This document shows, piece after piece, positions 1 to 64,000 of a stretch of 64,000 nucleotides of DNA. The stretch is taken from contig NZ_QAAA01000011.1 of assembly GCF_003046545.1 (NCBI RefSeq), forward strand, positions 1-64,000, written 5' to 3'. A program made the translations under genes and the position numbers. This stretch comes from Rhodovulum imhoffii (lineage in GTDB: Bacteria; Pseudomonadota; Alphaproteobacteria; Rhodobacterales; Rhodobacteraceae). Under the pieces are notes generated by a model. That model ran no database searches. It had not been told where the DNA came from and was given only the letters and a program-made list of their open reading frames with translations. How positions within the stretch are numbered: the stretch's first letter is position 1; each line of letters starts with the position of its first letter.

Positions 1-86
1 GTGGCGCTGCCGTGACGAACTTGTCCCATAGTGCTTCCTTCCATTCCAGCGAATGGATCGCACCATCAAACCCTGGCATCAAACAC

Positions 87-341
87 CTAGAGCCGCGCGG
101 CCCTCTTGGGCGGCATTGTGTTGTTGTCAATTTTCTCGACAAGATAGTTGAGGCGCTCGGTCTCGTTTGGGATAGCGTGAAGCAAGGCGGTTACGGCAAG
201 GTTGATTGGTAAGTTTGTGCATAGCTCGTCAATTTCGCCGCGCACTGTCCTAAATGCCTCCGCAAAGCCCTGAATGTAGAACGTGCTGACTTGGACAGGC
301 TCAGCCCCCAACGCCTCTGAAATCAGGCGGTAAGACCTGCA
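87..341 (-). pseudogene. possible C-terminal gene remnant, unknown function
   Basis: An open frame of about 85 codons ends with TAG at 87-89 and reads as plausible soluble protein (acidic and hydrophobic residues alternate; the tail is basic, ending PPKRAARL). I find no credible start codon with a ribosome site, and the frame upstream of about 341 turns into low-complexity Arg/Pro sequence typical of a non-coding frame. The stretch is visibly less GC-rich at third positions than the genes that follow. It may be the 3' end of a decayed or transferred gene. No family recognised; it could also be chance. Confidence 0.2.
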
Positions 342-520
342 AGAGGCTGATGTCCGGGAGGTCGGAGGAGACTGCCTTCTTTCCTTGGGGATCAGGATTT
401 GGGCCGGGCAGGCTTTAGGGGGCGCTGCTTGGCAATGCGTCGCCAGGAGCCGGGCGTGAAGCTTTCGCAGTATCTGCGGGCAGTGCGCTGGTTCAATGCA
501 AGCGGTCCTGGGCGGCCTGG

Positions 521-1189
521 TCATAGGGCCGGGACGCCGATCAGGTGCGGATGCGCCCAAAGCAGGCCGACAAACAGGCCCAGGCCGATCACCATGCGCC
601 CCGCGACCTCTGCCCGGAAGAGGGGGATTGGAAGCACCGCCGCCTCCCGGCGCGCGGCATCAAGCGTTTGCCAGCGGTCTTCGCCCAGGTCGCGCCGTTT
701 GCGTCTGTCGATCAACAGGCGGCCCGCCATTGCGAAACTGCCAAGGAGGCCGAACAGGATGACATGGGCCAGATCGCCATTGGCCACCAGATGCATACCG
801 GCCCATATGATCAGCGCCAGCAGGATCGGGTGACGGCTCCACCGGATCAGTCCGGGCCGAGCGGGGTCGAAGCGGTCGTTTCGTGATCCGCCAAATGAAA
901 ACGGGTTTGGGCGGCCGACGCTGAGCGCGAGAATCAGGCAAACCGCCAGCATGCCAAGATGCACGGCGTGACGCTGCCAGGGCATCTGTGGCCAGAGTTG
1001 CACGTAAGGGGCCTGGCCTGCCGCGCGGATCAGAAATGCCAGCATCGCAAGCGACAGGGCGGAATAGCCCAGCGTGAAGCCCCGTGTGCCGAAGATCCCG
1101 GTCAATCGCGTTCTGATCGGTGGGTGCACGGGGATCGAGTGCGTCAGGAAAAACGCGGCGAAGACGACGGCAAAACCGGCCCAGCTCAT
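521..1189 (-). CDS. nnrU: NnrU family membrane protein of the NO-reduction regulon
   Basis: A 222-residue integral membrane protein with about six hydrophobic segments and the conserved core 'RHPILLALIIWAGMHL' (residues about 118-133), which is typical of NnrU and related methyltransferase-like membrane proteins. The preceding 'FDPARPGLIRWSRHP' also fits. NnrU is a conserved companion of nitric oxide reductase genes in alphaproteobacteria; its biochemical role is not settled. The start is the ATG at 1187-1189, which overlaps the nnrS stop by four bases (ATGA), so the two are probably translationally coupled. It is the last gene of the nor-nnrS-nnrU run. Confidence 0.85.
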   Translation of the reverse strand: MSWAGFAVVFAAFFLTHSIPVHPPIRTRLTGIFGTRGFTLGYSALSLAMLAFLIRAAGQAPYVQLWPQMPWQRHAVHLGMLAVCLILALSVGRPNPFSFGGSRNDRFDPARPGLIRWSRHPILLALIIWAGMHLVANGDLAHVILFGLLGSFAMAGRLLIDRRKRRDLGEDRWQTLDAARREAAVLPIPLFRAEVAGRMVIGLGLFVGLLWAHPHLIGVPAL

Positions 1190-2379
1190 GATCGTTTTTC
1201 CGGTTTCGGACGCAAAAGCAATGAACCATAGGTCAGGACGAACCCTCCGAACGCGGCCACCCACAATATTCCCGAGATATGGCTCAGTTCCGGAAGCGCG
1301 GTTGCGCAAAGTCGTGCCAGCACCGATCCGAAGAGGCACAGATAGATCATCAGGGTGGCCCTGTTGGCGGTCAGGTTCTGGCCTGTATGCCCCAAGGTCG
1401 CCCGCGTCATCACAGCCAGCGTCATCGCGCCGATGGCCCCGGCCATCCACAAATGCTGAACTGCGGCTGTTGCGGAGATTCCGGCCATCCGGGCCAGCCC
1501 GATCGACAAGGCGCCCGCAGGGATGAACCCATAAGATACGTGAAGGATCCAGACCAGGGGTTCGCGGAACGTATGATGCCCTTGCCAGCGGATCAGACGT
1601 GCCAGATGCAACATGCCAAGCACGACAAGCCCCGGCGTGGTGAAGGGTCCAGGGGGCTGGCCGACCCAAAGCGCCAGCAGGACAATGCTGACCAGAAGGA
1701 CGAGCTTGTCGAAGCGTTGCATCGGCGGGGCCGGGCGTGCGGGATTGTTTTCCCGTACGAGCCAGTTTCGGGTGAAAGACGGTATTATCCGTCCGCCGAT
1801 CACGGCAATCGTCATCACGGCGGTTGCAATGCCAAGCCGGAGACCAACCCCCTGGGCGGCATGGCCGTCAGTCATCCACTCGACATGGAACAGGGCGTTG
1901 GCCAGGGTGAAGACCGCAAGCAGCGCCAAAACGATCAGGTTGTGCCAGTTCTTGCCTGCAACGATCTCGCGCAGGATCAGCGCGTCAAGGGCCAGCAGGA
2001 AGGCCAGGTCGATGGCTGCGGCGATCCCGTCAGGCCATGTGGCAGACGTGAGTATCGCGATCCGTCCAGCGACCCAGAGCCCAAACAGGGCCGCCAGCGG
2101 CCAGCCCCTTATCGGGAAGCGTCCGGTCCAGTTGGGAACCGCCGTCAGCAGAAATCCGGCCAGCACGGCCCCAAGATATCCGAACAGGAACTCATGGGCG
2201 TGCCAGGAAACGGGATCGAACCTTGTCGGCAGGGTCAGCGCGCCCGACAGTGTGGACAGCCACAAAAGCATCGCCAGAACGGCCCAGAGCGCGCCGAACA
2301 GGAAGAAGGGTCTGAACCCGAAACTGAAAAGCGCCGGGGCTTGCCATACGTGCGTGAGCTTTGCCGAAGGTCTTGCCAT
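1186..2379 (-). CDS. nnrS: NnrS, heme-copper membrane protein of nitrosative stress/denitrification
   Basis: A protein of 397 residues with about twelve membrane segments. The N-terminal 'FSFGFRPFFLFGALWA' and 'WHAHEFLFGYLGAVLAGFLLTAVPNWTGR' are NnrS hallmarks; their histidines are likely metal or heme ligands. NnrS is known as a heme- and copper-containing membrane protein under NnrR control that relieves nitrosative stress. I place the start at the ATG at 2377-2379, which has GGAG six bases upstream; an in-frame ATG 15 bases further upstream has no ribosome site. It follows the 82-residue ORF after 111 bases and overlaps nnrU by four. Confidence 0.9.
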   Translation of the reverse strand: MARPSAKLTHVWQAPALFSFGFRPFFLFGALWAVLAMLLWLSTLSGALTLPTRFDPVSWHAHEFLFGYLGAVLAGFLLTAVPNWTGRFPIRGWPLAALFGLWVAGRIAILTSATWPDGIAAAIDLAFLLALDALILREIVAGKNWHNLIVLALLAVFTLANALFHVEWMTDGHAAQGVGLRLGIATAVMTIAVIGGRIIPSFTRNWLVRENNPARPAPPMQRFDKLVLLVSIVLLALWVGQPPGPFTTPGLVVLGMLHLARLIRWQGHHTFREPLVWILHVSYGFIPAGALSIGLARMAGISATAAVQHLWMAGAIGAMTLAVMTRATLGHTGQNLTANRATLMIYLCLFGSVLARLCATALPELSHISGILWVAAFGGFVLTYGSLLLRPKPEKRS

Positions 2380-2490
2380 TGATTGCTCCAACATCTGTGC
2401 GCGGCGTTTTCAGGCGGGATCGTTTTCGGAACCGTTCGGGGAAAATGCTTGCCTTCTGTGCAGGCGCCCTTGGGTCACAGAGCGACGGGG

Positions 2491-2739
2491 TTATGGAACC
2501 TGCTTTTTGTCTGCAATGTCCATAAGCTGGCGGATGTGCCGGGCGAAGTACCAGGTGGCGGGGGCCCCGATGATGCAGCCGAGACCGATGGACCATGACA
2601 TCGAGGCGATGGGCCCGCCCACCCAGCTGAAGATCAGCGAGGCGAAAAAGACATTTACCGCCGCAGCCCCTGCCCCGAACGGATAGAGCATGAGCGCGAT
2701 CCGGATTGTCGAGACGCCCGAACGCCCGTCTTGCGTCAT
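2491..2739 (-). CDS. small membrane protein of the nor operon (82 aa)
   Basis: An 82-residue protein with two strongly hydrophobic segments (about residues 13-36 and 43-65) and a basic C-terminal tail. Its ATG overlaps the stop of the 59-residue ORF by four bases (ATGA), so it is read as part of the norCBQD transcript. I do not recognise the family. By position it corresponds to the small accessory genes (norE/norF or nnrT type) found after norD in Paracoccus and Rhodobacter, but I cannot show homology. A role in assembly or stability of the NorBC complex is only an inference from context. Confidence 0.75.
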   Translation of the reverse strand: MTQDGRSGVSTIRIALMLYPFGAGAAAVNVFFASLIFSWVGGPIASMSWSIGLGCIIGAPATWYFARHIRQLMDIADKKQVP

Positions 2740-2915
2740 CGGCGCGAGACCAGCTGTTGTACTGCGATCATAGCGGCAATGAGTGCGAGGCCCGCCAGTG
2801 CATACCAGAATTCGGCGGTGGCCGATTGTGCTTGAGGGACGGGTCTGTCAAAGCCCTCCGCGAATGCGGGCGACAGGATGATGGGCAAGGTGAACACAAG
2901 GGTCGGGCCGCGCAT
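2736..2915 (-). CDS. small secreted or membrane-anchored protein of the nor operon (59 aa)
   Basis: A 59-residue protein one base after the norD stop (ATG at 2913-2915), ending in a four-base overlap with the next gene. It begins with a likely signal segment (residues 1-19, ending SPAFAEG), has a short polar linker, then a C-terminal membrane helix (about residues 36-54, rich in Leu, Ala and Ile) and the basic tail VSRR. Perfect coupling on both sides is the best evidence that it is translated. Family not recognised. If the signal segment is cleaved, only the C-terminal helix remains in the membrane. Confidence 0.7.
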   Translation of the reverse strand: MRGPTLVFTLPIILSPAFAEGFDRPVPQAQSATAEFWYALAGLALIAAMIAVQQLVSRR

Positions 2916-2916
2916 G

Positions 2917-4800
2917 TCAGGTCTCCTTTGTCAGGGTCCGGTAGATGTCCGGCAGCGCCCTGGTCAGGCGTTCCGGGTTGGGCAGAAGGGTAAAGCCGCT
3001 CCGGCCGAAGATACGAACGAACCAGTCCTGCCCATCTTCGTCGATCACGATACCATGAAGACTTTGTCCGGTGTTGCGTGCTTCTCTTACAGCCATATGG
3101 CTGTCTTCGATGCCGTGCCGCCCTTCGTAATGGTCCAGGTCGTTGGGTTTGCCATCTGTCAGGACGAAAAGTATTTTCCGTGTGCAGGGTTCGTGCGCCA
3201 GCTGCGCGCTGACATGGCGGATCGCCGCCCCCAGGCGGGTATAATGGCAGGGTTGCAACGCACCTATGTTGGCAATGATGTCCTGGCCCATGGGGTCTTT
3301 GAAGTCCTTGCAGCGGGTCAGGAATACCCGGTCCCGGCGCAAGGAGGAAAAGCCCCATATCGCGAGGCGGTCGCCCGCCGCATCGATGCCACCGGCCAGG
3401 GCCGCCATGGCCTCCCGGGCAACCCCGATCACACTGGTGTCGCCGATGGCGGCCTCGGTCGACCGGGAAGTGTCGATGAGGAAGGCCACCGAAAGATCGC
3501 GCTCCATCTGGCGGGCGGATTGCCAGATACGGTCGCTGCCCCGCCCGGTTGCAACCAGGTCGGCACGGCTGGTCAGAAGGGCGTCCAGGTCGATCTCGGG
3601 CCCGTCCATCTGGCGCGGTTGCAGAACCCGGCGGGGGTGAAGCGCCTCGAACTGGCGGCGTACCTCGCGTAGTCGGCGGGCGTTTGGTGTGAAAGCCGTG
3701 TCGCCGGGCCGGGCCGGCGCGTCGAGCACGCGGCAATGGTCGGGCATGTAGCTGCGGCTGCGGTGGTTCCACTCTGGGTAGGTGTATTTTCCGGCCAGGC
3801 TTTCATGATCGGCGTCGGCAGGCGACAGATCGAGATGCAGGCGGAGCCGGGTCGAGGCCTTGCGGTCCTGTCTGGACAACACGATTTCGTCCTGATCTTC
3901 TGCTGCCTTTTGCGCGTTTTCGTCATCGTCGTCGTCGACGCTGCGATTGATGTTCATCGATTCGACCCAGGAGAGGATGGATTCGAACCGATGAATGATG
4001 AAGCTGTCCTTGCGGTTTTGCTGGTCCTGATCCTTGCGCTGCCCCGGCTTGCGGCTGGTGTTTGCAGCATTCGGAGGGGGGGCCGCAGGTTCGGCCTGCT
4101 CGTCCTTCGGCCCGGTCCCGGAACCGGGGTGCGAAAAGCGCAACCAGATCGGGACGGGCGCCGTCGGCATGTAGCCGCGTGGGGCAGGGCCGACCGGGAT
4201 TTCCGCAGCATGGCCGCGAAGATGCGCACGGATAGCGGTTTCCAGCGCGGCCTCCTGTGCCGGGCGCATTGTTTCCGGACGCGCAGTCAGGCAAAGCCGC
4301 GCCATCTGTGCATAGGCCTGCCGCAAACCCGGGCAGGCCGCATGGACCGCATCCGCGGCGGATGCGTTGGCCAGAATTTGTGCGTGGTCTTGTTCGGGGC
4401 CGGTTCCGGCCAGGTCGATCGAAGACAGGTCGGACTTCGCCGCCAGGGCGGTCAGCCAGAAATACGCCGCGCGGTTCAATGCGGGGTCGGAGAAGCTGGC
4501 GAAAAAGGGGGGCAACGCAAGGCGCTCGCCATCGAAGCGCGCAACCCATTCGCGATCCCGGTCCGCTCCTATCTTGCGCCGCACCGGGCGACGGTGGCGA
4601 ACCAGGGTCGGCCCGGTCTCGCCGAGCTCCACACCCGGCGCGCCGCCAAGCGAACGGAACAGCACCGTGAGGCTGGGGCGCACTGCGGCAAGTGGAATCC
4701 CGGCCTCGGGGTAGGTGACGCCCGACCCGATTCCACTGGCGATATCGTGCCAGAGGTTGCCAACGGTTTCTTCGGGTTCCATCAGATCGCGCAGGCGCAT
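2917..4800 (-). CDS. norD: NorD, von Willebrand A domain protein for nitric oxide reductase activation
   Basis: A 627-residue cytoplasmic protein. The C-terminal third is a VWA domain with a metal-ion-dependent adhesion site: the DTSRS loop, the conserved Thr in 'HYTRLGAAIRH' and the Asp in 'LTDGKPND'. The N-terminal two thirds are helical and contain an acidic low-complexity stretch around 'SVDDDDDENAQKAAEDQDE'. NorD works with the MoxR-type ATPase NorQ to mature NorBC, probably by iron insertion at FeB. It starts five bases after the norQ stop and is followed after one base by the 59-residue ORF. Confidence 0.95.
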   Translation of the reverse strand: MRLRDLMEPEETVGNLWHDIASGIGSGVTYPEAGIPLAAVRPSLTVLFRSLGGAPGVELGETGPTLVRHRRPVRRKIGADRDREWVARFDGERLALPPFFASFSDPALNRAAYFWLTALAAKSDLSSIDLAGTGPEQDHAQILANASAADAVHAACPGLRQAYAQMARLCLTARPETMRPAQEAALETAIRAHLRGHAAEIPVGPAPRGYMPTAPVPIWLRFSHPGSGTGPKDEQAEPAAPPPNAANTSRKPGQRKDQDQQNRKDSFIIHRFESILSWVESMNINRSVDDDDDENAQKAAEDQDEIVLSRQDRKASTRLRLHLDLSPADADHESLAGKYTYPEWNHRSRSYMPDHCRVLDAPARPGDTAFTPNARRLREVRRQFEALHPRRVLQPRQMDGPEIDLDALLTSRADLVATGRGSDRIWQSARQMERDLSVAFLIDTSRSTEAAIGDTSVIGVAREAMAALAGGIDAAGDRLAIWGFSSLRRDRVFLTRCKDFKDPMGQDIIANIGALQPCHYTRLGAAIRHVSAQLAHEPCTRKILFVLTDGKPNDLDHYEGRHGIEDSHMAVREARNTGQSLHGIVIDEDGQDWFVRIFGRSGFTLLPNPERLTRALPDIYRTLTKET

Positions 4801-4805
4801 CGGAT

Positions 4806-5600
4806 CTATCCGTAGACTGTGGCGATCAGGTCGCGCAGGGCCTGCTGAACATCGGGCTCATCGCTGAGAGGTTCGATAACCGCCGCTTCCAGCGCCCGGT
4901 CCACGCTCATGCCGCCTGCCATGAGCGTGGCGGCATAGATCAGAAGCCGGGTTGAGACCCCTTCTTCCAGATCCATTCCCGACAGCCGCCGGATGTGACC
5001 GGCCAGACGTATCAGCGGGGCGACCCGCGCCGGTTCAAGGCGGCTTTCGCGCGCGACCACGGCGATCTCCGTTCCGGAGTCGGGAAAATCGAACGAAATC
5101 GATACGAAGCGTTGCCGTGTGGACGGTTTCAACCGTTTCAGCACGTTCTGGTAGCCGGGATTGTAGGACGCCACCAACATGAAGCCCTCTGGGGCCACCA
5201 GTTCTTCGCCCGTCCGGTCGATCATCAGTGTGCGCCGCGTGTCGGTAAGCGGATGCAGCACAACGGTCACGTCTCTGCGGGCCTCCACCACCTCGTCGAG
5301 ATAGCAGATGCCGCCTTCGCGCACCGCGCGGGTCAGGGGGCCATCGACCCAGACGGTCTCCCCGCCCTTGAGCAGATAGCGCCCGATGAGATCCGCCGCC
5401 GACAGGTCGTCATGGCAGGCCACAGTGAAAAGCGGTTTGTTCAGCCGTGCTGCCATATGTTCGACAAAGCGTGTCTTGCCGCAGCCGGTCGGCCCCTTCA
5501 GAAGAAGGGGCAGACCGTTTTCATGGGCCGTCTCGAAGAGATCGCATTCGCAGCCGGTCGGTTGGTAGAACGGCAGGACGGGTTTACAGGCCATGTTCAT
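4806..5600 (-). CDS. norQ: NorQ, MoxR-type AAA+ ATPase for nitric oxide reductase assembly
   Basis: A 264-residue MoxR-family AAA+ ATPase. The Walker A motif is 'GPTGCGKT' (about residues 36-43), Walker B is 'ICYLDEVVEA', and sensor-type residues follow in 'ASYNPGYQN'. It is the usual length for NorQ/NirQ. These ATPases partner the VWA protein NorD to insert the non-heme iron of NorB. The start has GGGAG upstream and lies three bases after the norB stop, so it is cotranscribed. Confidence 0.95.
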   Translation of the reverse strand: MNMACKPVLPFYQPTGCECDLFETAHENGLPLLLKGPTGCGKTRFVEHMAARLNKPLFTVACHDDLSAADLIGRYLLKGGETVWVDGPLTRAVREGGICYLDEVVEARRDVTVVLHPLTDTRRTLMIDRTGEELVAPEGFMLVASYNPGYQNVLKRLKPSTRQRFVSISFDFPDSGTEIAVVARESRLEPARVAPLIRLAGHIRRLSGMDLEEGVSTRLLIYAATLMAGGMSVDRALEAAVIEPLSDEPDVQQALRDLIATVYG

Positions 5601-5603
5601 TTC

Positions 5604-6953
5604 TTATTCTCCCGGAACGGGGTTGGCCGATCCGGGAGGGATGACCTCGGTTTTGCGCACAACCAGCATCGAGTAGATGAACAGAAGCGCGCCGATCACC
5701 ACAGCCGTTCCGGCGCCGAAGCGCATAAGGAAAAAGACGGAAAGGCTTTCCTGGACGTTCATGTAGTAGTCTCCGATGACCCGCTGCATGTGCGTCTGGA
5801 TCGTGCCGGCAAAGGTCAGTACGAAAGTCATGAACGCCATGCCGCCGGTCATCAGCCAGAAGCTGGCCATGTTGAGGACCTGGTTGTAGGGTGCGCGTTC
5901 GCGCAGCATCGGCATCGCATAGCTGAACACCGCGAGGTTCAGGGCGACATAAGCCCCATAGAAGGCAAGATGCCCGTGGGCGGCGGTGATTTGCGTGCCG
6001 TGGCTGTAGAAATTCACCCCGTGCAGCGTGTGCAAAAAGCCCCAGACACCCGCGCCGAAGAACGCGACAGTACTGGACCCCAGCGACCAGAGCAGGGCCG
6101 CCTTGTTCGGGTGATTTTTCCGTCCCTTCCAGACCATGACGAAGGCAAAGCTCATCATCAGGAAGAAGGGAACCACCTCGAAGGTCGAGAAAATGGAGCC
6201 GACCCACTGCCAGTACCCCGGAAGACCGATCCAGTAGAAGTGGTGCCCGGTGCCCAGGATGCCGGAGAACAGGGCCGTGGCGACGATGACATAGAGCCAT
6301 TTTTCGACGATTTCGCGGTCGACACCTGTCAGCTTGAGCAGAAGGAAGGCCAGGATCGCCGCCATCACAAGCTCCCAGGTAGCCTCGACCCAGAGATGTA
6401 CCACGAACCACCAGTACATCTTGTCCAATGACAGGTTGTCGGGGTTGATGAAGGCAAAGATCCACAGCAACGACAACAGCCAAAGGCCCATCAGAAGCAC
6501 GTTGGTGATTGCGGTCTTCTTGCCCGCCAGAACCGTCATCGAGACATTGAGAAGGAAGATGAGCGCGGCAACCAGGATGCCGAATTTGACCCACAGCGGT
6601 TGTTCGAGAAACTCGCGCCCGCCATGAATCCCGGCAAGATAGGAGCCGACCGCGCCAAGCGTTCCCACCAGAAGGATGACAAGCTGGATGTAAGCCAGCT
6701 TCGTGGACCAGATTTCACGTTCCGATTCCTCTGGGATCAGGAAATAGGCGGCTCCGAAAAAGCCCAGAAGCAGCCAGACGATCAGGGCATTCGTATGGAT
6801 CATCCGGATGACATTGAAGGGCAGGATTTCCGCCAGAAAGTTTGGAGAAACGTAAATCCAGCCGGCCAGCAGCCCGCCCAGCACCTGAATTCCGAAAAGC
6901 GCCATGGCGGCCAGGAAATAGTAAAGCGCCACTTTCTGAGATTGGTATTTCAT
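5604..6953 (-). CDS. norB: NorB, catalytic subunit of cytochrome c-dependent nitric oxide reductase
   Basis: A 449-residue heme-copper-oxidase-type membrane protein with twelve predicted helices. The expected ligands are present: His53 and His328 for heme b, His326 for heme b3, and His186, His237 and His238 for FeB, with Glu190 in the 'HLWVEATWE' helix. It reduces two NO to N2O using electrons from NorC. The length fits the short cNOR type (no quinol-oxidising N-terminal extension). A strong AAGGAGG site precedes the ATG, and norC ends 12 bases upstream. Confidence 0.97.
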   Translation of the reverse strand: MKYQSQKVALYYFLAAMALFGIQVLGGLLAGWIYVSPNFLAEILPFNVIRMIHTNALIVWLLLGFFGAAYFLIPEESEREIWSTKLAYIQLVILLVGTLGAVGSYLAGIHGGREFLEQPLWVKFGILVAALIFLLNVSMTVLAGKKTAITNVLLMGLWLLSLLWIFAFINPDNLSLDKMYWWFVVHLWVEATWELVMAAILAFLLLKLTGVDREIVEKWLYVIVATALFSGILGTGHHFYWIGLPGYWQWVGSIFSTFEVVPFFLMMSFAFVMVWKGRKNHPNKAALLWSLGSSTVAFFGAGVWGFLHTLHGVNFYSHGTQITAAHGHLAFYGAYVALNLAVFSYAMPMLRERAPYNQVLNMASFWLMTGGMAFMTFVLTFAGTIQTHMQRVIGDYYMNVQESLSVFFLMRFGAGTAVVIGALLFIYSMLVVRKTEVIPPGSANPVPGE

Positions 6954-6965
6954 TTTCTAGCCTCC

Positions 6966-7418
6966 TTAGCCGGCGTCATTGGGTGGCCAGCCTTGTGTGT
7001 CGGTCTGGTCGGCCCAACGCAGAAATTCCGCGAGACCGCGGATGTCTTCTTCGGCCAGGTCGTAACGTGGCATCTGGCGGCGGCCTTCGACCCCGCTGGG
7101 CTGGCTTTCGATCCAGCCCTTGAGGAACTCGAACGCATCCTCCGGGCTGTCCTGCACGCCCCAACGGGTCATCACATTGCCAAGCTCGGGTGCGAAATAG
7201 GCGCCCTCGCCGTGCAGGCTGTGGCAGTTGATGCAGGAATGTTTTTCCCACACGTGCTTGCCGTGGACGACATCTTCGCTGAGTGCCATTCCGGCCGTTG
7301 ATGTCTGCACCACGTATCGGTGCGAGTGGACGGTCATTCCCACGAAGATCACGACAAAGAAGATCGAGCCTCCGTAGAAGATATTACGCGCCCGCGATTT
7401 CGTGAGAATTTCAGCCAT
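6966..7418 (-). CDS. norC: NorC, membrane-bound cytochrome c subunit of nitric oxide reductase
   Basis: A 150-residue protein with one N-terminal membrane anchor (about residues 12-30) and a periplasmic cytochrome c domain. The heme motif is Cys62-Ile-Asn-Cys65-His66 and the probable axial ligand is Met116 in 'RRQMPRY'. It passes electrons from pseudoazurin or cytochrome c to NorB. It is the first gene of the nor operon. A TTG-N8-CAA box lies upstream, and the hexamer TAGAAA at 7448-7453 (minus strand) is placed at class II activator spacing from it. Confidence 0.96.
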   Translation of the reverse strand: MAEILTKSRARNIFYGGSIFFVVIFVGMTVHSHRYVVQTSTAGMALSEDVVHGKHVWEKHSCINCHSLHGEGAYFAPELGNVMTRWGVQDSPEDAFEFLKGWIESQPSGVEGRRQMPRYDLAEEDIRGLAEFLRWADQTDTQGWPPNDAG

Positions 7419-7447
7419 GATCGGGCCCCTTCAATTCAGGATGGTTT

Positions 7448-7453
7448 TTTCTA
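7448..7453 (-). promoter_or_regulatory. putative -10 element of the norC promoter
   Basis: TAGAAA on the minus strand. Its centre is about 32 bases from the centre of the TTG-N8-CAA box at 7476-7489, the distance expected when a Crp/Fnr-type activator sits at about -41.5. On the other side TAGGGT at 7511-7516 stands at nearly the same distance and could serve the DUF1858 gene. No start-site data. Confidence 0.45.
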
Positions 7454-7475
7454 GCCGCACATTCGGAACCGAAGT

Positions 7476-7489
7476 TTGTGCCAGAGCAA
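7476..7489. promoter_or_regulatory. NnrR/FNR-type operator between norC and the DUF1858 gene
   Basis: TTGTGCCAGAGCAA fits the TTG-N8-CAA half-site layout of Crp/Fnr regulators. The identical 14-mer occurs at 8553-8566, and the match extends to 19 bases (GAAGTTTGTGCCAGAGCAA). It lies in the divergent region of norC and the DUF1858 gene, so one site may activate both. The likely binder is the Crp/Fnr protein encoded at 7743-8492. Confidence 0.75.
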
Positions 7490-7538
7490 CGTTTGGCACG
7501 ATTGTGCGTTTAGGGTGGCCGGAGAGAAGGAGGTTTCG

Positions 7539-7751
7539 ATGGGTCACGTTCGTCTGGACGATCCCGATTTGCCGTTGGCTGATCTTATGGCCGAGTGGCC
7601 ACAGACGATCCCGGTCTTCATGCAGCGCAAGTTGCTGTGTGTCGGCTGTCCTGTCAGCCCGTTTCACACGATAAGCGACGTTTGTGCCGCATATTGTCTG
7701 GATGAAGAGATGTTCATGACAGAACTGATGCAGGCCGCCGGATTAGTCTGA
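7539..7751 (+). CDS. DUF1858 domain protein in the NO regulon
   Basis: A 70-residue protein made almost entirely of one DUF1858 domain: 'LADLMAEWPQTIPVFMQRKLLCVGCPVSPFHTISDVC' carries the family CxxC-like pair 'CVGC'. The domain is also found fused to hybrid-cluster and ScdA/RIC-type proteins, where it is thought to handle reactive nitrogen or Fe-S chemistry; the function of stand-alone copies is unknown. The ATG at 7539 follows an excellent AGAAGGAGG site. It is divergent from norC and convergent with the regulator gene, overlapping it by nine bases at the 3' ends. Confidence 0.85.
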   Translation: MGHVRLDDPDLPLADLMAEWPQTIPVFMQRKLLCVGCPVSPFHTISDVCAAYCLDEEMFMTELMQAAGLV

Positions 7752-8492
7752 GCGGGTCTGGGTTTGACCGAGAACCACCAGCGCATGCGGGTCGCATACC
7801 GTGATACGCTTGCGCTTGCTTTTGATCAGCCCCTGTTTTTCCCAACCGCTCAGCAGCCGGCTGACCGTGTACAAGGTGGTGGCCGTCAATTCCGACAAGT
7901 TTTGCCGGGTGATCGGAAAATCGATTTCAATCCCGTTTTCAACCTTGCGCCCGGTCTGGGTCATCAACCGCAGCAGCGCATTTGCGACACGCTGCTCGAC
8001 CTGTTGCGTGGCGATTTCGACGACGCGATTGTGCACTTCCCCAAGCCTGTTCCCCAGCGTTTTGTAGGCCTCGGGCGCAAAGCCGTCATACTCACGCACA
8101 AAAACATCCCACAGGTGCATCGGCCAGCTGAGCACGATCGATTCAGTCGCACACATCGCCGTGGCGGGATAATTGCTGAGCCCGATCGCCTTTGCAATTC
8201 CCAGAAGCTGTCCGGAAGGGATATGAAGTGCGGTGATTTGCTCTCCCGTATAGGTGATGCGAATGACCCGTACATAGCCATCCAGCAGCATGTAAAAGCG
8301 TTCGGCCGGATGCCCTTCCTCAAAGATCGCGGTGCCCGCGTCATACCGCCTTGACGTAGACTGGTCGATGATCGTGCGAATTTGCCGCCGGTCCAGTCGC
8401 GAAAACGGGGGCAGATCGCTCAGCAGGCTTGTATCGAGGTGCGGCAGGGTTTTGCGCATGGAAATATGTTTCATGGCAAACTCATGCCACAT
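7743..8492 (-). CDS. nnrR: Crp/Fnr-family regulator, probably the NO-responsive NnrR
   Basis: A cyclic-nucleotide-binding-like beta barrel ('FEEGHPAERFYMLLDGYVRVI'), a dimerisation helix and a C-terminal winged helix with 'ITRQNLSELTATTLYTVSRLLSGWEKQGLI'. It has no N-terminal cysteine cluster, so it is an NnrR/DNR-type NO sensor rather than FNR. The start is uncertain: in-frame candidates are 8540, 8492, 8474 and 8459. I use 8492 (249 aa), because a -10-like TATCTT at 8522-8527 would put transcription start downstream of 8540. The operator at 8553-8566 may allow autoregulation. It sits between its presumed targets nor and nir. Confidence 0.88.
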   Translation of the reverse strand: MWHEFAMKHISMRKTLPHLDTSLLSDLPPFSRLDRRQIRTIIDQSTSRRYDAGTAIFEEGHPAERFYMLLDGYVRVIRITYTGEQITALHIPSGQLLGIAKAIGLSNYPATAMCATESIVLSWPMHLWDVFVREYDGFAPEAYKTLGNRLGEVHNRVVEIATQQVEQRVANALLRLMTQTGRKVENGIEIDFPITRQNLSELTATTLYTVSRLLSGWEKQGLIKSKRKRITVCDPHALVVLGQTQTRSD

Positions 8493-8552
8493 TTTCTCAT
8501 TTTGCGCCAAGCCCGGTTTTGAAGATATCCAGGTCGCCAATCGTCCAGAAGT

Positions 8553-8566
8553 TTGTGCCAGAGCAA
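8553..8566. promoter_or_regulatory. NnrR/FNR-type operator upstream of pseudoazurin-nirK-nirV
   Basis: A second exact copy of TTGTGCCAGAGCAA. It stands between nnrR and the pseudoazurin gene. TAATCT at 8588-8593 lies at class II distance downstream and is a good -10 candidate for pseudoazurin-nirK-nirV. On the other side TATCTT (8522-8527, minus strand) could serve nnrR. Confidence 0.75.
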
Positions 8567-8630
8567 ATTTTTATTCCCGAGATCAGGTAATCTCAGGGCA
8601 AACAAAATCCGGTCTGAAAGGGAAATAAAG

Positions 8631-9065
8631 ATGATCCGAACACCGGCAATCGGTCTGGCACTTTTTGTCCTGATGGGGGGCGCGGCTTTTGCCGAGACTT
8701 TCGAGGTCAGGATGCTCAACAAGAGCGAGGAGGATGGCGAGCGGATGGTCTTTGAGCCTGCCTTCGTCCGGGCTTCCGCGGGCGACACGATCAGGTTTCT
8801 CGCCACTGACAAGGGGCATAATGCGGAAGTGAACAAGGGCATGCTGCCCCAGGGGGCGGAGGCTTTTTCCGGCAGGATCGGCGAGGATTTCGAAGTTACA
8901 CTTGATGTCGAAGGGGTCTATGGCGTGATCTGCAAGCCGCACTACGCGATGGGCATGGTGATGACCATCGCTGTGGGCGATGTCGACATCCCGGCCGACT
9001 TCCTGGAAGGGCGCGTGCCCCCGAAAGCCATGGAGCGCTTCACGGCGCAGCTTGAAAATCTCTGA
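8631..9065 (+). CDS. paz: pseudoazurin, periplasmic blue copper electron donor
   Basis: A 144-residue precursor with a signal peptide of about 21 residues (cut near FA-ET). The mature cupredoxin has the four type 1 copper ligands: His63 ('DKGHNAE'), Cys101, His104 and Met109 ('CKPHYAMGM'). Pseudoazurin donates electrons to the copper nitrite reductase and can serve NorC. The start ATG has AAGGGAA upstream. It is 56 bases before nirK in the same direction, so the two probably share the NnrR-controlled promoter. Confidence 0.93.
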
Positions 9066-9121
9066 ACCATTTCGGTGCGCAGGCGTGTTTCTGCGGCCTT
9101 AACCACCTCATGGAGGGACCC

Positions 9122-10342
9122 ATGACCAAACTTATCAACCCCGGGCTCGTCAGAACCAGCCGTCGCAACGTTCTGCGCGGTTCCGTTCTTGCCGGCGCTG
9201 CCGCAATGGCGGGCGCAGGCGGAATGGCGGCGACGCCGCGCGCGTCGCACCTGCACGCAATCAATGCGGGGTCGGCCAGGCTTTACAAGACCGCAGGGCA
9301 AGCGGCTGCCGACACCAACGCACAGCCCGTCGACCTGTCCGGCTACACCCGTGTGAAACAGGATCTGGTCGCCCCTCCCTTTGCTCCGGCACATGAACAG
9401 GTTGCAACAGGCGGCCCGAAGATTGTCGAAATAACGCTGGAGACCACCGAAAAACTAATGGTCGTGGATGAGGACACCGGTGCGTCTATCTGGGCGCTGA
9501 CCTATAACGGTTCGGTTCCCGGGCCGCTGATCATTTGCCACGAAGGCGACATGGTCGAACTGACCCTGCGCAACCCGATCGACAGCAAGATGGAGCACAA
9601 CATCGACTTCCATGCCTCGACCGGGGCTCTGGGGGGCGGTGGCCTGACCCATGTCTATCCCGGAGAGGAAACCGTGCTGCGCTGGAAAGCGACCAAGGCG
9701 GGCTGTTTCACCTATCACTGTGCTCCGGGCGGCGCGATGATTCCGTATCATGTCACCCACGGAATGAACGGTGCCGTCATGGTGCTGCCGCGCGACGGTC
9801 TGAAAGACAAGGATGGCAACCCGCTGCGCTACGACCGGATCGCCTATATCGGTGAGCAGGATTACTATCTGCCGATGGACGAAAACGGAGATTACCGCAC
9901 CTATGATGCTGCGGGGGACGATTATGCCGACAGTATCGAGGCGATGCGCGGCCTGATACCGACGCATTCGGTTTTCAACGGGGCAGTCGGCGCGCTGACC
10001 GGGGAAAATGCGCTCAAGGCGAAGGTCGGTGAAACCGTTTTGATGATCCACAATCAGGCGAACCGGGATTCCCGACCCCACCTGATCGGCGGTCATGGAA
10101 ACTATGTCTGGGAAACCTCGTTCACCGATGCCCCCTCGCGCGACATGGAAACCTGGTTCGTGCGCGGCGGCAGTGCGGTTGCCGCGATGTATACCTTTGA
10201 ACAGCCGGGCGTTTACGCTTATGTCAACCACAACCTGATCGAAGGTGTCCTGTTGGGCGCGACGGCCCATTTCGTCGTGGAAGGCACATGGAACAATACG
10301 CTGATGGAACAGGTTGTCGCGCCGCGGTCCTTCAAGACCTGA
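9122..10342 (+). CDS. nirK: NirK, copper-containing nitrite reductase
   Basis: A 406-residue precursor with a twin-arginine signal (SRRNVLRG, then a hydrophobic Ala/Gly stretch). It has two cupredoxin domains. Type 1 copper: His159, Cys200, His210, Met215. Type 2 copper: His164, His199, His320. The catalytic Asp162 and His282 are present, so the enzyme should be active: nitrite to NO in the periplasm. GGAGGG precedes the ATG. It lies between pseudoazurin and nirV and is the source of the NO handled by NorCB and sensed by the regulator. Confidence 0.97.
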
Positions 10343-10372
10343 GGCCTGTGCCCGATCGGTGAGGAGCAAACG

Positions 10373-11119
10373 ATGGCCGCCGCTGACAGTCCCAAATCCG
10401 TTTCCCGAGTGTTCCTGCGTCTTGCGGTATCGGGGCTGTTGGTGGCGGGCGTCGTGGGGGGCGTGCTGATACAGCGCGCCCCCGTTTCCACATTCATGCC
10501 GGTGATGGCCGCCCGGCCCGTGATCTTTCCCGACGGAACTGCAATTTTCGTTCAGAGGCACGAAGTCACGATCGCGGAGTGGAATAACTGCCATGCGCAG
10601 GGGGCTTGCGCGCTTGAGCTTCGGGCCGCGTCCGGCCGGAATCCGGCGACCACGCCGGCGACGGGCCTGAGCTATCTCGACGCTCAGGAATACGTTTCCT
10701 GGATCTCTTCCGTGACGGGCCACGCGTTCCGGTTGCCCACGGTGCCGGAGTGGGAGTTCATGGCGGCCTCGGTCCTGCCGGAGGTGCCCGATCCGCTTTT
10801 CACGGATCCTTCCCTCACCTGGGCGTCCGCATATCTGGTTGAGGGCGTGGCTCCCCGGGCGCTCAGACCGCAGGGGAGTTTTTCGATCTCGTCGCACGGC
10901 ATCGCCGATCTTGACGGCAGCGTGTGGGAATGGACCCAGGACTGTTACGCCGGTGCGACGGAGAGCGTGGACCCGGCCTACTGCCCCGCCTTTTTCGTGG
11001 GGGGAGAGCACCAGGCGGTGATGTCTTTTCTGGTTCGCGATCCGGCGCGTGGCGGCTGTGCGGTCGGGACGCCGCCAGCCCATTTGGGGATGCGTCTCGT
11101 GACGGATGCCGCGATCTGA
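10373..11119 (+). CDS. nirV: NirV, formylglycine-generating-enzyme-like protein
   Basis: A 248-residue protein with an N-terminal membrane segment (about 14-34) and a sulfatase-modifying-factor (FGE/SUMF) fold: 'RHEVTIAEWNNC', 'YVSWISSVTGHAFRLPTVPEWEF', 'DLDGSVWEWTQDC' and the terminal 'GMRLV'. NirV is a conserved neighbour of nirK in Rhodobacter; its exact role in nitrite reductase biogenesis is not established. The active-site cysteine pair of true formylglycine enzymes is not clearly conserved. It starts 30 bases after nirK and is the last gene of this operon. Confidence 0.88.
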   Translation: MAAADSPKSVSRVFLRLAVSGLLVAGVVGGVLIQRAPVSTFMPVMAARPVIFPDGTAIFVQRHEVTIAEWNNCHAQGACALELRAASGRNPATTPATGLSYLDAQEYVSWISSVTGHAFRLPTVPEWEFMAASVLPEVPDPLFTDPSLTWASAYLVEGVAPRALRPQGSFSISSHGIADLDGSVWEWTQDCYAGATESVDPAYCPAFFVGGEHQAVMSFLVRDPARGGCAVGTPPAHLGMRLVTDAAI

Positions 11120-11137
11120 TCGTTCCCGAAGGACGGG

Positions 11138-11158
11138 GTATCCCGCCACGCGGGATAC
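11138..11158 (+). terminator. hairpin downstream of nirV
   Basis: A perfect inverted repeat GTATCCCGC-CAC-GCGGGATAC, 18 bases after the nirV stop. There is no T-run, so it may act as a 3' stabilising stem or a weak terminator. Confidence 0.45.
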
Positions 11159-11251
11159 ATACGGGATATCCGCCAGCGTCCTGTACCCGCCCGTGCCGCT
11201 GGCCCGGCCTTCCGGAGGCTGCGGTCAAATGGCTTGAATTGAAGGACTTTC

Positions 11252-11326
11252 TGGTGCCGCAGGGGAGGATTGAACTCCCGACCTCACCCTTACCAAGGGT
11301 GCGCTCTACCACTGAGCTACTGCGGC
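11252..11326 (-). tRNA. tRNA-Thr (GGT)
   Basis: The reverse complement folds as a full cloverleaf: acceptor GCCGCAG/CTGCGGC, D arm with AGCTCAGTGGTAGAGC, anticodon stem CACCC-TTGGTAA-GGGTG with anticodon GGT, T arm GGGAG-TTCAATC-CTCCC and an encoded CCA at 11252-11254. It stands alone between the nir operon and murA. Confidence 0.96.
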
Positions 11327-11415
11327 AAACCGTGTGGCGGGGTAGTTAGACTCAATCGTCTTGGGACGCAAGCGCAATCTGGACGCTTTTTTTGCCCTGC
11401 GTTACAGAGACCCCC

Positions 11416-11559
11416 ATGACCAGAAAAACCCCCAGATCCGATGCGACCAAACCGGAAAGCCGGGAAGACCGCCTGAAACAGGCGCTCAAGGCGAATCTGG
11501 CCAGGCGCAAGCAGCAGGCCCGCAAACGCAAGGCCGGGGCCGGGAAGGAGCAGCGCTGA
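11416..11559 (+). CDS. small basic protein upstream of murA (47 aa)
   Basis: A 47-residue protein, very rich in Lys, Arg and Ala ('RLKQALKANLARRKQQARKRKAG'), likely a single basic helix. Its TGA stop is immediately followed by the murA ATG (11560), so the two are almost certainly coupled. I know short basic ORFs at this position in related genomes but no function. Nucleic-acid or ribosome association would suit the charge; that is only a guess. Confidence 0.65.
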   Translation: MTRKTPRSDATKPESREDRLKQALKANLARRKQQARKRKAGAGKEQR

Positions 11560-12825
11560 ATGGACCAGATCATCATACGCGGGAACGGGCCGCTTCACGG
11601 CGAAATCCCGATAGCGGGGGCCAAGAATGCCTGCCTGGCGCTGATGCCGGCGACATTGCTGTCGGATGAGCCCCTGACCCTTACGAATGCGCCGCGTCTT
11701 TCGGACATTCGCACCATGGCGGAGTTGTTGCAGTCGCTGGGGGCCGAAGTCGCTCCGTTGCACCGCGGGAAGGTTCTGGCGATGTCCTCCCACGGGCTGA
11801 CGAGCCATCGTGCGGATTATGAGATCGTACGCAGGATGCGGGCCTCGATTCTCGTTCTGGGGCCGCTTCTGGCGCGCGATGGCCGGGCCGAGGTTTCCCT
11901 GCCCGGCGGTTGTGCCATCGGCGCCCGCCCGGTGGACCTGCATCTTCGCGCGTTCGATGCGATGGGGGCGAAGCTGGAGTTGAAGGACGGCTATGTTCAT
12001 GCCGAGGCTCCCGGTGGCTTGCGCGGCGCGGAGGTGGTCTTCCCCATGGTTTCCGTCGGCGCCACCGAGAATGCCCTGATGGCCGCCACGCTGGCCAAGG
12101 GAACGACGGTGCTGAAGAACGCCGCGCGTGAACCCGAAATCGTCGACCTGGCCCGCTGCCTGCGCAAGATGGGCGCGCAGATCGAGGGAGAAGGCACCGG
12201 CACGATCACCATAGAAGGGGTGGAGCGTCTTGGCGGTGCGACCCACGCCGTGGTGACGGACCGGATCGAATTGGGGACTTACATGCTGGCCCCGGCGATC
12301 ACCGGAGGGGAAGTCACCTGCCTGGGAGGGCGTCTGGAACTCGTGGCTGCCTTCGCGCAAAAGCTGGATGCGGCGGGGATTTCCGTGGAGGAAACCGAAA
12401 AGGGGCTGAAAGTGGCACGCAAGAACGGGCGCATCCGGGCGGTTGACGTGGTCACGGAACCGTTCCCAGGGTTTCCGACCGATCTTCAGGCCCAGATGAT
12501 GGCCCTTTTGTGCACGGCCGAGGGTACCAGCGTGCTGGAGGAGACAATCTTCGAGAACCGGTTCATGCATGCGCCGGAACTGGGGCGGATGGGGGCGCGG
12601 ATCGAGGTGCATGGCGGCACCGCCACGGTCACGGGGGTTGCGGGGCTCAAGGGGGCGCCGGTCATGGCCACCGACTTGCGGGCCAGCGTTTCACTGATCC
12701 TGGCCGCGCTGGCGGCGGAAGGAGAAACCATTGTCAGCCGTGTCTATCACCTGGATCGCGGCTACGAGAAGGTTGAGCAGAAACTCAGCGCCTGCGGGGC
12801 GCATATTGAACGGGTGCAGGGCTGA
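11560..12825 (+). CDS. murA: MurA, UDP-N-acetylglucosamine 1-carboxyvinyltransferase
   Basis: A 421-residue EPSP-synthase-fold enzyme catalysing the first committed step of peptidoglycan synthesis: transfer of enolpyruvate from PEP to UDP-GlcNAc. The catalytic cysteine (target of fosfomycin) is Cys118 in '[16 protein letters not shown]', and the substrate-binding '[16 protein letters not shown]' is at residues 19-34. Full length. Its stop overlaps the following DUF2948 start (TGATG). Confidence 0.97.
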
Positions 12826-13301
12826 TGGCAGATGCGCGTTTCGAAGATGGGGGGGAAAAGCCCCTTTCGCTGATGGCGACGGACCGGGAAGGGCTTGAAG
12901 TGGTTTCCGCGCTGGTGCAGGACGCCGTCTTTCCGGTTGCGGAAATGACGTGGGACCGCACCGCGCGCCGGTTTGCGTTGTTGCTCAACCGCTTTCGCTG
13001 GGAAGATCACGAAAAGGCGGAGCGTGTTGGCCGACCGTTCGAGCGGGTGCGGACGCTGCTGGTGTTTGGCGACGTGATGAAGGTCGCGAGCCAGGGCTTC
13101 ACCCGCGGGCAGGGCGATCTTGTGTTGTCGCTGCTGTCGGTTACGTTCACGCCGGGCGAAGACGGTACCGGACGGGTGGATCTGACCCTGGCCGGGGATG
13201 GCGCGATTGCGCTGGATGTCGAATGCCTCGATGCCACGCTCCGCGACGTCACCCGCCCCTATATCGCACCTTCGGGCAAGGCCCCGCGGCACGGGCAGTA
13301 G
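12825..13301 (+). CDS. DUF2948 family protein
   Basis: A 158-residue soluble protein of the DUF2948 family, which alphaproteobacteria keep between murA and hisD. Recognisable parts are 'LKVVSALVQDAVFPV'-like residues 23-38, 'RRFALLLNRFRWE' and the C-terminal 'GAIALDVECLDATLRDVTRPY'. Function unknown. Start overlaps the murA stop; hisD begins 29 bases later. Confidence 0.85.
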   Translation: MADARFEDGGEKPLSLMATDREGLEVVSALVQDAVFPVAEMTWDRTARRFALLLNRFRWEDHEKAERVGRPFERVRTLLVFGDVMKVASQGFTRGQGDLVLSLLSVTFTPGEDGTGRVDLTLAGDGAIALDVECLDATLRDVTRPYIAPSGKAPRHGQ

Positions 13302-13330
13302 CCCGGCGCAATGAACCAAGGACAGATAAG

Positions 13331-14641
13331 ATGCCGGTATTCCTGAACAGCTCCGACCCGGATTTCGAGGCCGAATTTTCCGCGCTTCTGGGCGCCAAGC
13401 GCGAAGACAGCCCGGAGGTGGACGACATCGTCGCCCGTATCATTGCCGATGTGCGTGCGCGCGGCGATGCGGCGGTGATCGAGCTGACCGAGAGGTTCGA
13501 CCGTCTAAAACTGACCCCCGAGACCCTTGCCTTCAGTGCGGCGGAGGTTGAAGCCCAATGCGGCAAGGTCAGCCCGCGGGACCGGGATGCGATGGAACTG
13601 GCGGCAGAACGCATCCGCGCCTACCATGTGCGCCAGCGGCCTGAAAATGCCCTGTGGACGGACCCGGAAGGTGCAACCCTTGGCTGGCGGTGGAGCCCGG
13701 TTTCCGCAGCGGGGCTTTACGTGCCGGGAGGGCTGGCCTCCTATCCGTCTTCGGTCTTGATGAATGCGATTCCCGCGCAGGTCGCCGGGGTGGAGCGGCT
13801 GGCGATTTGTGTTCCCACGCCCGATGGGCAAGTGAACCCGCTGGTCATCCTGGCGGCAAGGCTGGCGGGGGTGGACGCCATCTATCGCATCGGCGGGGCG
13901 CAGGCGATTGCCGCCATGGCTTACGGCACCCCGACGATTGCGCCGGTGGACAAGATCACCGGCCCCGGCAACGCGTTCGTCGCGGCAGCCAAGCGGCGGG
14001 TTTTCGGCAAGGTCGGCATCGACATGATCGCCGGGCCGTCCGAGATTCTCGTGATTGCAGACAAGGATAACGACCCCGACTGGCTGGCGTTGGATCTGCT
14101 TAGCCAGGCGGAGCACGATCAGGTCGCGCAATCGGTTCTGATAACCGACGATGCCGCCTTCGGTCAGGCTGTGGCGCAAGCGGTGGAGGCGCGCCTGAAA
14201 ACGCTGGCGCGTCGCGATATCGCGGGGGCGAGCTGGCGCGATTACGGTGCCGTCATCACGGTACGTGACATGGATGAGGCGGCGGCCCTGTCGAACCGCA
14301 TTGCGCCCGAGCATCTTGAACTGTGTGTGGCCGACCCCGAGGCGCTGGCCGAAAAAACCAGGCATGCGGGGGCCATTTTTCTTGGTCAGTGGACACCTGA
14401 GGCGATCGGCGATTATGTTGGCGGCCCGAACCATGTGCTTCCCACGGCGCGCTCGGCGCGGTTTTCCAGCGGCCTGAGCGTGCTGGACTTCATGAAACGC
14501 ACGACTTTGGCGAAAATGACCCCCTCTGCCCTGCATGCTATTGGCCCGGCGGCGGAGACTCTGGCAATATCCGAAAGTCTGGAGGCGCACGGTCTGTCGG
14601 TGCGCTGCCGGCTGGACCGTCTGAACGAGGAAAGCAAATGA
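13331..14641 (+). CDS. hisD: HisD, histidinol dehydrogenase
   Basis: A 436-residue zinc enzyme for the last two steps of histidine synthesis (L-histidinol to histidine, with two NAD). Signature regions include 'GLYVPGGLASYPSSVLM', 'DKITGPGNAFVAAAKRRVFG', 'DMIAGPSEILVIAD', 'LSQAEHDQVAQS' (zinc Gln and His) and the catalytic 'RIAPEHLEL'. The ATG at 13331 gives the normal length. No other his gene is near: it belongs to the murA-DUF2948-hisD-UPF0262 block. Confidence 0.96.
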   Translation: MPVFLNSSDPDFEAEFSALLGAKREDSPEVDDIVARIIADVRARGDAAVIELTERFDRLKLTPETLAFSAAEVEAQCGKVSPRDRDAMELAAERIRAYHVRQRPENALWTDPEGATLGWRWSPVSAAGLYVPGGLASYPSSVLMNAIPAQVAGVERLAICVPTPDGQVNPLVILAARLAGVDAIYRIGGAQAIAAMAYGTPTIAPVDKITGPGNAFVAAAKRRVFGKVGIDMIAGPSEILVIADKDNDPDWLALDLLSQAEHDQVAQSVLITDDAAFGQAVAQAVEARLKTLARRDIAGASWRDYGAVITVRDMDEAAALSNRIAPEHLELCVADPEALAEKTRHAGAIFLGQWTPEAIGDYVGGPNHVLPTARSARFSSGLSVLDFMKRTTLAKMTPSALHAIGPAAETLAISESLEAHGLSVRCRLDRLNEESK

Positions 14642-15123
14642 GCGCCGCCCGCCTGAGCCACGTCGAACTGGACGACAGCAACCTGCCGCCCCCCACCCCC
14701 CAGATCGAGCAGGAACGCAAGGTCGCGCTGTTCGACCTGATGGAGGACAATTCCTTTGCCTTGCCCGCACGTGAAGATCGCGCGGCGCCGGAAGGACCGT
14801 ACCGGCTGACGCTGTCGATCCGTGAAAAGCGGCTTGTTTTCGATGTGCGCACGGAGGCAAACGCCCCGGCGGCGGAGTTTCATCTGTCGCTGTCGCCGTT
14901 CCGGCAGGTGGTCAAGGATTACTGGCATATCTGTGAAAGCTACTTTGATGCGGTCAAGAAGCTGCCCCCCAGCCAGATAGAAGCCATCGACATGGCCCGC
15001 CGGGGTATCCACAACGAAGGCGCGCGGGTTTTGCAAGAACGCCTGGAGGGCAAGGCAGAACTGGATATAGACACCGCCCGGAGGCTTTTTACCCTTGTCT
15101 GTGTACTCCATTTCGGGGGGTGA
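14638..15123 (+). CDS. UPF0262 family protein
   Basis: A 161-residue soluble protein of family UPF0262, typically found after hisD in Rhodobacterales. The central 'FHLSLSPFRQVVKDYWHICESYFDAVKKLPPSQIEAIDMARRGIHNEGA' region (two helices) is the conserved core. Function unknown. The ATGA overlap with hisD indicates coupling. Confidence 0.85.
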   Translation: MSAARLSHVELDDSNLPPPTPQIEQERKVALFDLMEDNSFALPAREDRAAPEGPYRLTLSIREKRLVFDVRTEANAPAAEFHLSLSPFRQVVKDYWHICESYFDAVKKLPPSQIEAIDMARRGIHNEGARVLQERLEGKAELDIDTARRLFTLVCVLHFGG

Positions 15124-15124
15124 G

Positions 15125-15592
15125 GTGGCCTCGACGCTACCGTCCTCGGTATTGTTTTGCTGTGACCACAACTCCGTGCGCTCGCCCATGGCCGAGGGCA
15201 TCATGAAGAAATATTACGGCCACGGAACCTATGTGCAGTCTGTCGGCGTTCGCAACGACCGGGAGATCGACGGATTTTCAGTTGCTGTATGTAATGAAAT
15301 CGGCGTGCTGCTGGACCGCCACCGGGTCCGGAGTTTTGACGAGATGGAGGATTGGGGGGATGACCTTTCGGGGTTCGACCTGATCGTTGCGCTTTCGCCC
15401 GCCAGCCAGCGCCGGGCGCTGGAATTGACGCGGTTCTTTCATCTCGACGTCGAATACTGGCCTATCCTTGACCCGACAGGCCTTGGCGAAACCCGAGAGG
15501 CCAAGCTGGCAGCTTATCGCCAGACCCGCGATCAGATCGCGCGCCACATTGCCGACCGTTTTGGTCCCCCCGGCGAAAGACCTGCCCGCTGA
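15125..15592 (+). CDS. low-molecular-weight protein-tyrosine-phosphatase family protein
   Basis: A 155-residue protein with the LMW-PTP/arsenate reductase fold. The P-loop is 'CDHNSVRSP' (C-x5-R) close to the N terminus, and the catalytic Asp is likely in 'PILDPTG'. Homologues substitute the usual CxGNxCRS loop in the same way. Start choice: the GTG at 15125-15127, one base after the preceding stop and right behind GGGGGGTGAG; an in-frame TTG at 15095 would add ten residues inside the preceding gene. Substrate unknown. Confidence 0.85.
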   Translation: MASTLPSSVLFCCDHNSVRSPMAEGIMKKYYGHGTYVQSVGVRNDREIDGFSVAVCNEIGVLLDRHRVRSFDEMEDWGDDLSGFDLIVALSPASQRRALELTRFFHLDVEYWPILDPTGLGETREAKLAAYRQTRDQIARHIADRFGPPGERPAR

Positions 15593-15710
15593 ATGCGGCG
15601 ATTTCCGGCCATTTCGGGCAGAAGCGGCATTTTCACCTTGAAAATCAGGCCAATCAGGCCCATTTAGAGCCACGCTCGCGCTCAGGCGGGTATTTTAGAA
15701 TGGAGTGACC

Positions 15711-15929
15711 ATGGCCAAGGAAGAAATGCTCGAATTTCCCGGCGTCGTTAAGGAACTCCTGCCCAATGCGACTTTCCGGGTCGAGCTTGAAAACGGCCAT
15801 GAGATCATCGCACATACGGCAGGCAAGATGCGCAAGAACCGCATCCGCGTTCTGGCAGGCGACCGGGTCCAGGTGGAAATGACCCCCTACGACCTGACCA
15901 AGGGGCGTATAAATTACCGCTTCAAGTAA
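15711..15929 (+). CDS. infA: InfA, translation initiation factor IF-1
   Basis: A 72-residue S1/OB-fold protein that binds the ribosomal A site during initiation. '[20 protein letters not shown]', '[30 protein letters not shown]' and 'YRFK' at the end are characteristic. The ATG at 15711 has TGGAG upstream; a GTG two codons earlier is less likely. The 118 bases upstream presumably hold its own promoter. Confidence 0.97.
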
Positions 15930-16114
15930 TCGGGTATGAGCAGGTCCCGCGACCAAAGGGCCGGGCTCCGTGAGGCGGAGCGGCAGGACGCAGCATATCT
16001 GCACGCGCCGGTCGGGAAGCCGAACGACTCCGGGGTGCGGACTCTTTTCAACAGCGCCGCGATGGATATGGGGCTTTTCTTCAAGACCTTTCGGTGTGAC
16101 TGGGGCGGCCCGTC

Positions 16115-16690
16115 ATGCGATTGATCCTTGGCTCGGCCAGCCCGCGCCGCAAGGAGTTACTGGCGCAGATCGGAGTCTTGCCGGATGCGATCCGCGCGGC
16201 GGATATCGACGAAACACCCCGCAAGGGGGAATTGCCCCGCCCCTATTGCCAGCGCATGGCCGTGGAAAAGGCCTATGCCGTCGAGGCCGCCTGCGATGAG
16301 CTTGTCCTGACGGCGGATACCACGGTGGCGCTTGGCCGGCGCATTCTGGGAAAACCCGCTGACGTGGCACAGGCGGCAGAGTATCTTCTGGCGCTTTCCG
16401 GTCGCCGGCACAGGGTTGTTACGGCGCTCGCGTTGCGGCTTGGAGAACGGGTATGGCACCGCGAAGTGGTGACGACCGTCAGGTTCAAAAGGCTCGGCGA
16501 CGATGACCTGAACGCTTACCTGCAATCCGGCGACTGGCAGGGCAAGGCGGGGGCCTACGGGATACAGGGGATGGCCGGGGCTTTTGTGCCCTGGATCGGC
16601 GGTTCCTTTTCCGCCGTTGTCGGTTTGCCCCTGGCCGAAACGGCGGCGCTGTTGCAAGGGGCGGGATATCCGCTGTGGGGGGGACGATGA
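16115..16690 (+). CDS. maf: Maf family nucleotide pyrophosphatase
   Basis: A 191-residue Maf protein, a house-cleaning nucleoside triphosphate pyrophosphatase (septum-linked in some bacteria). The N-terminal '[16 protein letters not shown]', the catalytic '[19 protein letters not shown]' and '[16 protein letters not shown]' are present. The 185 bases before it, after infA, hold only an ambiguous 62-codon frame. The stop overlaps the RNase E/G start by four bases. Confidence 0.93.
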
Positions 16691-17721
16691 AGGGCCGTGC
16701 GGTGGTGTTGGGAACGTTCGGGGGCGCCAAGGCCGCGGCCCTGATGGTCGACGGGCGGCTTGAGGATCTGTTTCTTGACCCGGTCGGCGCGCCCGGCGTG
16801 GGCGCAATTTATCGCGCCGTTGTGGACCGTCCGGTCAAGGGGCAGGGCGGGGTGTTCGTGAAGTTGCCCGAAGGCAGCGCCTTTCTGCGGCAGGCGCGGG
16901 ATCTTGCGCCCGGGCAGGCGGCCCTCGTGCAGGTCACGGGCGTGGCAGAGCCAGGGAAAGCCGTGCCGGTAACTTCGAAAATTCTGTTCAAGAGCCGGTA
17001 CGCAATCGTGACCCCGGACGCGCCGGGGCTGAATGTTTCGCGCATGATTCGCGATGATGACGAACGGGACCGCCTTTTGGAGATTGCCCATGAGGCGATG
17101 CAGGGATGTGCGCCACATCTCGGCCTGATTCTGCGATCCGCCTGTAAGGGTGTCGACGGACGGGCCATCGCAGAGGACATTGCTGCGATGCGCGCCCTGT
17201 CGGAGCAGATCTGCGCGGATGCGGCCGGTGGGCCGGAACTGCTTCTGGAGGCTCCCGATGCGCACTTGCGCGCCTGGCACGATTGGGCCAGCCCAGACCC
17301 GGATGCGGTTTTCGATGCGCCGGACGCGTTTGTGCAGCATGGTATCGATGAGGCGCTTGCGGCACTGTCGGGCCCGGCAATCCTTCCGGGTGGGGGTGAG
17401 CTATGGGTCGAGCCTGCGCGGGCCCTCGTGGCGGTGGATGTGAACACCGGCCCGGATACGTCGCCCGCGGCGGGGCTGAAGGCGAATCTCGCAGCCGCCC
17501 GAGAGTTGCCGCGTCAGTTGCGCTTGCGCGGGCTTGGAGGGCAGATCGTGGTCGATTTCGCCCCGATGCCCAAGAAGGATCGCCGGCAGGTGGAACAGGC
17601 GCTTCGGGCGGCGTTGCGCGTCGATCCGGTGGAGACGACATTTATCGGGTGGACGGCGCTTGGCCATGTCGAACTGACCCGAAAGCGTGAACGTCCGCCG
17701 CTTGGAGAGAGAGGGGCCTGA
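16687..17721 (+). CDS. ribonuclease E/G family protein (short form)
   Basis: A 344-residue protein matching the RNase E/G catalytic region without the long scaffold domain. The metal-binding segment '[13 protein letters not shown]' and '[23 protein letters not shown]' are family hallmarks. It is clearly shorter than RNase G (about 490 aa), and the N-terminal S1 domain is reduced. In this family the gene follows maf, as here (ATGA overlap), and is normally followed by yacG, which I do not find. Confidence 0.88.
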
Positions 17722-18032
17722 GCGGCCGGCTTGCCCAAAGGAAGGGGATGCCTCTCCACCTGTCCAGCCGGAGCGACAGGCGCGGGCTGAAGGTCTCCCC
17801 GACCGTATTCCGCCCTGCTATGAGGGGGCGCTGAGGCTTGGCGTGTTTTGGGCGCGTTCCGGATTTGCCTTGGTCCGGGCGGTGTTTCTGCCGTTTGTGC
17901 CGGATACACGCGTGCCTGCCGTCCGGACATCGGCACATGGGAGATTTTCGCTCTGACGCAAGAGGTTGGCACTTCGTTTGGTCGCCGGGATGTGCCACTG
18001 TGAAGAAATGGGAACCCGCCGGGAGAGGCAAG
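17722..18032. other. 311-base region where yacG would be expected
   Basis: In related genomes maf and the RNase E/G gene are followed by the zinc protein YacG. Here a frame from inside the RNase gene to 17956 contains 'RPACPKEGD' and 'DRIPPCYEGAL', faintly like YacG, but the CxxC/C-x3-C zinc ligands are absent. I see no convincing gene. It may hold a decayed yacG and the promoter of the universal stress gene. Confidence 0.35.
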
Positions 18033-18440
18033 ATGTACAAGGAAATACTCGTCCCCATTGCGATGGATCACGGGGAACACACGCCGGAGGTGTTGGAAAT
18101 CGCCCGGGCGCTTCGGGCGGAGGGGGGCAGGATTACCGCTCTTTCCGTGATTGAGGCGATACCGCCTTACGTATCGCAATATCTGCCCGCCGGTCAGGAA
18201 GAAAAAACCCGCAAGGAGGCCCGCGAGGCGCTTTTGACCTTAACGGGCCTGGACGAGGACATTCACACCAAAATCGTGACCGGACACCCGGCAGCGGCGA
18301 TTCTCGATTACGCGCAGCGTCACGGGACAGACTGTATCATCATGGCCTCGCACCGGCCGGGTTTGCAGGATTACCTGTTGGGTTCGACCGCCGGGCGGGT
18401 CGTGCGCCACGCGGCGTGCTCGGTTCATGTGCTGCGCTGA
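18033..18440 (+). CDS. universal stress protein (UspA domain)
   Basis: A 135-residue single UspA domain. It starts 'MYKEILVPIAMD', and the nucleotide-binding G-2x-G-9x-G(S/T) type pattern appears near the end ('MASHRPGLQDYLLGSTAGRVVRHAACSVHVLR'). The ATG follows GGGAGAGG. It resembles the second Usp at 25335-25766, sharing the 'DYLLG..A.RVVRH..CSV.V.R' tail. It leads a small run of stress-like genes. Confidence 0.9.
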   Translation: MYKEILVPIAMDHGEHTPEVLEIARALRAEGGRITALSVIEAIPPYVSQYLPAGQEEKTRKEAREALLTLTGLDEDIHTKIVTGHPAAAILDYAQRHGTDCIIMASHRPGLQDYLLGSTAGRVVRHAACSVHVLR

Positions 18441-18460
18441 AACCGTTGAGGGAGACCGGA

Positions 18461-18781
18461 ATGCCTACTATTTCCAGATCGAACGAATTCCAGACTGTCA
18501 TCACCACCTTCGAAGTTACGCCCGGCACCTGCCAGGATTTGCTGGACGCGCTTTCGGAAGCCTATGCGAGCTTCATCTCCAGGCAGCCGGGTTTCATTGG
18601 GGCGGGGCTGCATGTCAACGATGCCCAGACCCGAATTGCCAATTATTCCCAGTGGGTGCGGAGAGAGGACTTTCAGGCGATGCTGCGTTCGGAAGAAATG
18701 CGTGACCGGAACCGCCGGTTCACGGAGTTGAGCAAGAGCTTTGAACCGGTGATGTATGACGTTTTCGAAAGCTACGACTGA
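18461..18781 (+). CDS. antibiotic biosynthesis monooxygenase (ABM) fold protein
   Basis: A 106-residue ferredoxin-like dimeric alpha/beta barrel protein of the ABM group. 'FQTVITTFEVTPGTCQDLLDAL', 'FISRQPGFIGAGLHVNDAQTRIANYSQWVRREDFQAML' and 'FEPVMYDVFESYD' fit the family. Such small proteins range from heme oxygenases to quinone monooxygenases and unknown stress proteins; I cannot choose. It starts 20 bases after the Usp gene with GGGAG upstream. Confidence 0.8.
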   Translation: MPTISRSNEFQTVITTFEVTPGTCQDLLDALSEAYASFISRQPGFIGAGLHVNDAQTRIANYSQWVRREDFQAMLRSEEMRDRNRRFTELSKSFEPVMYDVFESYD

Positions 18782-18835
18782 GCCTTGACCAAGGGGGGGA
18801 GGGCGCTAAGTCATCGCCAGTTTGGGAGGAGATCG

Positions 18836-19303
18836 ATGACGTCCTTGCCGCCTGAAAATGTTCGTACCTATCCGCGCCCACCCGAAGTCCGCCCTGTATC
18901 GGCGCGGTTGCGCGTTGTTCTGGGCGGCCAGACGATCGCGTACACCATGCGCGGGTTGCGGGTACTGGAAACGCATCACGCACCTACCTATTTTTTCCCC
19001 CGCGAAGACGTGGATCCAAACGCGCTGCGCCCGTGTTCCGGGCGCAGTTTCTGTGAATGGAAAGGCCGCGCGCAGTTTTACGATGTCTGCGGTGGCGATC
19101 TGGTCATCCCCCGCGCGGCGTGGAGCCACCCTTACCCCACCGGCGCGTTTACGGGGTTGGCGCGCTATGTCGCGTTTTGCCCGGAGCAGATGGACGCCTG
19201 TTACGTTGGCGGCGAGCCGGTTCTGCCCCAGGCCGGCAGCGGGCATGGCGGGTGGGTCACGTCCAACCTGTCGGGCTTTCCCGAGGGGGCGCGGGCCGGC
19301 TAG
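18836..19303 (+). CDS. DUF427 domain protein
   Basis: A 155-residue protein with the DUF427 fold: 'RVVLGGQTIAYTMRGLRVLETHHAPTYFFPREDV', 'CEWKGRAQFYDV' and 'WSHPYPTGAF..LARYVAFCPEQMDACYVGGE' are typical. Function unknown. An AGGAG site precedes the ATG at 18836. Its last four bases (CTAG) are shared with the stop of the convergent aminotransferase gene. Confidence 0.88.
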   Translation: MTSLPPENVRTYPRPPEVRPVSARLRVVLGGQTIAYTMRGLRVLETHHAPTYFFPREDVDPNALRPCSGRSFCEWKGRAQFYDVCGGDLVIPRAAWSHPYPTGAFTGLARYVAFCPEQMDACYVGGEPVLPQAGSGHGGWVTSNLSGFPEGARAG

Positions 19304-20619
19304 AGCGTGGCGCCCAGTGCGGTGCTCAGCTTTGTTACAAGTTCGTCTGTCTGGGTATCGGTCAGGATGAAGGGTGGCGCCAGCAGGATGTGATCGCCGC
19401 GCTGGCCATCGATGGTCCCGCCCATCGGGTAACAGATCAGTCCGGCCTCGAACGCGGCCCGCTTGACCGTTTTGTGAACGGCGCGCTCACGCGGGAAGGG
19501 GCGCTTTGTTTCCCGGTCTTCCACCAGTTCCAGCCCGCGGAACAGGCCACGCCCCCGGATATCGCCCACATGCGGGTGCTGGCCAAAGGCTGCGCGCAGG
19601 GCAGTATCCAGCTTCTCGCCCATCTCCTGCGCGCGCGCCACCAGCCCGCCGTCGGTCAGCCGGGTCAAAACGGCAAGCGCGGCGGCGGCGGCGGTCGGAT
19701 GGCCGACATAGGTATGCCCGTGCTGGAAAAATCCCGACCCTTGTTCGATGGCGTCGTAGATATGGCCCGTGCACAGCATTGCACCCACCGGCTGATAGCC
19801 GGCGCCCAGCCCTTTGGCGATGGTGATGATGTCGGGGCTTATCCCGTCCTGTTCGCAGGCGAAAAGGGTGCCGGTGCGGCCCATCCCGCACATGATCTCA
19901 TCGAGAATAAGCAGGACGCCGTGGTGGTCGCAGATTTCGCGAATGCGTTTGAAATAGCCCTCCACCGGCGGGACAGCCCCTGCGGTTGCGCCCACGACCG
20001 GTTCGGCGACGAAGGCCATCACGTTTTCCGGCCCCAGGCGGCAGATTTCTGCCTCCAGCTCGTTTGCAACGCGCTGGCCGTAGTCCCATGCCGTTTCGCC
20101 TTTCTGCTGGTCGCGATAGGCATAGCAGGGGGCGATGTGGCTGGTCTCGATCATCAGCGGCGCGAACGGCTCACGTCGCCACATGTTGCCCCCGGTCGCC
20201 AGCGCGCCCAGGGTGTTGCCGTGATAGCTCTGCCTCCGGGCGATGACCCGGTGCCGCTCCGGCTGTCCGGTTTCGATGAAATACTGCCGTGCGAGTTTGA
20301 GCGCCGCTTCCACCGCTTCGGAACCACCGGATACGAGATACACCCGATCCAGCCCCTCGGGGGCGTGGGCAACAAGCTTGTCGGCCAGCGCCTCGGCAGG
20401 CTGAGAGGTGAAAAATCCGGTATGGGCGAAGGCCACCCTGTCCAGTTGCGCCTTGATGGCCGCGCTGACATCCGGGTCCGAATGGCCAAGGCAGGATACG
20501 GCTGCGCCGCCAGAGCCGTCAAGGTAGCGTTTTCCTTCTGTATCAAAAAGATAAACGCCATCGCCATGTGCCACCTGTGGCAATGCAATCTTGCAGTTTC
20601 GGGGAAAGATGTGAGACAT
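19300..20619 (-). CDS. class III pyridoxal-phosphate aminotransferase
   Basis: A 439-residue fold type I class III aminotransferase. PLP features: 'VSGGSEAVEAALKLARQY', 'SYHGNTLGALATGG', the Asp of 'LILDEIMCGMGRTG' and the Schiff-base Lys in 'ITIAKGLGAGYQP'. Full length. Substrate cannot be read from the sequence; omega-amino acids, diamines or taurine are all handled by the class. It is divergent from an RpiR regulator and a TAXI TRAP transporter, suggesting it deaminates the imported compound or its product. The start at 20619 is preceded by AAAAGG; an in-frame start 75 bases upstream would run into the control region. Confidence 0.88.
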   Translation of the reverse strand: MSHIFPRNCKIALPQVAHGDGVYLFDTEGKRYLDGSGGAAVSCLGHSDPDVSAAIKAQLDRVAFAHTGFFTSQPAEALADKLVAHAPEGLDRVYLVSGGSEAVEAALKLARQYFIETGQPERHRVIARRQSYHGNTLGALATGGNMWRREPFAPLMIETSHIAPCYAYRDQQKGETAWDYGQRVANELEAEICRLGPENVMAFVAEPVVGATAGAVPPVEGYFKRIREICDHHGVLLILDEIMCGMGRTGTLFACEQDGISPDIITIAKGLGAGYQPVGAMLCTGHIYDAIEQGSGFFQHGHTYVGHPTAAAAALAVLTRLTDGGLVARAQEMGEKLDTALRAAFGQHPHVGDIRGRGLFRGLELVEDRETKRPFPRERAVHKTVKRAAFEAGLICYPMGGTIDGQRGDHILLAPPFILTDTQTDELVTKLSTALGATL

Positions 20620-20706
20620 TTCGAACCTTTTGCACGACTCGCGCGCTGGAACAGGGGATCGCGGAATTGATACATACGTTTCATTGATTGACAACGCTTA
20701 AAACGC

Positions 20707-20725
20707 CTGAAACGCTGTGTTTCAG
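20707..20725. promoter_or_regulatory. putative RpiR-type operator
   Basis: A perfect inverted repeat CTGAAAC-GCTGT-GTTTCAG lies between the aminotransferase and RpiR genes. TTGACA at 20688-20693 just upstream is a consensus -35. Several RpiR-family proteins bind TGAAA/TTTCA-type half-sites, so this is a likely autoregulatory operator (inference). Confidence 0.5.
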
Positions 20726-20747
20726 CGAATCTTTCGCCGGGGGGAGG

Positions 20748-21620
20748 ATGCCGCAAATCCTGACGATCGAGGACAAGATCGCCGCGGAATATGGGGATCT
20801 CAGCGCGAAACTGCGCGATGCTGCGGACTTTGTCGCCGCGCATCCGGTCGATGTGGCGACCCGCTCCTTGCGGGCGATTTCCGCCAGTTCGGGTCTTGCC
20901 CCGGCAACGTTTTCTCGCCTGGCACGGGCTCTGGGTTTTTCGAGCTATGAGGAGATGCGGGAGCTCAGCCGCAATGCGGTGGGGCGGCGGGTGGTGTCAT
21001 TTTCCGAAAAGGCGCGCCGGTTGCAGGCCGAGGCCGGGACCGGTGACCAACCGCCGCTGTTGATGCGACAGGCGGGGGCCTGTATCGCCAATATCGAGGC
21101 GCTGACCAAGCTGATCGATCCGGTCCGCCTGGAAGCGGCGGTGGAGAGAATGCACCGCGCCCGCAAGGTGGTTCTGTTCGGGGCGCTGGGATCGGCCGGC
21201 ATCGTCGAATACATGGCCTATATGGGATACTACTTTGCGGCCAACTGGACGATTGCCGGGTCGCCGGGCGGGTCGCTGGCCAATGCGCTGGCCGATCTGG
21301 GCGCGGAGGACGTGTTCCTTGTGCTGACCAAGCCGCCCTTTGCGCGCCGGTCGATCTGTGCGGCGCAGATGGCAGCGGGGCAGGGGGCCTATGTCATCGT
21401 CATCACCGATACCCACGCCTGTCCCGCGCTCAAACACGCCAGCGCCGGGTTCATCCTTCCGTCCGAGAGTCCGCAGTTCTTTTCCTCCTACGCTGCCAGC
21501 CTGGTGCTGGCGGAGACCATCGTCGGGATGCTGGTGGCCCGTGCCGGGCCCTGCGCCAAGACCCGTATCGAGGAGGTGGAAACCCGAAATCACCGGCTGG
21601 AGGAATTCCGGGACGCGTGA
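20748..21620 (+). CDS. MurR/RpiR family transcriptional regulator
   Basis: A 290-residue protein: N-terminal HTH_6 ('[52 protein letters not shown]') and C-terminal SIS sugar-phosphate-binding domain ('[23 protein letters not shown]', '[21 protein letters not shown]'). It probably senses a phosphorylated or related small molecule and controls the divergent aminotransferase and the TRAP genes that follow after 41 bases. The start is uncertain: the ATG at 20748 abuts its GGGGAGG, and a TTG 60 bases earlier overlaps a -35-like TTGACA. Confidence 0.87.
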
Positions 21621-21661
21621 TCGATAACCTGCAAACCCAACCAACGAAGGGAGTATCCTTG

Positions 21662-22627
21662 ATGTTTGCAAAGATGAAACTGACTGTAGCCGCCCTGGCT
21701 TTGGGGGCCATGACCGCTCCGGCCATGGCCGAGGAATTCATCACCATCGGAACCGGTGGCGTGACGGGGGTGTATTACCCGACGGGCGGTGCAATCTGCC
21801 GCCTGGTGAACAAGGGCCGCAAGGATCACGGTATCCGTTGCTCGGTCGAATCGACCGGGGGTTCCGTCTACAACATCAACACCATACGCGCGGGGGAGCT
21901 CGAGTTCGGCGTTGCCCAGTCCGACTGGCAGTTCCACGCCTATCATGGGTCTTCCAAGTTCGAAGAGCAGGGTGCCTTCGAATATCTGCGCGCGGTGTTC
22001 TCGATCCATCCGGAGCCCTTCACCGTCGTTGCCCGCGCCGATGCGGGAGTGGCGAATTTCGACGATCTGAAGGGCAAGCGCGTGAACGTCGGCAACCCCG
22101 GTTCCGGCCAGCGCGGCACGATCGAGGTGCTGATGGAGGCCAAGGGCTGGACGATGGACGACTTCTCACTCGCGACGGAGTTGAAAGCCGCCGAGCAGTC
22201 CGCCGCGCTGTGCGACAATCAGATCGATGCGATGGTGTACACCGTCGGTCACCCCTCCGGCTCGATTCAGGAGGCCACGACCGCCTGTGATTCGGTTCTG
22301 GTGAAGGTGGATGGCGCTGCCGTGGATCAACTGGTTGCCGATAACCCGTTCTACCGTGTCGCCACCATTCCGGGGGGCATGTATCGCGGCAACGACGCGG
22401 ATACCATGACGTTCGGCGTGGGCGCGACGCTGGTGACCTCGGCCGGTGTATCCGAAGATGCGGTCTATGCGCTGGTGAAGTCGGTCTTCGACAATTTCGA
22501 TGACTTCAAGGGCCTGCACCCCGCCTTTGCCAATCTCATGCCCGAGGAGATGGTGAAAGACGGCCTTTCCGCGCCGCTGCATGACGGGGCGGCCAGATAT
22601 TACCGTGAAAAGGGCTGGATCGAATAA
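21662..22627 (+). CDS. TAXI family TRAP transporter solute-binding protein
   Basis: A 321-residue precursor with a signal peptide (about 20 residues, cut near AMA-EE). The mature protein has the TAXI motif region '[25 protein letters not shown]', '[29 protein letters not shown]' and '[22 protein letters not shown]'. It binds solute in the periplasm for the fused permease encoded next. Known TAXI ligands include glutamate and other carboxylates; the ligand here is unknown. GGGAG lies upstream of the ATG at 21662. Confidence 0.93.
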
Positions 22628-22641
22628 GATCCGCCATCGGG

Positions 22642-22662
22642 CGGGGCGCCATCGGCGCCCCG
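22642..22662 (+). terminator. hairpin between solute-binding protein and permease genes
   Basis: CGGGGCGCC-ATC-GGCGCCCCG, a perfect 9-bp stem 14 bases after the binding-protein stop, without a T-run. Such stems often protect the abundant binding-protein transcript and lower permease expression. Confidence 0.55.
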
Positions 22663-22734
22663 CTTCCAAGGCGCAAAGATAGGCGCCGGTCAAGCGATAA
22701 GCCGCAAAATGCGGTCAGAACGGGAGATTGGGAC

Positions 22735-25338
22735 ATGTCCGACCGAAACGCGCGGGGCCGCGCCCTGTCCGAAGAGGAACTTCAGGAACTCGTTGCGGCC
22801 TCCGATTCAGGGGCACGCAACCCGACCGGCCCGGTTGGGCTGTTCCTGGCCACGATCGCGGTGGTCTGGTCCGTGTTTCAGGTGCTTCTGGCTTCGCCGG
22901 TGTCGAATGTCGTGTTGCCGGGCGACCTGATCAACAACTCTCGTCAGATTCACCTGGCCTTCGCCATTTTCCTGGCCTATGCGGCCTACCCGGCGTTCAA
23001 GTCCAGTCCCCGGCGCTACATCCCCGTACAGGATTGGATTTTCGCGCTCGCGGGGGCGTTCATCGCGCTTTACGGATATATCTTTTATGACAAGCTCGTG
23101 GCGTCGGGCGGGTTTGCCGACGACACGGACAAGTGGTTCGCGCTTGCGGGCCTGCTGTTGCTGTTCGAGGCGGCTCGGCGTGCCCTTGGCCCGGCCATGG
23201 CGATCATTGCAACGGTTTTCCTGACCTACGTGTTCTATGGGGCTGCGAGTTGGGTGCCTGAGGTGATCCGCTGGAAGGGGGCCAGCCTGCAAAAAGCGAT
23301 GAGCCACATGTGGACCACATCGGAGGGGGTTTTCGGGATTGCCCTGGGCGTGTCGACAAAGTTCGTGTTCCTGTTCGTGCTGTTTGGCGCATTGCTGGAA
23401 AAGGCCGGCGCCGGAAACTACTTCATCAAGATGGCTTTCGGCGCACTGGGCCACCTGCGCGGGGGGCCGGCCAAGGCGGCGGTCGTGGGGTCCGCGGCAA
23501 CGGGGCTGATCTCCGGCTCGTCCATCGCCAACGTGGTGACGACGGGCACCTTCACCATTCCTTTGATGAAGCGCGTGGGCTTTACCTCCGAACAGGCTGG
23601 ATCGGTGGAGGTGGCATCCTCGGTCAACGGGCAGATCATGCCTCCGGTAATGGGGGCGGCCGCGTTCCTGATGGTGGAATATGTCGGCATTTCCTATGTC
23701 GAGGTCATCACCCATGCCTTCCTACCCGCGATGATTTCCTACATCGCGCTTGTCTATATCGTGCATCTCGAGGCCGTTAAACGGAACATGCCGACGCTGG
23801 GGGATCGTGTTGTCTCGCTGGGGCGCACGGTGGGAGGGATGCTTGCCTTCTTCGTCGGGTTCGCGTTGCTGTGCTATGGCGTTCAGTTCCCGGTGGGCTG
23901 GATCGTGGCGGCGGTTCCGGAAGGGGCAGGATGGGTCCTGGCCGTGCTCCTGATGCTGGCCTATGTCGCGCTGCTGGCGCTGGCGGCGTCCGTGCCCGAC
24001 CTGGAGCCGGACGACCCTCATGCCACCGAAGTGAAGCTGCCCGTCGTGGGGGAAATTTACAAGGCGGGTCTCTATTTCCTGCTGCCGATCGTCGTGCTGG
24101 TGTATTTTCTGATGATCGAGCAAAAATCCCCCGGCCTGTCGGCCTTTTGGGCAACGGCGCTGCTGTTCGTGATCCTGCTGACACAGAGACCGCTCAAGGC
24201 GCTGATGCGTGGCGGGCGCGAGATGGCCGGGTCGTTCCGTGCCGGGGGCACGGACCTGATCTCCGGTCTGATCGACGGGGCGCGCAACATGATCGGCATC
24301 GGCCTGGCCACTGCTACCGCCGGGGTTATCGTCGGAACCGTCACCCTGACCGGGATCGGGCAGGTGATGTCCAACCTCGTGGAGGTCGTTTCCGGTGGGA
24401 ACCTGGTACTGATGCTCGTTTTCGTGGGGCTGCTGTCGCTGGTCCTTGGTATGGGGCTGCCAACCACCGCCAACTACATCGTCGTCTCGTCGCTGATGGC
24501 CGGTGTCGTGGTGGAACTGGGCGCCCAGTCCGGGCTGATTGTGCCGCTGATCGCCGTCCACCTGTTCGTGTTTTACTTTGGGATCATGGCGGATGTGACC
24601 CCACCCGTAGGTCTGGCCAGTTTCGCCGCCGCGGCCGTTTCGGGGGGAGATGCGATCCGGACCGGATTCACGGCCTTTTTCTACAGCCTGCGGACCGTGG
24701 CGTTGCCCTTCGTGTTCATCTTCAACACGGACCTTTTGCTGATCGATGTAAACTGGGCGCAGGGTGTGCTTGTGTTTATCGTGGCGACCATCGCGATCCT
24801 TGTCTTTACCGCGGGTACGATGGGGTGGTTCCTGACCAAAAATCGTATCTACGAAAGCGTGGCACTGGTGCTGATCGCATTCATGCTGTTTCGCCCCGAT
24901 TTCGTGATCAACCGATTGCAACCGCCCTTTGCGGACCTGCCGCCTGTCCAGCTCGACCAGGCCCTGACCGCAGCCGAACAGGGGGATGAGTTGCGGCTTG
25001 TGGTTTCCGGACCCGATTTCGATACGCTGGAGATGAAGGAAACGACGCTGGTCGTCTCCGTGGGGGAGGAGGCCCCGGATGCGCGACTGGATGCGACCGG
25101 GCTTTTGCTTTTGCCTGAGGACGGCGTCGTGAAACTCGAAGAGCCGGTGTTCGGCACACCTTTCGCCGAGACGCTACAGAGTTTCGACTTCTATGGCGAT
25201 GACCCGGTCACGCTTTCGGCCCTGCGGGTGCCCAAGGCACAGCTTCCGCAAGAACTTGTCTTCATCCCTGCGCTGCTGCTTCTGGGGGGCGTTGCCTTCT
25301 TGCAGATGGGGCGGGCCAAACGCGGAGAAACTGCATGA
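22735..25338 (+). CDS. TAXI TRAP transporter fused 4TM/12TM permease
   Basis: An 867-residue membrane protein: the small DctQ-like part is fused to the large DctM-like part (TIGR02123 type). Conserved segments include 'VVGSAATGLISGSSIANVVTTGTFTIPLMKR', 'SSVNGQIMPPVMGAAAFLMVEYVGISY', 'GMGLPTTANYIVVSSLMAGVVVELG' and 'MADVTPPVGLASFAAAAVSGGDAI'. The last 130 residues form a DUF3394 domain and one terminal helix. It uses an ion gradient to import the solute delivered by the TAXI protein. It overlaps the next gene by four bases. Confidence 0.93.
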   Translation: MSDRNARGRALSEEELQELVAASDSGARNPTGPVGLFLATIAVVWSVFQVLLASPVSNVVLPGDLINNSRQIHLAFAIFLAYAAYPAFKSSPRRYIPVQDWIFALAGAFIALYGYIFYDKLVASGGFADDTDKWFALAGLLLLFEAARRALGPAMAIIATVFLTYVFYGAASWVPEVIRWKGASLQKAMSHMWTTSEGVFGIALGVSTKFVFLFVLFGALLEKAGAGNYFIKMAFGALGHLRGGPAKAAVVGSAATGLISGSSIANVVTTGTFTIPLMKRVGFTSEQAGSVEVASSVNGQIMPPVMGAAAFLMVEYVGISYVEVITHAFLPAMISYIALVYIVHLEAVKRNMPTLGDRVVSLGRTVGGMLAFFVGFALLCYGVQFPVGWIVAAVPEGAGWVLAVLLMLAYVALLALAASVPDLEPDDPHATEVKLPVVGEIYKAGLYFLLPIVVLVYFLMIEQKSPGLSAFWATALLFVILLTQRPLKALMRGGREMAGSFRAGGTDLISGLIDGARNMIGIGLATATAGVIVGTVTLTGIGQVMSNLVEVVSGGNLVLMLVFVGLLSLVLGMGLPTTANYIVVSSLMAGVVVELGAQSGLIVPLIAVHLFVFYFGIMADVTPPVGLASFAAAAVSGGDAIRTGFTAFFYSLRTVALPFVFIFNTDLLLIDVNWAQGVLVFIVATIAILVFTAGTMGWFLTKNRIYESVALVLIAFMLFRPDFVINRLQPPFADLPPVQLDQALTAAEQGDELRLVVSGPDFDTLEMKETTLVVSVGEEAPDARLDATGLLLLPEDGVVKLEEPVFGTPFAETLQSFDFYGDDPVTLSALRVPKAQLPQELVFIPALLLLGGVAFLQMGRAKRGETA

Positions 25339-25766
25339 GTACCTCTATCCTTTGCGCGATCGACGTGAACCAGCTTGATGCGGACCGCGAGGTTTTGCGC
25401 ACCGCCATAAAACTGGCGCGCGTCGACGAAGCGCGCCTGGATGTCATTACCGTGGTCCCCGATTTCGGGATGAGTGTCGTGGGGGGATACTTTGACAAGG
25501 GCTTCCATGACAAGGCGATGGCCAAGGCCCGCAAGATGCTGAACGATTTCGTGAAAAGCGAGATCGGCGCCGACGCCAACAGCGGAGTGCGCCATATCAT
25601 CGCCACCGGCAAGGCGTATGAGGAAATTCTCCACGCCGCGCATGAGGCGGGCAGCGATCTGATCGTGATCGGGTCGCACAAACCCGATTTGCGCGATTAC
25701 CTTCTGGGGCCGAATGCCGCGCGGGTGGTACGACATTCGGATTGTTCGGTCTACGTGGTGCGCTAG
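25335..25766 (+). CDS. universal stress protein coupled to the TRAP transporter
   Basis: A 143-residue UspA domain that begins 'MSTSILCAIDVNQ' and ends with the nucleotide-binding 'IVIGSHKPDLRDYLLGPNAARVVRHSDCSVYVVR'. Its ATG overlaps the permease stop (ATGA). Usp proteins next to TRAP transporters are known (TeaD of the ectoine TeaABC system binds ATP and tunes transport), so a regulatory role on uptake is likely. It ends four bases before the convergent metG stop. Confidence 0.9.
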   Translation: MSTSILCAIDVNQLDADREVLRTAIKLARVDEARLDVITVVPDFGMSVVGGYFDKGFHDKAMAKARKMLNDFVKSEIGADANSGVRHIIATGKAYEEILHAAHEAGSDLIVIGSHKPDLRDYLLGPNAARVVRHSDCSVYVVR

Positions 25767-25770
25767 GCGC

Positions 25771-27489
25771 TCAGCCCCGTTTTCCGGCGAAGCGGGACTG
25801 CCACTCTTCCCGCTGTTCGTCGGTGATCTTGCCGAAGAGCATTTCCGGCACACTGAAGCCGTGTCCGGCGGGCAGAACGGCCAAGGCATTGGGCATGCTG
25901 TCCGGCCAGTCGCGGTTTTCGGTTTTCAGGGCGGCCAGCAGCGTATCGGCAGCATCCGGGATGAACGGGCGCGAGAGGACCGCGTAAACCCGGATCAGGT
26001 TCATGGACAGGCGGATGATCGCGGCCGCGCGCTCGGGATCGGTCTTGAAAGCCGCCCAGGGCGCGGCGGCTTGCAGGTACTCGTTGCCTTCCACCCAGAT
26101 CGCGCGCAACTCGGCGGCGGCCTTGCGGATTTCCATGGCGTCCATATGTGTCTGGTAAGCGACGAGCCGGGCCGACAGGCGCGCGATCAGCGCGGTCTCC
26201 TCGGGACCGGACGCGCCGCCTTCGGGAATCTCCTCACCAAAGCGGGAGCGGCAGAATTTGGTGACCCGGCTGACGAAGTTGCCAAGGACATCGGCCAGAT
26301 CCTTGTTCACGGAAGCCTGAAAGTTTTCCCATGTGAATTCGGCGTCCGAATTTTCCGGCGCGTGGGACAGCAGCCACCAGCGCCAGTAATCGGCGGGCAG
26401 GATCGACAGCGCCTGATCCATGAACACCCCCCTCCCCTGGCTGGTGGAAAACTGGCCGCCATCGTAGTTGAGGTAGTTGAACGACTTGATGTAATCGACC
26501 AGCTTCCATGGTTCGCCCGATCCCATGATCGTGGCCGGGAAGGACAGCGTGTGGAACGGAACGTTGTCCTTGCCCATGAACTGGACATAGCGCACGTCTT
26601 TCGCGCCTTCGTCGGTGCGCCACCACCGGCGCCAGGCGGAATCCGGATGGCCGTGTTGTTGCGCCCATTCGGCACTGGCGGCGATGTATTCGATAGGGGC
26701 ATCGAACCAGACGTAGAAAACCTTGCCCTCCATGCCTGGCCAGTCCTCGGGGCCTTTTTTCACCGGGATACCCCAGCTCAGGTCGCGGGTGATCCCCCGG
26801 TCCTGCAAGCCGTCGCCGTCATGCAGCCATTTCTTCGCGATGGAGGTAGTCAGGACGGGCCAGTCGGACTGCGCGTCGATCCAGGCGTCCAGCTTTGCCT
26901 TCAACAGGGACTGACGCAGGTAGAGATGCTTGGTTTCACGCACCTCAAGGTCTGTGGAACCGGAAATCGCACTGCGCGGGTCGATCAGGTCGGTGGGGTC
27001 AAGCTGCTTGGTGCAGTTTTCGCACTGGTCGCCGCGGGCCTTGTCGTAGCCGCAATTGGGACAGGTGCCCTCAATATACCTGTCAGGCAAAAAGCGCCCG
27101 TCGGCGCTGGAATAGACCTGTTGTTCGGTAACCTCCCCGATATACCCGTTCTCCGCCAGCCTGCCCGCGAAATGCTGGGTCAGCCGATGGTTCTGCGGGC
27201 TGGAGGACCGCCCGAAATGGTCGAACGACAGGCGAAACCCTCTGGCCAGTTCGGCCTGAACGGCATGCATCTCGGCGCAGTATTCCGCGACCGGCTTTCC
27301 GGCCTTGGCGGCGGCCAGCTCGGCGGGGGTACCGTGTTCGTCGGTGGCGCACAGGAACATGACCTCGTGCCCGCGCCCGCGCATGTACCGGGCGTAGAGG
27401 TCGGCGGGCAACTGGCTGCCCACGAGGTTGCCAAGGTGCTTGATGCCATTGATATAAGGAATCGCCGAGGTGACGAGAATGCGTGCCAT
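25771..27489 (-). CDS. metG: MetG, methionine-tRNA ligase
   Basis: A 571-residue class I synthetase of the type with one zinc knuckle (Cys143, Cys146, Cys156, Cys159: CPNC...CENC). The HIGH equivalent is 'HLGN' (residues 18-21). The KMSKS loop is 'FSTSQGRG', the usual alphaproteobacterial/archaeal-like variant. There is no C-terminal tRNA-binding (EMAP) extension. Full length from the ATG at 27487-27489. It lies downstream of a dehydrogenase gene but is separated from it by a terminator-like stem. Confidence 0.96.
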
Positions 27490-27546
27490 GTTGCGGCTCT
27501 GCCTTTTGTCTGGTTCCCCGCCCCGTTTAACGCCCAAAAGAACGGA

Positions 27547-27572
27547 GGGCCAGAGGCCAGGGCCTCTGACCC
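27547..27572 (-). terminator. rho-independent-like terminator after the SDR gene
   Basis: On the minus strand GGGTCAGAGGC-CCTG-GCCTCTGGCCC forms an 11-bp stem (one GU pair), followed by CTCCGTTCTTTT. It is eight bases after the dehydrogenase stop. Confidence 0.6.
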
Positions 27573-27579
27573 ACCACGA

Positions 27580-28335
27580 TTACTGCGCGGTGTAGCCGCC
27601 ATCGACCAGATGGTAGCTGCCGGTGATGAAGCTGGCCCGGTCCGACAGAAGGAAGGTCACCAGGGCAGAGACCTCTTCCGGGCGGCCCATCCGGGCGACA
27701 GGGTGGCGCGCGGCAATGGCCTGGCGGGTGGGCTCGTCGAAGGCATCCTCGACCAGCGGGGTGACGATAAAGGCCGGGCCGACGGCGTTGATGCGCACCC
27801 CGCGCCTGGCCCAACCGATGGCGGCGGATTTCGTCAGCCCGTTCATGCCGTGCTTGGCCGCGACATAGGCCGGGATGTCGGGAATCGCCACGCTGCCGAG
27901 GATGGAACTCATGTTCACCACCGCGCCTCCGCCGGAGGCCTCGATCGCGGGCAGGCCGTAGTGCAACCCGTAGAAGACCCCGTTGAGGTTGATGTCAATC
28001 ACCTGCTGCCAGCCCTCCAGAGAGCCTTCGCCCACCACGGCCTGGGGCCCCGCGATGCCGGCATTGTTGACCATGAGGTGCAACCCGCCGGCTTCCGTCA
28101 CCGCAAAATCCACCAGATCCCTGACCGCCTGGGGGTCTGACACGTCACAGGCGCGGGCATGGGCGATGCCGCCTTTTGCGGTGATCCCGGCCACGGTTTC
28201 CTCAAGTTTGTCCTTGCTGCGGGCGGCAAGGATGACCGTCGCGCCCCCCTCGGCAAGCTCATGCCCGATGGCGGCCCCGATTCCGGTGCTGCCGCCGGTG
28301 ATGATGGCGGTCTTTCCGTCAAAACGAAGGTTCAT
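27580..28335 (-). CDS. short-chain dehydrogenase/reductase
   Basis: A 251-residue classical SDR: cofactor motif 'TGGSTGIGAAIG', 'NNAG', the Ser in 'NMSSILG' and the catalytic 'YVAAKHG' (YxxxK). The C-terminal 'SFITGSYHLVDGGYTAQ' is typical. Likely NAD(P)-dependent alcohol/ketone oxidoreductase; substrate unknown. GGAGAGAAG stands before the ATG at 28335. It is divergent from the aldo/keto reductase gene (144 bases between). Confidence 0.9.
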   Translation of the reverse strand: MNLRFDGKTAIITGGSTGIGAAIGHELAEGGATVILAARSKDKLEETVAGITAKGGIAHARACDVSDPQAVRDLVDFAVTEAGGLHLMVNNAGIAGPQAVVGEGSLEGWQQVIDINLNGVFYGLHYGLPAIEASGGGAVVNMSSILGSVAIPDIPAYVAAKHGMNGLTKSAAIGWARRGVRINAVGPAFIVTPLVEDAFDEPTRQAIAARHPVARMGRPEEVSALVTFLLSDRASFITGSYHLVDGGYTAQ

Positions 28336-28479
28336 GTGCTTCTCTCCGTGGTTACGCTCAACCACAGGTGGTATGTGGGGCGATCCTCTGCAAGCCCTGA
28401 CCGCAAAGTGTATAAGAATGATTGCCGGGGCTTGCCCCGCCTGCTTTGATGGCTACCCTTGGGCCAAAACGGAGGCATT

Positions 28480-29520
28480 ATGAAACAACTCCAGCTTGGT
28501 CAGGCAGGTCCGACCGTGTCCGCTCTGTGCCTCGGCACGATGACATGGGGCAGCCAGAACTCCGCCAAGGACGCTTTTGCGCAGCTTGACAGGGCGGTCG
28601 AGCACGGCATCACTTTTGCCGATACCGCCGAGATGTATCCGGTGGCCCCGGTCCGGGCCGAAACCGTGGGCCGGACCGAAGAAATCCTGGGCGACTGGCT
28701 GGCGCGGTCGGGCCGGCGGGGCGACCTGGTTCTGGCGACCAAGATCACCGGCGCGAACAAGGGCTTCGTTCGCGATGGTGCGGGGATCTCACCGCAGGGA
28801 CTTGTCGACGCGGTCGAGGGGTCGCTGCGGCGTCTGAAAACGGATGTCATCGACCTTTATCAGCTTCACTGGCCAAACCGGGGATCCTATCACTTTCGTC
28901 AGAACTGGGGGTACGATCCATCGGGGCAAAACCGGGAGGAGACGCTTTCCCACATGGCGGCGGTTCTGGAAACGCTTCAGCGGCTGGTGGAGGCGGGCAA
29001 GATCCGGCATTTCGGCCTTTCGAACGAAACCGCCTGGGGTATGGCGCAGTGGCTGCGGCTGGCCGAAGGAGGGGGGCCGCGCCCGGTCTCCCTGCAGAAC
29101 GAATACTCTCTGTTGTGCCGTCAGTTCGATACCGACCTTGCCGAACTGGCCGTGAATGAGGGTGTGACCCTTCTGGCCTATTCGCCGCTGGCGGCCGGAC
29201 TTCTCAGCGGAAAATACGCCGGAGACGTCACTCCGGAGGGCACCCGGCGTGCCCGTGTGCCGGATCTTGGCGGGCGGATCACCCCACGTGTGTGGGAGGC
29301 GGTTTCCACCTACCTGGGGATTGCGAAGACGCACGGGCTGGACCCGGTTCAGATGGCGATCGCCTTCGTGCGCAGCCGGCCGGCGCCGACGGTGCCTATC
29401 GTTGGGGCGACTTCCCTGGCCCAACTCGACACGGTCCTGGAGAGTGCCGGGTTGGTCCTCGCGCCCGAGGTGCTGGCGGAAATCGATGCCGCTCACAAGG
29501 CCCATCCACTCCCTTTCTGA
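28480..29520 (+). CDS. aldo/keto reductase, Tas-like
   Basis: A 346-residue (alpha/beta)8 NADPH-dependent oxidoreductase. 'CLGTMTWGSQNS', 'FADTAEMYPVAP' (Asp and Tyr of the tetrad), 'VLATKI' (Lys) and 'IDLYQLHWPNR' (His) are present; the MYPV and 'TEEILGDWLA' segments point to the Tas subgroup. The ATG follows GGAGG. It ends 14 bases before the carnitine dehydrogenase gene and is probably cotranscribed. Confidence 0.9.
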   Translation: MKQLQLGQAGPTVSALCLGTMTWGSQNSAKDAFAQLDRAVEHGITFADTAEMYPVAPVRAETVGRTEEILGDWLARSGRRGDLVLATKITGANKGFVRDGAGISPQGLVDAVEGSLRRLKTDVIDLYQLHWPNRGSYHFRQNWGYDPSGQNREETLSHMAAVLETLQRLVEAGKIRHFGLSNETAWGMAQWLRLAEGGGPRPVSLQNEYSLLCRQFDTDLAELAVNEGVTLLAYSPLAAGLLSGKYAGDVTPEGTRRARVPDLGGRITPRVWEAVSTYLGIAKTHGLDPVQMAIAFVRSRPAPTVPIVGATSLAQLDTVLESAGLVLAPEVLAEIDAAHKAHPLPF

Positions 29521-29534
29521 CGGAGGAAGATGCG

Positions 29535-31001
29535 ATGATCAATGACCGGGCAGGACAAAAGCGGATAAGCGCAATTCTCGGCGCCGGGGTGGCAGGCTCC
29601 GGATGGGCGGCCCGTTTTGCGTTGATGGGCTGGCAGGTACAGCTCTACGATCCGTCCATCAAGGGGCGTGGGCGGGTTGAAAGGGTCATGGGAAACGCTC
29701 GCCGCAGCCTGCCGGGGATTGTCTCCGGCCCGATGCCAGTCGAGGGGGAGATCCGGGTCTGCGCATCCGTGGCAGAGGCCGTTGCGGGTGCGGAATGGAT
29801 ACAGGAAAACCTGCCGGAACGTCCAAAGGCCAAGCGCGCGCTGATTTCGGAGATTCAGCAAAGCTGCGATCCGGAGGCCATTCTGGCGTCTTCCAGTTCC
29901 GGTTGTACGCCCAGCGAACTGCAATGGGGGGCAACGAACCCGGAGCAGATCATCGTCGCCCATCCCGCAAACCCGGTTTACCTGTTGCCGATGGTCGAAC
30001 TTTCCGGAAGCGACGCGACAAGGCCCGGCCTTCTGGATCGGGCAGAAGGGGTGCTGCGTGAGATCGGTATGCAGCCCCTGCGCCTGCCGGTGGAAAACGG
30101 GGGTCATGTCGCCAACCGGCTGCACGCCGCGCTGTGGCGTGAGGCCATCAGGCTGGTTCGGGAAGACCTGGCCGCGCCCGAGGACATCGACCGGGCCATC
30201 TCAACCGGGCTGGGGCTGCGCTGGGCGCAGGCGGGCCTGTTCGAAGGGCTGCATGTGATCGGCGGCACGGGCGGTATTCATGATTTCATGGAGCAGTTCG
30301 GCCCCGAATCCTATGCCCGGAGTTCCTGGCTGAATGCCGAGTACCCGCGCAACAAGGCCGAGGTCGGGGCGCTTTTGAAAAAGCTGATGCCACATCTGGG
30401 TGAGCTTTCGATCGCCGAGCGCGAATTCCGCCGTGACACTGCCTTGGTGGCGGTGATGCGGGCGCTGAAATGGGCCGACGCGGGTGCGGGCCGGGGCCTG
30501 AACGAATTTGACAGGGCCCTGCGCAAGCCCGTTCACGATGCCGACAAGCCCCTTGTCCTTGTGGAACGTGCCGTGCCCGTGGACTGGACCGATTACAATG
30601 GTCACATGACCGAAGCGCGCTATCTGCATGTTTTCGCCAACGCAACTGACAGGTTTATGGAAATGGTCGGATGCGACGCGGCCTATATCGCCTCGGGATG
30701 CAGTTTTTTCACCGTGGAAACCCACCTCCGGCATGTGGCGGAGATTCGCGCCGGGGCACGTATCCGGGTGGAAACGACCTGCCTTGGGGCTGCGGGAAAG
30801 AAGATGCACCTGTTCCACGCGATGTACACGGGGGATACGCTGCTGGCCACGGGGGAGCACCTTCTCGTCCATGTCAGTTTGCAGACTCGCCGCGCGGCGC
30901 CCCCGATCCCGCGGGTGGCGGAGCGGCTGTCACAATTGGCCGCAGCCCACGCCCGGTTGCCCCGGCCCGACGCCGTCGGCCAGGCGATCGTCCATCTTTA
31001 A
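29535..31001 (+). CDS. lcdH: L-carnitine 3-dehydrogenase fused to a hotdog thioesterase
   Basis: A 488-residue two-domain protein. Residues 8-300 are a 3-hydroxyacyl-CoA-dehydrogenase-like NAD enzyme: 'GAGVAGSGWAARFALMG', 'ASSSSGCTPSELQ', 'IVAHPANPVYLLPMVEL'. Residues about 335-475 are a hotdog thioesterase ('VPVDWTDYNGHMTEARYLHVFANATD'). This arrangement is known for carnitine dehydrogenase with betainyl-CoA thioesterase activity, which oxidises carnitine to 3-dehydrocarnitine on the way to glycine betaine. The third enzyme (the cleavage enzyme) is not in the window. GGAGGAAG precedes the ATG. Confidence 0.85.
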   Translation: MINDRAGQKRISAILGAGVAGSGWAARFALMGWQVQLYDPSIKGRGRVERVMGNARRSLPGIVSGPMPVEGEIRVCASVAEAVAGAEWIQENLPERPKAKRALISEIQQSCDPEAILASSSSGCTPSELQWGATNPEQIIVAHPANPVYLLPMVELSGSDATRPGLLDRAEGVLREIGMQPLRLPVENGGHVANRLHAALWREAIRLVREDLAAPEDIDRAISTGLGLRWAQAGLFEGLHVIGGTGGIHDFMEQFGPESYARSSWLNAEYPRNKAEVGALLKKLMPHLGELSIAEREFRRDTALVAVMRALKWADAGAGRGLNEFDRALRKPVHDADKPLVLVERAVPVDWTDYNGHMTEARYLHVFANATDRFMEMVGCDAAYIASGCSFFTVETHLRHVAEIRAGARIRVETTCLGAAGKKMHLFHAMYTGDTLLATGEHLLVHVSLQTRRAAPPIPRVAERLSQLAAAHARLPRPDAVGQAIVHL

Positions 31002-31705
31002 CGCAGGCGCAGGAATTCGGACCGCTCGGAGCAGTTACGAAAGAACGGAACGCTTGCCGGGGGCAGGCCGCCTTCGAGGAGGCCGCCGATCTCGGCCAGG
31101 ACCACCTCTGTGATGAAGGGCAGGTTGAAACCGCGCACCTCGTCGAGGGGAATCCATTGCAGATGCGCCAATTCGTCCTCCGCGCCGGAAAAATCGTCCA
31201 GGTCGTTGGTAATGCTGTCGGCCATGGCAAGAAAGAAACGCGCATCGAAACGGCGCGGGCGGCCCGGTGGCGTGATGGCGCGAAAGATGAAATGCAGCCC
31301 GGCCCCGCAGGGGCGATAGCCAGCCGCCGCGAAGCCGCGCCAGCCTTGTGGAGGCGAATCCGTCCATGGGCCCGGCGCCCCCAGAATCAGGCCGGTTTCT
31401 TCCCACAACTCGCGTATGGCTGCCGCAACCAGCCCCGGTGCCAGCGTCGCGTCGCAATCTTGTTGCAGGCGGGTGACGCAGGTCGCGTCCGGGGGGGCGG
31501 CCAGGGCAACGGTCCGGTCCACCGGATCCACCGCACCGCCGGGGAAGACGAACTTGTTGGGCATGAACGCGGCTGAGGCGCCACGCTGGCCCATCAGTAC
31601 CTGCGGGCGTGTTTTCCCATCGCGCACAACGATGATGGTTGCGGCGTCCCGAATCTGCGTCGCTTTCAGCGTTTCGCTGCCTGTCCCTGCTTCCGTCTTG
31701 CCCAT
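30998..31705 (-). CDS. Nudix hydrolase
   Basis: A 235-residue Nudix protein. The box core 'AAIRELWEETGLI' is clear, and 'PNKFVFPGGAVDP' starts the domain. The spacing between the initial Gly-Gly and REL is enlarged by about 25 residues, as in NUDT7/19-like CoA-type pyrophosphatases. Substrate unknown. The start (ATG at 31703-31705) lies inside the DUF983 gene (40-base overlap), and its stop shares TTAA with lcdH. Confidence 0.85.
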   Translation of the reverse strand: MGKTEAGTGSETLKATQIRDAATIIVVRDGKTRPQVLMGQRGASAAFMPNKFVFPGGAVDPVDRTVALAAPPDATCVTRLQQDCDATLAPGLVAAAIRELWEETGLILGAPGPWTDSPPQGWRGFAAAGYRPCGAGLHFIFRAITPPGRPRRFDARFFLAMADSITNDLDDFSGAEDELAHLQWIPLDEVRGFNLPFITEVVLAEIGGLLEGGLPPASVPFFRNCSERSEFLRLR

Positions 31706-32043
31706 TTCAATGCCACCATCAGCCCCTTTATTCGCGGCAGAAGGTAAAGCGCCAGCCCCACGCCGCCAACCGAGAATATCGCGATCAGGACCAGCAGGCC
31801 GAAATCGAAGGCCAGGACCAGGTAAATGATCAACGGCACGAGAAGGACCGTAACGATACTCAGGGTCAGGAATGTGTGGCGCGCGGGTTTGTGCGGGGGG
31901 GCGAACTGCTCGGTGCAGACCGGGCAGTGCTCCCTCACATCCAGGTAGCCGGACAGCATGGGCCCTGCTCCGCAATTGGGGCAGCGGCGGTGCCAGCCAC
32001 GCATAAGCGCCGGGCGCAAGGGGGACTCCTTCGCCTCAGTCAT
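31666..32043 (-). CDS. DUF983 membrane protein
   Basis: A 125-residue protein with an N-terminal zinc-ribbon-like pair ('CPNC' and 'CPVC', about residues 21-43) and two hydrophobic helices (about 56-80 and 84-104). This is the standard DUF983 layout. Function unknown; some homologues lie next to Nudix or cytochrome oxidase genes. Coupled by overlap to the Nudix gene downstream. Confidence 0.87.
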   Translation of the reverse strand: MTEAKESPLRPALMRGWHRRCPNCGAGPMLSGYLDVREHCPVCTEQFAPPHKPARHTFLTLSIVTVLLVPLIIYLVLAFDFGLLVLIAIFSVGGVGLALYLLPRIKGLMVALKWARRKQGQAAKR

Positions 32044-32250
32044 TGAAATCCTCTTGAAAATTCTTCTGTCGTTTTTTCACCATCGTGCCAAAACGCCAAA
32101 AGTTTTAAACGCGGCGCAGGGTCCTTGCGGCGGGATGTCGCGAAGCGGATCCCCGGCCTTTGGGGCGACGGAAATCGTCCGCCGCTTCGTTTCATAGGAG
32201 AAATCACCGGGGTGCAATTGTTTTCACCCATGAAACAAGGAGAATTTTCC

Positions 32251-32817
32251 ATGAAACGTTCGATCTTCACCATGACGTTGTCGGCAGTGGCGGTGGGAAC
32301 CGTTCTGATTGCGTCTGTCGGCGCTGCGCAGGCGTGGGGCCGCGGGGACGCGCAGGTGTTCGACGCGTTGGATTCGGACAGGAACGGCGCCATCAGCCTT
32401 GAGGAATTTCGTGCACCCCGTGATGCCCGGTTCAAGGCCATGGATAAGGATGGGGACGGGTCGCTCAGCGTGGAAGAGCTCCAGAGCAATCGGGGGTGGC
32501 AAGGGGATGGCTGGCGTGGTCAGGGCCGTGGGATGCGCGGCTGTGGTGGCGGCTGCGTCGGCCCGATGATGGGGGCCATGGGGGCCATGGGGGCCGGAAA
32601 CGGCCTGACCGATGCGCAACTCGCCCAACGGGCCGAGACCATGATGCAGGTCCTCGACCAGGACGGAAACGGGCAACTCAGCATTGCGGAACTTTCCGTG
32701 CGTCCGGGACCCGAGATGATGTTCAATCAGCTTGACGCGGATGGCGATGGCAGCGTCACGCGGGAGGAGTTTGAAAAAGGTATGCCGATGCGCGGCCCGC
32801 GTTTGTGGCAGAACTGA
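32251..32817 (+). CDS. secreted EF-hand calcium-binding protein
   Basis: A 188-residue precursor with a signal peptide (residues 1-29, AQA end) and four EF-hand loops: 'DSDRNGAISLEE', 'DKDGDGSLSVEE', 'DQDGNGQLSIAE' and 'DADGDGSVTREE'. Between the pairs is a Gly/Met/Cys-rich linker ('RGCGGGCVGPMMGAMGAMG'), which could bind another metal. AAGGAG precedes the ATG at 32251; a weaker in-frame ATG lies 21 bases upstream. It comes before an ECF sigma factor module and may be its target or partner. Confidence 0.88.
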   Translation: MKRSIFTMTLSAVAVGTVLIASVGAAQAWGRGDAQVFDALDSDRNGAISLEEFRAPRDARFKAMDKDGDGSLSVEELQSNRGWQGDGWRGQGRGMRGCGGGCVGPMMGAMGAMGAGNGLTDAQLAQRAETMMQVLDQDGNGQLSIAELSVRPGPEMMFNQLDADGDGSVTREEFEKGMPMRGPRLWQN

Positions 32818-32826
32818 GAACGACCC

Positions 32827-32850
32827 GCCTGCGGCCTGCGGGCCGCAGGC
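32827..32850 (+). terminator. hairpin between the EF-hand and ECF sigma genes
   Basis: GCCTGCGGCC-TGCG-GGCCGCAGGC, a perfect 10-bp stem nine bases after the EF-hand stop. No T-run follows, so termination may be partial. Confidence 0.5.
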
Positions 32851-32890
32851 AATTGCCGCGACAGGCGCGGCGGGATAGACCGTCTGCGAA

Positions 32891-33472
32891 ATGCTGAAAA
32901 CGAACGATGCAGACTTGCCGGTTTCGGATGAAACTTTGTTGATCGCCTATGCAAGGGGTGACGATGCGGCTGCCCGTGACCTGGTTCACCGGCTGTTGCC
33001 GATGGCCTTGCGGGTGGCCGCGCGCATGCTGCGGGACCCGACCGAGGCTGAGGATGTGGCGCAGGAGGCAATGCTGCGGCTCTGGCGCGCGGCCTCGGGC
33101 TGGCGCCCTGGCGAGGCACGGGTTTCGACCTGGCTGTATCGTGTGGTTTCGAACCTGTGCATCGACAGGCTGCGCAAGGCTCGAGGGGCGAATATCGATT
33201 CGATCCCCGAGCCTGCGGACCCGGCTCCCGGCGCGGAGGCGCGTCTGCAAGGGGAGGCCCGCGCCCAGGCGCTTCAGATCGCGCTGGGCCGCTTGCCCGA
33301 ACGGCAGCGCCAGGCCGTCATCCTGCGCCATCTGGAGGGGCTGCCGAACCCCGAGATCGCGCAGATAATGGAGATCAGCGTCGAGGCGGTCGAAAGCCTG
33401 ACCGCCCGCGGCAAGAGGGCGCTGGCCGCGGAACTGGTCGGCCAGCGCGCAGAACTGGGGTATGCAACATGA
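32891..33472 (+). CDS. ECF-type RNA polymerase sigma factor
   Basis: A 193-residue sigma-70 of the extracytoplasmic function type. Region 2: 'DLVHRLLPMALRVAARMLRDPTEAEDVAQEAMLRLWRAA' with 'VSTWLYRVVSNLCIDRLRK'; region 4: 'LGRLPERQRQAVILRHLEGLPNPEIAQIMEISVEAVESLTARGKRAL'. It is coupled (ATGA) to a membrane protein that is a candidate anti-sigma factor. No obvious ribosome site precedes the ATG. Confidence 0.93.
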   Translation: MLKTNDADLPVSDETLLIAYARGDDAAARDLVHRLLPMALRVAARMLRDPTEAEDVAQEAMLRLWRAASGWRPGEARVSTWLYRVVSNLCIDRLRKARGANIDSIPEPADPAPGAEARLQGEARAQALQIALGRLPERQRQAVILRHLEGLPNPEIAQIMEISVEAVESLTARGKRALAAELVGQRAELGYAT

Positions 33473-33834
33473 CAAAGAAACCCGAACGACCCGAAGATGT
33501 GGCGCTGGAGCCATTCTTCAGCGACGCGCGCGCCGCGGCGCCCCGACCGTCTGGCGATCTGATCGCCCGGGTCATGTCTGACGCGCAGGGGGGCAGGCCC
33601 GTGCGGGGTCTTGACACAGCCCGGCGCGGCGGGCTTCTGGAACGGCTGACCGCTGCCCTTGGGGGTTGGCCCGCATTGGGCGGCATGGCTGCTGCCGGGA
33701 TGGCGGGAGTTTGGATCGGTTATGCATTCCCCGCAGGGCTGAGCGCCCTTGGTGCGGAGCTTCTTGTTCCGGAGGGCGATTATGAACTGGTCGAGCTGAT
33801 GCCGACTGTAGACATGTTCCTGCAAGGGGGATGA
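33469..33834 (+). CDS. single-pass membrane protein, candidate anti-sigma factor
   Basis: A 121-residue protein with a cytoplasmic N terminus of about 60 residues, one membrane helix (about 66-84, 'LGGMAAAGMAGVWIGYAF') and a short periplasmic end. No zinc-binding HxxxCxxC motif, so it is not a ZAS-type anti-sigma factor. Both neighbours overlap by ATGA, so sigma factor, this protein and the sensor form one translational unit, as in cnrYXH-type systems. Role inferred from context. Confidence 0.75.
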   Translation: MTKKPERPEDVALEPFFSDARAAAPRPSGDLIARVMSDAQGGRPVRGLDTARRGGLLERLTAALGGWPALGGMAAAGMAGVWIGYAFPAGLSALGAELLVPEGDYELVELMPTVDMFLQGG

Positions 33835-34340
33835 ACATGGCTGAAGACTCTCAGAAACCGGGGGGGCGCCGTTGGGGGCGGCTCGTGCTGTCTCTCAGTC
33901 TGGCTCTGAACCTGCTGGTGGCGGGGTTGGTGGTGGGGGCGGTGCTCAGTCACGCCAACGGAGTGCGCCACGCGGTGCCGGGGGCGCACAGCCGGATTTC
34001 GGATTATGGCCCCTACACGCGTGCGCTGTCCGACACGGACCGCCGTGAATTGCGGGCGCGTATGCGCACTCAATCCGACCGGCTGCGAGACAACCGGCAG
34101 GCGGTGCGTGAGGGTTTTACCCGGCTTCTGTCCGCCCTGCGCAGTGAGACGCTCGACCCCGAGCAGGTGAAACAGATCCTCGAAGAACAGCATGCGCGGG
34201 TCGACGACCAGGGGCGCTTTATCCGGGGGCTTCTGGTTCAGCAGATCGCCGAGATGACCCCCGGTGAGCGCGCCGCTTTCGCAGACCGGCTTGAGCGCAT
34301 GATGCATCGGTATCGCCGGGGTCCGGTCCGCTCAGATTGA
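33831..34340 (+). CDS. periplasmic heavy-metal-sensor-like / Spy-CpxP-type protein
   Basis: A 169-residue protein with a membrane anchor (about 16-40) and a helical periplasmic domain rich in Arg, Gln and Glu ('LSDTDRRELRARMRTQSDRL', 'LDPEQVKQILEEQHARVDDQGRFIRGLLVQQIAEMTPGERAAFADRLERM'). This fits the metal-sensor CnrR/ZraP/CpxP group with LTxxQ-like repeats. It may relay an envelope signal to the sigma factor. Its 3' end overlaps the convergent pleD gene by nine bases. Confidence 0.8.
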   Translation: MNMAEDSQKPGGRRWGRLVLSLSLALNLLVAGLVVGAVLSHANGVRHAVPGAHSRISDYGPYTRALSDTDRRELRARMRTQSDRLRDNRQAVREGFTRLLSALRSETLDPEQVKQILEEQHARVDDQGRFIRGLLVQQIAEMTPGERAAFADRLERMMHRYRRGPVRSD

Positions 34341-35753
34341 CCGGTTCAGGCGTATTTCGTCCGGTTTGTGCAGAGCGACGCGGTTGCGCCCTTCCGCTTT
34401 TGCCCGATAAAGCGCGGTATCCGCACGGTCAAGCAGGGTCTGGACGCCAGCCTCTGCGTTTGGGCCGTAGCGCCAGGATTTGCAAGGATGTCCGATCGCC
34501 ACGCCAATGCTGACGGTCACTTCGGCCTGGCCCTTGCCGCGGGGAAGATCGAAGGCGGAGGCCTGAATTGCCCGGCGCAGGCGCTCAGCCGTGGCGACAG
34601 CGATGTCCGGTTCGGTTTCCGGGAGGGCGATCAGAAATTCCTCCCCCCCCATCCGCGCGATAAGGTCCGTCGGACGCAGGTTGTCCCGGACGCGCTGCGC
34701 GAAGCTTTCCAGAACCCTGTCCCCGGCTGTATGGCCGTGCCGGTCGTTGATGCCTTTGAAATGGTCTATATCCAGAACCATGACCGCAAAGCTTCGTCCG
34801 CTGCCTGCGGCGCGCTGGGCAAAGCTGGCCAGGTGGGGCAACGCGTAGCGGCGGTTGAACAACCCTGTCAGAGGGTCCGTGACGGCCATGCGCAATCCGT
34901 CGCGCACCGAGTTGCGCAGACGATCCGCCTGCCGTTTGCGGGTCAATTGCCCCCGGAGGCGCAACGCCATCTCGCGCGCGTCAAAGGGGACGGTTACCAG
35001 ATCGTTCGCGCCAAGGTCCAGTGCCATCGCCGCGGTCTCCCGCGCGCCTTCGGGAACCGCGAGGATCACCGCCCCGTGGCGCGTTTCGGTTTGGGAGCGC
35101 AGTTCGCTCATCAGGCGCAGGCCTGCGCCGGGGCGGTCCAGGTCGGCGCTGATAAGGTAGATGTCCGGCACCCTGCCGGGCGGCGGGCTGAGCACTTCGG
35201 CGCGGGTCTTGACGCTGATCCGGTCCGGAACCAGCAGGTGGAGGGCCGCCTTCCAGGCCATCGCTTCCTGGGTGGAACTGCCGATCAGGGCGATCGATCC
35301 CGGCCGGGTGAACCCTGAAGGGGGGTCTGCAAAACCGAGGGCCCGGCAGGTGCCGTTCCGCAAGGCCAGTTCGCGCGCGGTTTCGCGGGCCCGCAGCAAG
35401 TTGCGCACGCGCGCCAGGAGGATCAGGTCGTCATGGGGTTTGGAAAGGAAATCGTCCGCGCCGGCCTCCAGGGCGCTGCGGCGTGCTTCCGTCTCCTGCG
35501 CGGCAGTTACGATGATGATGGGCATGTCAGCCGTTTCAGGTGTCGCGCGCAGCCGGCGGCATACCTCGGTTCCGTCAAGATCCGGCATGCGCATGTCGAT
35601 CAGGGCAAGATCGGGGGCGACAGTGCGAGCCAGATGCAGGGCCTCTTGCCCACAGGTTGCGGGTATCACATCGTAATGCGCTGAAGAAAGACTGACAGTC
35701 ATGGTAATACGGTTGATTGCCACGTCATCCGCGACAAGAATACGCCCGGGCAT
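34332..35753 (-). CDS. pleD: PleD-type response regulator, diguanylate cyclase
   Basis: A 473-residue protein with two receiver domains (about 1-125 and 150-270) and a GGDEF domain. REC1 has the acceptor Asp53 ('LIDMRMPD') and Lys105; REC2 lacks a clear acidic pocket and is probably an adaptor. The active site GGEEF is at 369-373, with the inhibitory RxxD site at 360-363. It should make c-di-GMP on phosphorylation, with product inhibition. No kinase gene is adjacent. A divergent DUF3572 gene follows after 107 AT-rich bases. Confidence 0.9.
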   Translation of the reverse strand: MPGRILVADDVAINRITMTVSLSSAHYDVIPATCGQEALHLARTVAPDLALIDMRMPDLDGTEVCRRLRATPETADMPIIIVTAAQETEARRSALEAGADDFLSKPHDDLILLARVRNLLRARETARELALRNGTCRALGFADPPSGFTRPGSIALIGSSTQEAMAWKAALHLLVPDRISVKTRAEVLSPPPGRVPDIYLISADLDRPGAGLRLMSELRSQTETRHGAVILAVPEGARETAAMALDLGANDLVTVPFDAREMALRLRGQLTRKRQADRLRNSVRDGLRMAVTDPLTGLFNRRYALPHLASFAQRAAGSGRSFAVMVLDIDHFKGINDRHGHTAGDRVLESFAQRVRDNLRPTDLIARMGGEEFLIALPETEPDIAVATAERLRRAIQASAFDLPRGKGQAEVTVSIGVAIGHPCKSWRYGPNAEAGVQTLLDRADTALYRAKAEGRNRVALHKPDEIRLNRSI

Positions 35754-35860
35754 AAGTGGTGCCTCCTGGCTTTCTATCTAAATTCTCTCATATCTTTGCT
35801 TTTGGACAATAATCGTTAACAAACTCTTTAGCTTTTCCGACGATTGATGCGGAGACCCGG

Positions 35861-36139
35861 ATGACACAGGAACAGGCCGAGACGCTCGCCTTGAGAGCAT
35901 TGGAATGGTTGGTTGGAAATGATGAATTGCTTCAGGTGTTTATGGGGTCTGCGGGGATATCCGGGCAGGATCTCGCGGAACGCGCGGCCGATCCCGACGT
36001 TCTTGCCGGGGTTCTGGATTTCCTTACCCTTGATGACACATGGGTGATGTCGTTTTGCGCCGATACCGGCGAAATCAACGAGGCTCCGATGCGCGCGCGC
36101 CAGATTCTGGCAGGGCCTGCGCAGATGCACTGGACATGA
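35861..36139 (+). CDS. DUF3572 family protein
   Basis: A 92-residue soluble helical protein of the DUF3572 family ('AETLALRALEWLVGNDELLQVFMGSAGIS', 'VLDFLTLDDTWVMSFCADTGE'), a small alphaproteobacterial family that often stands beside pleD or divK-type genes. Function unknown. The next gene starts 17 bases downstream. Confidence 0.85.
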   Translation: MTQEQAETLALRALEWLVGNDELLQVFMGSAGISGQDLAERAADPDVLAGVLDFLTLDDTWVMSFCADTGEINEAPMRARQILAGPAQMHWT

Positions 36140-36155
36140 CGGCAAAGGAGCGGGC

Positions 36156-36863
36156 ATGCGCCACATTCAGGCCCTGCTGTTCGACAAGGACGGAACGCTG
36201 TTCGATTTTCATGCGACATGGGGGGCATGGGCTGTCGGTTTTCTGACGGGGCTGGCCGGGGGGGACGAAGATGTCGCGGCGGAACTGGGTGCGGCGATCG
36301 GGTTCGATCTGCAGGCTGCGCGGTTCGATTCTGCCAGCCCTGTCATCGCCGGCACCCCTTGGGATGTGGCGCGTCTGCTGACCCCGCATCTGCCGGGCTG
36401 CGGGCAGGACGATCTGATTGCCCGGATGAATGCGGCGGCGGTGAATGTGCCGCTGCGACCGTCGGTACCGCTTGGCCCGCTGTTGCGGAGTCTGGCCGCG
36501 CGTGGTCTGGCATTGGGGGTGGCGACGAACGACGCCGAGGCCCCTGCCCGCGCGCATCTGGCGCAGGCAGGGGTTTTGGACCTCTTTGCCTGTGTCATCG
36601 GCTGTGACAGCGGTTACGGCGCAAAGCCCGATCCGGGACCCTTGCGGGCTTTCGCGCAGGGTGCGAGGGTCCGTCCGGCGCAGGTGCTGATGATCGGCGA
36701 CAGCCGACATGACCTTCGTGCCGGGCGTGCGGCGGGAATGGGGACCGTCGGGGTGCTGACCGGCCCGGCCCGGGCAGAAGATCTGGCCGATCTCGCCGAT
36801 GCCGTACTGCCCGATATAGGGTACCTTCCGGCCTATCTGGATGCGTGCCCGGCCCCCCCTTAA
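36156..36863 (+). CDS. HAD-superfamily phosphatase (phosphoglycolate phosphatase-like)
   Basis: A 235-residue HAD hydrolase with motif I 'LLFDKDGTLFDF', motif II 'GVATNDAE', motif III Lys ('YGAKPDPG') and motif IV 'MIGDSRHDLRAGRAAG'. The helical cap fits Gph/PGP-like enzymes. Substrate not certain. It probably shares a transcript with DUF3572. Confidence 0.85.
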   Translation: MRHIQALLFDKDGTLFDFHATWGAWAVGFLTGLAGGDEDVAAELGAAIGFDLQAARFDSASPVIAGTPWDVARLLTPHLPGCGQDDLIARMNAAAVNVPLRPSVPLGPLLRSLAARGLALGVATNDAEAPARAHLAQAGVLDLFACVIGCDSGYGAKPDPGPLRAFAQGARVRPAQVLMIGDSRHDLRAGRAAGMGTVGVLTGPARAEDLADLADAVLPDIGYLPAYLDACPAPP

Positions 36864-36921
36864 GCCCGCAGGTCGGCTGGTGTAGGCTGGTGCGGGGCAA
36901 GATACGGCAAGGAAATGATTT

Positions 36922-38691
36922 ATGCTCAGTCAGGACAGAACCATCATGGCCAACCGTCTTGGGGGCGGTTTCCTGGGGCTCATGGCAGGGGTTGCGGCGT
37001 GGCTTTTACTGGAGATTTTGCCTGAACATCTGCGTGAGGCCCAGCGTCTGTTGTTGTTCCTGGGCAGCTTCGGGGCAGTTTTTTTCGTTGCGGCGCTGGC
37101 ACTGAACGGGCCGCTGGCCTTGCACCGGGCACTGCTGTCCGCCGCGGTTCAGGCGCCGGTGGTGTCCGGGCTGGTGGTGTGGGGCAGCCTGCGGTTCGAT
37201 ACCGTTTCTGCCTATATGGACAAGCCGCATGCACCTGTGGCCTTCCTGATCTTGCTGTTCCTGCCCCTGCCATTCGCGGCGGCGGCCCAGCGTCCGGGGG
37301 TGGGATGGACCCATTATCCCACATTGTTTCACGCATCCTGGATGATCGTCGTGCGCTTTGCTGCGGCGTGGTTATTTGTCGGACTGGTCTGGGCGGTCGT
37401 GTTCTTGTCGAACGCGCTGCTGTCGCTGGTCGAGATCGATGTGATCGAAACGCTGATCGAGCAGGAGCCCGTACCTTTCCTGCTTTCGGGTGTGACGCTT
37501 GGGCTGGCGCTGAGTGTGGTCAACGAATTGTCCGATTACGTTTCGCCCTATCTCATCCTGCGGCTTCTGCGGCTCCTGCTGCCTGCGGTTCTGGTGGTGG
37601 TCGCGGTGTTCCTGCTGGCTTTGCCGCTGCGGGGGCTGTCACATCTTTTCGGGGCGTTTTCGGCGGCGGCAACGCTGTTGACGATGGCGGTGGGGGCGGT
37701 GACGCTGATCAGCGCCGCTGTCGATTCCGGGGCGGAACGGCAGGTACAGGCCAGTTGGATGTGCTTTGCGTGCAAGGGGCTGGCGCTGCTGGTGCCGGCG
37801 CTTGGGGTTCTGGCCGGGGTGGCGGTGTGGCTGCGGGTGGCGCAGTACGGGCTGACACCGGATCGGGTCGTGGCGGGGCTTTGCGGTGTGATCATGCTGG
37901 CTTATGGGGTGCTTTACGGGGTTGCCGTGCCCTGCAGGGACTGGGGCGTGCGAATTCGCCGGGCCAATACCCGCCTTGCGCTTGTGGTTCTGGCGCTGGC
38001 GGCGGCATGGTTCACGCCGGCTCTGGACGTTTATCGCCTGTCGGCGGAAAATCAGGTCGCCCGGCTTGAAGCCGGGAAGGCCAGCGCCGAGGAAATCGAT
38101 CTTTGGGCTATCGGGCGGGAGTGGGGCCGCGCGGGGGCGGAGGCGCTTGAGCGGATCGCCGGGTTGCGCGACCACCCGGAGGCCGGCCGCCTGGCGGAAC
38201 GGCTGGCGGTGCTGGGAACTGCCGAGAGCCGGTATGCCTTTGATCGGGAGGGCGAAGGCAATGATGTCTTGGCCTTGGCGGCGGCGGTCCGCGGGCAGCT
38301 TCAGGTACGCCCCGAGGGTGCGGTCTTGCCCGAGGGTTTGCTGCGCGATGCGCGCCTGTGGGAACTGGAGCAAATTCTGCAAGGCTGTGACCGGCGCACG
38401 CCGCTTGGAAACCCCGGCTGCGTGCTGCTGTTGGCCGACCTGACTGGTGAACGACCGGGCGATGAGGCCGTTCTGGTCGCGCAAAGCGACCGGGGCGCGC
38501 CGCTGATGCGGGCTTATCTGCGTGATGCAGAGGGGTATTCCATGCGGGCGCCGGGGTTTCTTGACGATGGACTGGCCTTTGATCAGCCTGGTGCCTTGAT
38601 CGATGCGATCCTGACCGGGGCGTTCAGGCTTTTGCCCCTGACGCTTCAGGCTTTGGAAGTTGAAGGCGGGCGCATTTATTTTGGGCCCTGA
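36922..38691 (+). CDS. DUF4153 multi-pass membrane protein
   Basis: A 589-residue protein with about eleven hydrophobic helices in the first two thirds and a soluble C-terminal region of about 200 residues. It matches the DUF4153 family (segment 'PHAPVAFLILLFLPLPFAAAA'). Function unknown. The ATG at 36922 has AAGGAA upstream; a second in-frame ATG lies 24 bases later. The next gene, the H-NOX-like one, starts 66 bases downstream. Confidence 0.82.
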   Translation: MLSQDRTIMANRLGGGFLGLMAGVAAWLLLEILPEHLREAQRLLLFLGSFGAVFFVAALALNGPLALHRALLSAAVQAPVVSGLVVWGSLRFDTVSAYMDKPHAPVAFLILLFLPLPFAAAAQRPGVGWTHYPTLFHASWMIVVRFAAAWLFVGLVWAVVFLSNALLSLVEIDVIETLIEQEPVPFLLSGVTLGLALSVVNELSDYVSPYLILRLLRLLLPAVLVVVAVFLLALPLRGLSHLFGAFSAAATLLTMAVGAVTLISAAVDSGAERQVQASWMCFACKGLALLVPALGVLAGVAVWLRVAQYGLTPDRVVAGLCGVIMLAYGVLYGVAVPCRDWGVRIRRANTRLALVVLALAAAWFTPALDVYRLSAENQVARLEAGKASAEEIDLWAIGREWGRAGAEALERIAGLRDHPEAGRLAERLAVLGTAESRYAFDREGEGNDVLALAAAVRGQLQVRPEGAVLPEGLLRDARLWELEQILQGCDRRTPLGNPGCVLLLADLTGERPGDEAVLVAQSDRGAPLMRAYLRDAEGYSMRAPGFLDDGLAFDQPGALIDAILTGAFRLLPLTLQALEVEGGRIYFGP

Positions 38692-38757
38692 GGCCACTTT
38701 CGCAGATCGTTAAGGAGATGCGGTTAAGCCTGTTCCGGGTCAAACGGGGCAGGATGC

Positions 38758-39339
38758 ATGTACGGTCTGATAAACCGCGCTTTTCAGTTCTTCGTGCGGG
38801 ATTCTTATGGAGAGCGGGCCTGGCTGGCAGTCTCGGGGTGTGCGGGGGTCGACCCGGCCGGATTCGAGGCGCTTGAACTTTACGAGGACGACGTGACAGA
38901 GCGGATGGTTACCGCTTTGTCGGGGGTTTTGCGGCTTCCGCCTTCGATGCTGCTGGAAGATTTCGGGACATACCTTGTTTCCCACCCCCGCCATGAATCC
39001 TTGCGGCGGTTGCTGCGTTTCGGGGGCAGCAGTTTCCTCGAATTCCTGTACTCGCTGGACGATATGCCAAGCCGGGTACGCCTGGTCCTGCCGGAGTTTT
39101 CGATCCCGGAACTGAAGCTTTGCCGTGAGGGGGGGGAACGTTTCGCCCTTTATTGCGACTGGCCGGGAGACCTGATGCGTCCCACGGTGGTTGGACTGTT
39201 GCGTGGGATGGCGGACGATTACGGGGCGTTGGTCTTGATGGATTTTCCCGAAAGCGGGGCGGGTCCGATCATGATCGAACTTCTGGATGGGCGTTTTGCC
39301 GACGGGCGCAGCTTTGCGCTGGGGGCGCGGCCGACATGA
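38758..39339 (+). CDS. H-NOX-like (HNOB) protein lacking the heme ligand
   Basis: A 193-residue protein that aligns along its length with bacterial H-NOX: N-terminal 'MYGLINRAFQFFVRDSYGERAWLAV', central 'FLEFLYSLDDMPSRVRLVLPEF'. In heme-binding H-NOX the proximal His stands in LDxxHxRV; here Pro104 is at that position. The YxSxR heme-propionate motif is replaced by Tyr132-Cys-Asp134-Trp-Pro136. It therefore probably does not bind heme in the known way. Its stop overlaps the start of an HNOBA-GGDEF protein, the usual H-NOX partner, so it likely still regulates that enzyme through another signal. Confidence 0.85.
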   Translation: MYGLINRAFQFFVRDSYGERAWLAVSGCAGVDPAGFEALELYEDDVTERMVTALSGVLRLPPSMLLEDFGTYLVSHPRHESLRRLLRFGGSSFLEFLYSLDDMPSRVRLVLPEFSIPELKLCREGGERFALYCDWPGDLMRPTVVGLLRGMADDYGALVLMDFPESGAGPIMIELLDGRFADGRSFALGARPT

Positions 39340-40328
39340 AGGGGCAAGTGCCGTGTTTTGCGCATGTAAGCATGCCGGTCCGGGCGCTGAACTCGCTGAT
39401 GCCGATGCATTTGTGGTTTTCCCCCTTGGGGGAAGTTCTGACCGCGGGACCGACCCTGGCGAAACTGGCGGGGAAGGCGGCGTTTTCCGGGATGCCGTTT
39501 CAGGAAGTGCTGGAGGTTCACCGCCCATTCCCGGTTTCCGACATGGCCGGGCTGACGACACTGGAGGGCGAGAGGCTGGGTCTGCGCCTGTATGCGCTGC
39601 CGGAGCATAACCTGAAAGGGAGTGTTGTCGTACTGCCCGACGGCGGCGCGTTTCTAAACCTGTCGCTGGGGTTGTCGGTGATCGAAGTGGTCGGGCGGTA
39701 TCGCCTGACTCTGCGGGATTTCGCCCCTTCGGAACTGGCCGTGGAGATGCTTTATCTTGTCGAAGCGAAAACGGCGGTTCTGGAGGAATACAAGCGCCTT
39801 AATACGCGTCTGAAGCGCGCCCGAGAGCAGGCGGAGGAACGTGCCGCCACGGACATGTTGACGGGGCTACGCAATCGTCGTGCCTTGCAGACTGCGCTTA
39901 ACGCTGCGGTGAACGGCGCGCAGCCTTTCGGACTCATGCATGTCGATCTGGATTACTTCAAACAGGTCAACGACAGGCTGGGGCACGCGGCGGGCGATGA
40001 GGTGCTTCAGGTGGTGGCACGCATCCTGCTGGATGAAACTCGCCGCAGCGACACTGTCGCCCGCGCGGGGGGGGATGAGTTCATCATTCTGTTCCTGGGG
40101 CTTGTCGATGCCCGTCAGCTGCTGCGCATCGGGCGGCGGATCATCGCCCAGCTTGAAGAACCAATCCCGTTTGGCGAAGACACCTGCCGGGTTTCCGCCA
40201 GTATCGGAATGACATTGTCCACCTTTTACACTCACCCGGATCCACGGCAGATGCTCAAGGACGCGGATGACGCGCTTTATGAGGCCAAGCGGGCAGGGCG
40301 GGGGCAGGTGCGGGTTGTACGGATTTAG
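39336..40328 (+). CDS. HNOBA-GGDEF diguanylate cyclase, partner of the H-NOX-like protein
   Basis: A 330-residue cytoplasmic protein. Residues about 10-140 match the heme-NO-binding-associated (HNOBA) PAS-like domain ('LMPMHLWFSPLGEVLTAGPTLAKL', then 'GVVVLPDGGAFLNLS'-like strands). A coiled coil (about 135-170) leads into a GGDEF domain with an intact active site GGDEF at 245-249 and an inhibitory RxxD site at 236-239. It should synthesise c-di-GMP under control of the coupled H-NOX-like protein (ATGA overlap). No EAL domain. Its TTAG end is shared with the convergent thioesterase gene. Confidence 0.9.
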   Translation: MKGQVPCFAHVSMPVRALNSLMPMHLWFSPLGEVLTAGPTLAKLAGKAAFSGMPFQEVLEVHRPFPVSDMAGLTTLEGERLGLRLYALPEHNLKGSVVVLPDGGAFLNLSLGLSVIEVVGRYRLTLRDFAPSELAVEMLYLVEAKTAVLEEYKRLNTRLKRAREQAEERAATDMLTGLRNRRALQTALNAAVNGAQPFGLMHVDLDYFKQVNDRLGHAAGDEVLQVVARILLDETRRSDTVARAGGDEFIILFLGLVDARQLLRIGRRIIAQLEEPIPFGEDTCRVSASIGMTLSTFYTHPDPRQMLKDADDALYEAKRAGRGQVRVVRI

Positions 40329-40765
40329 CGCCCGGTCTCGACCGGAACCATCGTCCCCAGCAGGGTTGCGGAGTGGGTGGAGTGCCCGTTTTCCAGAGCG
40401 AAGACCTCGGCACGGACGATGATCAGCCGACGACCGGGTTTGATGACTTCGGCCCGTGCGGTGAGGCGATCCCCCCGGGCGGGGGCCAGAAGGTGAATCT
40501 TGATCTCGCTGGTCAGAACGTCCCAGCCTTCCGGCAGCAGGGTCATTGCGCTGTATCCTCCGGCGGTGTCGCCCAGGGCGAAGCTGAGCGCGGCATGGCC
40601 ATAACCGTTTTGCTGGGTCGTATGGGGCGCGACAGGGGCGGTGACGCAGACGCGGCCGGGTTCGATCCCGGTCAGTTCGGCGCCAAGGGTCGTCATCATA
40701 CCCTGAAGGGCGAAGTTGGCGCGCACACGTTCTGCAAAGGCCGGAGTCTTGGGTTCGAATGTCAT
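40325..40765 (-). CDS. PaaI-type hotdog thioesterase
   Basis: A 146-residue hotdog protein. 'HTTQQNGYGHAALSFALGDTAGGYSAMTLLPEGWDVLTSEIKIHLLAPARGDRLTARAEVIKPGRRL' is the characteristic PaaI/YbgC-like core, the active-site region being around 'QNGYGHAAL'. It probably cleaves an acyl- or aryl-CoA; substrate unknown. The ATG at 40763-40765 follows GGGAGGAAAC. Confidence 0.88.
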   Translation of the reverse strand: MTFEPKTPAFAERVRANFALQGMMTTLGAELTGIEPGRVCVTAPVAPHTTQQNGYGHAALSFALGDTAGGYSAMTLLPEGWDVLTSEIKIHLLAPARGDRLTARAEVIKPGRRLIIVRAEVFALENGHSTHSATLLGTMVPVETGR

Positions 40766-41069
40766 GTTGTTTCCTCCCGGCGCTTGCGTACCGCTAGCGG
40801 CGGAGCAAGGGAACATGTGACCTGACGTCGGGCTGCGTGAAAGGAAGGGCTGGAATATAGTTCTTGTTTTTCAAAACGTTGATATTTCCAATAAAACAAC
40901 CTTACAGAGAATATGACGCAGATAAATCGCGCACAAGAGTTGTGTAAAAAAGAACAGAAAATACAATATGACGCATCAAATGTGCGTTGAATGTAAAACT
41001 TATAAGACACAGATATCGTCTATGGGGCCGCGATGCGCCCCAACGGTATCAAGCCAAAGGAGGCTACCC
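40766..41069. other. AT-rich intergenic region with an 11-base direct repeat
   Basis: A 304-base region clearly richer in A/T than its surroundings, between a divergent thioesterase gene and a secreted-protein gene. It holds AATATGACGCA twice (40910-40920 and 40965-40975, 55 bases apart) and, with the second copy, the short inverted repeat ACGCA-N7-TGCGT (40971-40987). Probable promoters for both genes; no coding sequence seen. Confidence 0.4.
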
Positions 41070-41444
41070 ATGAAACGTTTCGCCCTGACCGCCGCGATCG
41101 CCCTGACCGCTGCCGCACCCGCCCTGGCGCAGACCCAGCTGGAAAAAAACCTTGGCGTGGAGCCCGGAGTGTACACCCCGAATGAGCTGGCCCGCATGAA
41201 AGTTGCAGTTGAACAGACCGGAAACGACGCCATGATCTGGCTGGACGGTGCGAAGGCTGCGGCCCTTTCGACCCGTGCGCTCATCAATGATGAGGCCCAG
41301 CGCATCCTGCGTGCCGAGCGGGCCAACTCTGACGATGGTATCGATCGGCTGTTCGCCAACACCGCTGCGTTCAACCCGGTGTCGGTCCCCCATGTCAATG
41401 CACGGGCCGAGGCGATTGCCACCGAGATCGCCGACCTGGATTGA
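41070..41444 (+). CDS. secreted hypothetical protein (124 aa)
   Basis: A 124-residue protein with a clear signal peptide (MKRFALTAAIALTAAAPALAQ, cut after ALA). The mature part is helical with no cysteines: 'TQLEKNLGVEPGVYTPNELARMKVAVEQ'. No family recognised; similar short periplasmic proteins occur in Roseobacters. GGAGG stands ten bases before the ATG. A bidirectional terminator follows. Confidence 0.8.
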   Translation: MKRFALTAAIALTAAAPALAQTQLEKNLGVEPGVYTPNELARMKVAVEQTGNDAMIWLDGAKAAALSTRALINDEAQRILRAERANSDDGIDRLFANTAAFNPVSVPHVNARAEAIATEIADLD

Positions 41445-41460
41445 CCGGATTGAATCGAAC

Positions 41461-41481
41461 GGGGGCGCTGAAAGCGCCCCC
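41461..41481. terminator. bidirectional hairpin terminator
   Basis: GGGGGCGCT-GAA-AGCGCCCCC is a perfect 9-bp stem in the 45 bases between two convergent genes (secreted protein and scoB). It may terminate both transcripts; only short T/A tracts are present. Confidence 0.6.
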
Positions 41482-41489
41482 GTCCCATT

Positions 41490-42116
41490 TCACAGGATCT
41501 TTGCTTCGGTCGCCGCGCGGATTTCCGCTTCCGAGACGCCGTCGGCGCATTCCAGGATTTTCAGGCCGCCCTCCACCACGTCCAGAACGCCCAGATTGGT
41601 TATGATGCGGTCAACCACGCCCTTGCCCGTCAGCGGCAAGGTGCACTCTTTCAGAAGCTTGCTGTCCCCGTGCTTGTTGGTGTGGTCCATCACCACCACA
41701 ACGCGCCGCACCCCGGCAACAAGATCCATTGCACCGCCCATGCCCTTGACGAGTTTTCCGGGAATCATCCAGTTCGCGAGGTCGCCGTTCTCAGCCACTT
41801 CCATGGCCCCCAGAATGGCCATGGCGATCTTGCCGCCGCGGATCATCGCGAAACTGGCGGCGCTGTCGAAATAGGCCGAATGGGGCAATTCGGTGATGGT
41901 TTGCTTTCCGGCATTGATCAGGTCGGCGTCGATTTCCGTCTCGGTGGGAAAGGGGCCGATGCCCAGCATCCCGTTTTCCGATTGCAGTGTGACGTGCACG
42001 CCCTCGGGGATGTAGTTGGCCACCAGCGTCGGAATGCCGATGCCAAGGTTTACGTACATCCCGTCTTCCAGTTCCTGCGCGGCGCGCGCTGCCATCTGGT
42101 TGCGGTCCCAAGCCAT
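41490..42116 (-). CDS. scoB: 3-oxoacid CoA-transferase subunit B
   Basis: A 208-residue CoA-transferase beta subunit. The catalytic glutamate is in '[11 protein letters not shown]'. '[19 protein letters not shown]', '[24 protein letters not shown]' and '[18 protein letters not shown]' are typical of SCOT B (ScoB). With subunit A it moves CoA from succinyl-CoA to acetoacetate. GGGGAGGC precedes the ATG at 42116, 14 bases after scoA. Confidence 0.93.
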
Positions 42117-42130
42117 GATGTTGCCTCCCC

Positions 42131-42826
42131 TCAAGCGGCACGCGTGGTGCGCTGTTCGATGCGTTTTTCGTGTTCGCCCTGGATCAGGCGGTGCACGTAG
42201 ATACCGGGCAGATGGATCTGGTCGGGATCGAGGCTGCCGGTGGGCACGATCTCCTCCACCTCGCAGACACAGACCTTGCCGCACATCGCCGCCGGCGGGT
42301 TGAAGTTTCGGGCGGTCTTGCGGAACACGAGGTTGCCGGTTGCATCGGCTTTCCAGGCCTTCACGATCGACAGGTCCGCGACGATCCCACGTTCGAGGAT
42401 GTAGGTTTCGCCGTCGAAGTCCTTGTGTTCCTTGCCTTCGGCGATCACGGTTCCCACGCCGGTTTTCGTGTAGAAGCCCGGAATGCCCGCGCCCCCCGCA
42501 CGCATCCGTTCGGCCAGTGTACCCTGGGGGTTGAACTCCAGCTCCAGCTCACCGCTGAGGTATTGCCGCATGAATTCGGCGTTTTCGCCCACATAGGACG
42601 ACATCATCTTCTTGACCTGCCGGGATTGCAGCAGCACGCCCAGTCCGAAATCGTCAACGCCGGCGTTGTTCGAGGCGACTGTCAGGTCTTTCGTCCCTTG
42701 CTTGCGAATGGCCTCGATCAACAGTTCGGGGATGCCGCACAGGCCAAATCCCCCGGCGGCTATGGTCATCCCGTCGAAAAGCAACCCGTCAAGGGCAGCT
42801 TCGGCGCTGTCATAGATCTTTCTCAT
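42131..42826 (-). CDS. scoA: 3-oxoacid CoA-transferase subunit A
   Basis: A 231-residue CoA-transferase alpha subunit ('[18 protein letters not shown]', '[17 protein letters not shown]', '[24 protein letters not shown]'). Forms the succinyl-CoA:3-ketoacid transferase with the following scoB. It ties ketone-body or PHB-derived acetoacetate to central metabolism. GGGGGAG stands upstream of the ATG at 42826. Confidence 0.93.
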
Positions 42827-42893
42827 GGAAGTCTCCCCCTTCATGATCTGCCGAAGTTGTGGCGAAGGGGGGGAGGGCTGTCAACGTGTCGCG

Positions 42894-45383
42894 CTACGTC
42901 TTCTTGCGGGACCCCTTGGCGGCCTTTTCCGAGATGAGCTGCACGGCCATTTCCAGAGTGATCTCCGCAGGGTCGGTCCCCTTGGGAAGGGTGGCATTGA
43001 TTTTGTCCCATTTCACGTAAGGCCCATAGCGCCCGTCCATCACGTTGACGGCTCCGCCCTTTTCCGGATGTTCGCCCAACTCTCTAAGGGGTTTTGCGGT
43101 GCTCCGCCCGCGGGGTTTTTTCTGGGCGAGAATCTCTACCGCACGGTTCATTCCGACGGTGAAGACTTCCTCCACATCGGGCAGGTTGGCGTATTTGCGC
43201 CCATGGCGGACATAGGGGCCATAGCGCCCGATTCCGGCCTCGACGGGTTCGCCGTCCTCGGGGTGCCGGCCGATCTCCCGCGGGAGGCTCAGCAGCATCC
43301 GGGCCTTTTCCAGGTCGATCTCTTCGGGGGACCAGCCCTTGGGCAGGCTGGCGCGGGGCGGCTTGGGGGACTCTTCGCTCGCCTCGCCGCGCTGCACATA
43401 GGGACCAAAGCGGCCTACGCGCAGGGTGATTTCATCCTCGCCATCATGGCCCAGCACCTTACCGTCCAGCTCTGAGCCGTCCTCACCGTTGGGGGCGGAG
43501 AGGGGGCGGGTGAACCGGCATTCCGGATAATTCGAACATCCGATGAACGCCCCGCCCGAACGCGCGGTTTTCAGGTTCAGCCGCCCGGCTCCGCATTTGG
43601 GGCAAAGGCGAGGGTCGCCGCCTTCGTCGCGGGGGGGGTAAAGATGGGGGGCCAGCACCTCGTCGATCTTCTCCAGCACCTCGGAGATGCGCAAATCGGA
43701 GGTTTCCCCGATTGCCGCCGAGAAATCGCGCCAGAACCGGCCCAGAACGTCGAGGTAATCGCGTTCGCCGGCGGACACGTCGTCCAGCTGTTCCTCAAGA
43801 TCGGCGGTGAATTCATAGCCGACGTAGCGGCGGAAATAGTTGCTCAGGAAAGCGGTGACCAGACGCCCCTTGTCCTCGGGGATCAGGCGGTTCTTGTCCT
43901 TGCGAACATAGCCGCGGTCCTGAATTGTCGTCACGATGCTGGCATAGGTCGACGGACGGCCGATGCCCAGTTCCTCCATCCGTTTCACCAGTGTCGCTTC
44001 CGTATAACGCGGCGGCGGCTGGGTGAAATGCTGTTCGGGTTGAACCTGCCGCTTTTCGGCGGGTTCACCCCGGGCGATCTGCGGCAGGCGCTTGTCATCG
44101 TCATCGACGACATCGTCGCGCCCTTCCTCGTAAACCCGCAAGAACCCGTCGAACAGGACCACCTGACCGGTTGCGCGCAACCCAACCTGCCCGTCGGCGC
44201 TGGCGATGTCGACGGTGGTGCGCTCCAGCCGGGCGGCTTCCATCTGGCTGGCGAGGGTGCGCTTCCAGATCAGATCGTAAAGCTTTTTCTGGTCTGCGTC
44301 GGTTACTTTCAGGCGCGCAGCGTCCAGCGTCATGTCGGTGGGGCGGATACATTCGTGCGCTTCCTGCGCATTTTTCGCCTTGTTCTTGTACATGCGCGGC
44401 GACTTGGGCACGTAATCCGCGCCGTAACGGTCCTTGATGGCGTCTCGTGCGGCCATGACTGCCTCGGGGGCCATGTCGATGCCGTCGGTCCGCATGTAGG
44501 TAATATAGCCCGCTTCATAAAGCCGCTGCGCCGCTTGCATCGTCTGGCGTGCGCCAAAACCGAACTTGCGGCTGGCGTCCTGCTGCAGGGTCGAGGTCAT
44601 GAACGGCGCAGAGGGGTTGCGGTTGGCGGGTTTGGCCTCTACCCCGGTGACGGTCAAGTCCCGGCTGCGTACCGCCTGCACGGCCATCTCAGCTGCGGTT
44701 TCGGTCTCGATGTCATATTTTTCAAGCTTCTTGCCCGCAAGCGTGACAAGCCGTGCCTCATAGTCCTGCCCGCGGGGGGTGCGTAGCGCGGCCCTGACCG
44801 ACCAGTACTCGCGCGCCCGGAAGGCTTCGATTTCCATTTCCCGTTCAACGATCAGACGCAGGCAGACCGACTGTACCCGCCCGGCCGATTTTGCTCCCGG
44901 CAGCTTGCGCCACAGCACCGGCGAAAGGTTGAACCCCACAAGGTAATCCAGGGCCCGGCGGGCGAGATAGGCATCGACCAGCGGCTTGTCGATCTGGCGC
45001 GGGGCCTCCATCGCCGTGGTCACGGCGGATTTCGTGATGGCGTTGAACACCACGCGCTTGACATCGGTGCTTTTCTTGATGGCGCGGCGCTTACGCAGGG
45101 CTTCCTCAAGGTGCCAGCTGATCGCCTCTCCTTCACGGTCGGGGTCGGTGGCGAGAATCAGCGTGTCGTCGTCTTTCAGCGCGTCGGCAATGGCCTTGAC
45201 GTGTTTGCGGGAGTCGGTGGCGATCTCCCACGTCATATCGAAATTGTTGTCCGGGTCGACCGAACCATCCTTTGGCGGCAGGTCGCGCACATGGCCATAA
45301 GACGCGAGAACCGTGTAGTTCGGCCCCAGATACTTGTTGATTGTCTTGGCTTTGGCAGGCGACTCTACAACAACGACAGGCAT
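42894..45383 (-). CDS. topA: TopA, DNA topoisomerase I
   Basis: An 829-residue type IA topoisomerase. Toprim residues are in 'VVVESPAKAKTI' and 'LATDPDREGEAI', and the nicking tyrosine is Tyr296 in 'YITYMRTD'. After the core come one zinc ribbon ('CPKCGAGRL...CSNYPEC', about residues 592-620) and three tandem 'R(F/Y)GPYV' repeats to the C terminus, a normal alphaproteobacterial layout. It relaxes negative supercoils. It is downstream of dprA in the same direction (80-base gap). Confidence 0.97.
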   Translation of the reverse strand: MPVVVVESPAKAKTINKYLGPNYTVLASYGHVRDLPPKDGSVDPDNNFDMTWEIATDSRKHVKAIADALKDDDTLILATDPDREGEAISWHLEEALRKRRAIKKSTDVKRVVFNAITKSAVTTAMEAPRQIDKPLVDAYLARRALDYLVGFNLSPVLWRKLPGAKSAGRVQSVCLRLIVEREMEIEAFRAREYWSVRAALRTPRGQDYEARLVTLAGKKLEKYDIETETAAEMAVQAVRSRDLTVTGVEAKPANRNPSAPFMTSTLQQDASRKFGFGARQTMQAAQRLYEAGYITYMRTDGIDMAPEAVMAARDAIKDRYGADYVPKSPRMYKNKAKNAQEAHECIRPTDMTLDAARLKVTDADQKKLYDLIWKRTLASQMEAARLERTTVDIASADGQVGLRATGQVVLFDGFLRVYEEGRDDVVDDDDKRLPQIARGEPAEKRQVQPEQHFTQPPPRYTEATLVKRMEELGIGRPSTYASIVTTIQDRGYVRKDKNRLIPEDKGRLVTAFLSNYFRRYVGYEFTADLEEQLDDVSAGERDYLDVLGRFWRDFSAAIGETSDLRISEVLEKIDEVLAPHLYPPRDEGGDPRLCPKCGAGRLNLKTARSGGAFIGCSNYPECRFTRPLSAPNGEDGSELDGKVLGHDGEDEITLRVGRFGPYVQRGEASEESPKPPRASLPKGWSPEEIDLEKARMLLSLPREIGRHPEDGEPVEAGIGRYGPYVRHGRKYANLPDVEEVFTVGMNRAVEILAQKKPRGRSTAKPLRELGEHPEKGGAVNVMDGRYGPYVKWDKINATLPKGTDPAEITLEMAVQLISEKAAKGSRKKT

Positions 45384-45463
45384 GAAATTCCTTTCGACTC
45401 GGGCGTGGCCCTTGGCGGCGCAAGATGTGGGGGGTGCGTGCGGAATGTCAATGCCGCAGGGGG

Positions 45464-46603
45464 CTAGCTGATCCGGCGCAGCAATCCACCCGCCTGCCGC
45501 GACACGCGGCCATCCAGTTCCAGCGCCAGAAGGGCCGGGGCGACCTGTGCCGGTTTCAGCCCCAGGTCACGGATCAGTTGATCTTCCGCCAGTGGCGCGG
45601 AACCGAGCCGGTCGAGAATGCGCGCGAGCAGGTCATTCGGAGGCGTGTGGGGGGAGGGTGTAGGGCGTGTCGCGCCGGGCGCGCGGGGTGGGGGAGGCTG
45701 CCGTGATTCGAACTTGGTCGGCCGGAACGGGCCAAGGGCCTCCAGCACATCGGCGGCCCCTTGTATGAGCGTTGCTCCATCGCGGATCAGGTGGTTGCAG
45801 CCGGTGGTCCGGGCATCGAACGGGTGGCCGGGCACGGCCATCACCTCGCGCCCGTAATCGGCGGCCATGCGTGCGGTCAGCAGGCTGCCGGATTTTGCCG
45901 CCGCCTCTACCACCACAACCGCACGGGACAGCCCGGCGATGATACGGTTGCGTTGGGGGAAGTTGCGTGCGACCGGCGCAAGACCGGGCGGATGCTCGCT
46001 CAGACGCAGTCCTTCGCGGGCGAGCGTTTCGTGGAGGTCGGCGTTTTCGGCCGGATAGATCACATCCAGTCCGCCAGCTTGCACCCCGATGGTGCCGTAG
46101 TCGAGCGCGCCAAGGTGCACTGCCCGGTCCACCCCGCGCGCAAGACCTGAAACGGCAACGACCCCGGCCTCCCCGAGATCGTGTGCCAGACGCCGGGCCA
46201 TGCGGATGCCCAGGCTGGAGGCGTTGCGCGCCCCCACAATGGCGACCAACGGGCGGGAGAGGAGTGCCTGCCGCCCCAGCGCCCACAGGAAGGGGGGCGC
46301 ATCGGGCAGATCGGCCAGATCGGCAGGGTAGCCGGGCAGGCCATGGGCCAGAGGGGTCGCGCCCAGCTTGCGCCCCTGCGCGAGTTCCCGGCAGGCAAGG
46401 TCTTCGGGCCAGGGGGTATAGCGGGAAACGCCCGCCCCGCGGGCGATGTTTGGCAAGGCCTCCAGTGCGGCGCGGGCGGAGCCATGTTCCCCCATCAGGC
46501 GGTGGTACGTGATGGCCCCTACGCGATGCGAGCGGATGAGACGAAGCCGGGAAATCAGGGAGTCTTCCTGGGGTGGTGCGAGGGGGTGGGTGGAAGAATT
46601 CAT
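45464..46603 (-). CDS. dprA: DprA, DNA-processing protein
   Basis: A 379-residue protein: Rossmann fold DprA core with 'VAIVGARNASSLGIRMARRL', 'VVAVSGLARGVDRAVH', 'SEHPPGLAP...FPQRNRIIAGLS' and 'SGSLLTARMAADYGREVMAVPGHP'. The C-terminal winged helix (about 315-375) follows a Pro/Arg-rich linker. It loads RecA on single-stranded DNA during transformation. The dprA-topA order is conserved in the group. Confidence 0.95.
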   Translation of the reverse strand: MNSSTHPLAPPQEDSLISRLRLIRSHRVGAITYHRLMGEHGSARAALEALPNIARGAGVSRYTPWPEDLACRELAQGRKLGATPLAHGLPGYPADLADLPDAPPFLWALGRQALLSRPLVAIVGARNASSLGIRMARRLAHDLGEAGVVAVSGLARGVDRAVHLGALDYGTIGVQAGGLDVIYPAENADLHETLAREGLRLSEHPPGLAPVARNFPQRNRIIAGLSRAVVVVEAAAKSGSLLTARMAADYGREVMAVPGHPFDARTTGCNHLIRDGATLIQGAADVLEALGPFRPTKFESRQPPPPRAPGATRPTPSPHTPPNDLLARILDRLGSAPLAEDQLIRDLGLKPAQVAPALLALELDGRVSRQAGGLLRRIS

Positions 46604-46706
46604 CTCCGCGATCTGGTGGCTTCGCTCATCCTGATCCCGACAATCGTGCGATAAGGTTAATGAAGGGTGAACAGTTCAGAACTTCTTTTGTTTTTAAAGC
46701 TCTGCT

Positions 46707-48128
46707 TCAGGTTGCGGCCCCGCCTACGGTCAGCCCGCCGATCATCAACGAAGGCTGTCCCACGCCCACGGGGACCCACTGACCCGCCTTGCCGCATGTG
46801 CCCACGCCGGGGTCCAGTGCCATGTCGTTGCCGATGGCGCGAATTTTCTTAAGAACCGTCGGGCCATCCCCAATCAGTGTTGCCCCCTTCACCGGGGCGA
46901 TCACCCTGCCGTTTTTGACGCGGTAGGCTTCAGTGCAGGAAAAGACGAACTTTCCGTTGGTAATATCCACCTGCCCGCCGCCGAACCCGACCGCGTGAAT
47001 CCCGTCTTCGAGACCGGCCACCATGTCGGCGGGCGTATCGGGACCGGACAGCATGTAGGTATTCGTCATGCGCGGCATCGGGGGATGGGCAAAGCTTTCC
47101 CGCCGCCCGTTGCCGGTCGGGGGGGTGCCCATCAGCCGGGCGTTTTGCCGGTCCTGCATGAAGCTTGCCAGCATGCCGTCTTCGATCAGCACGGTGCGTT
47201 GGCTGGGGGTGCCTTCGTCGTCGAAGGAGATGGAGCCGCGCCGGTCGGGCAGGGTGCCGTCATCGAGTACCGTCACGCCCCGTGCCGCGATCTGCTGGCC
47301 CATCAGCCCGGCGAAGGCGCTGCTTCCCTTGCGGTTGAAATCCCCCTCCAGCCCGTGGCCGATAGCCTCGTGCAGGAGGATGCCCGGCCAGCCGGGGCCA
47401 AGCACCACATCCATCACCCCGGCGGGTGCGGACTCCGCGACGAGGTTCACCAGTGCGATGCGCAACGCCTCCCGCGCGCTGGCCGTCCAGGTTTCAGGGG
47501 AGAGAAGCCCGGTCAGGCCCGCGCGCCCGCCGCAGCCGTGGCTGCCCGACTCACGGCGGCCGTTTTCCTCGACGATGACGGCGACATTCATGCGGCTGAG
47601 CGGGCGGATATCGCAGCGGAGTGTGCCGTCCGGACGCAGGATGGCGACCTCCTGCAGGGCGGTTGCCAGCGATGCGCTGACCTGTATGACCCGCGAATCC
47701 AGCCCGCGTGTATACGCGTCGATCTCGCGCAGAGTGTCGAGCCTGGCGGAAAATCCGGCTTCGGCCATCGGATCGGTGGAAGGATAAAGGCGGCGTTCGG
47801 TTTGCGCGGGCCCGGCGGCAAGCGTGCCGCCGCCCGCCCCCACTGCGAGGCGTGCCGTTTCGGCCGCACGTGTCAGCGCGGCGTGGGAAATTTCGGTTGA
47901 ATGGGCATAACCCGACGCAGCCCCCCTGACTGCGCGCAGGCCAAAGCCCTCGGCCGCATCGTAGCTGGCGGTTTTGACGCGCCCGTCATCGAAGGCCAGC
48001 ATCTCGGAGCGGCGGCGCTCCAGGAACAGCTCTCCGTCATCGGCACCTTCGGTCGCGGTTCGCAGGGTTTTCAGGGCCTGTGTCTGTTCCAGATGCGTCT
48101 CGAAAGGGCAAAAGGGAGGCTGTTGCAT
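46707..48128 (-). CDS. tldD: TldD metalloprotease
   Basis: A 473-residue TldD protein. The zinc motif HExxxH-x-EGD is visible as 'HEAIGHGLEGD'; 'GTCGKAGQWVPVGVGQPSLMIGGLTVGG' is the conserved C-terminal end. With TldE it degrades unfolded peptides and processes some modified peptides; tldE is not in the window. GGAGCCACC precedes the ATG at 48128. Confidence 0.95.
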   Translation of the reverse strand: MQQPPFCPFETHLEQTQALKTLRTATEGADDGELFLERRRSEMLAFDDGRVKTASYDAAEGFGLRAVRGAASGYAHSTEISHAALTRAAETARLAVGAGGGTLAAGPAQTERRLYPSTDPMAEAGFSARLDTLREIDAYTRGLDSRVIQVSASLATALQEVAILRPDGTLRCDIRPLSRMNVAVIVEENGRRESGSHGCGGRAGLTGLLSPETWTASAREALRIALVNLVAESAPAGVMDVVLGPGWPGILLHEAIGHGLEGDFNRKGSSAFAGLMGQQIAARGVTVLDDGTLPDRRGSISFDDEGTPSQRTVLIEDGMLASFMQDRQNARLMGTPPTGNGRRESFAHPPMPRMTNTYMLSGPDTPADMVAGLEDGIHAVGFGGGQVDITNGKFVFSCTEAYRVKNGRVIAPVKGATLIGDGPTVLKKIRAIGNDMALDPGVGTCGKAGQWVPVGVGQPSLMIGGLTVGGAAT

Positions 48129-48196
48129 GGTGGCTCCGTTCGATTGAAGCGACAGGATAGAGCCTTTGCCGGGGGAAAGACAGGGCCGTTTCGCCC

Positions 48197-48230
48197 GCGC
48201 CTTCGGCGAGGATATTTGGGCCAAAGCAAA
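48197..48230. repeat. short extragenic Rhodobacteraceae-type repeat
   Basis: The sequence around CGCCTTCGGCGAGGATATTTGGGCCAAAG resembles an extragenic element common in Roseobacter genomes: a small GCCTTCGGCG hairpin followed by a TATTTGGNCCAAA half-palindrome. It lies between the divergent tldD and thrC genes. Only one good copy is in this window; the family assignment comes from memory. Confidence 0.4.
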
Positions 48231-48318
48231 CGGGGTGGGAGTGCTGTGCCCGGCGTGGGGTGACACGGCCCGCAGCTTGGCGTATCAGGCGGAAAGCAGA
48301 AGAACATAAGGCGGGTTC

Positions 48319-49710
48319 ATGCGCTATGTTTCCACCCGGGGGATGGCCCCGGTACTGAGTTTCGAGGAAGCGATGCTGACCGGGTTGGCCCGGGACGGGG
48401 GGCTTTACGTCCCCGAAACCGTGCCGGCGATGGCCCCGGAGGACATCGCCGCGCTGGCCGGGATGAGCTATGAAGATGCCGCGTTCCGCATCATGTGGCC
48501 CTTCATTGGAGAGGCGTTCGGCGCGGAGGAATTTCACGCTGTTATTTCAAGGGCCTATGCGGGATTCGACCATGCCGCCCGCGCTCCGCTGGTGCAACTT
48601 GGGGTCAACCATTTCCTGCTGGAACTGTTCCATGGGCCGACGCTGGCCTTCAAGGATTTTGCCATGCAGATGATCGGCCAGTTGTTCCAGGCGGCGCTGG
48701 AACGGTCGGGCAAGCGGGTGACGATCGTGGGGGCCACCAGCGGCGATACCGGCTCCGCCGCGATCGAGGCGTTTCGCGGCCTCGACAATGTGGACGTGTT
48801 CATTCTGTTCCCCGAGGGGCGGGTTTCCGAGGTGCAGCGCCGCCAGATGACCACCCCGGCGGAATCCAATGTCCATGCGCTGGCGGTAAAAGGCGACTTC
48901 GACGATTGCCAGGCCCGCGTTAAAGACATGTTCAACGATTTCGCTTTCCGCGATGCGGTTGGGCTTGCGGGGGTGAACTCGATCAACTGGGCGCGGGTGC
49001 TGGCGCAGGTGGTGTACTATTTTACATCTGCCGTCAGTCTTGGCGCACCGCATCGGGCGGTGCGGTTCACCGTGCCCACGGGGAATTTCGGGGATATCTT
49101 TGCGGGTTACGTTGCGCACCGCATGGGACTGCCGGTGGAAAAGCTGGTCATCGCCACCAACCAGAACGATATTTTGCACCGTGCGCTGATCTCCGGGGCC
49201 TATCGGACGGAGGGGGTTGTGCCCTCCATCAGCCCGTCGATGGATATCCAGGTGTCTTCGAATTTCGAGCGGGTGCTGTTTGAGGCATATGGCCGGGATG
49301 GCGCCGCAGTGGTGCAGCAGATGGACGCCCTGAAGGCAGAGGGCGGTTTCGTCATCAGCCAGGGGGCGCTTGAGAACCTGCGGGAGGTTTTTGCCTCGGG
49401 GCGCTGCTCAGAGGAGGGGACCCGCGCCACCATCGCTGCGCTGCATGACGAAACCGGGCAGGTATTGTGCCCCCATTCCGCCGTGGGTGTGAAGGTCGCG
49501 CGTGAGCAACCCGAAAGCGCCGCACCGATGATCACGCTGGCCACCGCCCACCCGGCCAAGTTCCCCGATGCGGTGGCCAAGGCAACCGGGCAACGTCCGT
49601 CGCTGCCCCCGCGCCTGGCAGACCTGTTCGACCGCCCGGAGCGCATGACCACGATTGAAAACGACCTGAGCGCCATCGAGGCGTTTATCGAAGAAAGGCG
49701 CGCCAAGTGA
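48319..49710 (+). CDS. thrC: ThrC, threonine synthase
   Basis: A 463-residue PLP enzyme converting O-phosphohomoserine to threonine. The PLP lysine is in 'GPTLAFKDFAMQMIG', the phosphate loop in 'VGATSGDTGSAAIEAF', and 'NSINWARVLAQVVYYF' fits the long (class II) bacterial type. Its stop overlaps the GTG start of the peptidase gene. Confidence 0.96.
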   Translation: MRYVSTRGMAPVLSFEEAMLTGLARDGGLYVPETVPAMAPEDIAALAGMSYEDAAFRIMWPFIGEAFGAEEFHAVISRAYAGFDHAARAPLVQLGVNHFLLELFHGPTLAFKDFAMQMIGQLFQAALERSGKRVTIVGATSGDTGSAAIEAFRGLDNVDVFILFPEGRVSEVQRRQMTTPAESNVHALAVKGDFDDCQARVKDMFNDFAFRDAVGLAGVNSINWARVLAQVVYYFTSAVSLGAPHRAVRFTVPTGNFGDIFAGYVAHRMGLPVEKLVIATNQNDILHRALISGAYRTEGVVPSISPSMDIQVSSNFERVLFEAYGRDGAAVVQQMDALKAEGGFVISQGALENLREVFASGRCSEEGTRATIAALHDETGQVLCPHSAVGVKVAREQPESAAPMITLATAHPAKFPDAVAKATGQRPSLPPRLADLFDRPERMTTIENDLSAIEAFIEERRAK

Positions 49711-50969
49711 GCGTAGAACTCCACCAACTGGAAAACGGTTTCCGTGTCGTGACTGAGCACATGCCGGGGATACAATCAGCGGCGGTTGGCATCTGGGTAA
49801 ATGCGGGCGGGCGGGATGAGATGCCCGCGCAGAACGGTATTGCCCATTTCCTGGAGCACATGGCCTTCAAAGGGACGGACAAACGCAGTACGCTTGCGAT
49901 TGCGGAGGCGATCGAGGATGTGGGCGGATATATCAATGCCTATACCTCCCGCGAGATGACGGCCTATTACGCGCGCGTGTTGCAGGCGGATGTGCCACTG
50001 GCCCTCGATGTGCTGGCCGATATTCTTCTGAACCCGCGTTTCGATCCTGCCGAGATCGAGGTGGAGCGGGGCGTTATCCTGCAAGAGATTGGGCAGGCCC
50101 TGGATACCCCCGACGATATCGTTTTCGACTGGCTGCAGGAGGCGGCCTATCCCGATCAGCCCATCGGGCGTACGATCCTTGGCCCGGCCGAACGGGTCGG
50201 GGCCTTTACCCGTGACGACCTTTTCGCCTTTATGCGCCAACATTACGCGCCGGACAGGATGATCCTTGCCGCGGCCGGGGCGGTGGACCACGATGCCATC
50301 GTACGCATCGCGGAAACGCTTTTCGGGCACCTGCCGGGCGGGGCCGTGGCGACTCAGGTTCCGGCCCGTTTCCGCGGGGGAGAGCGGCGCGTTGCCAAAA
50401 GGCTGGAGCAGGCCCACATGGCGATGGGGTTCGAATGCCCCAGTTGCCGGGATTCGGAGATCTACACGGCACAGATCTATACCGTGGCGATGGGGGGCGG
50501 AATGTCTTCACGGCTGTTCCAGGAACTGCGGGAAAAGCGGGGGCTGTGTTACACGGTCTTTGCGCAGGCCGGGGCCTATACGGACACCGGGCTTATCACT
50601 CTTTACGCGGGCACCAGCGGTGAGCAACTTCCCCAACTGGCCGACCTCACCATGACGGAACTGGCCCGCGCCGCCGAGGATATGACAACCGCTGAAGTCG
50701 CCCGCGCCCGCGCCCAGATGAAGGCCGGGTTGCTGATGGGGCTGGAAAGCCCCTCGGCCCGGGCGGAGCGCCTGGCGCGGCTGATTTCTGTCTGGAACCG
50801 CGTGCCGGGGCTGGAGGAAACCGTCGCCCATATCGATTCGGTCACCACCGGCGATGTGCGGGCCTTCGCGGGGGCCTTGGCCCATAGCGGCCAGGCGGCG
50901 CTGGCACTTTACGGGCCGGTGGATGCGGCCCCCGCGCTGGCGGCGCTGCAAGACAGGCTGGCTGCCTGA
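49707..50969 (+). CDS. M16 family zinc peptidase (processing-peptidase-like)
   Basis: A 420-residue insulinase-family protein with the inverted zinc motif His47-Phe-Leu-Glu50-His51 and the distal glutamate in 'VERGVILQEI'. The C-terminal half has the R/Y pair region 'GGGMSSRLFQELREKRGLCYTV'. It resembles the mitochondrial processing peptidase beta subunit. Starts with GTG inside the thrC stop (GTGA). The order thrC-M16-GNAT is conserved in Rhodobacterales. Confidence 0.93.
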   Translation: MSVELHQLENGFRVVTEHMPGIQSAAVGIWVNAGGRDEMPAQNGIAHFLEHMAFKGTDKRSTLAIAEAIEDVGGYINAYTSREMTAYYARVLQADVPLALDVLADILLNPRFDPAEIEVERGVILQEIGQALDTPDDIVFDWLQEAAYPDQPIGRTILGPAERVGAFTRDDLFAFMRQHYAPDRMILAAAGAVDHDAIVRIAETLFGHLPGGAVATQVPARFRGGERRVAKRLEQAHMAMGFECPSCRDSEIYTAQIYTVAMGGGMSSRLFQELREKRGLCYTVFAQAGAYTDTGLITLYAGTSGEQLPQLADLTMTELARAAEDMTTAEVARARAQMKAGLLMGLESPSARAERLARLISVWNRVPGLEETVAHIDSVTTGDVRAFAGALAHSGQAALALYGPVDAAPALAALQDRLAA

Positions 50970-51550
50970 TGCTTGCACGGCGCAAGAAGGTCCGGCTGGA
51001 GACAGAGCGCATGACCCTGCGTCCGCCCGTGCATTCGGATTATGGCGCCTGGGCCGCCCTGCGCGAGGCCAGTGCCAGTTTTCTCATCCCGTGGGAACCC
51101 GCCTGGACAAATGACCACCTGACCCGAAAGGCGTTCACAAACCGGGTTTACTGGGCGCAGAGGTCGATCACGTCGGAGACAGGTGTGCCGCTGTTCATGT
51201 TTCGCCGCGCCGATGAGGCGCTTGTGGGCGCGATCACACTTGATCACATTCGCCGGGGGCCGGCGCAGGCGGGCACGCTGGGCTACTGGACCGGCGCGCC
51301 CTTTGCCCGGCAGGGATTCATGCGCGAGGCAATCGAGGCGCTGGTCCATTACGCTTTCGCGGGGCTGGATCTCTCCCGGATCGAAGCCGCCTGCCTGCCC
51401 GAAAACATCGCCTCCCGCGGGGTGCTGGAGAAATCGGGCTTCAAGTATGAAGGTGTGGCGCAAAGTTATCTGCAGATCAACGGGCGCTGGCGCAACCATG
51501 TCCTGTACGCCAATCTGCGCGGAGATCGGCGGGGGCGTGCGCAGGTGTGA
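50969..51550 (+). CDS. GNAT acetyltransferase, RimJ/RimL type
   Basis: A 193-residue GNAT protein of the RimJ type: 'MTLRPPVHSDYGAWAALREAS', 'GAITLDHIRRGPAQAGTLGYWTGAPFARQGFMREAIEALVHYAF' (acetyl-CoA pocket) and 'RIEAACLPENIASRGVLEKSGFKYEG'. It probably acetylates a ribosomal protein N terminus; substrate not certain. Overlaps the M16 stop by one base (TGATG). Confidence 0.9.
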   Translation: MLARRKKVRLETERMTLRPPVHSDYGAWAALREASASFLIPWEPAWTNDHLTRKAFTNRVYWAQRSITSETGVPLFMFRRADEALVGAITLDHIRRGPAQAGTLGYWTGAPFARQGFMREAIEALVHYAFAGLDLSRIEAACLPENIASRGVLEKSGFKYEGVAQSYLQINGRWRNHVLYANLRGDRRGRAQV

Positions 51551-51598
51551 CTTGCACCCCGGCCCGTGCCCGTGCTTCATCGGGGAAAGGAGGCCCCG

Positions 51599-53002
51599 AT
51601 GACCCCCGCCACGGAAATTGCCGAAACCCTGCGCGCCCGTCTGCCCGAGGCGGCCTTCCGCCCGCTGACCCCCACCTATCTGGAGGAGCCGAGGGGGCGT
51701 TTTACAGGGCAGGGCGGGGTGCTGGTTGCGCCGGGCTCCACCGCCGAGGTGGCCGATGTCGTGCGTAGCTGCGCTGCGGCGCGGGTGGCCGTGGTGCCCT
51801 ATGGTGGTGGAACCGGGCTGGTGGGCGGACAGATCATGGCCGGAGGGGCGGCGCCGGTGATTCTGTCGCTGGAGCGCATGCGCGCGATCCGTGCCGTTTC
51901 TCCCGGTGAAAATGTCCTGATTGCCGAAGCGGGGGCAATTCTCTCGGATGTGCAGGACGCGGCGGAGGATGCCGGGCGTCTTTTCCCGTTATCTCTGGCG
52001 TCGGAAGGATCGGCGCGGATCGGGGGGGTGTTGTCCACCAATGCGGGTGGGGTGAACGTGCTGCGTTATGGCAATGCGCGGGATTTGTGCCTGGGGGTGG
52101 AAGCCGTTTTGCCCGATGGTTCGGTGTTGAACGGGCTCAGACGGCTGCGCAAGGACAATACCGGCTACGATCTGCGCCACCTTCTGATCGGGGCAGAGGG
52201 TACGCTGGGCGTCATCACCGCTGCCGCCCTGCGGCTGTTTCCCCGCCCGGCCCACATCGGGGCGGCCCTGATGGTGGTGCGCGACCCGCAGGCGGCCCTG
52301 GACCTTCTTTCCATCGCCGGGGCGCAGATCGGGGAGGGGGTTTCAGCCTTCGAACTGATCCACCGCATGGGGCTGGATTTCCTGTCGGAAACCCTGCCGG
52401 AAGTCCGTCAGCCCTTCGCGCAGAAGCCTGAATGGATGGTCCTGGTGGATCTCGGGCTTGGCAGCCAGGATCCGGCAGAGGCGCTGGAGGCGCTGTTTGT
52501 CGCGGGGCAGGAGGCGGGGCTGGTCAGCGATGGCCTGATCGCGCAGTCACAGGCCCAAAGGCAGGATTTCTGGGTGCTGCGGGAGGCCATCCCGGCGGCG
52601 AATCGGCGGATCGGGTCGATCTCGTCCCACGATATTTCCTTGCCGCTCTCGGAATTGCCGGGGTTCATTGCGCGTGGCGCCCCGGCCCTGGCGCGGCTGG
52701 GGACATTCCGTATCAACTGTTTCGGGCATCTGGGGGACGGAAACCTGCACTACAACGTCTTCCCGCCCAAGGGACAGGATCGCGCCACGTTCGAACCCCT
52801 GCGGGGGCAGATCAAACGCTGCGTGCATGACCTTGTGCACGAGATGGGAGGGTCGGTCAGTGCCGAACATGGCATCGGGCGGCTGAAGGTCGAGGATCTC
52901 GAACGCTATGCCGACCCTGCAAAACTGGCCACGATGCGCGCCGTGAAAGATGCGCTGGACCCGGTCGGCATCATGAATCCGGGAGTGATGCTTCGGGTGT
53001 GA
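51599..53002 (+). CDS. FAD-linked 2-hydroxyacid dehydrogenase (GlcD/D2HGDH type)
   Basis: A 467-residue FAD-binding-4 plus FAD-oxidase-C protein. 'VVPYGGGTGLVGGQ' and 'SLASEGSARIGGVLSTNAGG' bind FAD; 'NCFGHLGDGNLHYNVFPP' and 'SAEHGIGRLK' complete the active site. It oxidises D-lactate, D-2-hydroxyglutarate or glycolate; I cannot choose. The ATG at 51599 follows AAAGGAGG. Confidence 0.9.
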   Translation: MTPATEIAETLRARLPEAAFRPLTPTYLEEPRGRFTGQGGVLVAPGSTAEVADVVRSCAAARVAVVPYGGGTGLVGGQIMAGGAAPVILSLERMRAIRAVSPGENVLIAEAGAILSDVQDAAEDAGRLFPLSLASEGSARIGGVLSTNAGGVNVLRYGNARDLCLGVEAVLPDGSVLNGLRRLRKDNTGYDLRHLLIGAEGTLGVITAAALRLFPRPAHIGAALMVVRDPQAALDLLSIAGAQIGEGVSAFELIHRMGLDFLSETLPEVRQPFAQKPEWMVLVDLGLGSQDPAEALEALFVAGQEAGLVSDGLIAQSQAQRQDFWVLREAIPAANRRIGSISSHDISLPLSELPGFIARGAPALARLGTFRINCFGHLGDGNLHYNVFPPKGQDRATFEPLRGQIKRCVHDLVHEMGGSVSAEHGIGRLKVEDLERYADPAKLATMRAVKDALDPVGIMNPGVMLRV

Positions 53003-53005
53003 TTC

Positions 53006-53545
53006 TTACAGACCCTCGTAGGTGCACAGGGCATGAACGTCCATGCCCAGATCCTCCAGCTTTTTCCGGCCACCCAGATCGGGCAGGTCCACGATGAAGG
53101 CACAGCCCACTACTTCCGCACCCAACCGCTCCACCAGCTTGATGCCGGCCTCGGCCGTCCCGCCAGTGGCCAGAAGGTCATCGACGATCAGAACCTTTTC
53201 CCCCGCACTCAGCGCGTCGTCGTGGATTTCCACGACCGCTTCGCCATATTCGAGCTGGTATTCCTCTGCGATGGTGGCGGCGGGCAGCTTGCCTTTCTTG
53301 CGCACCGGCACGAAGCCTTTGGAAAGCTGGTGCGCGATTGCCCCGCCAAGAATGAACCCGCGAGCTTCCAGCCCCACGACCCGGTCGATCTGCTGACCGG
53401 CATAGGGGTGCAGCATCTGGTCGATCGCCATGCGAAAGCCGCGGGGGTCGGCGAACAGGGTCGTCACGTCCCGGAACAGAATGCCTTCGTGGGGGAAATC
53501 CACGATGGTGCGAATGTAATCCTTGACGGAGAAACTGTTGGGCAT
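53006..53545 (-). CDS. apt: Apt, adenine phosphoribosyltransferase
   Basis: A 179-residue type I PRTase. The PRPP loop is '[14 protein letters not shown]', and '[15 protein letters not shown]' and '[16 protein letters not shown]' are Apt signatures. It salvages adenine to AMP. I choose the ATG at 53543-53545 (AGAGG upstream) over a GTG 15 bases earlier. The ribosome site and ATG are inside a perfect 13-bp hairpin (53543-53581), so translation may be controlled. The MTA phosphorylase gene further upstream supplies adenine. Confidence 0.96.
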
Positions 53546-53581
53546 GACGGGCCTCTTCACTGTTGTCCGAGGCCCGTCATG
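53543..53581 (-). promoter_or_regulatory. hairpin sequestering the apt ribosome binding site and start codon
   Basis: CATGACGGGCCTC (53543-53555) and GAGGCCCGTCATG (53569-53581) are perfect 13-base inverted repeats with a 13-base loop. In apt mRNA the 3' arm contains the AGAGG-like site and the AUG itself, so the folded form should block initiation. It could be an autogenous or ligand-dependent switch, or a decoy start: the 5' arm also begins with AUG. Confidence 0.65.
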
Positions 53582-53625
53582 GACGATGCTCGCGCCCCGC
53601 GCAAGGGCACGCTATGCCGCAAGCG

Positions 53626-53742
53626 TTATCCGCGTGAGGTTCGGAAGTACCTATAGAACTTGTCCGAAATCCACATCAGATGAGGTTTACGCCAGTCCAT
53701 ACGATCACGGATCAGCATTGCCTGTGCCGTGTTCAGGTTCAT
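53626..53742 (-). CDS. possible 38-residue basic protein
   Basis: A 38-codon ORF, 'MNLNTAQAMLIRDRMDWRKP' then a Trp/Tyr/Phe-rich basic tail. Base composition fits coding and a weak GGAACGG lies upstream of the ATG. It is divergent from the small ribbon-helix-helix gene, with 109 bases between. No family recognised; conservation in relatives would decide whether it is real. Confidence 0.4.
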   Translation of the reverse strand: MNLNTAQAMLIRDRMDWRKPHLMWISDKFYRYFRTSRG

Positions 53743-53790
53743 TTTTCCGTTCCTTTTCCCGATCCTTTGGCGCATAACTGCGCTGGAGAC

Positions 53791-53820
53791 GTATGTACAG
53801 TGTATATACATTGCATATGC
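53791..53820. promoter_or_regulatory. palindromic AT-rich operator candidate
   Basis: Contains the perfect palindromes TGTATATACA (53801-53810) and GCATATGC (53813-53820), and TGTACA just before. It lies between the divergent 38-residue ORF and the ribbon-helix-helix gene, a natural place for autoregulation by the latter. It also offers TATAAT-like hexamers for promoters. Confidence 0.45.
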
Positions 53821-53851
53821 AAAAGTCAAGACCGGGGACGGGAACTGGCCT

Positions 53852-54013
53852 ATGGGCAAGAAATCCGGCAAGAAAGACAGCCAGCTTATCCTGCGGCTGG
53901 ACAAGGATGAACGCGACGCCTTTGTCGACCTGTGCAAAAGGATGGACAGCAGCGCCTCGCGCGAAATCCGGGGCTTCATCCGCAAATTCATGAAAGACCA
54001 TGACAAGGGATAG
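53852..54013 (+). CDS. small Arc-type ribbon-helix-helix protein (53 aa)
   Basis: A 53-residue protein. After a Lys-rich start comes the beta strand 'SQLILRL', then helix A 'KDERDAFVDLCKRMD' and helix B 'SASREIRGFIRKFMKDH'. This is the full size of an Arc/MetJ DNA-binding unit, so it could work as a dimeric repressor or antitoxin-like regulator. GGGAA lies upstream of the ATG at 53852. No toxin gene follows; the divergent partner is the 38-residue ORF. Family assignment is by pattern only. Confidence 0.7.
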   Translation: MGKKSGKKDSQLILRLDKDERDAFVDLCKRMDSSASREIRGFIRKFMKDHDKG

Positions 54014-54041
54014 GCCGGGGTGCCCCCCCCGGCCATTCGGA

Positions 54042-54914
54042 TCAGCCGTTCAGTACCCGTCCGGCAACGGCATCCAGCTTTGCCAGAAGCGCCGGGTCGC
54101 GTTTTTCAGGGGCGGTCAGGATGGCGTAGTCCAGCGCCCGGTCGCAGCCTTTTTCGCAAGGCTCGTAGGGGCCGGTCAAGGCAGGCAGGCGGGCGATCAT
54201 CGCACGGGCCTTGTCGGCGTTGCCGGTCAGCGTCTTGACGATGTCGCCCACATCAACGGCGTCATGGTCGGGGTGCCAGCAGTCGTAATCGGTGACCATG
54301 GCGATGGAGGCGTAACAAATCTCTGCCTCACGGGCGAGCTTGGCCTCAGGCATGTTGGTCATGCCGATCACGTCGCAGCCCCAGTTTTCCCGGTAGAGTT
54401 TAGATTCCGCCAGTGTGGAGAATTGCGGCCCCTCCATGGCGAGATAGGTTCCGCCCACATGAACGGTAATACCCTCGTCCCGGCAAGCCTGCAGGCAGGC
54501 CGCCGAAAGCCGCCCGCAAACCGGATGCGCGACGCTGGCATGGGCGACGCAGCCGGTTCCGAAAAAGCTTTTCTCCCGCGCGAAGGTGCGGTCGATGAAC
54601 TGATCCACGACAACGAAATCGCCCGGTGCCATATCTTCGCGGAATGATCCGCAGGCCGAGACGGAGACGATTTCCGTTACCCCAAGCCGCTTCATCGCAT
54701 CGATATTGGCACGATAGGGAACGGTTGTCGGCGACAGGTAATGCCCCCGCCCGTGCCGCGGCAGGAAGGCCATCTTCACGCCGTCCAGCGTACCGACCAG
54801 AATTTCGTCCGATGGTGTGCCCCACGGGCTTTCCACCGCCTGCCAGCGGGCGTCCTCCAGCCCGGCGATCTCGTATACGCCCGAGCCGCCGATCACCCCG
54901 ATCATACGTTCCAT
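54042..54914 (-). CDS. mtnP: MtnP, S-methyl-5'-thioadenosine phosphorylase
   Basis: A 290-residue trimeric nucleoside phosphorylase. 'IGVIGGSGVYEIAGLED', 'LPRHGRGHYLSPTTVPYRANI', 'TYLAMEGPQFSTLAESKLYR' (substrate and phosphate site) and 'MVTDYDCWHP' are MTAP hallmarks. It splits methylthioadenosine into adenine and methylthioribose-1-phosphate; apt, 500 bases downstream in the same direction, reuses the adenine. Confidence 0.96.
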   Translation of the reverse strand: MERMIGVIGGSGVYEIAGLEDARWQAVESPWGTPSDEILVGTLDGVKMAFLPRHGRGHYLSPTTVPYRANIDAMKRLGVTEIVSVSACGSFREDMAPGDFVVVDQFIDRTFAREKSFFGTGCVAHASVAHPVCGRLSAACLQACRDEGITVHVGGTYLAMEGPQFSTLAESKLYRENWGCDVIGMTNMPEAKLAREAEICYASIAMVTDYDCWHPDHDAVDVGDIVKTLTGNADKARAMIARLPALTGPYEPCEKGCDRALDYAILTAPEKRDPALLAKLDAVAGRVLNG

Positions 54915-55056
54915 GGCTATTGCCTCTTTTGTTTTTTCCGGTTCGGTTGTAGGGGCGCTGACGCGCCGAGGGAAGCCTCTGTGCTGCCGCAGGGGTGGGT
55001 TTGCCCCGGCTGGGGCGGCGTGTTAGGGGGCGAGGGCGGAGCAGGCGGGACGGGCC

Positions 55057-55542
55057 ATGAACATTCACGAGGAAACCCCGGAGGACCGGTGGGAGGTCGA
55101 GGCGCTTTACGACCTCTGCTTTGCGCCGGGGCGCGAGGCGCTGTCCTCTTACCGTTTGCGCGACGGCGTGCCCCCGGTGGCGGATCTGTGCCTTCTGATG
55201 CGGGACGAGAACGGGATCGTCGCCGCCGCGATCCGTCACTGGCCCGTGCGCGTGGGAGGCGCGCGGGTGCTGTTGCTGGGGCCGGTCGCCGTGCACCCGA
55301 CCCATCAGGGAGAAGGGCTGGGTGCGGCTCTGATCCGCGAATCTGTCGCCCGTGCGGCCGCGCGGGGCTGGCGGCGGGTGATGCTGGTGGGGGATGCACC
55401 CTATTACGGTCGTTTCGGGTTCACCCGCCTCGACGGGGTCGAGATGCCCCCCCCCACAAACCCCGACAGGGTGTTGGGGCTGCCGCTTTTGCCTGACGCA
55501 TGGGATGGGGTTCGCGGCAAGGTTTCCCGCGACGCGGATTAG
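55057..55542 (+). CDS. GNAT N-acetyltransferase
   Basis: A 161-residue GNAT of the YhbS type. The acetyl-CoA motif A is 'LLLGPVAVHPTHQGEGLGAALIRESVARA' and 'VMLVGDAPYYGRFGFTR' follows. Substrate unknown. A 142-base gap separates it from mtnP. It shares the four bases TTAG with the convergent ptsP stop. Confidence 0.9.
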   Translation: MNIHEETPEDRWEVEALYDLCFAPGREALSSYRLRDGVPPVADLCLLMRDENGIVAAAIRHWPVRVGGARVLLLGPVAVHPTHQGEGLGAALIRESVARAAARGWRRVMLVGDAPYYGRFGFTRLDGVEMPPPTNPDRVLGLPLLPDAWDGVRGKVSRDAD

Positions 55543-57782
55543 TCGCGATGGCGAAGCCAGTCCATGACCGCGGGGCGTACCGATTGCACCCCGCTGGCAC
55601 GGGCCGCGTCGATCACCGCACGGGCCTCGGCCAGGTTGGCCTTGCGCAGCATGTGCTTGACCGGTCCGATCGAAGCGGGCCGCATTGACAGCGCCCTCAG
55701 CCCGATGGCGGCAAAACACAAGGCTTCTACCGGGCGGCCGGCATCCTCCCCGCAGAAGGATAACGGTGTGTCGGTGTCGCGGCAGCGTTCGACGATTTGT
55801 TCGAGCAAACTCAGGAAGCTGACATTCAGCGTGTCGTAGCGGCGGCGGACGCGTTCGTTTTCACGGTCGGCGGCAAAGAAAAACTGCTTGAGGTCATTGC
55901 CCCCGATGGAGATGAAATCCGCCAGTTCGTAAAATTGCCGGGGCGCGAAGGCGACCGAGGGCGTCTCCAGCATCGCGCCGATCTCCAGCTTGCTGGGCAG
56001 CGGGCGGCCCAGACGGTCCTCCCGCTCGATTTCCCGCAGCAGATGGTCGCGGGCAAGGCGAAATTCGTCCAGTTGCGCGATGAAGGGGAACATTACCGTC
56101 AGGCGCCGCCCGTTTGCCGCCCGGATCAGCGCCTGCAACTGCATCCGCATCACGCCGGGCTTGTCCAGCCCAACCCGGATCGCACGCCAGCCCATCGCCG
56201 GGTTGGGCTCATCCTGCGGTTTCATGTAGGGCAGAACCTTGTCCGATCCGATATCGAGCGTGCGAAAGACCACGCGCTTGTCGCCGGCGGCCTCCATCAC
56301 CCGGCTGTAAAGGGCGGCCAATTCCCCGCGCCGCGGCACCTTGGAGCGCACGAGAAACTGAAGCTCGGTCCGGAACAGGCCGACCCCCTCCGCGCCCGAG
56401 CTCTGCAGCGATGGCAGATCGGCCATCAGCCCGGCATTCATATGCAGCGCGATGGTGGTGCCGCACAGGGTTTTCGCGGGCTCCTTGCGGATCGAGGCAT
56501 AGCGGCGCTGGGCCTTTGCCTGCATCGCCATCTTGTCCTTGAAGGCGTTGATGACGGTTTCTTCGGGCCGCAGGTGGATGATGCCTTGTTCGCCGTCCAG
56601 CATGATGTGGTCGCCGTTCAGGGCCTCCGTCGTGATGCGCCCGGCATTGATGATCAGCGGTATCGACAATGCCCGCGCGACGACCGCCGCGTGGCTGCCG
56701 ACCGAGCCTTCCTCCAGCACGATGCCACGCAGGCTGCGCCCGTAATCAAGCAACTCTCCGGGGCCGATGTTGCGGGCGATCAGTATCGGGTCGGCAGGGC
56801 GTTCCGCCCCGGTATCTTCGCCCTGGCCTGTCAGGATGCGCAGCAGCCGGTTGGACAGGTCATCCAGATCGTGCAGCCGTTCCCGCAGATAGGGGTCGGG
56901 TACCATTTGCATCCGCGTGCGTGCCGCGGATTGTTCTTTTTCCACAGCGGCTTCGGCGGAAAGCCCCGCGCCTATGCCTTCTTCCATCCGGCGCTTCCAC
57001 CCGCGGGAGTTGGCGAACATCCGGTACGCTTCGAGAACCTGCAACTGTTCTTTGTCGCCCCCCGGCGCCGCATTCAGCATTTCGTCGACCGAGACACGCA
57101 ACTGATCGATCGCCTCTCCCATCCGGCGCAGTTCCACCTGTGGGTCCTCGGCGATCGGGGTTGTCACGACCACCCGTGGTTCGTGCAGCCAGACATGGCC
57201 CTCGGTCACACCTTCCTGCGCGACGGTGCCCCGGAAGATTGCCGGACGCTGGTGCAAGGCCGAAAGCGCCTCGCCCTCGCCGACGAAGGCGCCCAGCTCC
57301 GTCATTTCGGCCAGAACCATGGCCACGACTTCCAGCGCATAGACCTCGTCGTCGGAATACTGGCGGCCTTCGCGCGCCTGGACCACCAGCACGCCCAGTC
57401 GCTCTCCCAGTCGCTGGATCGGCACGCCAAGGAAGGAGGAAAACACCTCCTCCCCCGTTTCCGGCATGTAGCGGAAGCCGCGTTCCTGCGGGGCGTTGCC
57501 GGTATTGAGCGGCTGGGACGTCTTGGCCACCCGCCCGACAAGCCCTTCGCCGACGCGAAGGCGCGTTTTGTGGACGGCTCCGGGGTTAAGGCCCTCTGTT
57601 GCGCAAAGCTCAAGGGTGTCGGGGTCCCTGAACAGGTAGACAGAGCAAACATCCGTGCCCATCTGTCCCGCGATCAGGGTTGTTATGCGGTCCAGCCGTT
57701 CCTGTCCCTGGCCGGGTTCGGCAAGGGCCGTGCGCAGGTGGCGCAACAGGTTACGACTGACGCTTTCCGTTCTTTCGGGCAT
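55539..57782 (-). CDS. ptsP: PtsP, enzyme I of the nitrogen phosphotransferase system
   Basis: A 747-residue EI-Ntr: N-terminal GAF domain (about 1-160), a phosphohistidine domain with the active-site His in 'GSVGSHAAVVARALSIP', and a PEP-binding TIM barrel ('GVGLFRTELQFLVRS', 'SIGGNDLKQFFFAADREN', 'SFCGEDAGRP'). It is phosphorylated by PEP in response to glutamine via the GAF domain and passes phosphate to NPr. It follows lysC by nine bases, a conserved order in this group. Confidence 0.96.
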   Translation of the reverse strand: MPERTESVSRNLLRHLRTALAEPGQGQERLDRITTLIAGQMGTDVCSVYLFRDPDTLELCATEGLNPGAVHKTRLRVGEGLVGRVAKTSQPLNTGNAPQERGFRYMPETGEEVFSSFLGVPIQRLGERLGVLVVQAREGRQYSDDEVYALEVVAMVLAEMTELGAFVGEGEALSALHQRPAIFRGTVAQEGVTEGHVWLHEPRVVVTTPIAEDPQVELRRMGEAIDQLRVSVDEMLNAAPGGDKEQLQVLEAYRMFANSRGWKRRMEEGIGAGLSAEAAVEKEQSAARTRMQMVPDPYLRERLHDLDDLSNRLLRILTGQGEDTGAERPADPILIARNIGPGELLDYGRSLRGIVLEEGSVGSHAAVVARALSIPLIINAGRITTEALNGDHIMLDGEQGIIHLRPEETVINAFKDKMAMQAKAQRRYASIRKEPAKTLCGTTIALHMNAGLMADLPSLQSSGAEGVGLFRTELQFLVRSKVPRRGELAALYSRVMEAAGDKRVVFRTLDIGSDKVLPYMKPQDEPNPAMGWRAIRVGLDKPGVMRMQLQALIRAANGRRLTVMFPFIAQLDEFRLARDHLLREIEREDRLGRPLPSKLEIGAMLETPSVAFAPRQFYELADFISIGGNDLKQFFFAADRENERVRRRYDTLNVSFLSLLEQIVERCRDTDTPLSFCGEDAGRPVEALCFAAIGLRALSMRPASIGPVKHMLRKANLAEARAVIDAARASGVQSVRPAVMDWLRHRD

Positions 57783-57791
57783 CTGCCCCCG

Positions 57792-59030
57792 TCAGGCTGC
57801 GTTTTCCAATCCGAACGCATCATGGAGGGCTTGCACCGCAAGTTCCATATATTTCCGGTCGATCAAAACGGAAATCTTGATCTCGGACGTCGTGATGACC
57901 TTGATGTTGATCCCTTCGGCGGACAACGCCTTGAACATCTTGCTGGCCACGCCGGCGTGACTGCGCATGCCGATCCCGACGACCGAAACCTTGGCCACAT
58001 CCGTATCGGCGACGAGATCGCGGAAGTTGATTCCACCCGCGGTCATCGCGTCGCGCAGGGCCTTTTCGGCACGTTTCACGTGATCGACCGGGCAGGAGAA
58101 GGTCATGTCGGTGCGGCCTTCCTCGCTGATGTTCTGTACGATCATGTCGACATTCACACCGGCCTGGGCGAGGGGGCCGAAAATGGCCGCCGCGATGCCG
58201 GGCCGGTCGGCCACGGAGATGAGTGTCATCTTGGCCTCGTCGCGCTGGTAGGCGACGCCTGAAACCACGTTGTTTTCCATGATGTCCTCCTCGTCGCAGA
58301 CGAGCGTACCAGAATTTTCGTCAATATCCTCGAAGCTTGAAAGCACGCGCAGGCGCACCTTGTAGCGCATCGCCAGTTCGACCGACCGTGTCTGAAGGAC
58401 CTTCGCGCCAAGGCTCGCCAGTTCCAGCATTTCCTCGAACGCGATGCGGTCGAGTTTGCGCGCCTTGCTTTCGATCCGGGGGTCGGTGGTGTAAACGCCG
58501 TTCACATCGGTGTAAATGTCGCAACGTTCGGCATCGAAAGCCGCCGCGAAAGCAACCGCGGTGGTATCCGACCCGCCGCGCCCCAATGTCGTGATGCGGC
58601 CCTCGGGGCTGATCCCCTGGAACCCCGCGACAACGGCAACCCGCATACCTTCGGCGAATTTGGCGTCGATATTGGTGCGGGGGATTTCCTCGATCCGCGC
58701 GGCGGAGTGGGACGAGTTCGTCCTCAGCGGCACTTGCCAGCCTTGCCAGCTGCGCGCCGGGATGTCCATTTCCTGCAAGGTCAGCGCCATCAGCCCGGCG
58801 GTGATGTTTTCGCCCGAACTGACCACCGCGTCATACTCACGGGCGTCGAACAACGGCGAGGTCTGCTCAACCCAGCCCACCAGCTCGTTGGTCTTGCCTG
58901 ACATCGCAGACACGATCACGATGACGTCATAGCCGTTTTCCACCTCACGCCGGACTTTTTCGGCGGCATTGCGGATACGCCCCAGGTCGGCCACCGAAGT
59001 GCCCCCGAATTTCATCACAAGAACCGGCAT
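57792..59030 (-). CDS. lysC: LysC, aspartate kinase
   Basis: A 412-residue aspartokinase: kinase motif 'VLVMKFGGTSVADLGRI' and 'GRGGSDTTAVAFAAAF', then two ACT domains (about 265-410) for allosteric control by lysine and/or threonine. It starts the aspartate family pathway that also feeds thrC in this window. Start at the ATG 59028-59030 (MPVLVMKF), the family norm. Confidence 0.96.
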   Translation of the reverse strand: MPVLVMKFGGTSVADLGRIRNAAEKVRREVENGYDVIVIVSAMSGKTNELVGWVEQTSPLFDAREYDAVVSSGENITAGLMALTLQEMDIPARSWQGWQVPLRTNSSHSAARIEEIPRTNIDAKFAEGMRVAVVAGFQGISPEGRITTLGRGGSDTTAVAFAAAFDAERCDIYTDVNGVYTTDPRIESKARKLDRIAFEEMLELASLGAKVLQTRSVELAMRYKVRLRVLSSFEDIDENSGTLVCDEEDIMENNVVSGVAYQRDEAKMTLISVADRPGIAAAIFGPLAQAGVNVDMIVQNISEEGRTDMTFSCPVDHVKRAEKALRDAMTAGGINFRDLVADTDVAKVSVVGIGMRSHAGVASKMFKALSAEGINIKVITTSEIKISVLIDRKYMELAVQALHDAFGLENAA

Positions 59031-59095
59031 ATTTGCCCTTTTCGCCCAGTTTTGCGTCCCGCACCGTCTAGGCGAAGCGGGGGCGAAGGGCAAGA

Positions 59096-59776
59096 TCAAT
59101 AGGGGTGGGTTTGTCCGTCCCAGGTTTCGAAACAACCGGTATTGTGCATCGACAGTGCCGAAAACCGCGCCCGCAGACCGGCGGTCGCCTCTTCAACACC
59201 GATTTTTGCGTTGTGCCCACCCATTTCGGTACGTACCCATCCGGGATGATAGACGCCCACCGCGATCCCGAGATGGCGCAGGTCGTTGGCCAGGTTCAGC
59301 CCAAGGTTCAGGACCGCCGCTTTCGAGGCGCGGTAGATGTAGCAGCCGCTGAATTCCTCCCGCCCCGCCGCGCGGGTGTCCGACCCCATCTGGGAGGACA
59401 GGATGGCGATTTTCGGCACATCGGAAAGCTGAAGGTTCGTCAGCAGGTTCTGGACCGTCAGGAAGACGCCGGTCACATTGGTGGCGAAGGTGTCCGCCCA
59501 CATTTGCGGCGGATAGCCGTCTGCGAGGCGTTCCTCCCGATCCGGGAAGATCCCCGCGTTGCAGACCACGAGATCGATCCGCCGTCCGCTCAGCGCCCGG
59601 ACGAGCGCGGCGAAGGACGAAAGGTTGGTCACGTCCAGTGGCAGAATCTCGGCGCCGTCGACCTCGTGCCCGGTGCCGGAGCGGGTGGTGCCGATCACCG
59701 GTTCGCCCGCCGCGGCGTAATCCTTCAGCAATTGCAGGCCGATGCCGCGAGAGGTTCCGGTGATCAGGGTTGTCAT
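59096..59776 (-). CDS. short-chain dehydrogenase/reductase
   Basis: A 226-residue SDR with 'LITGTSRGIGLQL', 'VCNAGIFPD', 'ILSSQMGSD' and catalytic 'YRASKAAV'. It resembles the small C-factor/CsgA-like subgroup. Substrate unknown. It is followed after 65 bases by lysC and preceded, nine bases upstream, by the DUF1178 gene. Confidence 0.9.
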   Translation of the reverse strand: MTTLITGTSRGIGLQLLKDYAAAGEPVIGTTRSGTGHEVDGAEILPLDVTNLSSFAALVRALSGRRIDLVVCNAGIFPDREERLADGYPPQMWADTFATNVTGVFLTVQNLLTNLQLSDVPKIAILSSQMGSDTRAAGREEFSGCYIYRASKAAVLNLGLNLANDLRHLGIAVGVYHPGWVRTEMGGHNAKIGVEEATAGLRARFSALSMHNTGCFETWDGQTHPY

Positions 59777-59785
59777 GGCGACCTC

Positions 59786-60199
59786 TCAGTTGGTCTTTCG
59801 GCGGGGTGCGAAGGGCAATGGCGCAACGGGGATACCCTCCTCGATCAGGGCGCGGGCCTCCTCGGGGCGGGCTTCGCCGTGGATGCTGCGATGGGGCGCA
59901 TCGCCGGCGTGAATCTCGCGGGCTTCCTGTGCAAAGCGCAGCCCGACATACTCGGAATTTTTCTCCACCTCCCGGCGCAGCGCGGCAAGTTTGCGCTCTG
60001 TGTCCGTGGTCGGGGTGGAAAGAGGCGTCTTGCGGGGCTTCACCACGCCCGGCGCCATCAGGTCCTTGCGCACATCGGCGCATCCACAGGTCACGCAGGA
60101 GACCATGCCCCGGGTCAGGAGCGTGTCAAAAGCCTCGGCGGACTGGAACCAGCTGTCGAAGCTGTGGCCGTTGGCGCAGGTCAGGCTGTAACGGATCAT
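59786..60199 (-). CDS. DUF1178 family protein
   Basis: A 137-residue protein with the DUF1178 zinc-ribbon N terminus ('MIRYSLTCANGHSFDSWFQSAEAFDTL', then 'CVTCGC') and 'YVGLRFAQEAREIHAGDAPHRSIHGEARPEEARALIEEGIPVAPLP', which is the family core. Function unknown. Start at the ATG 60197-60199; the short upstream extension starting at 60217 is less likely. Confidence 0.88.
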   Translation of the reverse strand: MIRYSLTCANGHSFDSWFQSAEAFDTLLTRGMVSCVTCGCADVRKDLMAPGVVKPRKTPLSTPTTDTERKLAALRREVEKNSEYVGLRFAQEAREIHAGDAPHRSIHGEARPEEARALIEEGIPVAPLPFAPRRKTN

Positions 60200-60388
60200 G
60201 GGCGACTCTTGCTGCAATGGTCAGAAGATAGGCATTTCCCCGTCAAACGCAAAGAGATCCGGAGCTGTGACTTTCCGCGCATCGACTTTCCGGGACGGCA
60301 TGCCCAGACTGTGTCGGGGAGGTGTCGCGATGAAACGCAAAAACAGGCGGGGCGGGGCGTGTGCCGCTGGAAATGTGCGGAGTGTTTC

Positions 60389-60865
60389 ATGAACTGGGTG
60401 GTTCTGCCCCACGAAGGGCTTGGCCCGTTGCGGTTCGGCATGGCGCCGTCCGAGGTTGCCGTACAGACGGGAATGGGCCGCCCCCGGCACGTCTATTATG
60501 GGCGTGCGGGCAGCACGATGGAATATCGCGGTCTTGGAGTCCCGTTGTGTGAGTTCGAGGGCGGCGCGCTGACGCGTATCCGCACCGGCCGGCAGCTTGG
60601 TGCGGTTGTCTTCAACGGTATCGACCTGTACGCGGCCGCGCCGGGTGAGGTCCTCCGGTTTCTCGAAGCGGTCGCGGGGCAGGCCGAGATGTTTCGCGAG
60701 ATCCTGTTGTTTCGTGGCCTCGGTCTCGGCCTGTCGGGGTTTTACGACCCTTGCGACGGCCGTTTCTGCAATCCCGCGGTCGATACCCACGATGAGCGGG
60801 CGATCACGCTCTATCCATCCCAACAGCCTGTCGTGGACCATTCGGAGCCGATCAGTTTTGTCTAG
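60389..60865 (+). CDS. conserved hypothetical protein (158 aa)
   Basis: A 158-residue soluble protein beginning 'MNWVVLPHEGLGPLRFGMAPSEV', with strand-rich middle ('RAGSTMEYRGLGVPLCEFEGGALTRI'). It resembles small bacterial proteins of unknown function that start with a GxLxFGM-type motif. GGAG lies upstream of the ATG at 60389. The CTAG at its end is shared with the convergent kdtA stop. Confidence 0.7.
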   Translation: MNWVVLPHEGLGPLRFGMAPSEVAVQTGMGRPRHVYYGRAGSTMEYRGLGVPLCEFEGGALTRIRTGRQLGAVVFNGIDLYAAAPGEVLRFLEAVAGQAEMFREILLFRGLGLGLSGFYDPCDGRFCNPAVDTHDERAITLYPSQQPVVDHSEPISFV

Positions 60866-62103
60866 GGCATTGCGCGGCCGGCCCGGCCCGGCAGGCCGAA
60901 CAATGGGGAAAGCCGGTCCACGACCTTGTCGGGTGGGGTGCTGCCAAACGGGGCAAGGGCGCGGGCGGCAGCGGCGGTCATCGCGGTCAGGTCGTTTTCG
61001 GCCAGGTCGTGGAGGATACGGCTGAGGTCTGCCGCATCGCCTATTCTTCGGCTGCCGCCTTCGTGTTCCAGGGCGGCGTAGACCTCGGCGAAATTCGAAA
61101 GGTAAGGTCCATGCAACAGGGCTGCGCCATGGGCGGCGGGTTCGAACGGGGTGTGCCCCCCCTTGTCCACGAGAGACCCCCCGACGAAACACATCCCCGC
61201 CAGGGCATACCACAGATGCATCTCGCCCAGAGTGTCCGCCAGGTAGACCTGCGCCCCCGGCGCGTCGCCCCGCGAGCGGCGGGCGCAAGTCAGCCCGGCG
61301 TGCTGAATCAGGCGCTGAACCCGATCCCCGCGCCGGGGATGTCGCGGCGCAAGAATCAACCGTAGCGCCGGTCTCTCCGAGACTGCGCGTGCAAAACCAT
61401 CAAGCAGGATCTCGTCCTCCCCCTCGTGGGTGGATGCGGCCAGCAGCGTTGTGCGGCGCGGGAAGTCCGGACGCAGATGGGCGATATCTTCCGGGGCGGT
61501 CGGGGACGCTACGGTGGATTTAAGGGTGATGACCGGGCCGAGCCGCGTCTCCGGCACGCCGAGCGCGGCGAACCGTGTGCGCGAGGCGCCGTCTTGCGGC
61601 AGGACGAGATCGAGCGTTTCCACAACCTTGCGTGTCAGCGCAGGCAGGCGTTGCCATCCCCGCAGGCTGCGCGCGGAAAGACGTCCGCCCAGGACCACCA
61701 CCGGCCCGCGCCGTGCCATTTCCTTCAGGCGATTGGGCCAGAGTTCATTCTCGATGATGATGAGCCCCCTGGGGGCCCAGTTGGTCAGGAATCGCCGCAG
61801 TGCCAGCCGGTAATCGAGCGGAGCCAGCCGCACCGTCACCCGTTCGAGCCCCCAGGCCTGTGCCAGTGTCCGCCCCGACAGGCTGTTGCAGGTTACAAGA
61901 AGGTGCAGCGCCGGGTCGCGCTGCAAGAGCGTCTCGATCACCGGGCGCGCAGCGGCCAGCTCGCCGTTCGAGGCCGCGTGAATCCACACGACCCCCGCCG
62001 TGCCGGGGGGGCTGCCAAGACGTTCCCGCGTGCCGGGCTGCATCAGCAGGCGCACAGCCACGAACGGCGCCGCGAGGGCCAGGAGAATACGGTAGACGAT
62101 CAC
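60862..62103 (-). CDS. kdtA: KdtA (WaaA), 3-deoxy-D-manno-octulosonic acid transferase
   Basis: A 413-residue GT-B glycosyltransferase that adds Kdo to lipid A precursors. N-terminal hydrophobic helix, 'WIHAASNGELAAARPVIE' (family HxASxGE motif), 'RRFLTNWAPRGLIIIENELWPN' and 'VGGSLVDKGGHTPFEPAAHGAALLHGPYLSNF'. I use the GTG at 62101-62103 with AAAGG upstream; an ATG 135 bases upstream would add a tail that does not look like protein. Confidence 0.92.
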   Translation of the reverse strand: MIVYRILLALAAPFVAVRLLMQPGTRERLGSPPGTAGVVWIHAASNGELAAARPVIETLLQRDPALHLLVTCNSLSGRTLAQAWGLERVTVRLAPLDYRLALRRFLTNWAPRGLIIIENELWPNRLKEMARRGPVVVLGGRLSARSLRGWQRLPALTRKVVETLDLVLPQDGASRTRFAALGVPETRLGPVITLKSTVASPTAPEDIAHLRPDFPRRTTLLAASTHEGEDEILLDGFARAVSERPALRLILAPRHPRRGDRVQRLIQHAGLTCARRSRGDAPGAQVYLADTLGEMHLWYALAGMCFVGGSLVDKGGHTPFEPAAHGAALLHGPYLSNFAEVYAALEHEGGSRRIGDAADLSRILHDLAENDLTAMTAAAARALAPFGSTPPDKVVDRLSPLFGLPGRAGRAMP

Positions 62104-62432
62104 GCCGGAACCTTTCACAAACGGATGCCTTGGCCTAGCCCGGGCCTGCCCGTCTGGCAATCCCCGCGCCGCGCGTGGATTATGCAAAAAGGTATATTTG
62201 ATATATGCATCAAAATACCGAAATTGGATAAATTCCATCTATGGTCAGGTGCGTCACACCCGAAATGACCGGCTTATGAAATGTTTTTCATCGCGGTTGC
62301 CTTCCCCGATGAGGCCGATCCGGTCAGTTTAGACAGCATGGTCCGCGCCTCGACATGGCCCGCGCCTCGACGCCTGTCTCAACGGCATGGCATGGCTTTA
62401 TCCGCCTCTCAAAAAGACGGGTGCACCTCTTT

Positions 62433-62456
62433 TGGCAAGAGGTGTGTCTCTTGCCA
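62433..62456. promoter_or_regulatory. perfect inverted repeat TGGCAAGAG-N6-CTCTTGCCA
   Basis: Arms of nine bases with a six-base spacer (GTGTGT). It could be an operator for a dimeric regulator or an RNA hairpin. It lies 490 bases upstream of the transporter gene, in a region without genes. Confidence 0.4.
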
Positions 62457-62871
62457 GAACGGGGTGGACCTGTGAGATACTCCCCCTTCGGTCTTGTGGG
62501 AAAACCCGGCGGCGACATTCGCCCGAGAACGACAAGAGCCGTTTTGCAGTCACGGAAACGGCAATTACGAATACGTGTTCCGGCGCTGTGCAACATTGTC
62601 CAGACCGTGCTCTGCTTTGGTGTGGGACCTGAGGGCCGCCTTGCAGGTCATGGTACCGCGCAGCCGGGTGAAGGCGTCTCCGGTGACAAGCCGACAAGAT
62701 CGTGGCGCCCTTGAAAGTCTGACCGGCAGGGTGTCGGAGATACCGTTGCCGGCCCCCTGCCGAAACGGCACGCATGTTGCGCCCGGTGACGGAGATTTTC
62801 CCACTCCAGCCGGGAAACCGATTGGGGACGGGGTCGGCTTACCGCCCCCTTTTTTGCATGCGGCAACGGAT

Positions 62872-62883
62872 TGGTTGCAACCA
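62872..62883. promoter_or_regulatory. palindrome TGGTTGCAACCA upstream of the AtoE-like gene
   Basis: A perfect 12-base palindrome 63 bases before the transporter ATG, a suitable place for a LacI- or GntR-type operator. No regulator gene is adjacent in the window. Confidence 0.4.
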
Positions 62884-62945
62884 GGGCCCGTCCGGGACAG
62901 GCTGGCCCCGGCGGCCCCGCGCAGGGCCATAAAGGGAGAAGACAA

Positions 62946-64000
62946 ATGCTGAATTTCGTGGCGCGCCCGCTGGTGCGGCTGGTGGATCGGTACCTGCCCG
63001 ATCCGTTCATCTTCGTGATCGTTCTGACGATTGTCGCGGTGGCAGCGGCGATCGGCGTACAGGGGCAAGGCCCGCTGAGTGTCGTGCGCATGTGGGGCGA
63101 CGGGTTCTGGAATCTGTTATCCTTTTCGATGCAGATGCTTCTGGTGCTGGTGACCGGCTTCATGCTGGCCAGTACGCCGGTGGTCAGGCGCGGGCTGGAG
63201 GCGCTGGCCGGCAAGGTTTCGGGGCCGGGGGGGGCGATCGTTCTGGTCACCCTCGTGTCGCTGCTGGCAAGCTGGATCAACTGGGGCTTCGGCCTGGTCG
63301 TGGGGGCGTTCTTCGCCAAGGAAATGGCCCGTCAGGTACGGGTGGATTATCGCCTGCTGGTCGCCAGCGCCTATTCCGGCTTCCTGGTCTGGCATGGGGG
63401 GCTGGCCGGTTCCGTGCCGCTGTCGATTGCAACTGCCGGCCACCCGTTCGAGGATATGACCGGTGTGATCGGCACCGGGCAGACGATTTTCGCGCCCTTC
63501 AACCTTGCCATCCTGGCGGCGTTGTTCGTGGCCGTACCGCTTCTGAACCGGCTGATGTTGCCTGCGGAACGGCACAGCATCTATGTCGACCCGGCCTTGA
63601 TCGAGCCCGAATCCGATTCCGTGCACGCGCAGCCCCGGACGCCCGCACAGCGGATGGAAAACAGCCCTGCGCTGTCATGGATGATCGGCCTTGCAGGGCT
63701 GCTTTATATCGTCGATTACTTCCTGCGCTCGGGCGGGTTGTCGCTGAATTCGATCAACATGACGTTTCTGGTGCTGGCCATCCTGCTGCATGGAACCCCG
63801 CGCAACCTGCTCGACAGCCTTGAGGAAGCCGTGAAGGGCGGGGCGGGGATCGTGATCCAGTTCCCGTTCTACGCCGGGATCATGGCGGTGATGGTGCAGT
63901 CGGGGCTTGCGGCGACGATCTCGGACTGGCTGATTTCGTTCTCCACCGACCGGACGCTGCCGTTCTGGACTTTCCTGTCGGCCGGGCTTGTGAACCTTTT
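62946..64000 (+). CDS. atoE: short-chain fatty acid transporter, AtoE family (partial)
   Basis: The first 351 residues of a multi-pass membrane protein; the 3' end lies beyond the window. 'RYLPDPFIFVIVLTIVAV', 'LLASWINWGFGLVVGAFFAKEMARQ', 'VASAYSGFLVWHGGLAGSVPLSIAT' and 'FPFYAGIMAVMVQSGLAATI' are typical of the AtoE/TIGR00366 family, which takes up acetoacetate and short-chain fatty acids. GGGAGAAG precedes the ATG. It would supply substrate for an ScoAB-type transferase such as the one at 41490-42826. Confidence 0.9.
   Translation, partial: MLNFVARPLVRLVDRYLPDPFIFVIVLTIVAVAAAIGVQGQGPLSVVRMWGDGFWNLLSFSMQMLLVLVTGFMLASTPVVRRGLEALAGKVSGPGGAIVLVTLVSLLASWINWGFGLVVGAFFAKEMARQVRVDYRLLVASAYSGFLVWHGGLAGSVPLSIATAGHPFEDMTGVIGTGQTIFAPFNLAILAALFVAVPLLNRLMLPAERHSIYVDPALIEPESDSVHAQPRTPAQRMENSPALSWMIGLAGLLYIVDYFLRSGGLSLNSINMTFLVLAILLHGTPRNLLDSLEEAVKGGAGIVIQFPFYAGIMAVMVQSGLAATISDWLISFSTDRTLPFWTFLSAGLVNL

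Follow-up and report, generated by a model that had tools for sequence, protein, structure and literature searches.

A Group 5 H-NOX-fold protein with proline at the site of the proximal heme histidine, paired with a GGDEF diguanylate cyclase in Rhodovulum imhoffii

Introduction

What does a protein of the H-NOX fold do for its neighbouring cyclase once the histidine that ligates heme has been replaced? The question is raised by two overlapping genes of Rhodovulum imhoffii within the window analysed here (the whole stretch of 64,000 nucleotides from contig NZ_QAAA01000011.1, read on the forward strand). A preliminary description of this DNA had taken the first gene product for an H-NOX-like protein without heme ligand, coupled to a cyclase in a genome that makes and reduces NO.

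In an ordinary H-NOX, NO displaces the proximal histidine; this residue and helix F rotate outward together, with a shift of the subdomains (PMC7108781). Proteins without this histidine have been described. A sequence network seeded with the P. denitrificans H-NOX yielded a fifth, very large group in which fewer than 10% of members have the proximal histidine, most carry proline and no cysteine is conserved (Lee-Lopez & Yukl 2022; PMC8738867); the trigger of this Group 5 was left unknown by the pattern of no histidine and no cysteine (PMC8738867). The proximal histidine was earlier reported missing in the H-NOX of both P. denitrificans and R. sphaeroides (Kumar & Spiro 2017; PMC5588039). In P. 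denitrificans, hnoX overlaps a GGDEF gene, an hnoX mutant forms less biofilm and a dgcAB mutant more, and the effects of NO persist without hnoX, while in the authors' own model NO also acts through H-NOX (PMC5588039). The P. denitrificans papers attribute H-NOX phenotypes to NO sensing; c-di-GMP was undetectable in this species for a later group. The D. shibae H-NOX has been reported to bind NO and then to inhibit Dgc1 (PMC7232146), and it is tabulated, with a direct assay, as a heme NO sensor inhibiting Dgc1 (PMC8846402).

Results and Discussion

Fold and ligand sites of the window H-NOX

Coordinates of the features are collected in Table 1. Analysis of the first protein revealed a match to the HNOB profile (PF07700) over residues 2-156, with 77.4 bits and E 1.5e-21 (cut-off 25.5), and the best match among solved structures by sequence was the Nostoc H-NOX Alr2278 (E 3.3e-21). 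The AlphaFold model, built on an alignment of 22 sequences (the window H-NOX and 21 relatives), had a mean pLDDT of 86.5, and Foldseek placed Nostoc H-NOX structures first among its matches (3tf8, E 2.9e-12, TM 0.75). Structure prediction, which the preliminary description had proposed as a check, thus agrees with its assignment of the protein to H-NOX, and profile and model together indicate that the fold is kept.

In the Alr2278 alignment the proximal heme ligand His105 faces Pro104 of the window H-NOX, as had been described. The tyrosine, serine and arginine of the YxSxR motif face Cys133, Trp135 and Gly137; the motif is absent, as claimed, while the register of Tyr132-Pro136 given for its replacement was one residue early. 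Neither the proximal histidine nor the YxSxR motif of heme-based NO-sensing H-NOX is therefore found in this protein, and both the ligand and the propionate motif are, as judged by alignment, lost. Loss of the histidine alone is no proof of loss of heme, since a structure of the S. oneidensis H-NOX variant H103G, known here by its title among the Foldseek matches, is deposited as the Fe(II)CO state.

Table 1. Positions of the gene pair, its diagnostic sites and other genes in the window
Feature	Position	Strand	Basis
H-NOX-fold protein without proximal heme His, Group 5 type, 193 aa	38758..39339	+	ORF, profile, PDB alignment, fold
Pro104 codon CCA, site of proximal heme His	39067..39069	+	alignment
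C133-D-W135-P-G137, replacing YxSxR	39154..39168	+	alignment
HNOBA-GGDEF diguanylate cyclase, 330 aa, ATG at 39336	39336..40328	+	ORF, profile
Weak HNOBA match, cyclase residues 12-65	39369..39530	+	26.4 bits, cut-off 23.4
I-site RRSD (RxxD), cyclase residues 236-239	40041..40052	+	sequence
GGDEF signature, cyclase residues 245-249	40068..40082	+	sequence
PleD-like REC-GGDEF gene, 3 kb 5' of the pair	34332-35753		
nirK	9110-10342		
norB-type gene (COX1 family), beside NorQ- and VWA-type genes	5604-6953	minus	

The partner cyclase and its linkage to H-NOX

The start codon of the cyclase lies within the stop of the H-NOX gene, giving a 4-bp overlap (ATGA). Its GGDEF domain scored 144.9 bits in Pfam and, as previously noted, both the GGDEF signature and the I-site are intact; by these motifs the protein keeps the catalytic and inhibitory sites of an active GGDEF diguanylate cyclase. 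Across the partner cyclases of the clade, GGDEF was intact in 156/156 and RxxD was present in 153/156.

The preliminary description had asked whether homologues with proline at the ligand position adjoin HNOBA-GGDEF genes, and the homologues bore this out. In 213 of 214 loci (76/76, 80/80 and 57/58 in three sets that share some genomes) H-NOX has an HNOBA-GGDEF gene as its same-strand neighbour, and the sole miss (L203) is a stretch that stops at a contig end. In ten of the 76 loci, the cyclase reading frame taken from its longest start extends back over the H-NOX gene. These counts indicate tight linkage of the two genes across the clade, and the gene pair of the window is real and ordinary for its family.

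Distribution of the clade and residue patterns

An HNOB gene was found in 221 of 295 genomes of the family, taken one per genus, and the matches fell into two score classes. From the lower-scoring class 118 loci were read, of which 116 were intact clade members; the group is by these counts large. The other two, both from the first 60 read, a canonical H-NOX (L034) and a copy with an in-frame stop (L036), were excluded from the counts. The latter (G271:C24) is a clade HNOB copy with an in-frame TAA and is probably broken in that genome. Addition of the window protein and two more from the family scan to the 116 gave 119 one-per-genus members, which are the better-scoring part of the family-scan matches.

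Among these 119 best-scoring members, residue 104 was proline in 85 and histidine in 13; the remaining 21 were spread over ten further residue types. The share of histidine may be high, since better-scoring matches should favour it. Tyrosine at 133 occurred in one member and arginine at 137 in 10, and the two never occurred together in the 119. Cysteine exceeded 15% only at positions 11, 14, 55 and 133, of which the window H-NOX has Cys133 alone; position 133 is the best cysteine column, with 66/119, and cysteine at 28 and at 122 was each found in less than 15% of the best-scoring members. Histidine was present at position 2 in 110/119 and at position 76 in 88/119 of them; the window H-NOX has Tyr2 and keeps His76. 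In the residues compared across the 12 canonical rows, neither histidine appeared. Residues strongly conserved in the clade include W22, LEDxGTYLVSH, RRLLRFGG, ADDYGAL and P117.

Comparison with canonical proteins revealed a separation. In the first tree, made before the later 58 loci were added and with rows at least 97% identical dropped, the clade separates from the 12 canonical rows, which are those reachable by the clade profile, with a starred branch support of 97. In the second tree, with rows at least 80% identical dropped, it separates from four His-bearing outgroup rows with a starred 99. All 12 canonical rows have histidine, tyrosine and arginine at the proximal and motif sites. The 16 further high-scoring loci had histidine (15) or glutamine (1) at the proximal site and tyrosine, serine and arginine of the motif in every case; the canonical-type H-NOX with glutamine is one of L005, L011-L016, L018, L020-L024, L026, L027 and L029.

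The 80 named loci nearest the window protein, which partly repeat genomes of the one-per-genus set, showed 66 proline, 5 histidine and 9 other residues at position 104. Of the 289 genomes in a class-level sample, nine gave a match: three in the clade (the window genome and two others of its family), one canonical within the family and five outside it. Since all five matches outside the family have the histidine and YxSxR, the clade seems, by its residues, to be confined to the family within this sample.

Membership in Group 5

Does the window pair represent a new kind of H-NOX module? The P. denitrificans H-NOX has proline at position 104 and falls inside the clade in the tree (sequence from the plasmid collection), and the window H-NOX matches it by tblastn with E 1e-27 and 39% identity over residues 1-161. 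The features of Group 5 are all seen in the window pair and its relatives. Proline stands in place of histidine (Pro104, and 85 of the 119 best-scoring members); tblastn and tree place the protein with the P. denitrificans H-NOX; a GGDEF gene adjoins, as in P. denitrificans, in the window and in 213/214 loci; and no cysteine is conserved, with partial conservation at C133 (66 of the 119 best-scoring members). The window pair is thus a further Group 5 member of Rhodobacteraceae and represents no new kind, the group with proline in place of histidine having been described (PMC8738867).

The nearest described system is therefore HnoX/DgcA of P. denitrificans (Pden_3719/Pden_3720), which shares proline at the histidine site, lack of a conserved cysteine set and the overlapping GGDEF gene. 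The window H-NOX differs from HnoX in having W135 and Y2, and the source of NO differs as well, NirS as published for P. denitrificans against nirK in the window genome.

Those plasmid records in which the gene is annotated (two of the six matches) name it heme NO-binding. A pair on a plasmid of Phaeobacter sp. G2 (L190) is annotated as heme NO-binding protein despite Pro104.

Genome and neighbourhood

Profile searches of the R. imhoffii genome (59 contigs, 2.9 Mb) found one HNOB gene; no second was found across the 59 contigs. The genome has three GGDEF domains and two EAL domains; one such pair shares a reading frame. All 16 sampled genomes of the window's genus carry the H-NOX gene. The closest named relative of the window H-NOX is that of Rhodovulum robiginosum (59% identity), which agrees at each of the 193 aligned columns with one from the window's genus (L108, L093).

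The window itself contains nirK and a norB-type gene; the tie of the pair to NO metabolism made in the preliminary description is weak. A cNorB-like gene (E 1e-20 or better) was found in 21 of 76 pair-bearing genomes, on which ground a denitrification link of the pair was set aside, and in none of 15 other genomes of the window's genus. No association was found between a cNorB-like gene and His104 (4/8 versus 17/53 one-per-genus genomes, p 0.43). Positions 2917-10342 of the window form a denitrification block of nirK with norB-, norQ- and norD-like genes.

The genes 5' of the pair in the 58 loci with longer flanks were of PleD/HAD/DUF4153 type, of trimethylamine methyltransferase (MTTB) type, both or neither. 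There was no visible separation by upstream gene type of the 6 His104 loci from the other 52. In 28 of the 58 loci (L032-L091) a same-strand MTTB-type gene lies about 0.7 kb upstream of H-NOX, and 29 have one somewhere in the locus; MTTB figures among the neighbours in a figure legend of PMC8738867. The gene order around the PleD-like gene is partly common to many relatives.

Selection and history of residue 104

Comparison of close relatives gave a median dN/dS (NG86) of 0.11, ranging from 0.02 to 0.36 and finite in 30 of 36 non-overlapping pairs of 72-97% identity; dS exceeds 1 in many of these pairs, and the window protein, having no relative near enough, is in none. Ratios this low show that purifying selection acts between these close relatives and that the H-NOX genes are maintained.

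The history of residue 104 is less simple. A single irreversible loss of His104 was disfavoured, a reversible two-state model being better by 8.8 lnL on the fixed tree; under the reversible model the clade root is histidine with 0.81 on this poorly resolved tree. Starred branches of the second tree force just two changes at the residue. On so poorly resolved a tree, a regained histidine, several separate losses, transfer and errors in the tree itself fit alike, and any of them may account for the changes. Tryptophan or histidine at position 135 accompanies His104 (10/13 versus 14/106, p 3.6e-6 with kinship ignored); with two supported independent pairs in the tree, the link may reflect kinship. 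Two of the four proline codons lie one base from a histidine codon; CCA, the codon in the window, does not.

Comparison with D. shibae and with other H-NOX proteins

The H-NOX (L079) of the D. shibae H-NOX/Dgc1 system (Dshi_2815; genome G035, taken as D. shibae from an exact plasmid match) lies in the same clade and is 41% identical to the window H-NOX, and its Dgc1 partner is 47% identical to the window cyclase. It keeps His104 and Arg137 without the motif tyrosine, whereas the window H-NOX has neither His104 nor Arg137. Since D. shibae belongs to the His104 minority, its reported heme sensing is no proof of heme in Pro104 members. The contrast between the His104 of D. shibae and Pro104 members was not found stated in the literature searched, outside which most subscription papers lie. 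A copper P-type ATPase gene on a D. shibae plasmid (L188:7599-9944, pDSHI01) recurs with 99-100% DNA identity in another five genera of the family sample; the genome taken as D. shibae has two copies, and the gene reflects recent transfer.

The closest solved relatives, Nostoc Alr2278 and the H-NOX of sGC beta1, share the fold and, unlike the window H-NOX, bind heme with His105 and YxSxR. The pseudo-H-NOX of sGC alpha is a heme-less H-NOX domain retained in a cyclase (PMC8196705) and may by analogy serve as a precedent. What bars heme from that pocket is an N-terminal extension and not the missing residues (PMC8196705), whereas the window H-NOX begins at the conserved MYGL without such an extension; the sGC alpha domain is part of a guanylate cyclase subunit, and its similarity to the clade is marginal (E 0.0066). 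The V. cholerae H-NOX is an example of heme-independent signalling by this fold in vitro, in a group with a conserved proximal histidine, a Cys/zinc site and a histidine kinase partner (PMC7108781). The V. cholerae-type set of three conserved cysteines with His/Gln was not found here.

Proposed mode of action and alternatives

We hold it most likely, with modest confidence, that in the Group 5 module the H-NOX restrains the adjacent cyclase without His-ligated heme, possibly as a protein fixed in the His-released form. The H-NOX would bind the cyclase at its N-terminal part, where the HNOBA match lies, and would restrain it in the absence of such heme. Since NO activates an ordinary H-NOX by displacing the proximal histidine, a protein without the histidine may be locked in the His-released, cyclase-inhibiting state, a locking carried over from other H-NOX. 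In that case the module would respond not to NO but to the amount of the protein or to a signal other than a gas. The genetics of P. denitrificans fit this reading, as its Pro104 H-NOX favours biofilm, which c-di-GMP appears to repress.

The emptied pocket could instead bind another small molecule (a metabolite, another tetrapyrrole or a lipid) that controls the cyclase. The clade has its own strongly conserved residues (47 of 193 H-NOX columns, each with at least 90% conservation over 216 rows), and proline is much favoured among the non-histidine residues at 104 (85/106 in the best-scoring members). The conserved residues may, however, serve the partner interface, and there is no candidate ligand; we consider this reading unlikely. 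It is more improbable that heme is still bound through another ligand, or none, and that NO is sensed as in an ordinary H-NOX. Such a heme mode is possible within the clade, as 13 of the 119 best-scoring members keep His104, and the D. shibae protein, tabulated as a heme NO sensor, also lacks the motif tyrosine; the window H-NOX further has Trp135, as do 7 of 12 His104 rows of one alignment. Against this, D. shibae keeps the two residues that the window protein has lost, no other histidine is invariant, and NO effects in P. denitrificans outlast the loss of hnoX (PMC5588039). His2 was rejected as an alternative heme ligand, being clade-wide yet tyrosine in the window.

The preliminary description had also suggested redox sensing by Cys28, Cys122 and Cys133. 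All three are present in the window H-NOX, Cys133 occupies the motif-tyrosine site in 66 of the 119 best-scoring members, and disulfides activate the heme-free V. cholerae H-NOX in vitro (PMC7108781). As a conserved mechanism the suggestion did not survive: a three-cysteine switch fits poorly because Cys28 and Cys122 are not conserved and even the best cysteine column reaches only 66/119, and Group 5 has no conserved cysteine according to PMC8738867. A thiol redox switch is accordingly very improbable, and if present it may be private to the window species. Least credible of all is that the gene is a decaying, functionless remnant in this genome. The window H-NOX branch is long in the first tree (1.08 against 0.19 for its sister), the protein deviates at 4 of the 47 conserved sites (2, 103, 110 and 114; rank 15 of 216), three of these deviations surround the lost-histidine site, and in one other genome the HNOB stretch is interrupted by an in-frame stop. 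The open frame and intact overlap speak against decay, as do the low dN/dS of relatives and a cyclase that deviates at 2 of 82 conserved sites, near the median of 1.5 (rank 78 of 156).

Conclusions

To what is in print on this group, the present analysis adds the residue counts in the 119 best-scoring members, the linkage in 213/214 loci, the median dN/dS of 0.11 among relatives, the cNorB-like count of 21/76 and the His104 of D. shibae. Should Pro104 members be unable to hold heme through a histidine, the heme NO-binding annotation and the NO-sensing models of P. denitrificans need revision. The His104 of D. shibae against the Pro104 majority offers a handle on how H-NOX controls its cyclase, testable within one clade. 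More tentatively, and with doubt, an NO-gated cyclase regulator may have turned NO-blind across Rhodobacteraceae, either held in its 'NO-on' shape or given to another ligand, while a minority of D. shibae type keeps or has regained the gas mode. If this is true, residue 104 would serve as a natural switch that sets c-di-GMP signalling to a gas-controlled or a gas-independent mode.
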